From an uncultured Bacteroidota bacterium (lineage in GTDB: Bacteria; Bacteroidota; Bacteroidia; Chitinophagales; Chitinophagaceae): a stretch of DNA of 51,196 bases. Position numbers and translations under genes: made by a program. The first letter of the stretch is position 1; every line of letters starts with the position of its first letter. The DNA lies in the NCBI GenBank assembly GCA_903958045.1, contig CAJBRT010000094.1, positions 1-51,196 on the forward strand, written 5' to 3'. Of the stretch, positions 1 through 51,196 are shown in pieces. Below the pieces are notes generated by a model. That model was given only the letters and a program-made list of their open reading frames with translations. It had not been told where the DNA came from and searched no databases.

Positions 1-1307
1 ACAGCAGTATTTGTAAAGCCAGTACCATAGAGGTATACTTTTTTTAATTTTTTTAGCGCGCTTACATTGCCAATACCATCAGCGGTAACTTTTGTTTGCG
101 TGATGCTTAAACTTTCTAAATTTTCTAATGCTACAAGTGATGCAAGTCCTTTATTGGTTATTGCAGTGCCGTTTAATTCAAGTTGTTTGAGCTGTTTGCA
201 ATTAGATAAGGTCAATAAATATTCGTCTTTAACAGCTGTAAAGGAAGCGTTTAATTGTAATAGCTGATCTGATATTTTAGCTAATAGTTGAAAGGTTTGC
301 GCACTTAGATTTTCGACACCAATTAAATTGGCACGTACATAATTTGATCCGTTTACAACGGGCACTACTACAATGCCTTCTTTGGTTAATTGAGCTATTA
401 AATCTGCTGGTATTGGGCTTGCATTTTTAGTTGGGAGGATGCTGGCTCCTGAAGAGGCATTTGCGACATCGTCACCACCACCTGCGCCATTTGAAAAAGA
501 CGCCAATAGTCCTTTAATAGCGGCCGTTTGTTTGGTATTTTTTACAGATGCCGTAAAATTAGCGCCCGATTCTATCCACCAGTGTAGTAGAGCCACCTCA
601 TCTTTTGTAAGCTGTGGCTTTTCTTTGGGTGGCATATGTTCTTCGTTAGAAGTGGGAAGTAATAAGCGGTTTATGATTTCACTGCTACCAGGCTGGTAAG
701 GGGTTAATACTTTTCCTTCTTCGCCGCCTTGTAAAATATAATTGGGAAGATCAAGTCTTAATTTTCCTTTTTGTTTGCTTTCGCCATGACAACTATAACA
801 TTTAGTAGCCAGGATGGGCTCAATAATATCTGTGTATACAACCGCTTCATCTATATTGGCTATTACTTTTTTAGTATCACTTGTACTGTTATTAAAGGAA
901 GCCGTTAAATAATCCGCTCCATGTGTAAGGCTACCACCGTAATGCCCGGTAACCATAATAAGTGTAGTTAAAAGCGTAATGAATAAGCCAAACAGTCCTT
1001 GTTTTTTTTGATAAACGAAATAACATACAACACTTGTAACAGCCGTTGCAATACCGAGCCATTGATGCTTAAAAATAATATCCTCGTTATACGCGTCTGA
1101 AATAGAAAGTAAATAACCGGTAATGCAGGATAGGATCGAAAAAAACGAACCAATGGCAAGTGCAGGGGCTACCGCAAAAGACATATTTGCAAACCTTTGT
1201 TTTTTTGATGCAAAAAATAGTAGGGCAGCAAAGAGTAAAATGCCAATAGGCAAGTGAACAAAAACAGGGTGTAACCTTCCAATACCAGCACTGATCATTT
1301 GTATCAT
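1..1307 (-). CDS. DUF2231-like membrane domain + planctomycete-type cytochrome c (PSCyt1-like) + leucine-rich-repeat-like protein, truncated at the window's left edge
   Basis: Own translation of the minus strand from ATG at 1307: MIQMISAGIGRLHPVFVHLPIGILLFAALLFF... (DUF2231-like TM region), ...IIEPILATKCYSCHGESKQKGKLRLD... (CxxCH heme motif), ...LKQLELNGTAITNKGLASLVALENLESLSITQTKVTADGI... (LRR-like). Open to position 1; absent from the ORF track because it runs off the edge. Confidence 0.85.
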   Translation of the reverse strand, partial: MIQMISAGIGRLHPVFVHLPIGILLFAALLFFASKKQRFANMSFAVAPALAIGSFFSILSCITGYLLSISDAYNEDIIFKHQWLGIATAVTSVVCYFVYQKKQGLFGLFITLLTTLIMVTGHYGGSLTHGADYLTASFNNSTSDTKKVIANIDEAVVYTDIIEPILATKCYSCHGESKQKGKLRLDLPNYILQGGEEGKVLTPYQPGSSEIINRLLLPTSNEEHMPPKEKPQLTKDEVALLHWWIESGANFTASVKNTKQTAAIKGLLASFSNGAGGGDDVANASSGASILPTKNASPIPADLIAQLTKEGIVVVPVVNGSNYVRANLIGVENLSAQTFQLLAKISDQLLQLNASFTAVKDEYLLTLSNCKQLKQLELNGTAITNKGLASLVALENLESLSITQTKVTADGIGNVSALKKLKKVYLYGTGFTNTA

Positions 1308-1309
1308 TT

Positions 1310-2806
1310 TTAAGCTATAATATCATGAATAACTTTGCCACTTAAATCGGTTAGTCTAAAGTTTCGACCCTGTGATTCGTAGGTGAATTTTTCGTGGTCA
1401 AAACCTAACTGATTTAAAATAGTAGCCTGCACATCAAATGTTTCTACTTTGCCACTTACAATATTGTAGCCAATTTCATCTGTTTCGCCATAGGTAGTTC
1501 CACCTTTAATGCCACCGCCTGCCATCCACATCGAAAACGCTTCTCCATGGTGATCACGGCCTTTAAATGGCATGGTTTTACCATCTCTATTTTCTTGCAT
1601 CGGTGTTCTGCCAAATTCAGAACCCCACACAACCAGTGTTTCATCGAGTAAACCTCTTTGTTTTAAATCTTGCAAGAGTGCGGTAATAGGTCTATCAATT
1701 TTTCGACATTTATTTTTTAATCCAATGTCTACGGCGTTGCCCGCAGAGTCGCCGTGTGTATCCCAGCCCCAATCAAATAGTTGTACAAAGCGAACACCTT
1801 TTTCTACCAGCTTACGCGCGAGTAAAACGTTGTTGGCAAAACAAGATTCTCCAGGTTTGGTACCATACATTTCATGAATATATTCCGGCTCGGTGCTAAT
1901 ATCCATAACACCCGGTACAGAAATTTGCATTTTGTACGCAAGTTCATATTGAGAAATACGAGACAAGGTTTCTGGATCTTGATACTCGGTATAAGATTCT
2001 TCATTGACTTTATTAATAGCATCGATACTTGCTTTTCTAATATCGCGGTCCATGCCCGCAGGATCTTTGATAAATAAAACAGGATCGCCTTCGCTGCGGC
2101 ATTGTACACCTTGATACACACTTGGTAAAAATCCACTTCCCCATACACTTTTTCCAGCATCCGGATTATTACCCCCAGAAGTAAGTACTACAAATCCTGG
2201 AAGATTTTTATTTTCGGTACCAAGCCCATAGGTTACCCAAGAACCCATACTAGGCCTGCCTAAACGAGGCGTTCCAGTGTGCATGAGTAATTGCGCAGGT
2301 GCGTGGTTAAACTGATCGGTGGTAACGGCCTGAAGCACGGCCACGTCATCAATAACGGTAGATAAGTGTGGTAGATTTTCTGAAACCCAAGTACCGCTCT
2401 GGCCATACCTATTAAAACTTGCTTGTGGGCCTAGCATTTTAGGAACGCCTCTAATAAACGCAAACTTTTTACCATTGAGTAATGAAGGCGGACAATCTTG
2501 ACCGTCTAATTTAGCAAGCTCCGGTTTGTAGCTAAACATTTCTAGTTGGGAAGGTGCGCCTGCCATGTGTAAATAAATAACGGACTTGGCTTTTCCTAAA
2601 AAAGGAGCTGCTTTTGGCGCTAATGGATTGGTGGCATCAAATACATTATTACTTCCGGTGCTGCAACCGCCTAATAAATTTCCTAGTGCAAGTGCACCTA
2701 AACCCATAGCACTTTCTTTAATAAAATGCCTGCGTGTATGCTGCTGCATCACCACTTTTTGGGCTTCTCTTACTAGGCGCTGGTTATGTAATTCTTTTTG
2801 CGTCAT
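1310..2806 (-). CDS. DUF1501 domain protein (alkaline phosphatase/sulfatase-superfamily-like), Tat signal
   Basis: 498 aa; twin-arginine-type N-terminus TRRHFIKESAMGLGALALGNLLGG; DWGWDTHG, WGSEFGRTP and GRDHHG motifs typical of DUF1501. Confidence 0.93.
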   Translation of the reverse strand: MTQKELHNQRLVREAQKVVMQQHTRRHFIKESAMGLGALALGNLLGGCSTGSNNVFDATNPLAPKAAPFLGKAKSVIYLHMAGAPSQLEMFSYKPELAKLDGQDCPPSLLNGKKFAFIRGVPKMLGPQASFNRYGQSGTWVSENLPHLSTVIDDVAVLQAVTTDQFNHAPAQLLMHTGTPRLGRPSMGSWVTYGLGTENKNLPGFVVLTSGGNNPDAGKSVWGSGFLPSVYQGVQCRSEGDPVLFIKDPAGMDRDIRKASIDAINKVNEESYTEYQDPETLSRISQYELAYKMQISVPGVMDISTEPEYIHEMYGTKPGESCFANNVLLARKLVEKGVRFVQLFDWGWDTHGDSAGNAVDIGLKNKCRKIDRPITALLQDLKQRGLLDETLVVWGSEFGRTPMQENRDGKTMPFKGRDHHGEAFSMWMAGGGIKGGTTYGETDEIGYNIVSGKVETFDVQATILNQLGFDHEKFTYESQGRNFRLTDLSGKVIHDIIA

Positions 2807-2811
2807 GGGAA

Positions 2812-5535
2812 TTAATTTTTATTAAGCCATTCGTCTAAATTAAGCATGGCGTTGGCTACTACTACAAGGGCTGCTCTATTGGTGGGTGATGCAAGTGTGC
2901 TATCGCTCACCAGCACAGTCGCTGCTTTTTTGTTGCTCTGGTATTTTGACAAACTCGACTCATATAAACTAGTGAGTACATTTAATTTAGCAGGAGCAAT
3001 GGGTTTGTACATCATTTGTTCGTAACCCATTTTTATTTTTGCCTCAATCGAACCATTTACTTTGTCCATGCTTTTTGCAAAAGAGCGGGCCATAATAATA
3101 TAAGACGAATCGTTTAATGAGGTAAGCGCTTGAAGTGGCGTGTTGGTTCTAATACGTCTTATTACACACACTTCTCTTGCACCGCCATCAAATGTGAGCA
3201 TTGATGGGTAAGGAGCTGTTCTTTTAAAGTATGTATAAAGTGAACGTCTGTACTGATCTTCACCTTCCGATAATTTCCAAGCATCGCCATTATAGGGTGA
3301 ACGCCAAATACCCTCTGGTTGATACGGCATTACGCTTTTGCCATACATTTTTGGACTTAATAATGTACTTACGGCAAGGGTTTGGTCTCTAATTTGCTCT
3401 GCCGAAAGTCTTACCCTTGGGCCTCTTGCATATAATTTATTATACGGATCTTTTTTAAGGAGTTCTTTGGTAAACATCGATTGCTGTCTATACGTTGCAG
3501 AGAGTAAAATTTCTTTGAGCGTTTTTTTAATACTCCAATTGTGCGTGTGCATGAGTTGCCAAGACAAATAATCAAGCAATGTTTGGTGTGTTGGCGATAA
3601 GCCTTGCGTGCCGAGGTCTTCGAGGGTTTCTACAATGCCCGTTCCAAATAACTGTTCCCAAAGTCTATTAACGAGTGTGCGCGAAACAAGCGGATTGTTT
3701 TTATCTGTTAACCACATCGCAAGGCCGAGTCTATTTTTGGGTGCATTTTTTGGAAGGCTCGGTAATACAGCTGGCACATCAGGTGCAACCAGTTTTCCCT
3801 TAGAAAGCCAACTACCTCTTTCAAAAACATGCGTGGGTCTAAAAAGGTCTTCATTGGCATCCATCATAATAGGTGTTGTTTCTGCACCCGCCATTATTAA
3901 GTCATTAAAATATTTGTAAGCGCTATCGTAACCAGGTTTTTCTTTGGCAGGAAATGGATTGCCAAATGAAAACCATTCAAATAAAATACCATCGTCGGTA
4001 CTGTTTTTTATTTTAGGTGAATAGTACTTGAAATATAAAGTGTGCGTGCCCTTAATGTCTGGAAGGCTAGTGGTCGTGTGTACAAAACCACCGCCAGTGT
4101 TTTTAACAGGCACTTCTTTTACAAGTGGTCCAGTTAAACTATCTAAATAAATGCGCCATACGCCTTTGTCTACCCTTGATGCGTATTTGAACAACAGTTC
4201 CGATTTACCAGTGAGTACTACATTTTTTAAATTACAAGTACCATTATTGCGAAGTGTTGCATACCAACCATTGGCGCCGTTTACAAATTTGTCGCACTGA
4301 AATGCATTGATACTTGGTTGAAGCGTGCGTAAAAAAGTAATCCAATAATTAGCAGCTGCTGGTGCCGCGTTTTGTTGCAACCATTTTTTTACGGATTCAA
4401 ATTTTACATTGTCGATGCCTTGGTATTGACGCAGTACGGGGTTTTCGAAAGGTGAATCTTCATCTCTAGTATTGTTAAAAAACGCCATGAACTTATAATA
4501 CTCGTCATGCTTGAAAGGGTCGTACGGATGGCTATGACACTGCACACAATTAAAACTGGTGCCCATAACGGCGCTCCATGTAGTGTTCACGCGGTCAAGA
4601 ACAGCAGCGGTTCTAAATTCTTCATTGTCGGTACCACCTTCATCGTTGTTCATGGTGTTTCGGTGAAACGCAGTGGCAATATACTGTGCATCAGAAGGGT
4701 TGGGTAATAGATCACCTGCTATTTGCTCCGTTAAAAAATCGTTGTAAGGTTTGTCTGTGTTAAATGCATGGATAAGCCAGTCTCTGTATTTGTAAATGTT
4801 TCTTCCGCGGTCTGCTTCAAAGCCTTTAGTGTCTGCGTATCTGGCAAGGTCTAGCCAAAGTGCTGCCCATTTTTCGCCATAGGCGGGAGTGGCCATTAAA
4901 TCATTGACTAAATTTTCGTAGGCCTTATCTGATGGGTCATTTAAATATTTTGCCGCAATTTTTTTATTAGCAGGAAGACCCGTTATATCTAAACTAACAC
5001 GTCTTAACAGTGTTGCTTTGTCTGCTTCTTTGGAAGGACTTAATTTTTCTGCTTCTAATTTTTCTACAATGTATTTGTCAATATTATTGTTTACCCAATC
5101 GTCATTAATGCTAGGCACTGCTGGCTCTTTTACTTTTTGATACGCCCAGTGTGATCCCCATTTGGCACCTTCTTTAATCCAAGTCGTTAAAATTTTAATT
5201 TCTTCTTTGGTTAACGGATCGTGCTTATACGGCATGCGTTCTTCAGGATCTGTTAAGTGCAACCTTCTGATGAGTTCACTTTCTTCTGGCTTAAATTTTA
5301 TAATGGCAGGCTTGCCAGATTTAGTAGGCGCAAAAGCTTCTTCTTCAAAAAGCAAACTAAATCCTGCTTCTTGTTTTACACCACCATGACAGGTGATACA
5401 TTTTTTATTTAAAATGGGTTTTACTTCGGTGTTATAATCGATAGGATCTGAAGGATAAATTACAACAGCGGTAATGGCAAGCACAATGAGTACTGCAGAA
5501 CTGTAAAAAAGTTTTTTGCTAGGCTTTAAAAACAT
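2812..5535 (-). CDS. DUF1549/DUF1553 (PSCyt1-PSCyt2-PSD1) cytochrome-type protein with internal CBM6-like segment
   Basis: 907 aa; N-terminal TM; NKKCITCHGG heme motif; SLDITGLP (DUF1549); FNCVQCHSHPYDPFKHDEYY; C-terminal NPLVSRTLVNRLWEQLFGTGIVETLEDLG...RRIRTNTPLQALTSLND (DUF1553). Confidence 0.93.
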   Translation of the reverse strand: MFLKPSKKLFYSSAVLIVLAITAVVIYPSDPIDYNTEVKPILNKKCITCHGGVKQEAGFSLLFEEEAFAPTKSGKPAIIKFKPEESELIRRLHLTDPEERMPYKHDPLTKEEIKILTTWIKEGAKWGSHWAYQKVKEPAVPSINDDWVNNNIDKYIVEKLEAEKLSPSKEADKATLLRRVSLDITGLPANKKIAAKYLNDPSDKAYENLVNDLMATPAYGEKWAALWLDLARYADTKGFEADRGRNIYKYRDWLIHAFNTDKPYNDFLTEQIAGDLLPNPSDAQYIATAFHRNTMNNDEGGTDNEEFRTAAVLDRVNTTWSAVMGTSFNCVQCHSHPYDPFKHDEYYKFMAFFNNTRDEDSPFENPVLRQYQGIDNVKFESVKKWLQQNAAPAAANYWITFLRTLQPSINAFQCDKFVNGANGWYATLRNNGTCNLKNVVLTGKSELLFKYASRVDKGVWRIYLDSLTGPLVKEVPVKNTGGGFVHTTTSLPDIKGTHTLYFKYYSPKIKNSTDDGILFEWFSFGNPFPAKEKPGYDSAYKYFNDLIMAGAETTPIMMDANEDLFRPTHVFERGSWLSKGKLVAPDVPAVLPSLPKNAPKNRLGLAMWLTDKNNPLVSRTLVNRLWEQLFGTGIVETLEDLGTQGLSPTHQTLLDYLSWQLMHTHNWSIKKTLKEILLSATYRQQSMFTKELLKKDPYNKLYARGPRVRLSAEQIRDQTLAVSTLLSPKMYGKSVMPYQPEGIWRSPYNGDAWKLSEGEDQYRRSLYTYFKRTAPYPSMLTFDGGAREVCVIRRIRTNTPLQALTSLNDSSYIIMARSFAKSMDKVNGSIEAKIKMGYEQMMYKPIAPAKLNVLTSLYESSLSKYQSNKKAATVLVSDSTLASPTNRAALVVVANAMLNLDEWLNKN

Positions 5536-5536
5536 A

Positions 5537-5585
5537 AGGCATCATTCGTAAGCCTAAATTTAATAATTACTTACGAATGACGCCT
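5537..5585 (-). promoter_or_regulatory. Imperfect inverted repeat / RNA hairpin immediately upstream of the DUF1553 start codon
   Basis: Arms 5537-5552 AGGCATCATTCGTAAG and 5570-5585 CTTACGAATGACGCCT, one mismatch that becomes a G:U pair on the minus-strand RNA; 17-nt loop; start codon at 5535-5533. Confidence 0.7.
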
Positions 5586-5601
5586 AAGTATTGAAATATA
5601 G

Positions 5602-6363
5602 TTATCTACCCATCCAGCCGCCATCAACGGTTAAGATGGTGCCGTTGACATAGTCTGAAGCAGGAGAGGATAAAAAAACGAAAGCTCCGGTTAAATCCTG
5701 AGGAGTTCCCCATCTATTTGCCGGTATTCTGGCCAAAATAGAGGCATTTCTGTCTGGATCGGCCCTTAACTGTGCCGTATTGTCTGTGGATATATATCCT
5801 GGGGCAACACCATTTACGGTAATGCCTTTACTAGCCCATTCGTTGGCAAATGCCTTAATTAAGGAGGCGACAGCTCCCTTACTAGCTGCGTAGCCGGGCA
5901 CGTTGATACCGCCTTGGAAGCTTAAAAGAGAGGCCGTAAACACTATTTTACCAGCGCCATTGGCAATCATTTGTTTCCCAATTTCTCGGGTGATAATAAA
6001 TTGCGCATTTAAATTGATGTCAATGATATTGTCCCAAAATTCGTCAGAATGTTCGGCGGCAGGACTTCTTTGAATACTTCCCGCATTGTTAATCAGGATA
6101 TCAATGGTTGGATGGTTTTTGATTACCGCATCTAAAAAAGCATAGATCGAATCTCTATTGGAAAAATCGGCTTGGTAGGCATAAAACTTTTTACCTGCTG
6201 CAAGCACTGCTTTTTCTACATCGCTTCCTGATGCAGGCATAGAGCCACTTACACCAATAATATCGGCACCGCTGTTAGCGAGTTCGATGGCAATGGCCAT
6301 GCCAATACCTTTACTACAACCGGTTACTAAAGCAACTTTATTGTCTACTCTAAAATTTAGCAT
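5602..6363 (-). CDS. kduD: 2-dehydro-3-deoxy-D-gluconate 5-dehydrogenase (SDR family)
   Basis: 253 aa; TGCSKGIG Rossmann motif, YAASKGA active site, KduD-like C-terminus GYISTDNTAQLRADPDR..ILARIPANRWGTPQDLTGAFVFLSSPASDYVNGTILTVDGGWMGR; adjacent to kduI. Confidence 0.92.
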   Translation of the reverse strand: MLNFRVDNKVALVTGCSKGIGMAIAIELANSGADIIGVSGSMPASGSDVEKAVLAAGKKFYAYQADFSNRDSIYAFLDAVIKNHPTIDILINNAGSIQRSPAAEHSDEFWDNIIDINLNAQFIITREIGKQMIANGAGKIVFTASLLSFQGGINVPGYAASKGAVASLIKAFANEWASKGITVNGVAPGYISTDNTAQLRADPDRNASILARIPANRWGTPQDLTGAFVFLSSPASDYVNGTILTVDGGWMGR

Positions 6364-6368
6364 AGGAA

Positions 6369-7202
6369 TTATTTTAATAACTGAATGTTTACAAAATCCA
6401 TATCAGCAAACGACATGTTTTCGCCAGCCATTGCCCAAATAAAGGAGTAAGAAGCCGTTGCTACACCACTATGTATACTCCATGATGGAGACACAATACC
6501 CTGCTCATTATTTAAGAATAGGTGTCTTGTTTCGTGCGGCTCACCCATGAAATGAATGACACGTTGTGTTTCAGGTAAATCAAAATAGAAGTAGGCTTCC
6601 ATACGACGGTCGTGCAGGTGCGCTGGCATGGTATTCCAAATGCTGCCTGGTTTAAAATTGGTTACACCTAGTACAAGTTGACAACTTTTTAAGCCATCTG
6701 CGTGAATGTATTTGTTAATGGTTCTGTGATTCGCCGTTTCTGCACTTCCCATTTCGGCAGGCGTTGCATCTTTACTTTGCATAAGCTGCGTAGGATGGCT
6801 CGCGTGCGCTGGGCAAGAGAATAAAATAAATTTAGAAGGGTTACTAGGGTCGGTGCTGGCATGAAAAGTAACTTCTTTGTTACCCATACCAATATACAAG
6901 CAATCAATTTTATCTAGGGTGTAAATTTGACCCTCTACTGTTACGCTTCCGGTGGCGCCAATATTTACGATGCCAATTTCTCTTCTATCTAAAAAGTTTT
7001 CAGACTTTAAAGCGTCGTAGGTGCCTAGCTGAATAGCAGCGGTAGTAGGGGTTGCAGCGCCTACCATCATTCTGTCATAATGGGTGTACACAAAATTGAT
7101 AGCGCCCGGCTCTACTAAATTGTCTAGTAAAAACTTAGCTCTAATTTGCTCGGTTGTATATTTTACAAAATCTTCGGGATGTACTTGGTGAATAATTTTC
7201 AT
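6369..7202 (-). CDS. kduI: 5-dehydro-4-deoxy-D-glucuronate isomerase
   Basis: 277 aa; KduI motifs incl. MPAHLHDRRMEAYFYFDLPETQRVIHFMGEPHETRHLFLNNEQGIVSPSWSIHSGVATASYSFIWAMAGEN. Confidence 0.95.
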   Translation of the reverse strand: MKIIHQVHPEDFVKYTTEQIRAKFLLDNLVEPGAINFVYTHYDRMMVGAATPTTAAIQLGTYDALKSENFLDRREIGIVNIGATGSVTVEGQIYTLDKIDCLYIGMGNKEVTFHASTDPSNPSKFILFSCPAHASHPTQLMQSKDATPAEMGSAETANHRTINKYIHADGLKSCQLVLGVTNFKPGSIWNTMPAHLHDRRMEAYFYFDLPETQRVIHFMGEPHETRHLFLNNEQGIVSPSWSIHSGVATASYSFIWAMAGENMSFADMDFVNIQLLK

Positions 7203-7384
7203 GTCGAATTGTTTATTGATGGATGTTCGAAAGCTATGGTCTTATAGGATGAGGAAATCCTGCTTTTAAATAAAGTTAAAGATAGTCAAAAGAAACAGAA
7301 TGATAAAGGGTTGGTGGTTTATCTCTAATTTAGTAAGATAGATTTATTTATCTTCATGGGAAGAATAGAAAAAATAAAACTATA

Positions 7385-8308
7385 ATGCGTATCAAATATT
7401 TGTTAACCCTCCTTTTTATGTCATCATCTTCTTTAACTATGGCACAGCAAGAGTTTTCTATTTATGAAGGCCCTGTACCCAATGCACTTCCGTGTAATAA
7501 AGAAGAAGCGGTTAGCAAAAATGCTACTGGTAAAACGGTTATTGCAAATGTCACAAGCCCGTCGGTTACGGTGTTTAAACCAGCTAAGCAAGATCCGAGT
7601 AAGACGGCTTTAATTGTGTGTCCGGGTGGTGGTTATGCAAGACTTGCGAGTGGGCATGAGGGAATAGAAGTAGCAGAGGCGTTTAATAAAATAGGTGTTA
7701 CTGTTTTTGTTGTAAAGTACCGCTTACCTTTTGATAGTTGCATGACAAATAAAGAAATGGTGCCACTACAAGATTTACAGCAAACTATTAAACTAGTAAG
7801 AGATCAATCGGCAAGTTTTGACATTAACCCTAATATGCTTGGGGTGCTTGGGTTTTCGGCAGGCGGTCATTTAGCGAGCACCGGCATTACAAAATTTTCC
7901 GAATCTCATATCGAAAATACGAGCCTTACTAATTTACGACCTGACTTTGGTATTTTAGTTTACCCTGTTATAAGTATGGACTCCACTATATGTCATAAGG
8001 GCTCACGAGATAATTTGTTGGGCAAAAACGCCGCCGCTGCAAAAATCAAATTGTTTTCATCGGAACTTCAAGTAACTGCTCAAACGCCCCCAACTTTTTT
8101 AGTGCACGCATCTGATGATAAATCGGTTCCTGTCGAAAATAGTATTCGGTTTTACCAGGCGCTCTTAAAAAATAACGTAAAAACGGAAATGCACATTTAT
8201 CAAAATGGCGGTCATGGGTTTGGATTACACAATGCAACGACACCCGATAGTTGGTTTGATAGGGTTACCGCTTGGATGCAGGTTAATAAAATGATTGCAG
8301 GAAAATAA
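7385..8308 (+). CDS. alpha/beta hydrolase (secreted esterase, BD-FAE/acetyl-xylan-esterase-like)
   Basis: 307 aa; signal peptide; CPGGGYARLA oxyanion region, GFSAGGHLAS nucleophile elbow, HASDDKSVPVENS and GGHGFGL catalytic D/H regions. Confidence 0.9.
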   Translation: MRIKYLLTLLFMSSSSLTMAQQEFSIYEGPVPNALPCNKEEAVSKNATGKTVIANVTSPSVTVFKPAKQDPSKTALIVCPGGGYARLASGHEGIEVAEAFNKIGVTVFVVKYRLPFDSCMTNKEMVPLQDLQQTIKLVRDQSASFDINPNMLGVLGFSAGGHLASTGITKFSESHIENTSLTNLRPDFGILVYPVISMDSTICHKGSRDNLLGKNAAAAKIKLFSSELQVTAQTPPTFLVHASDDKSVPVENSIRFYQALLKNNVKTEMHIYQNGGHGFGLHNATTPDSWFDRVTAWMQVNKMIAGK

Positions 8309-8309
8309 A

Positions 8310-8771
8310 TTATTGCTTTTGTTCCTTTTCTATATGTGCTAAAATTTGAAGGATCAATTTATTTTGATTTTCTAAATGCACTAAAATGGTTTCTATTTCT
8401 AGCTCTGCTTTTTTATTGATGAGGTAATCTTCTTCTGCTCTAATTTCTGAATGTCTCGATTGTAAATTTTGCCCCACCATAATAAGTGGCATCAAAAATA
8501 TTTGAAGCATATTGGAGATAATGAGCCAGAGTACAAACGCAGGGAATGGGTCAAATCTTAAATGTATGGGCGCCAAAGTATTCCAGCCTAGCCAGGTTGC
8601 GGTCCAAGCAAAAACAAGCATAAAAAACCCCATGGAACCTACTTTGGTAGTGATCCAAAGTGCTAGTTTATCAACCTTAGATAGTTTTTCTTTGTGTCTA
8701 ATATTGGCATTTCTATAGGGCATATGGGTATCCTTAATTTGCTGAAGACTTACCGTGTTTGCGTTTTTCAT
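8310..8771 (-). CDS. DUF1003 family membrane protein
   Basis: 153 aa; KVDKLALWITTKVGSMGFFMLVFAWTATWLGWNTLAP...DPFPAFVLWLIISNMLQIFLMPLIMVGQNLQ typical of DUF1003. Confidence 0.88.
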   Translation of the reverse strand: MKNANTVSLQQIKDTHMPYRNANIRHKEKLSKVDKLALWITTKVGSMGFFMLVFAWTATWLGWNTLAPIHLRFDPFPAFVLWLIISNMLQIFLMPLIMVGQNLQSRHSEIRAEEDYLINKKAELEIETILVHLENQNKLILQILAHIEKEQKQ

Positions 8772-8863
8772 AATACTGGCGTATTTATGGGTAAAATTAG
8801 CTAATAACTGCTGTTATAGTATTGGCTGACTTCTTTATCTTTAAACACATTAAGATGCTTGCC

Positions 8864-10126
8864 ATGTCACAATCCAATTCAAGACGTACATTTTTACGCA
8901 GTACCGCTGCCATAGCTGCAGGGGTAACAATTATTCCAAGACAAGTTTTAGGAAGAGGCTTTATAGCCCCCAGCGATCAATTAACCAAAGGCATCATTGG
9001 CCTTGGAGGCATGGGCAGGGGTCATATAGGCCTTGGAGGCACTAGGGTGGTTGCGCTTTGTGATGTTGATCAAACGCATTTAGCAGCAGCCGCTAAAATG
9101 GTGGGCAGTGGTGTAAAAACAATGGTAGATTATCATGAACTCATTGCAATGCCAGAAGTTGATATTGTTCATATTGCAACGCCTCCGCACTGGCATGGGA
9201 TTATGTCTATTGAAGCCGCAAAAGCGGGCAAAGATATTTGGTGTGAAAAGCCAATGACCAGAACCATTGGTGAAGGAAAACGTGTGGTAGAAGCAGTAAA
9301 GCAGTATGGCCGGATGTTTCGATTAAACACTTGGTTTAGATTTCAAGATGAGTTTTATGGAATGAAAACAACCGTGAAGCCTATTAAAAAATTAGTAGAG
9401 TCTGGTATGCTCGGTTGGCCATTAACAGTAACGGTGAGCAAGCATACAGGCTTTGACTGGAAATTTTATTGGGTAGGAAAAACAGGGTTAGAGGCACAGC
9501 CTGTTCCGCAAACACTAGATTATGATAGATGGTTAGGTCCTGCACCTTACAAGCCATACAATGCACACCGCGTGCATGGAACATTTAGAGGTTATTGGGA
9601 TTATGATGGGGGTGGACTTGGCGATATGGGCCAGCACTATTTAGATCCTATACAATATTTTTTAGGCAAGGATCATACCAGTCCAGTAAAAGTAGAAGTA
9701 GATGCAGATCAACAACACCCAGATGCTTGTGGCACATTCCGAAAAATTATTTTTACCTATGCCGATGGTTGTAAAATAATTTTAGATGGTGAAGCCAAAG
9801 ATGAATCGGTAGCATACATTGAGGGACCAGAAGGTAAATTGTTTGCTGGGTTTAAATCAACCATACCTAATTTAAAAGAAAAGTTAGCGTTACTTCCAGA
9901 TCCTGTTCCACAAGTAACTGACTTTTTAGAATCTGTAAAATATAGAACCCCATTTGCACTTAATGAGTCCAATGGGCATAGGTCTTGCACCATTATTAAC
10001 CTAGGTAAAATTGCGTTGCAGTTAGGGCGTACATTAAATTTTGATCCTGAGGCGCAGGTGTTTATTGGTGATGACGAAGCCAATAAAATGATCAATCCAC
10101 CTATGCGTGCACCCTACGGCATCTAG
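8864..10126 (+). CDS. Gfo/Idh/MocA family oxidoreductase, Tat signal
   Basis: MSQSNSRRTFLRSTAAIAAG Tat signal; IIGLGGMGRGH NAD-binding; CEKPMTRTIGEGKRVVEAV. The ORF track starts at 8822, which is a TTG codon; ATG at 8855 or 8864 is more likely. Confidence 0.9.
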   Translation: MSQSNSRRTFLRSTAAIAAGVTIIPRQVLGRGFIAPSDQLTKGIIGLGGMGRGHIGLGGTRVVALCDVDQTHLAAAAKMVGSGVKTMVDYHELIAMPEVDIVHIATPPHWHGIMSIEAAKAGKDIWCEKPMTRTIGEGKRVVEAVKQYGRMFRLNTWFRFQDEFYGMKTTVKPIKKLVESGMLGWPLTVTVSKHTGFDWKFYWVGKTGLEAQPVPQTLDYDRWLGPAPYKPYNAHRVHGTFRGYWDYDGGGLGDMGQHYLDPIQYFLGKDHTSPVKVEVDADQQHPDACGTFRKIIFTYADGCKIILDGEAKDESVAYIEGPEGKLFAGFKSTIPNLKEKLALLPDPVPQVTDFLESVKYRTPFALNESNGHRSCTIINLGKIALQLGRTLNFDPEAQVFIGDDEANKMINPPMRAPYGI

Positions 10127-10152
10127 TATTTTTAATTTTCGACAAATCAACC

Positions 10153-12279
10153 ATGATGAAAAAAATATTTTTAGCGTTTATTGTAGCAGCCACTTTTTTA
10201 GTTAGTACGCGCAGTTCATTTGCGCAAGGTAATACTGCAACTGTAGAGGCGACCGTTGCAAAAATGAAGGCTTGGCAAAAAGCAGATTGGACACCGTTTT
10301 TTAATGTATTTAATAGTACAGAAGCTGGCGCTAATGCACCACATGTAAAAGCGATGTATGAGCTAGATGCCTATTTACATGCGGCAGCAACAAATAAAGA
10401 CTTAGCCAATAAAGCGGCAAGTGTTTTAATCAACGCCTTGGATCAACTTAAAGATGTACAAGAAAAAAATATTTTAGTGCGTTCTTATTTAATTGAAAGG
10501 CTTGGTTATGTAGGATCTGATAAAGCCGTTAAAACAATTGCCAGTTATATTGAGGTGCCAACATTTGCTGATGTAGCGGCTATGTCACTTGCTACGCTTC
10601 ATACAAAAAAATCACTGGCTGCACTAGAAGCTGCACTTTCAAAAGCTTCACCAGCTAGCAAGCTTGCCATTGAGGCAGCCATCAAACATTCAAACACTGC
10701 GTTGCCCGCAATGCAGGCAGTTGCATTAACGCCAGCCAAGGCCGTAAATCCAGTACAGAGGTTGTTGGATTTGCAAGATCAAATGGAAACGGCAAAAAGC
10801 CCAACGGCTCAAAAAGGAATCATTATAGAGGCTGGCAAAGTAAATAAACTAGGCGCGCTCATGTTTGCCGCTAAATATTTAGAAACGCCGGCGCTACAAT
10901 CTGATGCGGCCCTTGTGGTGGCTAAATTAGCACTTGCCAATCCAGATTTTAAAGGTCCGATGGTAAGACCTGTTGTTCAAAGAGCACTTGCTTTATTAAG
11001 AGGGGAGGATATTGCTATTATTGCTAACAAGTTGGCTTATCATATAAAAGCCATGCCCTATGATTATGGTTTCGAAAATTTATTTAACGGAACAGATTTA
11101 ACCGGATGGAAAGGCCTTGTTGCCAATCCTATTGCGCGCTCAAAAATGAGTGCACAACAACTGATTGATGCGCAATCAAAAGCAGACGCATCCATAAAGT
11201 CAGACTGGGTGGTGAAAGACGGCCTTCTTGTTTTTACAGGACATGGCGATAATTTATGTACCCAAAAACAGTTTGGTGATTTTGAACTTTTTGTAGATTG
11301 GAAAATCACCGAAAAAGGAGACGCAGGTATTTATTTACGCGGCACACCACAAGTGCAAATTTGGGATACCAGTAGACGTGAAGTTGGAGCACAGGTAGGT
11401 TCTGGTGGACTGTACAACAATCAAAAAAATGAGCGCCATCCAAAAGTGGTAGCAGACAATAAAATTGGTAGTTGGAATACTTTTCACATCATCATGCGTG
11501 GAGCACAGGTAACGGTTTATTTAAATGGGGTACTTGTAACAGATAAAGTGGTGCTAGAAAATTATTGGGACCGGACACTCCCTATTTTTGTAAAAGAGCA
11601 AATTGAATTACAAGCACATGGCACGTATGTTGCTTACCGTAATATTTATATTAGAGAACTTCCAAGTAATGAGCCAACCGTGCTTTCAGATGTTGAAAAG
11701 CAACAAGGGTTTAAGCAATTATTTGACGGCACTCATTTAGACAATTGGGTTGGCAATAAAGCCGGCTATCTTTTGCAAGACGGCACTATTATGGTGAATC
11801 CAAAAAGTGCAGGCGGTGGCAATTTATATACCAAAGACGAGTATTCCGATTTTGAATACCGTTTTGAGTTTCAGTTAACGCCTGGTGCCAACAATGGGCT
11901 AGGAATCAGAACCCCGCTAGAAGGCGATGCCGCTTATGTTGGTATGGAGCTACAAATACTCGATAATGAGGCGGACATCTATAAGAACTTGAAGCCTTAC
12001 CAGTACCACGGCTCTATATATGGCGTTGTGCCGGCTAGAAGGGGCTTTCTAAGGCCTACCGGTGAGTGGAATGAGGAAGTTGTTGTGGTAAAGGGAACCC
12101 GTGTAAAAGTGATCTTAAATGGCGAAACAATTACAGATGCTGATATTAAAGAGGCTTCAATAAGCGGAACAATGGATCACAATGATCACCCTGGGTTAAA
12201 GCGAACCTCAGGCCATATTGGCTTTTTAGGCCATGGAGACGTAGTTCGTTTTAGAAATATCAGGATACTGCCCCTGTAA
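10153..12279 (+). CDS. HEAT-like repeat protein with two DUF1080 (3-keto-disaccharide hydrolase-like) domains
   Basis: 708 aa; signal peptide; alpha-helical repeat N-half; two DUF1080 starts FENLFNGTDLTGWKGL and FKQLFDGTHLDNWVGN, each followed by jelly-roll-type sequence. Confidence 0.9.
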   Translation: MMKKIFLAFIVAATFLVSTRSSFAQGNTATVEATVAKMKAWQKADWTPFFNVFNSTEAGANAPHVKAMYELDAYLHAAATNKDLANKAASVLINALDQLKDVQEKNILVRSYLIERLGYVGSDKAVKTIASYIEVPTFADVAAMSLATLHTKKSLAALEAALSKASPASKLAIEAAIKHSNTALPAMQAVALTPAKAVNPVQRLLDLQDQMETAKSPTAQKGIIIEAGKVNKLGALMFAAKYLETPALQSDAALVVAKLALANPDFKGPMVRPVVQRALALLRGEDIAIIANKLAYHIKAMPYDYGFENLFNGTDLTGWKGLVANPIARSKMSAQQLIDAQSKADASIKSDWVVKDGLLVFTGHGDNLCTQKQFGDFELFVDWKITEKGDAGIYLRGTPQVQIWDTSRREVGAQVGSGGLYNNQKNERHPKVVADNKIGSWNTFHIIMRGAQVTVYLNGVLVTDKVVLENYWDRTLPIFVKEQIELQAHGTYVAYRNIYIRELPSNEPTVLSDVEKQQGFKQLFDGTHLDNWVGNKAGYLLQDGTIMVNPKSAGGGNLYTKDEYSDFEYRFEFQLTPGANNGLGIRTPLEGDAAYVGMELQILDNEADIYKNLKPYQYHGSIYGVVPARRGFLRPTGEWNEEVVVVKGTRVKVILNGETITDADIKEASISGTMDHNDHPGLKRTSGHIGFLGHGDVVRFRNIRILPL

Positions 12280-12367
12280 ATGCCCCTTACACCCTTGATT
12301 TAATGGGAACGATTACTTTACGTAAATTAATGTAGTAATTTCCATGTTATTAAACTCAATCTTTGTT

Positions 12368-12796
12368 ATGAAAAAAGCCGGGCTTCTAATTTTAATACTA
12401 ACTTTTTCTTTGGGTGGCTTTACTCAATCTAAAAAAGACGTAGAAGTGATTTCTGCCGTTGAGAAATTGCGTCTAGCTATGATTAGTGGCATAAAAGAAG
12501 ATTTAGAATCAATAGTACATGATAGCCTTAGCTATGGGCATAGTAATGGAACTATAGAAGGCAAGTATGAATTTGTTGAAAAAATCGTTTCAGGTAAATC
12601 GGATTTTGTATCTATTGAATTGAATAGCCAAACGATATCTGTGCAAAAAGATATTGCAATAGTTAGACATAACTTAGTTGCAAATATTAACGATGGAGGT
12701 AAGCCTGCAGAAGTAAAACTAAAAATCTTATTGGTTTTTACAAAAACCGGGAAAGATTGGAAATTATTAGCGCGCCAAGCTGTGAAACTCGTATAA
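12368..12796 (+). CDS. DUF4440 / NTF2-like family protein, secreted
   Basis: Signal peptide MKKAGLLILILTFSLGGFTQS; LRLAMISGIKEDLESIVHDSLSYGHSNGTIEGKYEFVEKI...RHNLVANINDGGKPAEVKLKILLVFTKTGKDWKLLARQAVKL. ORF opens at 12344; the internal ATG gives a better signal peptide. Confidence 0.85.
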   Translation: MKKAGLLILILTFSLGGFTQSKKDVEVISAVEKLRLAMISGIKEDLESIVHDSLSYGHSNGTIEGKYEFVEKIVSGKSDFVSIELNSQTISVQKDIAIVRHNLVANINDGGKPAEVKLKILLVFTKTGKDWKLLARQAVKLV

Positions 12797-12854
12797 TTTT
12801 TTTTGACACTAGGTCAATAGCTTTATCTAGTGCATTCTATTTTCTATATAAACC

Positions 12855-14549
12855 ATGAAGTATTTATTTTATTTATTTGTGTTAATCGCAAACATGCAAT
12901 TTGCAATTGCGCAAAGTAAATCGTTGGCAGCGGAGGCGGCAGCAACTGCGATGACTACTTTATGGAAAGAGTCATTTAGCGTAGATGCTGGAAAGCCAGT
13001 CAAGTGGACTTATAATCAGAGCCTAGTATTGCATGGTATCGAACGCTTGTGGATACAAACTGCCAATCCTGAATATTTTTCTTTCCTCCAAAAGAGTATG
13101 GAATTATACAAAGCGCAGGATTACAATAGGGATAATGTTTTATTTGGAAGAATTTTATTGACACTTTATAATGTAACGGGTCAAGTACAATATTACAAGG
13201 CTGCTTCATTATTAAGAGATCAATTAAAAGGTCAGATGCTTGCAAAAGAAGGAAAGCTTTATATGGTGCAGCCATTTTATGCTGCCTATGCAAAACAGTT
13301 TCATGAGCCTGAGGCTTTTGATGAAATCGCCAATCAATTTATTTGGATGGAAAAGCATGCAAGAGATGCTAAATCTGGTATAGCAGGTTCTTATGAAATG
13401 GCACTAGTTGACGTTTTGGAAAACTTTCCTGCCATGCATCCAAAACGGGATACGCTTATAGCTATTTTAAAAAGGGTGGCAGATGCTATAAATAAAGCGC
13501 AAAACCCATTAACTGGCTTATGGTATGATGCTTTAAACATGCCTGAACAAAATGAAAATGATTTAGAGTGTAACGCAAGTGCGATGTTTGTTTGTGCTAT
13601 TGCAAAAGCAGTGCGTTTAGGTTTACTACCTACACGCTATTTAGTAGTTTCTACAAAAGGATATAACGGCATTGTAAAACAGTACATTAAAAAAGAAGGA
13701 AAGGGAAGTGCTAATCTAAAAGAGTCCTTAATCGCAGATTCGAAAGGTATAGGTGCATTTATACAAGCTGCCAATGAAATGGAGTGGCATGCAACACTAA
13801 AACTTGGTAAGAAACAGGTTTTTTTGTTAGACGACTATTACAATGCCGAAAAGAAAAAAGACATTAAAGGAGTTGAATATGCCTATCATTATAAGTGGCC
13901 TGAAATGTACAATAATGGTTTTTCATTTTTAGGAAATGTAATCACCTCTAATGGATTGCAAACTAAAACATTGTCTGAAGCACCTACTGTGAGCAATTTA
14001 AAAGATGCTTCTATCTACATGATTGTTGATCCAGACAATATAACAGACAATCCTACTCCAAATTACATGAACGATAAGGACGCCCAAGAAATTTATAATT
14101 GGGTAAAAGCAGGAGGCGTACTCGTTTTATTTCACAATGATAAACCGAATGCTGATTTTACTGCCTTCAATAAATTGTCTGATTTATTTGGCATTCACTT
14201 TAATGAGGATACGTATAATCGAGTGGTTGGAAAAGATTATGAGGGCGGTAAAATTGATGTGCCTACTAAGCACCAAATCTTGAAAAATGTGCAAACTATT
14301 TATCAAAAAGAAGTTTGTTCCATAACTGCTAAGGCGCCTGCTAAATCAGTACTAACAAAAGGAGATTTGGTTGTTTTCGCAACCGCTAAAATTGGTAAGG
14401 GTACTGTTTTTGCAACGGGTGATCCTTGGCTTTACAACGAATATACCGATGGTCGAATGCTTCCAGCGATGTATCAAAATGCCGAGGCAGCAAAAGATTT
14501 AGTAAAATGGTTGATAGCACAAATTCCAGTTAAAAAAATAACGGATTAA
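12855..14549 (+). CDS. GH88/GH105-family (unsaturated rhamnogalacturonyl hydrolase-like) protein with C-terminal DUF4350/GATase-like domain; catalytic loops apparently missing
   Basis: 564 aa; GH105 scaffold WTYNQSLVLHGIERLW, NVLFGRILLTLYNVTGQVQYYKAASLLRDQL, LYMVQPFYAAYAKQF, MALVDVLENFPAMHPKRDTLIAIL, ASAMFVCAIAKAVRLG; C-terminal region with VKAGGVLVLFHNDK and GKGTVFATGDPWLYNEYTDGR. Confidence 0.85.
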   Translation: MKYLFYLFVLIANMQFAIAQSKSLAAEAAATAMTTLWKESFSVDAGKPVKWTYNQSLVLHGIERLWIQTANPEYFSFLQKSMELYKAQDYNRDNVLFGRILLTLYNVTGQVQYYKAASLLRDQLKGQMLAKEGKLYMVQPFYAAYAKQFHEPEAFDEIANQFIWMEKHARDAKSGIAGSYEMALVDVLENFPAMHPKRDTLIAILKRVADAINKAQNPLTGLWYDALNMPEQNENDLECNASAMFVCAIAKAVRLGLLPTRYLVVSTKGYNGIVKQYIKKEGKGSANLKESLIADSKGIGAFIQAANEMEWHATLKLGKKQVFLLDDYYNAEKKKDIKGVEYAYHYKWPEMYNNGFSFLGNVITSNGLQTKTLSEAPTVSNLKDASIYMIVDPDNITDNPTPNYMNDKDAQEIYNWVKAGGVLVLFHNDKPNADFTAFNKLSDLFGIHFNEDTYNRVVGKDYEGGKIDVPTKHQILKNVQTIYQKEVCSITAKAPAKSVLTKGDLVVFATAKIGKGTVFATGDPWLYNEYTDGRMLPAMYQNAEAAKDLVKWLIAQIPVKKITD

Positions 14550-14589
14550 AAAGTGGCATAAGTGGCGCTGGGACAAGAATAATTGATGT

Positions 14590-16035
14590 ATGATGTTGAA
14601 TAAAAAAACATACGCGGCTATAACTACTGATAATGTAGATGCACTATTTGCACTACCAGAAAAAGTATTGCAGTTTGGAACTGGCGTGTTGCTTCGCGGC
14701 TTGCCTGATTATTTTATTGATAAGGCGAATAAACAAGGTTTGTTTAATGGTAGAATTGTAGTTGTAAAATCGACAGACCAAGGTGGTACAGATGCTTATG
14801 GCGTGCAGGATGGTTTGTATACCATACTTGAAAAAGGCATTGAAAATGGATCAGTTGTAGAACGTGCTACCATTAATGCTTCAATTAGCAGAGTGATATC
14901 TGCAAAATCAAAGTGGGATGAAGTTTTAAAATGTGCTTCTAATAAGAATATTAAAGTAATTATTTCAAATACCACCGAGGTTGGCATTACACTTGTTCCT
15001 TCGGATGCATCATCATTTTTCCCCGAATCGTTTCCGGGTAAACTACTACATTTTTTGATGGAACGTTACCGAGTTTTTGGCGGTTCGGAAGATGCTGGCC
15101 TGGTTATCATTCCAACCGAACTCATTAGTGATAATGGGAGCAAACTAAAAGAAGTTGTTTTAGAACTAGCGAGGTTAAAAGGGCTTGATGCTTCTTTTGT
15201 GGCGTGGATCAATAACGCCAATGATTGGTGTAGTTCATTGGTTGATTGTATTGTTCCGGGTAAATTACCTGACACAGAAAAGAGCGCTTTTGAATCAAAA
15301 GCCGGTTACACAGATGATCTCGCCATTATGTCTGAACCTTACAGGCTGTGGGCAATTGAAACGGCAAGTGAAAAAACGGCAGCCATACTATCTTTTGCAG
15401 GTGCTGATGCCCGAGTTATTTTAGCGCCTAGCATTAATAAGTACAAAGAAATTAAATTAAGACTTTTAAACGCCACACACTCTTTGTGTTGCGGGATAGC
15501 ATATTTGAGTGGTTTTGTGACTGTTAAAGACGCTTTAAAAGACAATATATTTAGGTCTTTTATTCTGGCAATGTTGCTAGAAGAAATTGTTCCACTCGTA
15601 GCTGATGGCGATATTTCTTTGGAAGAGGCGAACGCTTTTGCACTTCAAGTTATTGACCGTTTTTCCAATCAGAGCATTGAGCACTTATGGCTAAATATTT
15701 CGGTGCAATACACGTCTAAAATGAAAATGCGCGTAGTGCCTTTGGTAGAAAAATATGTAAAACAAAATGGGAGGGCACCTAAACTAATGTCATTTGGTTT
15801 TGCTGCTTATCTAGTATTTATGAAATCTAAAGAAGTCGCTCCTCAAAAGTATATGGGTACTTATGCAGGCGTCGGTTATGAAATCAAAGACGACAAAGCT
15901 GCAGAAATGTCTACTGCTTGGACTTCAAAAAATACATTTGTAGCATCGAGCGTTTTTAATGAACAGGTATTTAAATATGTAGATGTCATTGAAGCTAGTT
16001 CCGTAAAAGACGTTTTGGGGTCACTGGCTAAATAA
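14590..16035 (+). CDS. uxaB: tagaturonate reductase / altronate oxidoreductase-like (mannitol dehydrogenase family)
   Basis: 481 aa; VLQFGTGVLLRGLPDYFID, VKSTDQGG..YGVQDGLYTILEKG, IISNTTEVGI, VIIPTELISDNG, KEIKLRLLNATHSL; flanked by uxaC. Confidence 0.85.
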   Translation: MMLNKKTYAAITTDNVDALFALPEKVLQFGTGVLLRGLPDYFIDKANKQGLFNGRIVVVKSTDQGGTDAYGVQDGLYTILEKGIENGSVVERATINASISRVISAKSKWDEVLKCASNKNIKVIISNTTEVGITLVPSDASSFFPESFPGKLLHFLMERYRVFGGSEDAGLVIIPTELISDNGSKLKEVVLELARLKGLDASFVAWINNANDWCSSLVDCIVPGKLPDTEKSAFESKAGYTDDLAIMSEPYRLWAIETASEKTAAILSFAGADARVILAPSINKYKEIKLRLLNATHSLCCGIAYLSGFVTVKDALKDNIFRSFILAMLLEEIVPLVADGDISLEEANAFALQVIDRFSNQSIEHLWLNISVQYTSKMKMRVVPLVEKYVKQNGRAPKLMSFGFAAYLVFMKSKEVAPQKYMGTYAGVGYEIKDDKAAEMSTAWTSKNTFVASSVFNEQVFKYVDVIEASSVKDVLGSLAK

Positions 16036-16047
16036 AAATTTGAAGAG

Positions 16048-17460
16048 ATGAGTAAGTTATTTATGGGTGAAGATTTTTTGTTGCAAACGAAAACAGCGCA
16101 GTTACTGTATGAGGAGTATGCAAAGCAAATGCCAATTATCGATTACCATTGTCATTTGTCGCCACAACAAATTGCCGAAGATATTAAGTTCGAAAATTTA
16201 ACCCAGGGTTGGTTATATGGCGATCATTATAAGTGGAGAGCCATGCGTACGAATGGTGTCGATGAATCTTATTGCACGGGCAATAAGTCTGATTATGAAA
16301 AATTTGAGAAGTGGGCTGCTACCGTGCCTTATACCATGCGTAACCCACTATACCACTGGACACATTTAGAATTAAAAAGATATTTTGGTATTGGAGAGAT
16401 ACTAGATTCTTCAACTGCAAAAGCGGTGTATGATAATGCCAGTGCGCAAATTCAAACGGATGCTTTTAGTATCAAAAATTTAATTCGAAAAATGAATGTA
16501 AAAGTCATTTGTACCACAGATGACCCAATCGATTCATTGGAATATCATAAAACGCTTGCTGAGAGTGATTTTGAAGTAAAAATAAAGCCTGCGTTTAGAC
16601 CTGATAAGGCCATGGAAGTTTCAAGTGCGGCTAATTTTATAGCGTACATCAAAAAATTAGAAGCCGTTACCAATCTGACAGTTTCTTCATTTGAAGATTA
16701 TTTATTTGCACTTCAAAATAGACATGACTTTTTTGCATCTATGGGATGTTCTGTAAGTGATCATGGATTAGAAGAAATTTATATAGAAGATTTTACAGGA
16801 CAAGAAATTGAAGCCATTTTCACAAAAGTACATGGAGGAAAAGAATTAAGTCTTATTGAGCAGCGCAAATTCAAAAGCTGCATGTTACTTCACTTTGCAG
16901 AATGGGATTGGGAAAAAGGCTGGGTGCAACAATATCACTTAGGTGCGCTCCGCAATAATAACTCGCGCATGCTATCTAAATTAGGCCCAGACACTGGATG
17001 GGATAGTATTGGAGATTTTTCGCAAGCAGCAGCGCTTTCTAAATTTTTAAATAAACTAGATAGTGAAGATAAATTGGCTAAAACCATTATCTACAATCTG
17101 AATCCTGCAGACAATGAACTCATGGCATCCATGATTGGTAATTTTAATGATGGATCGGTAGCTGGTAAAATTCAGTTTGGTAGTGGCTGGTGGTTTTTAG
17201 ATCAAAAAGATGGCATCATTAAACAGTTAAATGCCCTTAGTAATATGGGTCTAGTGAGCAGGTTTGTAGGTATGCTCACCGATTCTCGAAGTTTTTTATC
17301 TTTTCCAAGACACGAATATTTTAGACGCATCTTGTGTAATTTGTTTGGCGACGAAATTGAAAATGGTGAATTGCCTAACGATACAAAATGGGTAGGTCAA
17401 ATCATTCAGGATATCTGTTACAACAATGCCAATACCTATTTTGGCTGGAATAACAAATAA
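16048..17460 (+). CDS. uxaC: glucuronate (uronate) isomerase
   Basis: 470 aa; IIDYHCHLSPQQIAEDIKFENLTQGWLYGDHYKWRAMRTNGV, CTTDDPIDSLEYH, LLHFAEWDWEKGWVQQYHLGALRNNNSRM. Confidence 0.96.
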   Translation: MSKLFMGEDFLLQTKTAQLLYEEYAKQMPIIDYHCHLSPQQIAEDIKFENLTQGWLYGDHYKWRAMRTNGVDESYCTGNKSDYEKFEKWAATVPYTMRNPLYHWTHLELKRYFGIGEILDSSTAKAVYDNASAQIQTDAFSIKNLIRKMNVKVICTTDDPIDSLEYHKTLAESDFEVKIKPAFRPDKAMEVSSAANFIAYIKKLEAVTNLTVSSFEDYLFALQNRHDFFASMGCSVSDHGLEEIYIEDFTGQEIEAIFTKVHGGKELSLIEQRKFKSCMLLHFAEWDWEKGWVQQYHLGALRNNNSRMLSKLGPDTGWDSIGDFSQAAALSKFLNKLDSEDKLAKTIIYNLNPADNELMASMIGNFNDGSVAGKIQFGSGWWFLDQKDGIIKQLNALSNMGLVSRFVGMLTDSRSFLSFPRHEYFRRILCNLFGDEIENGELPNDTKWVGQIIQDICYNNANTYFGWNNK

Positions 17461-17517
17461 TCTACTTTTTTATTTCATTTCATATTATCTTGTAAATCAA
17501 ACGGGTAAGAAATAAGT

Positions 17518-18528
17518 ATGAAAAAAGTATTTTGTTTTGGGGAAATTTTACTTCGAATGTCACCCGTATTAGATCAGGGCTGGATTAACAGTGCTTCTAT
17601 GCCGGTGCATTTAGGTGGCGCAGAACTCAATGTAGCAAAGGCTTTGGCTGGATGGCAGCAACCGGTTACGTATATGTCTGCAATGCCAGACAATTATTTA
17701 TCTAAAGAAATTGCAGCGTCAATTGCTGCTAGTCATATTGGCGTAGAAGCCATGCAATATTGTGGCGACCGTATAGGCATTTACTTTTTACCACAAGGGG
17801 CCGATTTAAAAAATGCCGGTGTTATTTACGACCGTGCACATGCTTCATTTTCAACAGCTTTATTCCCGGGAAAAATAAATTGGGATGCTTTACTGGAAGG
17901 TTCTGATTGGTTTCATTTTAGTGCCATTAGTCCGGCTTTAACAGCGCAGGCTGCCGAACTTTGTTTGGATGCATTAAAAGCTGCAAAGCGATTAGGGCTT
18001 ACCATTTCTGTAGATTTAAATTACCGCGCTAAACTTTGGAAATATGGCAAGCAACCTGCCCAGGTAATGCCAGAACTTGTTGCTTACGCCGATGTAATTA
18101 TGGGTAATATTTGGAGCGCTAAAGATCTTCTGGGTATTCATGTTCCAGCTGGTGCAGAAAGCGCTACTAGTAAAGAAGCGTTCGCTGCATGTGCTAAGGA
18201 AACGGCTGCTGTACTATTTGCGCAAAACGCGTCCTGTAAAGTGGTAGCCAATACCTTTAGGTTTACACCAGAAGGATTGGGCGTGCATTATTATGCGGCA
18301 CTTGATACAAGAGAGGAGCAGGCGGTATCAGTAAGTTTTGATGCAAATTCAGTAATCGATAAAGTAGGTAGTGGCGACTGTTTTATGGCAGGGCTTATAT
18401 ACGGCATTCATAATGGACATGCGTATCAGGAAACGATAAATTATGCAGCTTCGGCAGCTTTTGGTAAATTGCAAGAACTAGGAGATAGCACCAAACAAAC
18501 CATCAGTCAAATTAAATCAAGGTATTAA
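17518..18528 (+). CDS. kdgK: 2-dehydro-3-deoxygluconokinase (PfkB family)
   Basis: 336 aa; CFGEILLRMSP, LGGAELNVAKAL, SVDLNYRAKLW, DKVGSGDCFMAGLIYG. Confidence 0.93.
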   Translation: MKKVFCFGEILLRMSPVLDQGWINSASMPVHLGGAELNVAKALAGWQQPVTYMSAMPDNYLSKEIAASIAASHIGVEAMQYCGDRIGIYFLPQGADLKNAGVIYDRAHASFSTALFPGKINWDALLEGSDWFHFSAISPALTAQAAELCLDALKAAKRLGLTISVDLNYRAKLWKYGKQPAQVMPELVAYADVIMGNIWSAKDLLGIHVPAGAESATSKEAFAACAKETAAVLFAQNASCKVVANTFRFTPEGLGVHYYAALDTREEQAVSVSFDANSVIDKVGSGDCFMAGLIYGIHNGHAYQETINYAASAAFGKLQELGDSTKQTISQIKSRY

Positions 18529-19185
18529 ATGGAAAGAGAAGCCGCATTAATCAATCAAATTAAAAATGAAGGCATGTTGCCTTTGTTTTATCATGATGAC
18601 GTTACCGTTTGTGAAAATGTGCTTCAAGCACTATACAATGGGGGTGTTAGATGTGTCGAGTTTACCAATAGAGGCGTACATGCACTTCCAAATTTTAAGC
18701 ATTTGGTTTCCTTAAAAACTACGATGCCTGGTTTGATACTTGGCATTGGTACCATTAAAACACCGCAAGACGCTACTTCGTTTATTGAAGCCGGTGCAGA
18801 TTTTTTAGTTAGCCCCTGTTTTGATGCTAGTGTTGCAGACGTTGCATACATGCACAAAGTACTATGGATACCAGGTTGTATGACGCCCACCGAAATTCAT
18901 GTGGCGCAAAAATCTGGTGCTACACTCATAAAATTATTTCCGGGTAACGTATTAGGTCCTGGCTTTGTGGAAGCTATTAAATCTTTATTTACAGGTGTAG
19001 ATTTTTTAGTGACCGGTGGCGTAGAACCAACCGAGCAAAATATTGGAGCTTGGTTTAAAGCAGGCGTAGTAGGCGTTGGGCTTGGAAGTAAACTAATTAC
19101 CAAAGATGTTTTGGCGAATAAAAATTATAAGCAATTAGAAATTCAAACAAAAGAACTTGTACAGCTCATCAAAAAAGTACAATAG
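18529..19185 (+). CDS. eda: KDPG / 4-hydroxy-2-oxoglutarate aldolase
   Basis: 218 aa; VEFTNRG, LGIGTIKTPQDATSFIEAGADFLVSPCF, WIPGCMTPTEIHVAQKSGATLIKLFPGN, VTGGVEPT. The ATG immediately follows the kdgK stop. Confidence 0.94.
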   Translation: MEREAALINQIKNEGMLPLFYHDDVTVCENVLQALYNGGVRCVEFTNRGVHALPNFKHLVSLKTTMPGLILGIGTIKTPQDATSFIEAGADFLVSPCFDASVADVAYMHKVLWIPGCMTPTEIHVAQKSGATLIKLFPGNVLGPGFVEAIKSLFTGVDFLVTGGVEPTEQNIGAWFKAGVVGVGLGSKLITKDVLANKNYKQLEIQTKELVQLIKKVQ

Positions 19186-19207
19186 TTACGATTTAAAGTA
19201 AGCCCAT

Positions 19208-20521
19208 ATGGAACAAAATATTGGACGTTACCGCTGGACTATTTGTAGTTTAGTTTTTTTTGCAACTACTATTAACTATTTAGATAGAGCAGTCATTAGC
19301 TTATTGAAATCTACGCTTACTACCGAATTAAAATGGGATGATGGTGATTATACCAATGTCGAAATCGCTTTTAAAGTATCTTATGCCATAGGATTACTAT
19401 TAGCAGGACGATTTATTGATACAGTGGGTACTAAAAAAGGATATGCATGGGCAACCGGACTTTGGAGTGTGGCTGCTGTTTTACATGCGGCTGCTAAAAG
19501 TGTATTTGGATTTTCTGTGGCACGTGCCGCATTAGGTGTTACTGAGGCAGGAAATTTTCCGGCTGCTATTAAAACTGTGGCGGAATGGTTTCCACGCAAA
19601 GAACGTGCATTAGCTACTGGGCTTTTTAATTCTGGTGCAAATATTGGCGCCATTGTTGCACCTTTAACGGTTCCATTTATTGCTGCTGCATATGGTTGGC
19701 AGTGGGCATTTGTTGCAACAGGTTTACTTGGATTTATTTGGCTTATTTTTTGGAATAAGCATTATTATAAACCATCGGAGCACCCTAAGTTATCTGCGGC
19801 AGAGCTTGCTTATATTAATAGTGATACTGATGCTATTCCGGAAGGGGATGCACTTCAAACTAAATCATTTGGTTGGGCGTCTTTATTAAAGTACAAACAA
19901 ACATGGGCTTTTGCTATAGGTAAATTATTAACCGATCCCATTTGGTGGTTTTATCTTTTCTGGTTACCGGATTTTTTAGAAAGTCAATACCATATTAAAG
20001 GAACGGCTATTGCACTTCCAGTTGCTGCTGTTTATACGATGTCTGCGGTAGGAAGTGTTTTTGGCGGATGGCTCCCTATGTATTTTATTAAAAAGAATTG
20101 GCCAGTATTTAAAGCGCGCAAGTCTTCTATGTTATTATATGCCTTTTTAGTATTGCCTATTTTATTTGCACAAGTACTAGGTGGTATGAACATGTGGTTG
20201 GCCGTTTTTGTAATTGGTATTGCAGCTGCTGCGCATCAGGCATGGAGTGCAAATATATTTACGACGGTAAGTGATATGTTCCCTAAACGTGCAGTAGGCT
20301 CTGTAACGGGTATTGGTGGTATGTTTGGAGCGATTGGTGGTATTTTACTATCTATGGCGGTACAAAAGAATTTGTTTGTGCATTACCGTGCTATAAATCA
20401 AATTGAAACGGCTTATTATATTATGTTTATTGTATGCGGCTCTGCATACTTGTTAGCTTGGCTAATCATGCATATACTCGTGCCTAAAGTAAACGTAATT
20501 GCTGCCGAAGATTTAGAATAA
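19208..20521 (+). CDS. exuT: MFS transporter, hexuronate (ExuT-like)
   Basis: 437 aa; [76 protein letters not shown], typical of anion:cation symporter (ACS) hexuronate members. Confidence 0.88.
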
Positions 20522-20529
20522 TAATTGAT

Positions 20530-21711
20530 ATGCAAGAGCAACCCAAAATGATACAAACCATGCGCTGGTATGGTCCTAACGATCCGGTTAGTTTATGGGA
20601 TATACGTCAAGCTGGTTGTACAGGTGTAGTTTCTGCACTCCATCAAATACCAAATGGAGAAGTATGGCCCATTGAAGCTATCATGGAGCGTATTCAAATC
20701 ATTGAAGCCGCTGGATTAAGTTGGGATGTTGTTGAAAGTGTGCCGGTGCATGAAGCGATTAAAACGCAAACAGCTGGGTTTGAAAAATACATTGCTCACT
20801 ATAAGCAAACTATACAAAATTTAAGTAGCTGCGGCATTAAAATTGTGACCTATAATTTTATGCCTGTGATGGATTGGACGCGTACCAATTTAAAGCACGA
20901 AATGCCGGATAAATCTTTGGCGCTACTCTATGAAAAGGCAGCCGTTGCCGCATTTGATGTATATATTTTAGAAAGAAAAAATGCAGATAGTGATTATACG
21001 GCTATTGAATTGGAGCAAGCAAAACAGCGTTTTAATCAAATGACGGACGCTCAAAAATTAGAACTCCAGCACAATATGATTAAGGGGCTTCCGGGTAGTG
21101 AAGAAAGTTTTACGATGGAAGCTTTTAGGAATGCACTTGCTGCCTTTGATCATATTGATGCTAAAAAATTAAGAGCACATCTCATTTATTTTTTAGATCA
21201 AATTATTCCAATAGCTGAGTCATGTGGCGTTAAAATGGTGATTCACCCAGACGATCCGCCGTATTCTATTTTGGGCTTACCAAGGGTGGTTAGTACCGCT
21301 GCAGACGTTCAGGCTTTATTTGATGCGGTGCCTTCTATGTCTAATGGGCTTTGTTTTTGCACGGGATCATTTGGTGTAAGGCCCGATAATAATTTGCCTG
21401 GCATGGTTAGTAATTTTGGTGAACGCATTAATTTTATTCATTTGCGTAGTACCAAACGAAATGACAAAGGTGATTTTTTTGAAGACAATCATTTAGAAGG
21501 CGACGTAGATATGTATAGGGTGGTCAAAGAAATTATTGAAGTGATGCGTAAGCGAAACGTTTCAATTCCTATGAGACCCGATCATGGACATCAAATGCTG
21601 GATGATTTGAAAAAAACAACCAACCCAGGTTATTCTGCTATTGGAAGATTACGTGGCCTTGCAGAGTTAAGAGGGTTAGAACTAGGGATTATTAAGAGTT
21701 TGTATTATTGA
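20530..21711 (+). CDS. uxuA: mannonate dehydratase
   Basis: 393 aa; [96 protein letters not shown]. Confidence 0.96.
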
Positions 21712-23919
21712 TAATCCTTTTTGCGCGGTATATTTTCCTGTAACGATTTTTTTGTTTTGTATATGGATTTTAAAATCCAGGTTCCAATTTTTGGGCCAGG
21801 CCGCTAGCCATTGTGTTTGGTCTATTTCAGATTGCACAAGCATGTTTTGAAGTGCACGCATATTAACGGTTCCATGGTCCTGATCCGGTACCCAGTCATA
21901 ATTGGGTCCCCAAAATGCAGGGAACCGGCTACCACTATGTTTTGTGGTAAAATTATGAACCACCATTTTTTTAGCCTCATCTGTTAAGCCTAAATAAGCT
22001 GCAAAAATGGGGTCTTGCTGCCAGCCGCTAAAATCATTATTGGCTTTATGATTCCAAGCTGTAATCGCTTCTTCTATTTTTGGCTTACCAACCCCTCTTA
22101 CGCGGTAAGGGAAAACGGCGTATAGTTCTGGTTTTTCTACATTGGTGCGGGGGCCCAGGTTATAACCAGCTGCAAGTGCCGTTTGCCCTTTGATGGTTTG
22201 CGTTGGTAAAGGTGGCAATTGCGCATATAATGCTTGAGCTTTATTTACAAAGCCAGGGTCATCAATAATATTTTTATAAGCGGTTATTTTTTCAATTACT
22301 GTTGAGAGTCCTGCGATTTCTGGAAGTGGATTAATAACGCCTTCAAAATAAGACTCTAATGCTTGTGCAGGTTGAATGCTAATATGGTTTGTACTGTCTT
22401 TTTTATAATGTGCGTTATAAAAAAGTATGGTTTCTTTTATAAATGGAAGGTGTTCTTTTACAAAAGTGGTTTTATCATTTGTAAACTCATAGTAATCAAT
22501 CATGAGTTTAGATAATTCCAAACTACCCTCCCATAAATAACGGATGTACATATTTTCAGAAACGCCGTCTGCTAATTTTTTTCTATCCCAGCCGTAATTG
22601 TCATTGGTGTATGTGCCCCAGGGCGTCATGGTTTCCGGAAAGTAAGCGCCTTCGTGTTTAAAATATTTTCGTGTTCTATATTTTGCTAGTGGCAGCGCAT
22701 CGGTATACATTTTAAAGAGTGGCTTTATGAGCGCAAAGTCGCCACTGTATAGCATCGAATAATAGGGGAGTCTTGTATTTTGAAACCAATAATTAGCACC
22801 CCAGTCTCTAAAGTCTGCGTCATAACCTGTTAGGTTTCTTTTGCCCATACTTTCATCAACGTCTACTGTAAAAATGGATCCATTAAATTTAATAGGAAGA
22901 CCTCCTCTTCCGGCGCAAGCATTCATATACCGCTGGAGTTGATACCCTTGTGTGATGGCAAAAGTTTCATTTTTTGTTTGTAGGCTAGTATCTCCAGGCG
23001 TAACAATCATGTAATGGGCATTCCAAAATTTCGCCCACCAATTTTTATGCGCATTGAATCTTTGGGTTGCAGTCCTGTCACTCGTTTTTTTATGAAGCGC
23101 TAGGGTAGCTTGTTTCCATTCTAAAATATTAGCTGTTTGCTTTTTAAGAACGGTAATATTTATTTCAAATTCATTATTTGATTTGCTACTAACCATTTCA
23201 TTGGCACTAACAACGGCCCCAAAGTTTTGGTATAAGAGCGGATCTTTGCCAATTTCATTAAACTTTGAGAGGTTTTGGTTGTCTAAGGTAGACTGCCAAA
23301 TGGATGATTTATTTTGGTGAACCCAAATAAGCTTATTGCCGTTTTCAAGGACCGTATCTCTTTCTCTTAATAGCGGAAAAGGCGCACCCATCATGCCGTA
23401 AGCGCTTCTTTTTTCTCCCCCTTGCAAAGTGTCTAATTTATTACGCCACATTAAATTTTTAATGGTTAAAGCAACCTTAGTGCTTGCTTTTCCGGTTATG
23501 GTAATGGCCGGGTTGTTGGCGTCTGCAAAAATGGAAAGAGATAAGCTTTGATTTTTTGTATTGGTGGCTTTAATAATAATGCTGCCGGTTTGTATATCGA
23601 GTGTTTGGGAAAATATAGCGCCATCAAGTATAGAAGGGCTTGTGCTAATGGATATTTTTCCAATTTTTAAAAGACGGCCAATTTCGGAATAGGCGTCTGT
23701 TTTTGAAATATATAATTGTAATTGTCCGCTGCTATCTACCCATACGTTGGCTCCAATATCGCCATTGCCAATGGGCATGGATCCAGATGGTCCACTACTT
23801 TGTGAAGCCCACGCTACGTTGTATGGCGCAAGTGAAACTTGCGCCATACAAGGCCTAAAAAAAACCCCCAGCACCGCAAAAGCTGCGGACAATCCCCTAA
23901 CTAAATTTTCTTTTCGCAT
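21682..23919 (-). CDS. DUF5703-domain glycoside-hydrolase-like secreted protein (six-hairpin/GH95-like)
   Basis: ~745 aa; signal peptide; [62 protein letters not shown] (DUF5703-like); [43 protein letters not shown]. The ORF track start 23925 is a TTG codon; ATG at 23919. Confidence 0.8.
23819..23851. repeat. 15-bp perfect inverted repeat (3-nt loop) inside the DUF5703 coding sequence
   Basis: TTGTATGGCGCAAGT (23819-23833) - GAA - ACTTGCGCCATACAA (23837-23851). Confidence 0.9.
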
Positions 23920-23925
23920 ACCCAA

Positions 23926-26145
23926 TTAATTTCGATACTTATTTTTATAGAGTCCCATTTTGTCAAATGGGATAGGTTCAAATCCTTTTATTTTTTTAAA
24001 TACTTCCGAGCTTGGTAGTAATGTAAAATTTTCATGTTCGGCATCTACAAAGCCCGGATTAGTGGTGCATCTGTAGTTATCTCTTTCGGTGATGGTCGCG
24101 TATTGTCCACCAATTAATTTGGTAGGGCTTGTAGGGCCACCAATAATTAGGTTGTCGGCAAATATGTTACGGTTGGCTCGCATGGCTTTCCACTGCTTAG
24201 TGCCGGGTATGGTATCTAAATAGTCGAGTAGCCCAGGATACTTGCTAGCATAGGGTTCTGTGGTATAGGAAACACTTTTTGTTAAGCGGTTTCTAATAAG
24301 GCCTTCTTCTCCAAACATCGTTTTTTCGGAACCTGCTGCCCAGGTATAGTAGTGCGCCGATATTTGCGCAGTAGCATCGGTGGGTTCAATGATAATATTA
24401 TTTTTCATGGTCAAATCCCAGCCACTATTGGTAAATAAAATACCATGTTTGGTTTCCATTTTATAAAATACGTTTCCAAAAACAAATACATCTGCAGATG
24501 AGTCGTCACAATAAATACCCATGTTCATGCGCTCGGGGTTTCCAATGTGATGAAAATAATTATAGCGCACCACATTTCCTCTATCGCTAGGATCTCTGCC
24601 AATATACCAAGGTGAAGTGTCGTCCGAATTTAAAGTAACATGATGAATATTGTTGTATTCAAAAACGTGTTCGTTGCCGTGTACAAAAATGCCTTGCCAG
24701 TCGGTATTATAAATTTCGCAGTGTCTTATTTTGTTGCCGCATCCGTCTACGCTGATGCCCGACCAAATAAATTTATTTCTTCTATTAAAATCGTGGACTT
24801 TACAATTTTCAACAATGTTGTTTGCTTTTGTTAAGGTTTTTTTATCGCCACCGCTTAAATAAATGCCACCGCTACCGGTGTTATACACGTCACAACTTAA
24901 TATTTGTTGATCGTATCCGGCGTTTCTATTCCAACTGGTATTTTTATAGAGGTAGTTTTGCAAGCTTCCTATAATGCCAGAAACAGGATGGCCTTCAAAA
25001 TTATCAATACTCATAGGTCCTTTGTTGGCCTCCGCGCCTTGCCCCATAAAAATCCCTGACGTTCCAACGTTTCTAATGGTGCAGCCTACAATGGTATTGT
25101 GGTGACCACCTTCCATGTAAATCCCCATGCCCCTGCCAGCCTCAATGGTAAGGCCTTCTAGCGTTGTATAGGTTTGATTGATGATAGATACAATGGGTGT
25201 TTCAAGCACCGAAACAGTAATGCTTGCCGCTTCTAATGTACTAGGTGGCCACAGATATAAAATCCCCGTTTTAGTATCTAGCCACCACTCGCCGGGGCTA
25301 TCTAATTCCTCTAAAATATTGTATGCAGTGTAAGCCTGAAAATCTCTGCCGTTTCCAAGTCCGTATAAATGTGGCGTTACTAATTTAATTTGTTTTTTAA
25401 GGGTATCAATTTTTTCGATATTAATGTTGTCATCGGCAAAACCATAATTAAAAGTGCCTTGTAACCATATGTTTTTTTGTCCTACCCATTTAGCATGCTT
25501 GGCATCGGTGTATTCAAATAAGGCACCTCTGTTGCTTGTGTCTCCAATACGCGGCACAGATCCTTTATCAATAACTTTGCCAATTTTAATACTGCCACTG
25601 TTGGGGTAGTGAGCAAGCGTGAGTGGTTCGTTGTTAAAAAACAGTTCAAGTGGTGCTGGAACAACCGGTTGTCCATGTCCATAGCTTTGGTGTTTGCCAT
25701 AATTTAAAATACCAAGTTGTTTAAGAGATACCTGGTATAATGCTGCAGCTGCTGTTTTATTTACACGCATTAAAATTCCTGAGTCATTTACTTTTTTAAA
25801 TGCACTACTATTAATTTTTTTGCCTCCCGAAATAATCACTTTGTCTTTATTAACACCTCTCCAAATAATGGGTGTTTGTTTGCTGCCAGTAACAGTCTCA
25901 TCTAATTTAAATCCTGCTTGCAGTTCATAATTGCCGGCCCCTATATGAACAACAATATCACCCTCGTAATTTGGGTTAGCCGTTTTAAATTTTTTAATCA
26001 ATAACTGCGCTTTTGTAAGTGTTGCTACTGGCGCAGCTGCTGTTCCGCTGCTCTTATCATTACCAGCCGGCGACACATAAAATTGTTGCCCCAATGCATG
26101 GTTAATAACGAGTAAAAAAATGACGGTTTTAAGGAGTTGTTTCAT
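23926..26145 (-). CDS. secreted right-handed parallel beta-helix (pectate-lyase-fold-like) protein
   Basis: 739 aa; signal peptide; QFYVSPAGNDKSSGTAAAPVATLTKAQ (DUF1565-like start); repeated coil pattern NTIVGCTIRNVGTSGIFMG, CDVYNTGSGGIYLSGGD, CKVHDFNRRN, CEIYNTDWQGIFVHGNEHVFEYNNIHH. Confidence 0.9.
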   Translation of the reverse strand: MKQLLKTVIFLLVINHALGQQFYVSPAGNDKSSGTAAAPVATLTKAQLLIKKFKTANPNYEGDIVVHIGAGNYELQAGFKLDETVTGSKQTPIIWRGVNKDKVIISGGKKINSSAFKKVNDSGILMRVNKTAAAALYQVSLKQLGILNYGKHQSYGHGQPVVPAPLELFFNNEPLTLAHYPNSGSIKIGKVIDKGSVPRIGDTSNRGALFEYTDAKHAKWVGQKNIWLQGTFNYGFADDNINIEKIDTLKKQIKLVTPHLYGLGNGRDFQAYTAYNILEELDSPGEWWLDTKTGILYLWPPSTLEAASITVSVLETPIVSIINQTYTTLEGLTIEAGRGMGIYMEGGHHNTIVGCTIRNVGTSGIFMGQGAEANKGPMSIDNFEGHPVSGIIGSLQNYLYKNTSWNRNAGYDQQILSCDVYNTGSGGIYLSGGDKKTLTKANNIVENCKVHDFNRRNKFIWSGISVDGCGNKIRHCEIYNTDWQGIFVHGNEHVFEYNNIHHVTLNSDDTSPWYIGRDPSDRGNVVRYNYFHHIGNPERMNMGIYCDDSSADVFVFGNVFYKMETKHGILFTNSGWDLTMKNNIIIEPTDATAQISAHYYTWAAGSEKTMFGEEGLIRNRLTKSVSYTTEPYASKYPGLLDYLDTIPGTKQWKAMRANRNIFADNLIIGGPTSPTKLIGGQYATITERDNYRCTTNPGFVDAEHENFTLLPSSEVFKKIKGFEPIPFDKMGLYKNKYRN

Positions 26146-26188
26146 GTGTGTATCTTAAAGTTTGCTGGTGCTGTATTGTCTATTATTT

Positions 26189-26207
26189 ATTTTATATTGT
26201 ATAAAAT
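26189..26207. promoter_or_regulatory. AT-rich palindrome in the divergent intergenic region
   Basis: ATTTTATA-TTG-TATAAAAT, 10 bp upstream of the PhyH ATG. Confidence 0.35.
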
Positions 26208-26216
26208 TTAGCGGTT

Positions 26217-27050
26217 ATGGAAACAACACCCATTTCAATAAAAGAGGCACTTGATCAGGCGTATAGTGTAACACCTGTACAGGCTTCATTTTTTGCGCAA
26301 CATGGTTTTATAAAAATTAAAAACATTTTTGAAGCCTCTGTTATTGATTACATGAATATAGTAATTTCCAAAGAGGTGGACCGTTTAAATAATCAACAAA
26401 TTCCATTAGAAGAGCGCGACACCTATGGCAAAGCATTTTTACAAATCATGAACTTGTGGACACATACCAGGGTGGTAAAAGACATTGTTTTTAGCAAAAG
26501 AATTGCTCAAATTGCCACTGGCTTAATGCAAATAAACGGCGTACGTTTATACCACGACCAAGCCCTTTTTAAAGAACCCAAAGGTGGCCATACGCCTTGG
26601 CATGCCGATCAATATTACTGGCCCTTAGCTACCGAAAACACAGTTACCGCCTGGATACCATTACAAGCAACACCGCTTAATTATGGGCCACTCGAATTTA
26701 GTGCAGGCAGTAACAGATTAACGGCTGGAAGAGACAAGCAAATTAGTGACGAGAGTCAGGCTTTTTTAGAATCCGAATTAAAAAATCAAAATTTTGAGCA
26801 CGTCATAGAACCCTTTGATGTAGGTGAAATAAGTTTTCATAGAGGTTGGTTGTATCACCGCGCAGGCCCTAACGTTTCCGGTAACATGCGAAAGGTTATG
26901 ACCATGATTTATATGGATAAAGACACGGTCTTAAAAGAACCTGAAAACCACAACCAGCTTGCCGATTGGGAAACTTGGTGCCCAGGCGCTACTGTTGGTA
27001 CCACCATTGATACACCTCTAAACCCCGTATTGTATGAAAAAACATCGTAG
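26217..27050 (+). CDS. phytanoyl-CoA dioxygenase (PhyH) family protein
   Basis: 277 aa; Fe(II)/2OG motif GGHTPWHADQYYWPLATENTVTAWIPL and distal FHRGWLYHRAGPNVSGNMRKVMTMIYM. Confidence 0.92.
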   Translation: METTPISIKEALDQAYSVTPVQASFFAQHGFIKIKNIFEASVIDYMNIVISKEVDRLNNQQIPLEERDTYGKAFLQIMNLWTHTRVVKDIVFSKRIAQIATGLMQINGVRLYHDQALFKEPKGGHTPWHADQYYWPLATENTVTAWIPLQATPLNYGPLEFSAGSNRLTAGRDKQISDESQAFLESELKNQNFEHVIEPFDVGEISFHRGWLYHRAGPNVSGNMRKVMTMIYMDKDTVLKEPENHNQLADWETWCPGATVGTTIDTPLNPVLYEKTS

Positions 27051-29259
27051 CATATTATTCTTGATTTTTTTGACCCTTGCTCAAAAAACCATAGCGCAGC
27101 TACCTATTATTCCTTACCCTAATAAAGTATTGCAAGGAAAAGGGTTTTATACGGTTACAACATCTGCAACAAAAGAAGCTGTTATTGTAATTGACACAAG
27201 TGCAGGATCTGTTGTTACTAGTCCCGAAGGATATTACCTAACCGTAACACCTAAGCAAATAAAAGTGGTTGCAAAAACAAAAGTGGGCGCGTTTTACGCT
27301 ATGCAAACGCTTTTGCAATTAGAAGCAGCGTCTAAAAAAATTCCGGTGATAACCATAGAGGATGCGCCAGCATTTGGATATAGAGGCCTTATGTTAGACG
27401 TGGGTAGACATTTTATGCCAATTGGTTTTATCAAGCAGTTGCTCGATGTTATGGCCATGCAAAAGATGAACAATTTGCATTTGCATTTAACCGAAGATCA
27501 AGGATGGCGCATCGAAATAAAAAAATATCCAAAATTAACGAGTGTAGGGTCTGTGCGTGGTGGAACTTTAATTGGTAAGTATCCAGGGAGTGGCAATACC
27601 AACGCCGCCTACGGCGGCTTTTATACGCAGGCGCAGTTAAAAGAACTTGTTGCCTACGCGGCTGCCAAGCATATTAATATTATTCCTGAGATTGAAATGC
27701 CAGGGCATGCAAGTGCTGCTATTGCTGCCTATCCGGAGTTAAGTTGTTTTCCAAATGAACCCACGCAGCTAACCAAAAACATGTATGCTACTGCCACAGA
27801 GAATAAAATTAAAACGGTGGGTGGTAAAATTGTACAAGAAACTTGGGGTGTTTTTGATGATGTATTTGCACCTAGTGAGTACACATTTAATTTTATTGAA
27901 AATGTGTTAGATGAAGTGATGGATATTTTTCCGTCTAGTTATATTCATATTGGTGGCGACGAATGTCCTAAAACAGCCTGGAAGCGTTCTAGCTATTGCC
28001 AGAATCTTATGAAAGAAAAAGGCATTGCTAACGAGCATGCACTTCAAAGTTATTTTATTCAACGTGTAGAAAAATACGTGAATAGTAAGGGCCGTAAAAT
28101 AATTGGCTGGGATGAAATTTTAGAAGGTGGCCTTGCGCCCAATGCAACCGTTATGAGTTGGCAGGGTGAAGAAGGGGGCATTACTGCCGCCAAGGAGCAC
28201 CATGATGTTATTATGACGCCACAGGGCAGCTGTTATTTAAACTTTTATCAATCCTCAGACCCTCGAGACTCCATTGCATTTGGGGGATTCTTGCCGCTAG
28301 AAGCAGTGTACAGTTACAATCCAGTGCCAGCTGCTCTTACCGCAGAGGAGGCTACTTATATAAAAGGCGTGCAGGGTAATTTATGGACCGAGTATATTGC
28401 TAACAAAGACCTTGCTTCTTTTATGTTGTTTCCGCGCGCTATGGCTATCGCCGAAAACGGATGGACAAAAACAAAAACCGGTTTCGATCATTTTACAAAC
28501 AGGGTAACAAAGTGGCAGCCAATATTAAAACAAAAAGGGCTTCATTTTTCGGACCATTTATACAATGTGCAAATTACGAGTAAGCCTATTGCTGGCGGCA
28601 TCAACGTTTCTATTGGCGGTATAAGTAAGGCGCATAAAATTGTATACAATACAAATGGCAAACTGCCTAGTGTAAACGATCAAATCTATACAGGGCCTAT
28701 CACAATTACTGGAGATGCAAATTTACAAGCGGGTGTTATAGTCAATAATAAAATTACAGATGTTGCTTCTGCGGCGTTCTCCATTAATAAAGCAACGGGT
28801 GCTAAACTAATATCGCTTGTACATGTACCCAAAGCACCTTATAATAAAAGTGGCAACACCGGATTTATTAATGGGATACTTGCCAATGATGCTAGGTTTA
28901 GTGATGGGGAGTGGCTTGCCTGGGAAGGTAAATCAATTGACGCTACACTTGATTTAGGTGCCGCTACAAAAATTACTCAAATTGCTACGCGCTTTATCAA
29001 TAGCCGTGGCAGTTGGATTCATTTGCCAACCAGTGTAGAAGTATTAGGATCAGAAGATGGTAAAACATTTACACGCATTGGTCTACAACAAAATTTTGAT
29101 ACGAGTAAAGAAGGGAATCTAACTGTTTCGTTTAGTATACCGTCTACTAGTATCCGTTACATTCAATTGATAGCGCATCCTGTAGCAATTATACCGGCTG
29201 GATTTGCAGGAGCTGGAAATCCTTCTTGGTTATTTATGGATGAACTCATTATAAAATAA
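27034..29259 (+). CDS. beta-N-acetylhexosaminidase, GH20, with C-terminal F5/8 type C-like domain
   Basis: 741 aa; GYRGLMLDVGRHFMP, HLHLTEDQGWRIEIK, EIEMPGHASAA, HIGGDECPKTAW (catalytic DE), GWDEILEGGLAPNATVMSWQG, GNLWTEYI; signal peptide. Confidence 0.96.
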   Translation: MKKHRSILFLIFLTLAQKTIAQLPIIPYPNKVLQGKGFYTVTTSATKEAVIVIDTSAGSVVTSPEGYYLTVTPKQIKVVAKTKVGAFYAMQTLLQLEAASKKIPVITIEDAPAFGYRGLMLDVGRHFMPIGFIKQLLDVMAMQKMNNLHLHLTEDQGWRIEIKKYPKLTSVGSVRGGTLIGKYPGSGNTNAAYGGFYTQAQLKELVAYAAAKHINIIPEIEMPGHASAAIAAYPELSCFPNEPTQLTKNMYATATENKIKTVGGKIVQETWGVFDDVFAPSEYTFNFIENVLDEVMDIFPSSYIHIGGDECPKTAWKRSSYCQNLMKEKGIANEHALQSYFIQRVEKYVNSKGRKIIGWDEILEGGLAPNATVMSWQGEEGGITAAKEHHDVIMTPQGSCYLNFYQSSDPRDSIAFGGFLPLEAVYSYNPVPAALTAEEATYIKGVQGNLWTEYIANKDLASFMLFPRAMAIAENGWTKTKTGFDHFTNRVTKWQPILKQKGLHFSDHLYNVQITSKPIAGGINVSIGGISKAHKIVYNTNGKLPSVNDQIYTGPITITGDANLQAGVIVNNKITDVASAAFSINKATGAKLISLVHVPKAPYNKSGNTGFINGILANDARFSDGEWLAWEGKSIDATLDLGAATKITQIATRFINSRGSWIHLPTSVEVLGSEDGKTFTRIGLQQNFDTSKEGNLTVSFSIPSTSIRYIQLIAHPVAIIPAGFAGAGNPSWLFMDELIIK

Positions 29260-29264
29260 AAGGG

Positions 29265-30116
29265 ATGACAAAAGTAATTGATACCCACATGCACAGTTGG
29301 GACTTGCAAAAAGTTAGGTATAGTTGGCTCGATGGCGATACGTCTATACTAGCGCAAAATTATTATCCTTCAAATATTGAAGCGCAGTTGTCTGCGGCAA
29401 ATGTTAGTGCAGCTATCATGGTGCAAGCGGCAAATAGTATAGAAGATACTGCCTTTATGTTTGATTGCGCTGAGCAGTATCCTTGGATTATTGGGGTAGT
29501 AGGTTGGGTAGATTTGTTAAATCCTGAAACTGCTAAAGAGCAATTAGATGCGCATCTTCAAAATAAATATTTTAAAGGGATTAGACATTTAATTCACGAC
29601 GAGCCGGACAGTAGTTGGCTACTGCAGCCTGCTGTGATTAAAAGTTTAGAGATACTCGCCAATCATGGAATTCCATTTGATGTAGTGGGTGTAAAAACCG
29701 AACACATTAAAGCGGCCATACAGGTAGCCAAACAAATACCCCATTTAAAAATGGTATTTGACCATTTAAACCATCCACCCATTGCTACTAATGAGCAGTT
29801 TGGCGCCTGGGGAGACGCCATAGCGGAAGCTGCCGCTATGCCTAATTTTTATGCTAAAATTTCGGGGCTTGGCACTTGTTGTGCAAACTTTAATGATTGG
29901 TCTGCGGCTACTATTGAGCCTTATGTGGCCTATGTTTTAGAGCATTTTGGTGTAGATAAATGTATGATAGGAGGCGACTGGCCCGTGTCTTTACTGGCAG
30001 GCGATTATGTAACTACGCATCATCAGTATCAAGCTGTTATTGAAAAGTTAGTAGCGCCACAAAATCAACAAAAAATATTTCAAGGAAACGCTACTGCTTT
30101 TTATAAGCTGGATTAA
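29265..30116 (+). CDS. amidohydrolase family 2 / L-fuconolactonase-like lactonase
   Basis: 283 aa; VIDTHMHSWDLQKVRYSWLDGD, GIRHLIHDEPDSSWLL, KMVFDHLNHPPI, MIGGDWPVSLLAGDY. Confidence 0.88.
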   Translation: MTKVIDTHMHSWDLQKVRYSWLDGDTSILAQNYYPSNIEAQLSAANVSAAIMVQAANSIEDTAFMFDCAEQYPWIIGVVGWVDLLNPETAKEQLDAHLQNKYFKGIRHLIHDEPDSSWLLQPAVIKSLEILANHGIPFDVVGVKTEHIKAAIQVAKQIPHLKMVFDHLNHPPIATNEQFGAWGDAIAEAAAMPNFYAKISGLGTCCANFNDWSAATIEPYVAYVLEHFGVDKCMIGGDWPVSLLAGDYVTTHHQYQAVIEKLVAPQNQQKIFQGNATAFYKLD

Positions 30117-31591
30117 TTGTTTACGATTTCAACTTCAATTCTTCTGTTTCTAAAACGGTTACTGTCTGTATCGTTCGCGGTTAATGGATCTGATTCGCCT
30201 TTGCCAATAGTGGCAATACGCCCTGCGGCGATGCCTAATTTAACAAGCGCTGCTTTAACGGCTTCGGCTCTTTTGTTGGATAAAATAATATTGTAATTGT
30301 CTTCACCCTGATTGTCTGTGTGCCCACTGATAATGATGCTTAGCGAACTGTTTTTGGTTAAGTAAGCAGCCATCTGCTCAATTTCTTGAACGTACCTTGG
30401 CATGATATCATATTTGTCTAATTCAAAATTTACATTTAGTGAAATGGTTTCTCTAATACCTTTAAATGTTTTTTCGCCAGTCGCTTTTTGTTCGCTAACG
30501 GTTCCTGTACGTATGCTTAGTTTTTCATAATCAAACATGCATGGCATCATGCTTACTTCGTAATAGCGGTTCAATGAAAAAAGTTGATTGTTAAATACTT
30601 CTTCAAATTCAGATCTATCAAAGCACTGAAAATACATACCATTGGTTTCGTTGGCGATAGATCTTAAATACACCGAGTCTGCACCACCGCTGTATGCAAT
30701 GGTAAAAACGGGGATATGGTTAATAAGCGCTTTGTCGATAATCGATTTGCTGTTTTTATTTTTAGAGGCATTATCATACCCGTCTGTAAATAAAAGAAGC
30801 ACAGGCTTGTATTTATTGTATTTAGCCATGGTATCAAGTGCGCGGTCCATGGCATCATTAATTGCGGTGCCGCCTCCAAATCCATCCATGCCTCTTTTGC
30901 GGTAGAGCATTTTTTGAATGGTAGCACTATCGTAAGCAGTGCCTTCATAGGAAATTCCGGAATCAAATTTCCATAAGCTAATAAGGTTGCGCCTACTCAT
31001 TTTTTTCAAACTTTCTGAAAGAGCGTCTTGTAGCTCAGTGCATCGCTCGTCACCCATTGAGCCACTATGGTCTAGAATAATGCCAATATGATAAATACTA
31101 GTATCTCGCACTTCTGTTAAAGTGTATTTGGTCACATAACAGGTATCGTTGTATTTATTAATAAACCTGAACGCGTTGGTGGTATCGGCTGTATTAATTT
31201 TATGGTAGCTCCCTTTTAAGTTGGTAGGGTAGCTCATCCTAAATTTTATTTCTTTTTTACTTTTTGAAAAAGCATAAGTATTAATGGTCAATTTTTCTGG
31301 AACATAGGTTTCGCCTATTCTCTTTCTAATAATTGGTTTTTGCGTTATAAAAGTAGGCTCGTATAAAAAAGTGTAATGAACCGGTACCCGGTCAATACCA
31401 TCAAAGGGTTCAAAGCCTGGCCTCGGATTAAATGTTTTTTTATACGTTGGTTTTGGTAGAGCGGGTGTGATTTTTTTAGGCGGCGCCACTTCTGCAAAAA
31501 TCTCTCTTGATTCTCTGCACGCGGATACAAAAAAAAGGCCCATTACTAGAATGCCCATTTGTATGCGTATGCTAGAAAAATGAATACCCAT
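30113..31591 (-). CDS. lipoprotein-like VWA + OmpA C-terminal domain protein
   Basis: 492 aa; lipobox-like VSAC; MIDAS motif DHSGSMGDERC; OmpA domain ISGHTDNQGEDNYNIILSNKRAEAVKAALVKLGIAAGRIATIGKGESDP. Confidence 0.92.
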   Translation of the reverse strand: MGIHFSSIRIQMGILVMGLFFVSACRESREIFAEVAPPKKITPALPKPTYKKTFNPRPGFEPFDGIDRVPVHYTFLYEPTFITQKPIIRKRIGETYVPEKLTINTYAFSKSKKEIKFRMSYPTNLKGSYHKINTADTTNAFRFINKYNDTCYVTKYTLTEVRDTSIYHIGIILDHSGSMGDERCTELQDALSESLKKMSRRNLISLWKFDSGISYEGTAYDSATIQKMLYRKRGMDGFGGGTAINDAMDRALDTMAKYNKYKPVLLLFTDGYDNASKNKNSKSIIDKALINHIPVFTIAYSGGADSVYLRSIANETNGMYFQCFDRSEFEEVFNNQLFSLNRYYEVSMMPCMFDYEKLSIRTGTVSEQKATGEKTFKGIRETISLNVNFELDKYDIMPRYVQEIEQMAAYLTKNSSLSIIISGHTDNQGEDNYNIILSNKRAEAVKAALVKLGIAAGRIATIGKGESDPLTANDTDSNRFRNRRIEVEIVNN

Positions 31592-31622
31592 ATCTATTAT
31601 TTGATTGGTACTAGTGGTTTAA

Positions 31623-33062
31623 TTATTCTGGGCAGTCAATAATGGTCTTAATTTTTTTAAGACTCAACGGATGTACACTTAACATAACATATCCACCTCC
31701 CGAAGCATTGCTCATGTTGCTAGAATTGGTAAGCCACCTGAGTCTGTGAATGCCAACAGTTAATGGACCTAGTTTAATAGCCCCGCCCAGCATTAGCTGG
31801 CCTTGTGTGTTATATTGTAATGGTAAATAAACACCGAAGTGCAATGTTTCGTAGCGTGGTGTTACCGTAATTAAATTTAAGTCTCGAACACGGCGTTTGG
31901 TAAGACCAGCACTTGCGTGCATATTAACCGTAAGGTCAGCGTTGATATAAAAGTCATTCCCTAGCGGCTTATCAATATTTATATTTAACCGGGTAGGTTT
32001 TGTAATGGTAAATGTTTCAGGCATTTGAGTGGTGGTAGCAAATATAGTAGCGAGTGAATCTCTTAGCTGATCACTATTTTGAATCCCAGTGGTTTTGCGC
32101 GATATTAACGGGTCGTTCATATTTAAGCGAACGCCATTAAAAACACTACTCGTAACACTATTTTTATAGGATACCCCACCAATATCCATAATGGAAACGC
32201 CAATTTTTAATGCATAGTTTAAAGCATGGTTGGTTTGAAAACTATGCGCCTCGGTATTATAGAGTAAATACTCTGCACCAATACTAAGTCCCATATTTGT
32301 TTTGCCTTTTTTTATAAAATCAGAACCGGTATTAGCTGTTCCTGCAACGGTTTCATCATAATTAGAACTATATCCAAACGAAGATCCGCCAGCAGTGAGG
32401 GTATATAAAGTATCTATACCGTTGGTACTTTCTAGGTAACTTAATTTATTAACGGTTGCGTAAGCCGCAGAAATACTTTTATTGATTTGCAAAGTAAGTC
32501 CTGCTGTTAACGTACTTTTTTGATTTCTAAATATTTCTTGGGAATAATTAAAGTTTCCTTCAAGCCAGCCACTATGTGTAACAAAGGCTTCTAAATAAGG
32601 GGTTTGCCTATTGAGCTTGAAAAAATCATGCATACTTTCTATCCCATTTACGGCAACAAGCGGTTCTGTTTTAATGTGGTTAAACGTTCTTGCTCTAATG
32701 CCAACACTAAATGCTTGTTTGTTATTGGGTTTGTATAAAAGATTCAATAAATTAAGATCCACATTGCCATGAAAGTATTTTGAAAACATACCTTCATGAA
32801 TACCTATGGAATCATTTTGAATGTAAAACGCATTGCTATTTATATTGGCTTGCGCGCTAAATATAGTAGCCTCCCATTTAAAGGATTGATTCACACTAGA
32901 AGCAGGGTTGTTAAAAATACTGGTGCTTCCAGCAAATGCAGATCCATACGTGGGTTTATAGCTTTGCGCAAAAAGGCTGCTGCCAAAACATACTGATCCC
33001 AAAGTAACCACAGCTACCAAAAACGCGTGTATAAATAGGTGTTGCTTTGGGGTTGCTTGCAT
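31623..33062 (-). CDS. putative outer-membrane protein (DUF5723-like)
   Basis: 479 aa; signal peptide; beta-rich sequence with N-terminal SYKPTYGSAFAGSTSIFNNPASSVNQSFKWEATIFSAQANINSNAFYI. Confidence 0.65.
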   Translation of the reverse strand: MQATPKQHLFIHAFLVAVVTLGSVCFGSSLFAQSYKPTYGSAFAGSTSIFNNPASSVNQSFKWEATIFSAQANINSNAFYIQNDSIGIHEGMFSKYFHGNVDLNLLNLLYKPNNKQAFSVGIRARTFNHIKTEPLVAVNGIESMHDFFKLNRQTPYLEAFVTHSGWLEGNFNYSQEIFRNQKSTLTAGLTLQINKSISAAYATVNKLSYLESTNGIDTLYTLTAGGSSFGYSSNYDETVAGTANTGSDFIKKGKTNMGLSIGAEYLLYNTEAHSFQTNHALNYALKIGVSIMDIGGVSYKNSVTSSVFNGVRLNMNDPLISRKTTGIQNSDQLRDSLATIFATTTQMPETFTITKPTRLNINIDKPLGNDFYINADLTVNMHASAGLTKRRVRDLNLITVTPRYETLHFGVYLPLQYNTQGQLMLGGAIKLGPLTVGIHRLRWLTNSSNMSNASGGGYVMLSVHPLSLKKIKTIIDCPE

Positions 33063-33066
33063 GAAT

Positions 33067-34263
33067 TTATTTTATAAGACCTGGATATACTTTTAAGGCG
33101 GCTTCTAAACAATCCATTGCTTTGTTAATGTCTTCCAAATTTAAAACATACGCAAGTCTTACTTCTTGTTTGCCCAGTCCTGGCGTACCATAAAAACCTG
33201 TGGCAGGTGCTAGCATGACGGTTTGGTTTTCAAAAGCAAAGTCTTCGAGTAGCCACTGACAAAATGTATCAGCGTCATCAATGGGTAATTTAGCCATGGC
33301 ATAAAATGCGCCTCCTGGATTTGGACAAAAAACACCTTCCATGGCATTGAGTCTTGTAACAATCAGGTCTCTTCTTGATTTGTATTCGGCCTTGGTATCA
33401 TCAAAATAATTGGCAGGTAAATCAATAGCCGCTTCACCAGCAATTTGCGCAAAACTTGGTGGGCTTAAACGTGCCTGTGCAAATTTCATGGTAGCGTCTA
33501 GTAGGGCTTGGTTTTTGGTAATAAAAGCACCAATTCTGCCACCACAGGCACTGTATCTTTTACTAATGGTATCCATGATTACAACATGGTCATCTACACC
33601 CGTTAAATGGAGTGCACTAATTTGAGTGCCTTCGTAACAAAACTCTCTGTAGGCTTCGTCAGAAAATAAATACAAGTTGTGTTTTAAAATGATATTTTTT
33701 AGTTGCTCCATTTCGGCAGCACTGTATAAATAACCCGTTGGATTGTTAGGGTTACAAATCACAATGGCTTTGGTGCGCGGTGTAATTTTTGCTTCAATGG
33801 CTTCGATAGGCGGGAGTGCAAAACCATTTTCGATGTATGAAGTAATGGGCACTACGGTAACGCCAGCTTCTACTGCAAACCCATTGTAGTTGGCATAAAA
33901 AGGTTCTGGAATAATCACTTCATCGCCAGCATCGAGGCATGCCATAAAGCCAAACAAAATGGCTTCACTACCCCCTGTGGTAATAATGATTTGTTTTTCG
34001 TTGACATCGATGCCCACACTTTTATAGTAACCCACTAATTTTTTACGGTAACTTTCGTTGCCTGCACTATGGCTATATTCTAGTACTTTAAAATCACTAT
34101 GTCTTACCGCATCGAGTACCATTTTGGGTGTTTCGATATCTGGCTGACCAATGTTTAGGTGATATACTTTCGTTCCTCTTTTTTTTGCAGCTTCTGCAAA
34201 GGGAACTAGTTTTCTGATAGGTGAGGCAGGCATGTCTATGCCACGTTTGCTGATTTGTAACAT
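33067..34263 (-). CDS. pyridoxal-phosphate aminotransferase class I/II
   Basis: 398 aa; HLNIGQPDIETP, TTGGSEAILFGFMACLDAGDEVIIPEPFYANY, NPNNPTGYLYS, SDEAYREFCYEG, SISKRYSACGGRIG-type PLP lysine (MDTISKRYSACGGR). Confidence 0.94.
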   Translation of the reverse strand: MLQISKRGIDMPASPIRKLVPFAEAAKKRGTKVYHLNIGQPDIETPKMVLDAVRHSDFKVLEYSHSAGNESYRKKLVGYYKSVGIDVNEKQIIITTGGSEAILFGFMACLDAGDEVIIPEPFYANYNGFAVEAGVTVVPITSYIENGFALPPIEAIEAKITPRTKAIVICNPNNPTGYLYSAAEMEQLKNIILKHNLYLFSDEAYREFCYEGTQISALHLTGVDDHVVIMDTISKRYSACGGRIGAFITKNQALLDATMKFAQARLSPPSFAQIAGEAAIDLPANYFDDTKAEYKSRRDLIVTRLNAMEGVFCPNPGGAFYAMAKLPIDDADTFCQWLLEDFAFENQTVMLAPATGFYGTPGLGKQEVRLAYVLNLEDINKAMDCLEAALKVYPGLIK

Positions 34264-34267
34264 GTTG

Positions 34268-34275
34268 CAAATATA
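34268..34275 (-). promoter_or_regulatory. Bacteroidota -7 box TATATTTG, 4 nt before the aminotransferase ATG
   Basis: Minus strand reads TATATTTG-CAAC-ATG; exact match to the TAnnTTTG -7 consensus. Confidence 0.55.
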
Positions 34276-34298
34276 AGTTTACAATTTGAGGCAGGGGC

Positions 34299-34328
34299 AA
34301 AAAAAACCGGCCTCCGAAGGAGGCCGGT
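34299..34328 (-). terminator. Rho-independent terminator downstream of the DUF1573 gene
   Basis: Perfect 10-bp stem ACCGGCCTCC-GAA-GGAGGCCGGT (34306-34328), followed on the minus strand by a T8 tract (34306-34299). Confidence 0.93.
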
Positions 34329-34353
34329 AAGATCATTATCAGAATCTTAACAA

Positions 34354-34731
34354 TTATTTTTTAGGGGCAACTACTTCGCCGCTGATAGTTAAGATGATTG
34401 GCTCGGCAACACCTACTAATTTTACGGTAACACGCTTGGTAAAATTACCCATGCTAGCAGCATTGTAAGTTACCTTAACAGTGCTTGATTTACCTTTTAA
34501 AATAGGCTCTTTTGTTACTTCTGGGGTTGTGCAACCGCATTCTGCAGTGCAATATTCAACAACCGCGGGCTTTGCGCCGGTATTGGTAAAGTTGAAAACG
34601 TGGGTTACTGGGGTGCCTTGAGCAATTTTTCCAAAATTAAATGAGCCTTCAGCAAATTTGATGTCTTGTTGCGCAAAAACGCTGATTGAGACAGTAATGG
34701 CTAATAAAGTAAGTGCTAAAATCTTTTTCAT
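34354..34731 (-). CDS. DUF1573 domain secreted protein
   Basis: 125 aa; signal peptide; FAEGSFNFGKIAQGTPVTHVFNFTNTGAKPAVVEYCTAECGCTTPEVTKEPILKGKSSTVKVTYNA. Confidence 0.94.
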   Translation of the reverse strand: MKKILALTLLAITVSISVFAQQDIKFAEGSFNFGKIAQGTPVTHVFNFTNTGAKPAVVEYCTAECGCTTPEVTKEPILKGKSSTVKVTYNAASMGNFTKRVTVKLVGVAEPIILTISGEVVAPKK

Positions 34732-34898
34732 ATAAGTGTTTTGTTTAAAGTACCCTGTAAAAGTATCATTTATAGTTCAATTTAGTGCCAAAAATAGCCT
34801 TAAAAAAAGGCTAAATCGTCAAAAAACGGGGTTGTTAAGGGTGGCTGACATTTATCCCCAAATTCATAAACAACCCTTTTCTAATGCTATCCGAATGC

Positions 34899-34906
34899 TA
34901 TTTTTG
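34899..34906 (+). promoter_or_regulatory. Bacteroidota -7 box TATTTTTG, 4 nt before ATG 34911
   Basis: TATTTTTG-TGCC-ATG; exact match to TAnnTTTG. Confidence 0.5.
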
Positions 34907-34910
34907 TGCC

Positions 34911-37295
34911 ATGGAATTAATTGCTTCGCCAGCGCCCCAAACCGAGATGTTATCCTTTGAAGGATTTCGTAATACGGTGATTCAGGATTATAAAATTTCG
35001 CTCATTAGTAGGGAAGTTAGTTTGCTAGGTAGAAGGGAAGTACTCACAGGTAAAGCCAAGTTTGGCATTTTTGGGGATGGTAAAGAAGTAGCACAAGTAG
35101 CACTCGCAAAATATTTTAAAAATGGCGATTTCAGATCCGGATATTACAGAGATCAAACTTTTATGTTTGCCGCAGGTATTGCAACTGTCGAACAATATTT
35201 TTCTCAATTATTTGCAGACCCTGATGGCAATCACGATATTTTTTGCGCGGGTAGACAAATGAGTTCTCACTTTGTTACACCCACAGTAGATAAAAATGGC
35301 AATTGGTTAGATGTTGTCAATCAAAAAAATTCTTCTGCGGATATGGCGCCTACGGCGGGTCAAATGCCACGTGCTGTTGGACTTGCATTTGCCTCTAAAT
35401 GTTTTAGAGAAGCCCAGCAAAAAAACAATGCCTTACATATAAATTTGAGTAACAATGGTAACGAAATTTGTTTTTGTACCATTGGAGATGCAAGCACTTC
35501 GGAAGGTCATTTTTGGGAATCCATGAACGCTGCCGCTGTATTACAAATTCCACTAGCTGTTTTTGTGTGGGATGATGGGTACGGAATTTCTGTTCCTAAA
35601 AATTTGCAAACAACAAAAAATTCAATTTCTGATGCGCTTGCTGGCATGCAAAAATTAGCAGACACCAATGGCATCGAAATATACAAAGCCAAGGCCTGGG
35701 ATTACGCCGGCATGTGTGAAGTATTTGAAGAAGGCTTACAAAAAATTAGAGATACGCATACGCCTGCACTTTTTCATATCGAAGAGGTGACACAACCGCA
35801 GGGCCATTCTACAAGTGGTAGCCACGAGCGTTACAAATCAGCAGAGCGTTTAGAGTGGGAAAAAAATTGGGATTGCATTAAAAAAATGCGTGAGTGGATG
35901 TTAGATGCTGGCCTCGCCACCATTACCGAATTAAATCATATTGAGGTTGAAGCAAAAGAGTTTGTAAAAGAAGCAAAAGCTAGTGCTTGGGATAAATTTA
36001 TTGGCCCTATTAAAAAACAGGCCGAACATGCAGTTCAAATTATTAATGGCTTACAAGTAATCAATACCGAGGTACATCAAATAGTTGCTGAGTTAGCAAG
36101 TAATAAAGAGCCCCTTCGACGCGATGTTTTAAAAACACTTGCAAAAGTAAGTGAGGCTGCTACTGGCGTAAAAGGCGTTGATAAAGTAACACAGTATGCG
36201 GCGGAATTAAAAAACGAAGCCGCTTCTCTCTTTAATTCTTATTTATACAACGAAGGTCCAAAATCGGCACTTCGAGTTCCTGCGGTTCAAGCCACTTATG
36301 CTCCGGATGCACCCACTGTAAATGCCTACGAAGTTCTCAACAAATACTTTGATGCATTATTTGCCAGCAATCCTAAAGTATATGCTTTTGGGGAAGACGT
36401 TGGCTATATTGGAGATGTAAATCAGGGGTTTGCTGGCCTGCAAGAAAAGCATGGCGCAGACCGTATTGCTGATACCGGAATTAGAGAGCTTACTATTGTA
36501 GGACAAGCTGTGGGTATGGCTGTTAGAGGGTTAAGACCCATTGCAGAAATTCAATACCTCGACTATTTACTCTATGGCTTACAGCCGTTAAGTGATGATG
36601 TTGCTACCACGCATTATAGAACCAATGGTCAACAAAGTTGCCCCGTTATTATTAGAACAAGAGGTCATAGACTAGAAGGAATTTGGCATAGTGGCTCACC
36701 CATGGGTATGATTGTAAATGCACTTCGTGGCATGTATGTTTGTGTGCCCCGTAATATGGTGCAAGCGGCAGGTATGTACAATACACTTTTACAATCTAAC
36801 GATCCGGCAATTGTGATTGAGTGTTTGAACGGGTATCGACTTAAAGAAAAATCACCTAATAATTTACTTGAATTTTCTGTGCCATTGGGTATTCCAGAAA
36901 TTATCCATGAAGGAAGCGATATTACCATTGTTTCTTATGGTTCTACGCTACGTATTATTGAAGAGGCGATTGTTCGTTTAGCGCATGAAGGAATTTCGGT
37001 AGAGCTTATTGACGTGCAAACATTACTTCCATTTGATATCAACCATAGCATTGTAAAATCGTTGCAAAAAACCAACCGTATTTTATTTGTTGATGAAGAC
37101 GTTCCGGGTGGTGCTACTGCCTATATGTTTACGCAGGTGATGGAAGAACAAGGTGGTTACAAGTGGTTAGACGCAAGCCCTAGAACCCTTGCTGCAAAAG
37201 CACACAGGCCAGGTTACGGTAGTGATGGGGATTACTTTAGTAAGCCCAACACCGAAGATGTGATTGAAGCGGTGAGAGCTGTTATGGCAGAATAA
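34911..37295 (+). CDS. 2-oxoacid (branched-chain) dehydrogenase E1, alpha and beta subunits fused
   Basis: ~794 aa; alpha half with GDASTSEGHFWESMNAAAVLQIPLAVFVWDDGYGISVP (TPP motif), beta half VYAFGEDVGYIGDVNQGFAGLQEKHG...DTGIRELTIVGQAVGMAVRGLRPIAEIQYLDYL...VDEDVPGGA. ORF opens at 34884; ATG 34911 preferred from promoter position. Confidence 0.93.
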   Translation: MELIASPAPQTEMLSFEGFRNTVIQDYKISLISREVSLLGRREVLTGKAKFGIFGDGKEVAQVALAKYFKNGDFRSGYYRDQTFMFAAGIATVEQYFSQLFADPDGNHDIFCAGRQMSSHFVTPTVDKNGNWLDVVNQKNSSADMAPTAGQMPRAVGLAFASKCFREAQQKNNALHINLSNNGNEICFCTIGDASTSEGHFWESMNAAAVLQIPLAVFVWDDGYGISVPKNLQTTKNSISDALAGMQKLADTNGIEIYKAKAWDYAGMCEVFEEGLQKIRDTHTPALFHIEEVTQPQGHSTSGSHERYKSAERLEWEKNWDCIKKMREWMLDAGLATITELNHIEVEAKEFVKEAKASAWDKFIGPIKKQAEHAVQIINGLQVINTEVHQIVAELASNKEPLRRDVLKTLAKVSEAATGVKGVDKVTQYAAELKNEAASLFNSYLYNEGPKSALRVPAVQATYAPDAPTVNAYEVLNKYFDALFASNPKVYAFGEDVGYIGDVNQGFAGLQEKHGADRIADTGIRELTIVGQAVGMAVRGLRPIAEIQYLDYLLYGLQPLSDDVATTHYRTNGQQSCPVIIRTRGHRLEGIWHSGSPMGMIVNALRGMYVCVPRNMVQAAGMYNTLLQSNDPAIVIECLNGYRLKEKSPNNLLEFSVPLGIPEIIHEGSDITIVSYGSTLRIIEEAIVRLAHEGISVELIDVQTLLPFDINHSIVKSLQKTNRILFVDEDVPGGATAYMFTQVMEEQGGYKWLDASPRTLAAKAHRPGYGSDGDYFSKPNTEDVIEAVRAVMAE

Positions 37296-37306
37296 TACTA
37301 AACGGT

Positions 37307-38029
37307 TTATCCCATATTATGGAAAACCTTATTCACGTCTTCGTCTTCTTCTAAACGCTCAATAAGTTTACTAATATCTTCTGCTTGCTCGTCAGTTACA
37401 GGAACGGTTGTTGATGGAATCCATTCAAACTCGGCACTGATAACATTTAATTTTTTTGCCTCTAATTCTTTTTGCAAACTACCAAAATCGGTAAAGGCGC
37501 ATCTTAATACAATAATTGGATTGCCGTTATCGTCGTTGCTATCTCCAAGTTCATCAAGGCCGTGATCAATGAGTTCTAATTCTAAATCGTCCATCACTAT
37601 GCCTTCTGGGTTTAATTTAAAAACCCCCATTTTTTTAAATTGGAAACTTACGCTTCCACTATTACCCATCGCACCACCGCCTTTATTAAAATGACTTTTA
37701 ACATTGGCAACGGTTCTTACATGGTTATCGGTTGCTGTTTCAACAAGTAAGGCCACACCATGAGGTGCGTACCCTTCATATAGGATTTCTTCGTAGTTAG
37801 AAGTGTCTTTGCCCATCGCACGCTTAATAGCTGCTTCCACTCTGTCTTTGGGCATACCAGCACTACGGGCATTTTGATAACATCTTCTTAAAGCAGGGTT
37901 GTCATCGGGGCTGGGGCCACCTGATTTAACGGCGATTACAATTTCTTTACCGATACGGGTAAATTGTTTTGCCATGCGGTCAAAACGCTTGAACATGGTT
38001 GCTTTACGAACTTCAAAAATCCTTCCCAT
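37307..38029 (-). CDS. yebC: YebC/PmpR-family DNA-binding regulatory protein
   Basis: 240 aa; [96 protein letters not shown]. Confidence 0.95.
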
Positions 38030-38048
38030 AGTGATTGTTTATGAGTTG

Positions 38049-38056
38049 CAAAAATA
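38049..38056 (-). promoter_or_regulatory. Bacteroidota -7 box TATTTTTG upstream of yebC
   Basis: Minus strand TATTTTTG ~19 nt before the yebC ATG; exact TAnnTTTG match. Confidence 0.4.
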
Positions 38057-38060
38057 CGGC

Positions 38061-38096
38061 AAAAAAAATAGTCCCGAAGGTCGGGACTATTTTTTT
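38061..38096. terminator. Bidirectional Rho-independent terminator (functional for the minus-strand permease)
   Basis: A-tract + ATAGTCCCGA-AGG-TCGGGACTAT + T-tract; lies just past the permease stop at 38112. Confidence 0.93.
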
Positions 38097-38111
38097 AGAT
38101 ATAAGTAAGGG

Positions 38112-39602
38112 TTAGTTTAACTTACTGTGTTTGCGGCTGTATACAAAGTATACTACTAGGCCTAAAATCATCCATCCAAATGCTACTTTTAATGTTTGCG
38201 CATCAAGTGCAAAAATCATAGCCAAACATATCACAGCACCTAAAATTGGCACGAGTGGAACGAGTGGTGTTTTAAATGGTCTTTCCATTTCTGGAGACTT
38301 AACACGTAATATCCATATGCCCGCACTTACGAGTACGAAGGCAAATAAGGTACCAAAGGAAGTTAAATCACCGGCAACACTTCCAGGAACGAAAGCAGCA
38401 AAAGCGCCTACAAATATAAATAAGATCCAGTTGGATTTGTATGGCGTGCGGTATTTAGGGTGAAGGTCAGAGAATACTTTAGGTAATAAGCCATCGTTTG
38501 CCATAGAGAAGAACACACGAGATTGACCCATTAACATCACAAGAATTACCGAGCTAAAGCCCGCTAAAATGGCAACGGTAACAGCTGTTGCCAACCATCC
38601 GTAGCCAGTCATGTAATTTGAAATAGCATACGCAACAGATGCTTCACGACCTTTTAAAGGGTCTACAAAATCTTTCCAGTTTGCAACACCTGTTAATACG
38701 TGACCAAATAAAATGTATAAAATGGTACATACCACTAGTGATCCTAAAATACCGATAGGCATATCTCTTTTAGGATTCTTTGCTTCTTGTGCAGCAGTAG
38801 ATACTGCATCAAAACCAATAAAGGCAAAAAACACAATAGCGGCACCGCCTAATACACCACCCCAGCCGTGTTTAAACACACCTGAGTAATCAGCAACTAT
38901 TTTACCTGACGCATCCAATAATGGAGGTTGATTAGCAGGAATAAAATAAGGCGTATGGTTTTCAGGTTTAATAAACTGCCAACCTAAAACGATAAAAATA
39001 ATTACAATTGCTACTTTAACAAAAACGATAATCGCATTAACGATTGCAGATTCTTGCGTTCCTTTAATAAGTAAAAGCGTAAGTAGTAACAAAATCACTA
39101 AAGAGGGAGCATTCATGATACCATGGTGAATGACACCTGCGGTATCTGTAACACTTTCAAAGGGGGAGTGACTCCACTCATAAGGTATGCCTCCTCCTAG
39201 CAGCTTGTTTAAATATTCGCTCCACGCAATAGAAACAGTTGCTGCTCCTAATGCATATTCCATAATTAAAGCCCAACCAATAATCCAGGCAACCGTTTCT
39301 CCCATGGTAACATAAGAGTAGGCATAAGCACTACCTGAAATAGGAATCATGGCAGCAAATTCTGCGTAACATAAACCTGCAAAAGCACAACCAATGGCTG
39401 CTATAATAAATGATAATGTAACGGCTGGTCCCGCAGCTTGTCCAGCAGCGGCTGCTGTTCTTACAAATAAACCTGCTCCAATAATAGCACCAACGCCTAA
39501 GGCAACAAGGTTACCTGCACCTAACGTGCGTTTAAGGCCCTTACCACCATCTTCTGCTTGTGCTAACATGACTGATAAATCCTTTTTTCTGAATAAACTC
39601 AT
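38112..39602 (-). CDS. APC family amino acid permease (cationic amino acid transporter-like)
   Basis: 496 aa; LGAGNLVALGVGAIIGAGLFVRTAAAAGQAAGPAVTLSFIIAAIGCAFAGLCYAEFAAMIPISGSAYAYSYVTMGE. Confidence 0.94.
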   Translation of the reverse strand: MSLFRKKDLSVMLAQAEDGGKGLKRTLGAGNLVALGVGAIIGAGLFVRTAAAAGQAAGPAVTLSFIIAAIGCAFAGLCYAEFAAMIPISGSAYAYSYVTMGETVAWIIGWALIMEYALGAATVSIAWSEYLNKLLGGGIPYEWSHSPFESVTDTAGVIHHGIMNAPSLVILLLLTLLLIKGTQESAIVNAIIVFVKVAIVIIFIVLGWQFIKPENHTPYFIPANQPPLLDASGKIVADYSGVFKHGWGGVLGGAAIVFFAFIGFDAVSTAAQEAKNPKRDMPIGILGSLVVCTILYILFGHVLTGVANWKDFVDPLKGREASVAYAISNYMTGYGWLATAVTVAILAGFSSVILVMLMGQSRVFFSMANDGLLPKVFSDLHPKYRTPYKSNWILFIFVGAFAAFVPGSVAGDLTSFGTLFAFVLVSAGIWILRVKSPEMERPFKTPLVPLVPILGAVICLAMIFALDAQTLKVAFGWMILGLVVYFVYSRKHSKLN

Positions 39603-39747
39603 AATTTTTTGGTTTGATTTCTAATCAATTGATATCGAAAAATAGTACTTTTTTCTCAAAATCACCCTTGTTTTTTACAAAAATCACGAACCGGGCACCT
39701 GCCTTTTTTTAGGAGTTAAGTCTTATATTGCAACACTTATATACCTT

Positions 39748-41001
39748 ATGAAAAAATCTAATAAATTAACCCTCTACATTGTCATTGCAATGATTGCTGG
39801 GGTCATTCTTGGTTATTTTGTGCATCAAAATAGCGAGCCTGCGTTTATTCAATCTTTCTCAAAAAATTTAAAGCTACTTACTACCATATTTTTAAGGCTG
39901 GTTCAAATGATTATTGCGCCGCTTGTGTTTTCTACCCTTGTTGTGGGTATTGCCAAACTCGGCGATTTAAAAACGGTAGGACGTGTAGGCGGAAAAGCGT
40001 TATTGTGGTTTTTGACGGCTTCACTTGTTAGTTTATTGATTGGGCTTGTGCTGGTAAATATATTTAAGCCAGGTGCTGGTATTAATTTAAGCAATGCTGA
40101 TATGAGTGGTGCACAAGATCTGGTGGGTAAAACGCAGGAGTTTAGCATTCAAAAATTCATAGAACACGTATTTCCAAAAAGCGTTATTGACGCTATGGCC
40201 AATAACGAAATTTTGCAACTTGTTATATTCAGTATCTTTTTTGGTGTGGCCACCGCCTCGATGGGTGAAAAAGCAACGGTTGTGGTTAAAGCACTAGACG
40301 CTGTTGCGCACGTAATTTTAAAGATGGTGGGCTATGTGATGAATTTTGCACCAGTGGGTGTGTTTGGTGCCATTGCCGCAGTGATTGCCACCAAAGGACT
40401 TGACGTATTTGTTTTTTACGGAAAATATTTACTCTATTTTATTATGGGTATCGCTACATTATGGGCGGTGCTTTTATTGGTTGGCTTTTTAATTTTAGGC
40501 AAGCGTTTGCCAGGATTATTAAAAGCAATTTTCCCGCCGCTTATTATTGCATTTAGTACCACTAGTAGCGAAGCGGTGTTTCCTAAACTTACCGAAGAGC
40601 TGGAAAAATTTGGTTGTAAAGACAAAATTGTTTCTTTCATTTTACCGCTTGGTTATTCCTTTAATTTAGATGGCAGTATGATGTATATGACATTTGCAAG
40701 TTTGGCCATCGCGCAGGCATATGGTATTCATATTGATATTGGTACGCAGCTTACGATGCTTTTGGTGCTCATGCTTACGAGTAAGGGTATTGCAGGCGTG
40801 CCGCGCGCATCACTGGTGGTTGTAACTGCTACTTGTGCGATGTTTAATATTCCGCCAGAAGGGATTGCGCTTATTTTGCCAATCGATCATTTTTGTGATA
40901 TGTTTAGAACCGCTACCAATGTACTTGGCAATGCGCTTGCAACAAGTGCAGTTAGTAAGTGGGAAGGTTCATTAGAAAATCCAACAGAAGTTGCCGTGTA
41001 A
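39748..41001 (+). CDS. dicarboxylate/amino acid:cation symporter (SLC1/DAACS family)
   Basis: 417 aa; LRLVQMIIAPLVFSTLVVGIAKLGD, AFSTTSSEAVFPKL, LPLGYSFNLDGSMMYMTFASLAIAQAYG, LTSKGIAGVPRAS. Confidence 0.95.
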   Translation: MKKSNKLTLYIVIAMIAGVILGYFVHQNSEPAFIQSFSKNLKLLTTIFLRLVQMIIAPLVFSTLVVGIAKLGDLKTVGRVGGKALLWFLTASLVSLLIGLVLVNIFKPGAGINLSNADMSGAQDLVGKTQEFSIQKFIEHVFPKSVIDAMANNEILQLVIFSIFFGVATASMGEKATVVVKALDAVAHVILKMVGYVMNFAPVGVFGAIAAVIATKGLDVFVFYGKYLLYFIMGIATLWAVLLLVGFLILGKRLPGLLKAIFPPLIIAFSTTSSEAVFPKLTEELEKFGCKDKIVSFILPLGYSFNLDGSMMYMTFASLAIAQAYGIHIDIGTQLTMLLVLMLTSKGIAGVPRASLVVVTATCAMFNIPPEGIALILPIDHFCDMFRTATNVLGNALATSAVSKWEGSLENPTEVAV

Positions 41002-41022
41002 TTAAAAGATTAAAATATTACC

Positions 41023-41697
41023 ATGTTCTTATTAGAAGCTTTTCATTGGAGTCAATTATTACAACCACAGTTTTATATCGAACATGGTGGTCTTTGGCTT
41101 ATACTATTCGTTGTATTTGCAGAAACCGGACTCTTTGCAGGATTTTTTTTACCGGGCGATAGTTTACTTTTTGTAGCTGGTATTTATAGCACCAATTTAG
41201 CTGCTGAACTTTGGTCGACAGGCAATGAGTTTACTGATTTATTTTTACTCATGAGTCTTATTGCTGCCGCCGGTATTGCAGGTAACGCAACGGGTTATTG
41301 GTTTGGTAAAAAAGTAGGTCCTGCTATGTTTAATTGGAAAGAAAATTTATTGTTTAAAAGAAAATATTTAATTCAAGCCCAAGAATTCTATAATAAGCAT
41401 GGCGGTGGTGCCATCATTGTAGCTAGGTTTATTCCTATCATACGAACCTTTGCGCCCATTGTAGCCGGCATTGTAGGGATGGATCAAAAAAAGTTTGTCA
41501 GCTTTAATGTTATTGGATCTATTGCTTGGGTGTTTAGCATGTTGTTTTCTGGCCACTTTTTACAGAAATGGATTTTGAGTGAATTTGGCTTTGATTTAAA
41601 AAATCATTTGGAAATCATTGTACTCGGCATTGTATTTTTTACAACAGCTCCTGTTATCATCAAACTCTTTTTTGGAAAATCTAATAAAGCGTCATGA
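41023..41697 (+). CDS. DedA/SNARE-associated family membrane protein
   Basis: 224 aa; FAETGLFAGFFLPGDSLLFVAGIYS, NATGYWFGKKVGPAMF, ARFIPIIRTFAPIVAGIVGM. Confidence 0.93.
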   Translation: MFLLEAFHWSQLLQPQFYIEHGGLWLILFVVFAETGLFAGFFLPGDSLLFVAGIYSTNLAAELWSTGNEFTDLFLLMSLIAAAGIAGNATGYWFGKKVGPAMFNWKENLLFKRKYLIQAQEFYNKHGGGAIIVARFIPIIRTFAPIVAGIVGMDQKKFVSFNVIGSIAWVFSMLFSGHFLQKWILSEFGFDLKNHLEIIVLGIVFFTTAPVIIKLFFGKSNKAS

Positions 41698-42938
41698 CAC
41701 AACTCTCAGAAAAAAAGATTTCTATTTTTTCGCTTCCAGTAATTGTGGCAGCCCTAGGTTATTTTGTTGACATCTACGATTTGCTATTGTTTACGATTGT
41801 TAAAAAAACAAGTATGCTAGGTGTGGGTTCCACAGAAGCCACACTGCTAGTAGATAGCACGCGTGTTATCAATTGGCAAATGACCGGCCTTTTATTAGGC
41901 GGCATTATTTGGGGCGTGCTTGCCGATAAAAAAGGAAGATTGAGTGTACTTTTTGGTTCTATCATTTTATATTCTACCGCAAATTTCGCAACAGGTTTTG
42001 TAACTACTGTTGACCAGTACGCATGGGCTCGTTTTATTGGTGGCCTTGGACTTGCCGGTGAGCTAGGCGCAGGCATCACACTTGTGAGTGAACTGCTGCC
42101 AAAAAATAAGAGAGGTGTGGGAACTTCGCTTGTGGCGGGTATTGGGCTCTTTGGTGCAGTGGCCGCTTACTTTACGTATCAGTACACACAGGATTGGCGC
42201 CTTTGTTATAAAATTGGTGGCGTGCTAGGTATTTGCCTTTTACTGCTGCGTGTTAAAGTTGCAGAGTCGGGCATGTTTGCTACAGCAAAAGCTTCGGAAG
42301 TCGTAAAAGGAAATTTTTTCATGCTCCTTAATAATGGCAAGCGGTTTAAAAAATATTTTGTTGCGATTTTAATTGGACTACCTACCTGGTATGTGATTGG
42401 AATATTGCTCAACCAAAGTGATCGTTTTGGTAAAGCCATGTTTAATAGTACCACCATCGATTCTGGTAGAGCTATCATGTTTGGTTACGTGGGTATTGCC
42501 GTTGGTGATATTTTAATTGGACTAGTAAGTCAGTATTTTAAGAGTCGTAAAAAAGCGCTCCTTTTATTTTACGGCTTTACCCTTGTAGGCTTGATCTTTT
42601 ATTTTAGTGGATTGAATCGTTCAGATGCCAGCATGTATTTAATTGCTTTGTGGCTTGGGTTTAGTACTGGATTTTGGGCCATTTTTGTTACCATGGGTGC
42701 TGAGCAGTTTGGAACCAATTTGCGGGCAACGGCTGCTACGACTATCCCTAACATGGTTAGGGGTGCACTACCATTAATCAATATGTTGTTTTTAGATTTG
42801 TTTCAAAAATCTTGGCAGTGGTCCATTGTATATAGTGGTATCATTACGGGCATTATTGTCATGTGCGTAGCATTTACTGCATATGCTTTTACCGAAGAAA
42901 CCTTCCATAAAGATTTGGATTATATGGAACTAGACTAA
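41694..42938 (+). CDS. MFS transporter
   Basis: 414 aa; VAALGYFVDIYDLLLFTIV, WGVLADKKGRLSVLFGSI, GLGLAGELGAGITLVSELLPKNKRGVGTSLVAG. ATGA overlap with the dedA stop. Confidence 0.92.
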   Translation: MTQLSEKKISIFSLPVIVAALGYFVDIYDLLLFTIVKKTSMLGVGSTEATLLVDSTRVINWQMTGLLLGGIIWGVLADKKGRLSVLFGSIILYSTANFATGFVTTVDQYAWARFIGGLGLAGELGAGITLVSELLPKNKRGVGTSLVAGIGLFGAVAAYFTYQYTQDWRLCYKIGGVLGICLLLLRVKVAESGMFATAKASEVVKGNFFMLLNNGKRFKKYFVAILIGLPTWYVIGILLNQSDRFGKAMFNSTTIDSGRAIMFGYVGIAVGDILIGLVSQYFKSRKKALLLFYGFTLVGLIFYFSGLNRSDASMYLIALWLGFSTGFWAIFVTMGAEQFGTNLRATAATTIPNMVRGALPLINMLFLDLFQKSWQWSIVYSGIITGIIVMCVAFTAYAFTEETFHKDLDYMELD

Positions 42939-42952
42939 TTCAATATTCCCCA

Positions 42953-43963
42953 ATGAAATTTTTAGTAATCCGCTTTTCTTCTATTGGTGATATCGTTTTA
43001 ACAACGGCCGCTATTCGTTGTTTAAAACAACAAGTGCCGGATGCTGAAATACATTTTTTAACCAAAGAGAGTTTTAAAGCTGTTACCATTCATAATCCAT
43101 ACATATCGGAGTTTCATTATTTTCAGGATGATTTAAACGAAACTATTGCTGCATTGAAAGCGCAAAATTTTGATTGGATTATTGACCTTCATAAAAATTT
43201 TAGAACCTGGCGCATTAAAACAGCGCTTAAAGTACCCGCTTTAACCTATAAAAAATTAAGCCTTCATAAGTTCTTTTTAACTAAGCTTGGTATTAAAAAT
43301 AAAATCCCTTCGCGTCATATTGTAGATAGGTGTATCGATACACTCGCCCCACTGGGTGTCCAAAATGATGGTAAAGGCCTCGATTATTTTATTGCCGCTG
43401 AGGATCATATAAAAGCAGCCGATTTACCTACGGCGCATAGTGCCGGTTTTATAGCACTTGTTATGGGCGCTTCTTATGCAACCAAAAAATTGCCGCTTCT
43501 AAAACTACAGCAGCTTTGTAAAAAAATTAATTTTCCAATCGTGCTAGTGGGTGGACCAGAAGATGCCAAAGAAGGGGATGCAGTGGCTTCCATTGACCCC
43601 ATTAAAATTTACAATGCCTGCGGTAAGTTTAGTTTAAATGAATCGGCTAGTATTGTTCAAAAATCGATAGTGGTTATTTCTCATGATACAGGACTACAAT
43701 ACGTCGCTTGTGCCTTTAACAAGCCCGTGCTGGCCATTTGGGGCTCTACGTCTCCTATGTTACAGGTAGAGCCTTATTATGGCGAGGTGAGCCTTGCTGC
43801 AATGGGGTTAAGCATGCCACCGTATCAAAACTTTATAGTGCCGCATTTGACATGCCAGCCCTGTTCCAATTACGGCACAAAAAAATGCCCCAAAGGGCAT
43901 TTTAATTGTATGATGCTACAAGACACTACTGCGATTGCAGCAGCCGTAGAAAAATATTTATAA
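42953..43963 (+). CDS. glycosyltransferase family 9 (heptosyltransferase-like)
   Basis: 336 aa; MKFLVIRFSSIGDIVLTTAAIRCLKQQ, DWIIDLHKNFRT, VISHDTGLQYVACAFNKPVLAIWGSTSP, C-terminal cysteine motif CQPCSNYGTKKCPKGHFNCM. Confidence 0.93.
   Translation: MKFLVIRFSSIGDIVLTTAAIRCLKQQVPDAEIHFLTKESFKAVTIHNPYISEFHYFQDDLNETIAALKAQNFDWIIDLHKNFRTWRIKTALKVPALTYKKLSLHKFFLTKLGIKNKIPSRHIVDRCIDTLAPLGVQNDGKGLDYFIAAEDHIKAADLPTAHSAGFIALVMGASYATKKLPLLKLQQLCKKINFPIVLVGGPEDAKEGDAVASIDPIKIYNACGKFSLNESASIVQKSIVVISHDTGLQYVACAFNKPVLAIWGSTSPMLQVEPYYGEVSLAAMGLSMPPYQNFIVPHLTCQPCSNYGTKKCPKGHFNCMMLQDTTAIAAAVEKYL
43879..43903 (-). terminator. Likely mdh terminator embedded in the GT9 3' coding region
   Basis: AAAATGCCC (43882-43890) - CAAA - GGGCATTTT (43895-43903); A7 on the plus strand at 43879-43885 gives a T7 tract after the hairpin on the minus strand, ~55 nt beyond the mdh stop. 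Confidence 0.7.
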
Positions 43964-44887
43964 AGTTTTTAGAACGTCGTTCATGCTTCTAACAGCATCG
44001 GCGCTTTTGTTAAACGCTGCTTGCTCGCTTGCAGAAAGGTCCATGTCAACAATTTTTTCCCAGCCATTCTTGCCAATTACAACAGGAACGCCTAAGCAAA
44101 TGTCGTTTTGACCATATTCGCCATTTAGGCTTACGCAACAAGTAAATAATTTTTTCTCATCACGCACAATGCTTTCAACTAATGCAGCGCCAGCAGCACC
44201 TGGTGCATACCACGCAGATGTTCCTAATAATTTAGTGAGCGTTGCACCGCCAACCATGGTGTCAGCAATAATTTTTTCTTGTTGCTCTTCAGATAAAAAT
44301 TGAGTTACCGGAATACTATTCCATGTAGCATGCTTGATCAAAGGAATCATGGTAGTATCGCCATGACCACCCACAACAAGTGCGTTTAAATCGGCGGGGC
44401 TACAATCAAGTGCCGCGCTTAATTGATATTTGAAACGGGCGCTATCAAGTGTGCCGCCCATACCAATAATTCTGTTTTTAGGTAACCCGGTAGATTGTAA
44501 TGCCAAGTAGGTCATTGTATCCATTGGATTACTAATCACAATAATGATGGCGTTAGGAGAGTGCTTTAAAATATTTTCACAAACTCCTTTTACAATACCA
44601 GCGTTGGTGCCTATTAATTCTTCGCGGGTCATACCTGGTTTACGTGGTAAGCCAGATGTGATTACTACAACATCAGAGTTAGCTGTTTTAGTATAATCGT
44701 TGGTGCTACCAGAAATTCTAGTATCAAAACCAAGCAATGCAGCTGTTTGCATCATGTCTTGTGCTTTGCCTTCTGCAAAACCTTCTTTGATGTCTAATAA
44801 AACAAGTTCGCTTGCTAATTCTTTGCGCGCAATATTGTCTGCACAGGTTGCACCTACTGCTCCAGCGCCCACTACCGTAATTTTCAT
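43958..44887 (-). CDS. mdh: malate dehydrogenase
   Basis: ITVVGAGAVGATCADNIA, GLPRKPGMTREELIGTNAGI, SNPMDTMTYLA, GMGGTLDSARFKYQL, VVGGHGDTTMIPL. The ORF track start at 44893 is TTG; ATG at 44887. Confidence 0.95.
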   Translation of the reverse strand: MKITVVGAGAVGATCADNIARKELASELVLLDIKEGFAEGKAQDMMQTAALLGFDTRISGSTNDYTKTANSDVVVITSGLPRKPGMTREELIGTNAGIVKGVCENILKHSPNAIIIVISNPMDTMTYLALQSTGLPKNRIIGMGGTLDSARFKYQLSAALDCSPADLNALVVGGHGDTTMIPLIKHATWNSIPVTQFLSEEQQEKIIADTMVGGATLTKLLGTSAWYAPGAAGAALVESIVRDEKKLFTCCVSLNGEYGQNDICLGVPVVIGKNGWEKIVDMDLSASEQAAFNKSADAVRSMNDVLKTL

Positions 44888-44924
44888 ATACAATGTATTA
44901 AAAGGTGAATGTTATTTTCAGGCG

Positions 44925-44932
44925 CAAAGGTA
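44925..44932 (-). promoter_or_regulatory. Bacteroidota -7 box TACCTTTG upstream of mdh
   Basis: Minus strand TACCTTTG, exact TAnnTTTG match, ~37 nt before the mdh ATG. Confidence 0.5.
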
Positions 44933-44956
44933 CGTATAGAATACCATTATTATACC

Positions 44957-45475
44957 TTAATGCGTACCAATTAATTTGAGTAATTCAGGGATTTCAACCC
45001 CCATTTCATACGCTTTAACAAACTGTTTGCGGTTATCGTAAACGGCAACAAACGGGGTGTATTTTACCTGGTAATAAGAGGGGATGCTATACTGCTGGTC
45101 TTGACCGCATACCATATTTGGGCAGCCGATGAGTCCATATTTTTCGGAAAAGGCTTTTAGTTCCGGCATGCTTCTGCTGCCGGCCCAAACAAAATAAACA
45201 TGTTTAAGACTATCTATATTCTTAACCATTTCTGTGGCTTCGTGTTGACAATGTCCACAATCGGGGCTAAAATAAATGATGATGGTATATTTTGAAGCTG
45301 GAATATTGTTTTGTGTAAAATTTTTCCCATCAGCAAGCAGTAGGCTAAATGCTGGAATATTTTTGTTGGTTAAATAAGGGGCATCAGGTCTTACTGGGGT
45401 ATTGTCTTGTGCAGCTATCTGCGTAACAGCGCCCAAAAAAAGAAGGGCAACAAATACTAGGGTCAATTTTTTCAT
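44957..45475 (-). CDS. thioredoxin-like / TlpA-type secreted protein
   Basis: Signal peptide MKKLTLVFVALLFLGAVTQIAAQ; YFSPDCGHCQHEATEM (CxxC); ORF opens at 45502, but the ATG at 45475 gives a clean signal peptide. Confidence 0.88.
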   Translation of the reverse strand: MKKLTLVFVALLFLGAVTQIAAQDNTPVRPDAPYLTNKNIPAFSLLLADGKNFTQNNIPASKYTIIIYFSPDCGHCQHEATEMVKNIDSLKHVYFVWAGSRSMPELKAFSEKYGLIGCPNMVCGQDQQYSIPSYYQVKYTPFVAVYDNRKQFVKAYEMGVEIPELLKLIGTH

Positions 45476-45482
45476 TAGGGGG

Positions 45483-46262
45483 TTATTTTTTTGCTTGCTC
45501 ATCTTCTAACATACGCATTTGTTTGGCGTCTTGTAAAAATGAAGAAGCGAATATGAATTTATTGAGTAACTCATCTTTCGAATAAATAATATCCTGATTG
45601 GTGCCTTCCCACTGTTTTTTTCCTTGGTGCAAATACATGATATGCTCTCCAATTTCCATTACACTATTCATATCGTGGGTTACCACAATCGTGGTAATAT
45701 TAAATTCAGCAGTAATTTCTTGAATGAGTTTATCAATGACCATAGAGGTTTGCGGATCGAGACCAGAGTTAGGCTCATCGCAAAAAAGATATTTAGGATT
45801 GAGCACAATGGCGCGTGCAATCCCCACTCTTTTTTTCATACCTCCACTAATTTCAGAAGGGTACTTTTTATGAGCGTCTACTAAATTAACACGGTCTAGT
45901 ACTTCATCCACTCTTTTTTTCTTTTCGGCGAGGGTCCAATTGGTAAACATGTTAAGCGGGAATAAAACATTTTCTTCTACCGTCATAGAATCAAAAAGTG
46001 CAGTGCCCTGAAAGAGCATACCAATTTGCTGTCTTAATTCTTTGCGATCATTATTATCCATGAGCAGCATGTCTTTGCCGCCAAATAATATTTGTCCAAT
46101 TTCTGGTTTGAATAAACCCACCATGCATTTGGTAAGCACGGTTTTGCCGCTACCACTGGTTCCAATAATCAAATTGCATTTACCAGCAATCATTGTAGCA
46201 CTGATGTCTTCAATGATGCGTCTTTCTCCAAAACTTTTGCTGATATTTTTTAATTCAATCAT
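45483..46262 (-). CDS. ABC transporter ATP-binding protein (MlaF-like, phospholipid/organic solvent transport)
   Basis: 259 aa; GTSGSGKTVLTKCMVGL Walker A, SGGMKKRVGIARAI signature, LFCDEPNSGLDP Walker B, VVTHDMNSVMEIGEHIMYLHQGKKQWEG. Confidence 0.92.
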   Translation of the reverse strand: MIELKNISKSFGERRIIEDISATMIAGKCNLIIGTSGSGKTVLTKCMVGLFKPEIGQILFGGKDMLLMDNNDRKELRQQIGMLFQGTALFDSMTVEENVLFPLNMFTNWTLAEKKKRVDEVLDRVNLVDAHKKYPSEISGGMKKRVGIARAIVLNPKYLFCDEPNSGLDPQTSMVIDKLIQEITAEFNITTIVVTHDMNSVMEIGEHIMYLHQGKKQWEGTNQDIIYSKDELLNKFIFASSFLQDAKQMRMLEDEQAKK

Positions 46263-46283
46263 GGTAATTTTTGGGTACCGCTT

Positions 46284-47498
46284 TTATAAAACCTCAATCT
46301 GATTTCTGGTAAGGTCCTCAAAGGTATCTCTTTGTCTAATCAGTTTGGCTTCGCCATTGATAATCATTACCTCAGCAGGCTTATAGCGCGAGTTAAAATT
46401 GCTGGCCATTTCAAAGCCATAGGCGCCCGCATTTTCAAAAACAAGTAGGTCGCCTTCTGCTATCGTTGCTATTTGTCTGTCAGAAGCAAATGTATCTGTC
46501 TCGCAAATATTTCCTACTACGTCATAGGTTGCAAGAGGCCCGTTAGGGTTGGAAAGGTTTTTAATTTCGTGGTAAGCTTCGTACAGCATGGGTCTAATGA
46601 GATGGTTGAATCCGCTGTTAACGCCAGCAAAAGTGATGGTTGGGGTTTGTTTGAGTACGTTTACTTCTGTAATAAAATATCCAGCCTTGCTTACCATATA
46701 TTTTCCTGGTTCAAACCACAATTCAAAACTGCGTGCATACGTGCTTTGTAGTTTTTCTTGAAACTTTTTAATTTCAGTCGCTAGTTCAGAAATATTAGTA
46801 GAGGGATCCCCTGCTTTGTAAGGCACTTTAAATCCGCCGCCTAAATCTAAAAACTGCAACTGCGGAAATTTAGGAACCAAATCAAAAAATACGTCTGTTA
46901 CTTTCATAAAAACAGACACGTCTTTAATTTCACTACCGGTATGAATATGTAGTCCAGCAATGTTAATTTGATGGGCATGGACGATGGCAAGTAACTCCTC
47001 AAGTTGTTCTAGCGGCACACCAAACTTGCTTTTATCATGACCCGTAGAGATTTTTAAATTGCCACCCGCCATAATATTTGGACGCAGTCTAATGCCAACA
47101 GGGTAGCTGCTACCATATTTTTTACCAAACTTTTCTAGATTGGATAAGCTATCGATGTTTACATGAATGCCCAGTGATACGGCTGTTTCGATTTCACTAA
47201 AATGAATTCCATTACTGGTATATAAAATATTTTTAGGCGCGTGTCCAGCTTTGATAGCAAGGTGTGCTTCATTGATAGAACTACAATCAACAGCGCAGCC
47301 CATGTTAAGCATGAGCTTTAAAATATTTATATTGGTAAGGGCTTTACTCGCATAAAAGATTTTTACGGGTTGCCCTGCAAATGCAATGGTTAATGCACTG
47401 TACTGCGCCTCAATGTTTGCAGCATCATACACATAAAGCGGTGTGCCAAAACTGTTGGCTGCTGCAATTAGTTGTTCGTTGGAAAGTGAATGTGACAT
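46284..47498 (-). CDS. lysA: diaminopimelate decarboxylase
   Basis: 404 aa; IFYASKALTNINILKLM, GLHIHTGSEI, FLDLGGGFKVPYK, EPGKYMVSKAGYFITEVNVLKQ, CETDTFASDR, ENAGAYGFEMASNFNSR. Confidence 0.94.
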   Translation of the reverse strand: MSHSLSNEQLIAAANSFGTPLYVYDAANIEAQYSALTIAFAGQPVKIFYASKALTNINILKLMLNMGCAVDCSSINEAHLAIKAGHAPKNILYTSNGIHFSEIETAVSLGIHVNIDSLSNLEKFGKKYGSSYPVGIRLRPNIMAGGNLKISTGHDKSKFGVPLEQLEELLAIVHAHQINIAGLHIHTGSEIKDVSVFMKVTDVFFDLVPKFPQLQFLDLGGGFKVPYKAGDPSTNISELATEIKKFQEKLQSTYARSFELWFEPGKYMVSKAGYFITEVNVLKQTPTITFAGVNSGFNHLIRPMLYEAYHEIKNLSNPNGPLATYDVVGNICETDTFASDRQIATIAEGDLLVFENAGAYGFEMASNFNSRYKPAEVMIINGEAKLIRQRDTFEDLTRNQIEVL

Positions 47499-47530
47499 AG
47501 GTCCACGAAGATAACACTTCGGGGCATTTA

Positions 47531-48298
47531 TTAGGCAGGGTCCTGATCTGAATTATCAGACTCGTTAAAGTTGCCATCATCTTCGGTGTCTAGCGTTTCA
47601 TTTTCGGCAGCGGCTAGTTCGTCGATAGGGTCTTCGTTAGAGGCTGTTTCGGTGTTAATGAGTAAGCTCTCTTCTTCAAAACCTGCTGTATTGGCAACAT
47701 TTTGATCGGTAAAGTCTTCAGGATTGATCATGGTACCTTCAATTAATTGCTCGGCTAGCACTTCTCTAATTTTAGGAAGGTCTTCTGGGCTGTTAATGCC
47801 AAAATAATCCATGAAAGTTTTAGAAGTCACATATAAAAGTGGTTTACCCGGCATGTTTTCACTGCGGCCACTAATTAAAATAAGTTCTTTCTCTAATAAT
47901 TTTTGAATGCTATAATCGGTGTTCACACCTCGAATAGATTCTATTTCACCTTTGGTAATAGGTTGCTTATAAGCAATGATAGCAAGTGTTTCAAGTGCAG
48001 CGTTGGAAAGACGCTTTAAAAACTTATCGCCATTCAGTTGCGCAATGGTTTGGTGGTAATCTTTTTTAGTTAAAAACTGCCAGCCACCGCCGCTCTCTCT
48101 TACTTCAAATGGATAAAATTCTGAATCATACTTTTCTTTGATTCCATTGACTGCTGCATCTACCTGATCAATACTAATGCGCTCTTCTAAAAAGCCAAAA
48201 GTATTGTTGATTAATTCAACAATATCAGGGGATGTAAGTGGTTTTTCACTTGCAAAAATGAGAACTTCTATATGAGGTATGATTTCACTAATCTCCAT
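47531..48298 (-). CDS. scpB: segregation and condensation protein B
   Basis: 255 aa; IEVLIFASEKPLTSPDIVELI, LSNAALETLAIIAYKQPITKGEIESIRGVNTDYSIQKLLEKELILISGRSENMPGKPLLYVTSKTFMDYFGI. Confidence 0.95.
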   Translation of the reverse strand: MEISEIIPHIEVLIFASEKPLTSPDIVELINNTFGFLEERISIDQVDAAVNGIKEKYDSEFYPFEVRESGGGWQFLTKKDYHQTIAQLNGDKFLKRLSNAALETLAIIAYKQPITKGEIESIRGVNTDYSIQKLLEKELILISGRSENMPGKPLLYVTSKTFMDYFGINSPEDLPKIREVLAEQLIEGTMINPEDFTDQNVANTAGFEEESLLINTETASNEDPIDELAAAENETLDTEDDGNFNESDNSDQDPA

Positions 48299-48314
48299 AA
48301 ACGGGTATTAAGGT

Positions 48315-49196
48315 TTATCCTTGAAGTGCAGCCGCGCCACTTACAATTTCTGTAAGTTCTGTGGTGATTGCCGCTTGACGTGCTCTGTTGTAGCTAATTT
48401 TAAGCGACTTTAAGAGTTCGTTTGCGTTTTCGCTCGCCTTATCCATTGCGGTCATGCGCGCGCCATGCTCACTTGCATTACAATCAAGCACTGCTTTAAA
48501 TAATTGTGTGTTTAATATTTTTGGCATAAGCTCTGCTATCAATTCTTCTTTAGCTGGCTCAAAAATAAAGTCTGATTTTTTTGCAGCACCTGTGTTTTTT
48601 ACTTTTGGAATAGGTAAAAATGCTTCTGCTTTATATTCTTGTGAAGCGGCATTTTTAAATTCAGAATAAATAACTTCTACCGCATCAAATGTTTTTTCTT
48701 CAAATGCTTTCATAGCAGCTGCTGCAGCGGCTTGTACATTTTCAAAAGTCAACTGTAAAAAGATATCTTTAAAAGTGGCATCGGTAGTATAACCTGCTTT
48801 GGTTAAACTCTCGTATCCTTTTTTACCAATGTTCCAAATGGTTACATTGCCTTTTTTATGTTGGCTGCTATATTTTTCGTCGATGGTGCTTTTTGCAAGT
48901 TTAATAAGGTTGGCATTGTACCCGCCGCACAAACCTCTATCAGAGGTGATGACAATTAATAGTACGTTTTCTACCGTTCTTGTTTCTGCTAATTTAATAG
49001 ACAAATCACCTTCCGAAGAACTCACAATATTGCTCAGCATTTCCTGCAATTTTTGCGCGTAAGGGCGCATTTGCGTAATGGCGTCTTGGGCACGGCGTAA
49101 TTTAGCCGCACTCACCATTTTCATTGCCTTGGTAATTTGCTGCGTACTTTGTACACTTTTGATCCTATTTCTAACCTCTTTTAATTGACCTGCCAT
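48315..49196 (-). CDS. atpG: ATP synthase F1 gamma subunit
   Basis: 293 aa; EVRNRIKSVQSTQQITKAMKMVSAAKLRRAQ, ITSDRGLCGGYNANL, EHGARMTAMDKASENANELLKSLKISYNRARQAAITTELTEIVSGAAAL. Confidence 0.97.
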   Translation of the reverse strand: MAGQLKEVRNRIKSVQSTQQITKAMKMVSAAKLRRAQDAITQMRPYAQKLQEMLSNIVSSSEGDLSIKLAETRTVENVLLIVITSDRGLCGGYNANLIKLAKSTIDEKYSSQHKKGNVTIWNIGKKGYESLTKAGYTTDATFKDIFLQLTFENVQAAAAAAMKAFEEKTFDAVEVIYSEFKNAASQEYKAEAFLPIPKVKNTGAAKKSDFIFEPAKEELIAELMPKILNTQLFKAVLDCNASEHGARMTAMDKASENANELLKSLKISYNRARQAAITTELTEIVSGAAALQG

Positions 49197-49224
49197 GGTA
49201 TTAAATATTACTCGTTTTCGGGGG

Positions 49225-49232
49225 CAAAAGTA
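49225..49232 (-). promoter_or_regulatory. Bacteroidota -7 box TACTTTTG upstream of atpG
   Basis: Minus strand TACTTTTG, exact TAnnTTTG match, ~28 nt before the ATG. Confidence 0.45.
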
Positions 49233-49294
49233 GCAGAAAGACGCTGAAATTCCATAAAGAAGTTTTCAAGAAAGAATGAACCACCCTTTTAGGG

Positions 49295-49963
49295 CTAAAA
49301 ACGGTAGGCAAGCCCCATGCCGGTTGATGTTGGGCCAAGGGTCCAAATGCCAAATTTTTGACCTAGTTTTTTGCCATTTTTACGGTGGGCTCCAAATTGT
49401 AAGAGGTCGTAAGCCAGTAAAAAGGCTCCTTGTAGCATAATACTGCCCCCATATCCCTGTATTTTGGCGTTTTGATTGCGGATACCACTATTTCGCATAA
49501 GTAGGCCAATACCAAAGTATCCTATATCTAATGCGCTGTTAATGAGCAGTATTTTTTGAATTTTTTGCTGTTCCCGAATCTCCGAGGCCAGGGTATTGGT
49601 TTTTAAAAGCTGTTTTTTGATGCCCAAAAAGCCTACTGCTGCGATGCCCACATTAACGGCGTTAAAATAAGCGCTCATTTGATGAAAATAGTGCTCAGGA
49701 CCCACGGTGTTGGTAGCTGAAATGTTACCCTGTATTACATTTACAAGGCCCCAGGCGCCCAGGGCGGTCATATAATTACGTGTTATATTAATCCGTTCCA
49801 TGGCTACGGCCTCCGGCAGGGGAAGCTGGATGCTGTCATTTGACACCGTTTGAACCGAGTCGGAAGGGTTATTTTGACCAAATACGGGTCCGCTAGCCAA
49901 TATAATGGCTAAAAATGCCCCAATACCAACCGTCAAAGCTTTGCTGCCTATAATCTTGTTCAT
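49295..49963 (-). CDS. hypothetical membrane protein (DUF6992-like)
   Basis: 222 aa; signal peptide and several hydrophobic stretches (NYMTALGAWGLVNVIQGN, FNAVNVGIAAVGFLGI, LINSALDIGYFGIGLLM, GSIMLQGAFLLAYDLLQF); full-length ORF at an appropriate position. Confidence 0.75.
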   Translation of the reverse strand: MNKIIGSKALTVGIGAFLAIILASGPVFGQNNPSDSVQTVSNDSIQLPLPEAVAMERINITRNYMTALGAWGLVNVIQGNISATNTVGPEHYFHQMSAYFNAVNVGIAAVGFLGIKKQLLKTNTLASEIREQQKIQKILLINSALDIGYFGIGLLMRNSGIRNQNAKIQGYGGSIMLQGAFLLAYDLLQFGAHRKNGKKLGQKFGIWTLGPTSTGMGLAYRF

Positions 49964-50005
49964 AATCAGTTCTTTCTAACCCGTTTACAACCGCTCTAAA
50001 ATCTT

Positions 50006-50013
50006 TACCTTTG
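50006..50013 (+). promoter_or_regulatory. Bacteroidota -7 box TACCTTTG upstream of secA
   Basis: Plus-strand TACCTTTG, exact TAnnTTTG match, ~93 nt before the secA ATG. Confidence 0.4.
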
Positions 50014-50106
50014 GCGGCCTTGATATAGAGTGCCAAATTGACGCAAATTTAAATGCCGCACTCTTTTTGAGTAATATATTTTTTCTAAAACAGTTTATTT
50101 AACAAT

Positions 50107-51196
50107 ATGTTGAAATTTATAACCAAATTTTTTGGAAGCAGCAAGAGCGAGAAAGATGTTCAGAAGATACTTCCAATTGTAGAAAAGGCCAATTCTTTTT
50201 TTGCATCTTACGCTAGTTTAACCAACGATGAACTTCGTGGAAAGACTGCTGAGTTTAAGCAAAGAATTCAAAATCATTTAGTAGGCATAGATGCGCAAAT
50301 TGCAGAGAAAAAACAAATTGCTGACGCACTTAGTGATACCGAAATTCATAAGCGCGATGCCATATATAAAGAGGTGGACGTTTTAAATAAAGAGCGCGAT
50401 CAAAAAATTGAAGAAGTACTTGCGGAAATTCAACCAGAAGCTTTTGCAGTCGTTAAAGAAACAGCGCGCAGATTTTCTACCAACGAAGAACTTGTGGCAA
50501 CCGCTACGGCACTCGATCGTGAGTTTAGCGTTAAAAAAGATTATATTTCAATTAAAGGCGAACAAAGTGTTTTCAAAAATACTTGGACAGCCGCTGGCGG
50601 AAAAGTTACCTGGAACATGGTACACTATGATGTACAGTTAATTGGTGGTAGCGTATTGCATGAAGGTAAAATTGCCGAAATGTCTACCGGTGAAGGTAAA
50701 ACGCTTGTGTCTACGTTACCGGCTTATTTAAATGCATTAGCGGGCGAAGGCGTACACATTGTAACGGTAAATGATTACCTCGCAAAACGTGATAGTGAGT
50801 GGAATGGTACTTTATTTGAGTGGCTTGGACTTCGCGTAGATTGTATTGATAAGCATGATTCAAATAGTGAAGCACGCCGTAATGCGTATTTAGCTGATAT
50901 TACGTATGGAACCAACAACGAATTTGGTTTCGATTATTTGCGGGACAACATGGTGCATACGCCACAGGAAATGGTGCAACGCAAACATCATTTTGCCATG
51001 GTGGATGAAGTGGATTCGGTATTAATTGATGATGCGCGTACGCCACTTATTATTTCTGGTCCAGTAGGACACAATACCAACGAGCAACAATTTTTTGAAT
51101 TAAAGCCACGTATCGAAAAATTAGTAGATGCACAAAAGCGTGCTACCAATCAATTTTTAATTGAAGCAAAAAAGAAAATTGCAGAAGGTAACGACG
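50107..51196 (+). CDS. secA: preprotein translocase subunit SecA (5' part, runs off right edge)
   Basis: Own translation from ATG 50107: [51 protein letters not shown]...[57 protein letters not shown]...[12 protein letters not shown]...[21 protein letters not shown]. Not in the ORF track because no stop lies in the window. Confidence 0.97.

Follow-up and report, generated by a model that had tools for sequence, protein, structure and literature searches.

The window, meaning the whole 51,196-nucleotide stretch of DNA analyzed, encodes a 564-residue protein in a reading frame (12855..14549) with no internal stops. The gene sits between a DUF4440 gene and a run of uronate-catabolic genes, in a 2.43 Mb genome recovered as a fragmented 220-contig assembly. 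The features of the locus, each with its basis, are as follows.

5602..7202, minus strand: KduD-like SDR and KduI, which act on the product of unsaturated uronides (Pfam)
12344..12796, plus strand: DUF4440 (SnoaL/NTF2-like) gene, likely start at 12368, directly upstream of the hollowed gene (Pfam)
12855..14549, plus strand: candidate GH105-derived pseudoenzyme fused to a DUF4350/GIFT-like domain, 564 aa (ORF, Pfam, alignments, AF2 model)
12855..12914, plus strand: probable Sec signal peptide (MKYLFYLFVLIANMQFAIAQ; by-eye reading of the sequence)
12921..13796, plus strand: remnant (alpha/alpha)6 barrel, residues ~23-314, with 12 of 12 helices kept in the predicted structure (model helices, YteR and C. 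acetobutylicum GH105 matches, Foldseek)
13101..13106, plus strand: junction 1, in the helix 3-4 loop, 10 codons missing at E83/L84 (codon alignment with L114, L116, and L115)
13251..13256, plus strand: junction 2, 15 codons missing at G133/K134, corresponding to YteR His132, Lys133, Trp141, and the catalytic Asp143 (codon alignment)
13380..13385, plus strand: junction 3, 28 codons missing at I176/A177, corresponding to His189, Trp211, and Arg213 (codon alignment)
13725..13730, plus strand: junction 4, 24 codons missing at S291/L292, corresponding to the gate loop and YRDGSYAYY (codon alignment; L152 likewise lacks 24)
13803..14537, plus strand: conserved DUF4350/GIFT-like C-terminal domain, residues ~317-561 (sub-threshold PF14258, Foldseek, invariant residues, dN/dS)
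14590..16035, plus strand: UxaB-type tagaturonate reductase (NCBIfam)
16048..17460, plus strand: UxaC uronate isomerase (Pfam)
17518..18528, plus strand: PfkB kinase, KdgK-like (Pfam, NCBIfam)
18529..19185, plus strand: KDPG aldolase (Pfam)
19208..20521, plus strand: MFS transporter, hexuronate/galactonate-like (NCBIfam and a further profile search)
20530..21711, plus strand: UxuA mannonate dehydratase (NCBIfam)

Also on the minus strand are a DUF1501 and PSCyt1/PSCyt2/PSD1 gene pair (1310-5535), a type named for Planctomycetes that is found here in a Chitinophagaceae genome, and a DUF5703_N protein with a weak GH95 catalytic-domain match (21682-23925).

The original prediction assigned the protein to GH105, proposed a DUF4350/GATase-like C-terminal domain, and placed the gene beside uronate-catabolic neighbors, and all three assignments are supported. 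The Glyco_hydro_88 profile (PF07470) matches in two pieces with 134 bits against a cut-off of 26.6, and a phmmer search of the PDB likewise matched YteR and the GH105 enzyme of C. acetobutylicum as two blocks, the segments between them being absent from the window protein. The match to DUF4350 (PF14258) has 24.7 bits, below the cut-off of 30.4, while an orthologue, L149, scores 40.3. The fold of the C-terminal domain resembles that of the IFT52 N-terminal (GIFT) domain (5FMS; Foldseek, TMt 0.74), and all of the invariant DUF4350 residues are present (D326, N330, E332, H345, Y346, D392, D394, N428, D429, and K485). Compared with the GIFT/GATase-like domains of IFT52 and PF14258, this domain is bacterial, apparently secreted, and fused to a glycosidase-type barrel. 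Stand-alone DUF4350 genes occur, so the domain does not depend on a fused barrel for its existence. One of them (L162:7278-8156) belongs to a pectin locus, where it lies directly 3' of an intact GH105-DUF4350 gene, and other copies are near TonB-dependent receptors or methionine synthase; no consistent clue to function came from the genes around the stand-alone copies.

Full-length orthologues were gathered from genome contigs and whole-genome searches. Intact fusions with the same two-domain order occur in Bacteroidota and Acidobacteriota (e.g., L114, L116, L009, and L044) and are direct orthologues of the window protein, but they keep all active-site loops and are usually encoded beside GH28. 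Identity to the intact sister L114 is 73% in the barrel and 89% in the DUF4350 domain. Relative to L114, the window gene lacks exactly 10, 15, 28, and 24 codons at four sites, all in frame and with conserved flanks. In-frame excision of the catalytic and substrate loops was thereby borne out: the three gaps that had been called are real and the missing segments had been correctly named as FWHKKIYPNQMWLD, LYHGWDES...FWGRAM(GW), and VSVSGLGGKPYRDGSYAYYMSEK, but the fourth gap, of 10 aa at residues 83/84, had been overlooked. This last deletion removed YFVSDNGDIK ahead of the Asp88 equivalent and is found only in the window; the close relative L152 retains the segment. At junction 2, the boundaries are identical in L152 and in the independent L208, and at junction 3, L152 lacks 31 residues. 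Neither a second GH105 gene nor the missing segments were found elsewhere in the window's own genome.

Active residues of GH105 enzymes are, in YteR numbering, Tyr41, Asp88, His132, Lys133, Trp141, Asp143, Met147, His189, Trp211, and Trp217, with a gate loop at 331-335 (PMC4528949); Arg213 was added to this list by alignment to CA_C0359 Arg200. Alignment to YteR, which had been recommended as a check, showed that the window protein keeps the equivalents of Tyr41 (Y53), Asp88 (D93), and Met147 (M137). The others are missing: Asp143 of the QMWLDG loop was lost at junction 2 together with His132, Lys133, and Trp141, the substrate loop with His189, Trp211, and Arg213 was lost at junction 3, where S179 occupies the Trp217 position, and the gate loop was lost at junction 4. 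Catalytic-residue columns are invariant or >90% conserved in alignments of relatives. No variation is seen across 54 orthologues (alignment A2) in the catalytic-loop His-Lys, Trp, and Asp, in the His of the loop that follows, or in the Trp-x-Arg...Trp and YRDGS blocks. A hydrolase that remains active with migrated catalytic residues could account for the three retained residues and for the KduI and KduD genes encoded nearby. We consider this highly improbable: the protein has lost the general acid/base Asp143 along with Lys133, His189, three Trp, and the gate loop, the loops have no replacement sequence, and there is no upstream lyase or GH28 partner. As judged from alignments, the window protein is a GH105 homologue but, by the catalytic features examined, does not qualify as an active member of the family, as the candidate pseudoenzyme label had anticipated.

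Predicted structures were compared for the window protein (AF2, pLDDT 88.9, pTM 0.89) and the intact sister (pLDDT 91.7, pTM 0.90), each built with alignments of locus proteins as input. This check had also been proposed, and the models indicate that the barrel fold is retained while the loops of one face are gone. Taken in order, each of the 12 barrel helices of the intact model can be paired with a helix of the window model. Even-to-odd loops of the intact protein are predicted to be short (2-7 residues) and odd-to-even loops long (about 17-42 residues). The long loops would form one face of the barrel, and they hold all four window deletions and an additional 22-residue deletion in L152. 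Top Foldseek matches of the window model are still GH105 structures, although the match to 4wu0 is reduced (TMt 0.70 vs 0.97 for the intact sister).

A search for orthologues with the same deletions found the catalytic-Asp loop missing in eight genomes, the window's included; the other seven are G156 (L007/L152), G184 (L151), G192 (L153), G594 (L209), G061 (L149), G097 (L150), and G576 (L208). None of the eight genomes has a frameshift in the hollowed gene. Losses were counted on trees built from the DUF4350 domain alone. A careful tree with six truncated sequences, made before L208 and L209 were added, required four changes, all forced by supported branches, and a quicker tree that included both required five. 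These trees indicate that the catalytic-Asp loop has been lost at least five times independently. The window protein and L152 group as sisters (98/83) within a set of intact Sediminibacterium proteins. L152 comes from an independent assembly, a Sediminibacterium MAG; it has lost the same 15 codons, with the same boundaries, and its losses at junctions 3 and 4 overlap those of the window. After these common losses, each of the two lost one further loop, of 10 aa in the window and 22 aa in L152. In another clade, three genomes have a common, further truncated form (L151, L153, and L209), and the Tyr41 and Asp88 equivalents are also missing in L151 and L149. L208 (5221-7155) independently lost the same 15 codons and 11 residues of the next loop but retained the gate loop, and may represent an early or intermediate stage of hollowing. 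Since L208 lost the catalytic-Asp loop and kept most others, this loop may be the first to go. An assembly or sequencing artefact, which the fragmented 220-contig assembly might suggest, has a negligible probability. The window has four separate in-frame deletions at helix boundaries, and the artefact is rejected because seven other genomes lost the same loop.

Several other irregular sequences were encountered in the family. L206 (534 aa) and L146, L148, and L183 were rejected as truncated forms; they either retain the catalytic motifs or are interrupted by the end of a contig or a break in the frame. In L206:4833-10016 (G740), the GH105 N-terminus and UxaA seem to be split into several frames, which may be a sequencing error. 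L211:3367-6726 (G182) codes for a GH28-GH105-DUF4350 triple fusion, so that the pectin-cutting partner and the GH105 protein form a single chain. Similar open frames of ~1120 aa occur in G239, G241, G173, G163, G218, G196, G190, G194, and G604, and several Sediminibacterium genomes are among the carriers of such a long open frame of the GH105-DUF4350 family.

Selection on the two parts of the protein was estimated as dN/dS (NG86). In pairs in which both members are already truncated, barrel values are 0.22 (window-L152) and 0.15-0.16 (L151 vs L209/L153), compared to 0.05-0.09 in intact pairs, and dN/dS of the remnant barrel is thus about threefold higher. Values for DUF4350 are 0.06-0.09 in truncated pairs and 0.04-0.07 in intact pairs. 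Over the columns shared by all sequences, the ratio of barrel to DUF4350 substitutions is 103:41 in the truncated lineage vs 41:40 in the intact sister (Fisher P value 0.002). The barrel is therefore under relaxed but real purifying selection, and DUF4350 is unaffected. Both parts are under purifying selection and the frame is intact in all eight genomes, so the gene is not an ordinary pseudogene, as had been argued from the kept reading frame and conserved flanks. A slower form of reductive decay was also considered, in which a roleless barrel in streamlined genomes accumulates in-frame deletions, which are the survivors because frameshifts would destroy the downstream domain, and is eventually lost. 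Relaxed constraint on the barrel, the small genome (2.43 Mb), and lineage-specific trimming on top of overlapping losses (22 aa in L152 and 10 aa in the window) all fit this explanation. We nonetheless regard it as improbable, given that dN/dS remains well below 1 after truncation, that all helices persist and deletions are limited to one barrel face in the models, and that one truncated form is conserved in three genomes.

The original prediction suggested that the protein could be a binding or regulatory protein. In its strongest form, the emptied barrel would itself act in binding or regulation as a pseudoenzyme, having gained affinity for a ligand or partner, such as a uronate or the DUF4440 protein, and would have been kept for that reason. 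Barrel dN/dS of about 0.15 after truncation indicates purifying selection, the models retain all helices, and DUF4440 is directly upstream in seven of eight hollowed loci (four of five independent events). With dN/dS still well under 1 in the truncated pairs, this explanation stays viable. Sugar-binding residues were, however, lost along with the catalytic ones, L151 and L149 lack even the Tyr41 and Asp88 equivalents, and identity to the window protein is down to 26% in the L151 barrel but still 63% in its DUF4350 domain. Adjacency to DUF4440 may only reflect excision of GH28, since DUF4440 is an ancestral neighbor. The suggestion as originally worded did not stand: the pocket residues are gone and constraint on the barrel is relaxed, whereas DUF4350 is constrained as in intact enzymes. 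We consider a role for the barrel as a binding module unlikely.

Gene content around the hollowed proteins differs from that of intact relatives. The locus in close intact relatives consists of SusD, DUF4440, LacI, GDSL-GH28, GH105-DUF4350, CE8-PL10, UxaB, UxaA, and UxaC. In the window and L152, it consists of DUF4440, the hollowed GH105-DUF4350, UxaB, UxaC, KdgK, KDPG aldolase, an MFS transporter, and UxuA, and the depolymerases are gone. L208, an independent loss, has a nearly identical stripped operon. Among 70 loci with enough upstream sequence (8 hollowed, 62 intact), an upstream GH28 is present in 0 of 8 hollowed and 53 of 62 intact loci (Fisher P value 2.6e-6, shared ancestry ignored), with nine intact loci likewise lacking one. 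When counted as independent pairs, five of five agree (sign test P value 0.0625, the minimum possible for the five events on which it rests). Seven of 8 hollowed loci, but none of the 62 intact ones, have DUF4440 as the immediate upstream gene; in intact relatives it is 3.5-3.9 kb upstream. The DUF4440 gene of the window codes for an NTF2-like, secreted-type protein, a conserved member of pectin loci that stays beside the hollowed protein. Genome-wide, no GH28 was found in the window's genome (G000), G156, G184, or G097; G061 has one elsewhere in its genome, and G192 has an intact paralogue beside a GH28. PL10 is present in none of six hollowed genomes tested and in all five close intact genomes. 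The pectate lyase PL1 is absent from all 11 genomes tested and hence uninformative. Loss of the galacturonate branch along with UxaA was considered and rejected; the window's genome has a copy of UxaA on a different contig, and the ability to use galacturonate has therefore probably been kept. It appears that the lineage gave up pectin digestion and turned to scavenging free uronates.

From alignments, models, and gene neighborhoods, the window protein very probably has no catalytic activity left and is maintained for a different function. The explanation we favor, and consider probable, is a GH105 domain that no longer catalyzes, fused to a DUF4350/GIFT-like domain on which selection still acts, with the barrel as a minimal scaffold. 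The ancestor would have been a normal two-domain enzyme in a pectin utilization locus (DUF4440, GH28, GH105-DUF4350, CE8-PL10, UxaB, UxaA, and UxaC). The GH28 and PL10 depolymerases would then have been lost in the window's lineage, perhaps ahead of the loops, and because of this loss no unsaturated rhamnogalacturonide would have been left to hydrolyze. With the DUF4350 domain and its DUF4440 partner still needed, loss or frameshift of the gene would not have been tolerated, and selection would have allowed only in-frame trimming of loops on the active-site face. Such trimming between barrel helices would leave a minimal 12-helix scaffold adjoining a working C-terminal domain. The protein would no longer hydrolyze its former substrate, and the barrel would persist chiefly to let the protein fold around DUF4350, although persistent purifying selection on the barrel may count against a bare passenger. 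DUF4350, perhaps with DUF4440, would have its own role in uronate handling in the periplasm, where, at a guess, the two bind or handle uronates. A more ambitious version has GH105-DUF4350 hollowed repeatedly, loop by loop and catalytic-Asp loop first, upon abandonment of pectin depolymerization, the minimal barrel and DUF4440 becoming a new noncatalytic periplasmic module for uronate scavenging or sensing; this is conceivable but doubtful.

Most known secreted glycosidase pseudoenzymes lost single catalytic residues by substitution. Heparanase-2 (PMC12406646), a secreted example, has a hydrolase fold without the catalytic apparatus, as does the window protein, but here whole loops of the active-site face were excised, and repeatedly. 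Pseudoenzymes are a well-known class, defined as homologues without conserved catalytic motifs (review PMC10211241), and alignments place the window protein within this definition. It shares the homologous 12-helix (alpha/alpha)6 barrel of the unsaturated rhamnogalacturonyl hydrolases YteR (1NC5/2GH4) and the C. acetobutylicum enzyme (4WU0), including the Tyr41, Asp88, and Met147 equivalents, and differs from both in the lost active-site residues and gate loop listed above and in its C-terminal DUF4350 domain. Among the papers searched, there was no precedent for GH105/GH88 pseudoenzymes and no report linking DUF4350 with GH105. Pseudoenzymes as such are already known; what appears to be new, on sequence evidence, is a recurrent, loop-excised GH105 pseudoenzyme. 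The family would provide at least five independent, staged cases of an enzyme domain emptied of its active site with the fold kept and close intact sisters available for comparison. It makes testable how much of a barrel can be cut away before folding fails, and the role of the uncharacterized DUF4350 and DUF4440 partners of pectin loci, which evolution would now have separated from catalysis. It also carries a warning that a GH88/GH105 annotation does not here imply pectin degradation.
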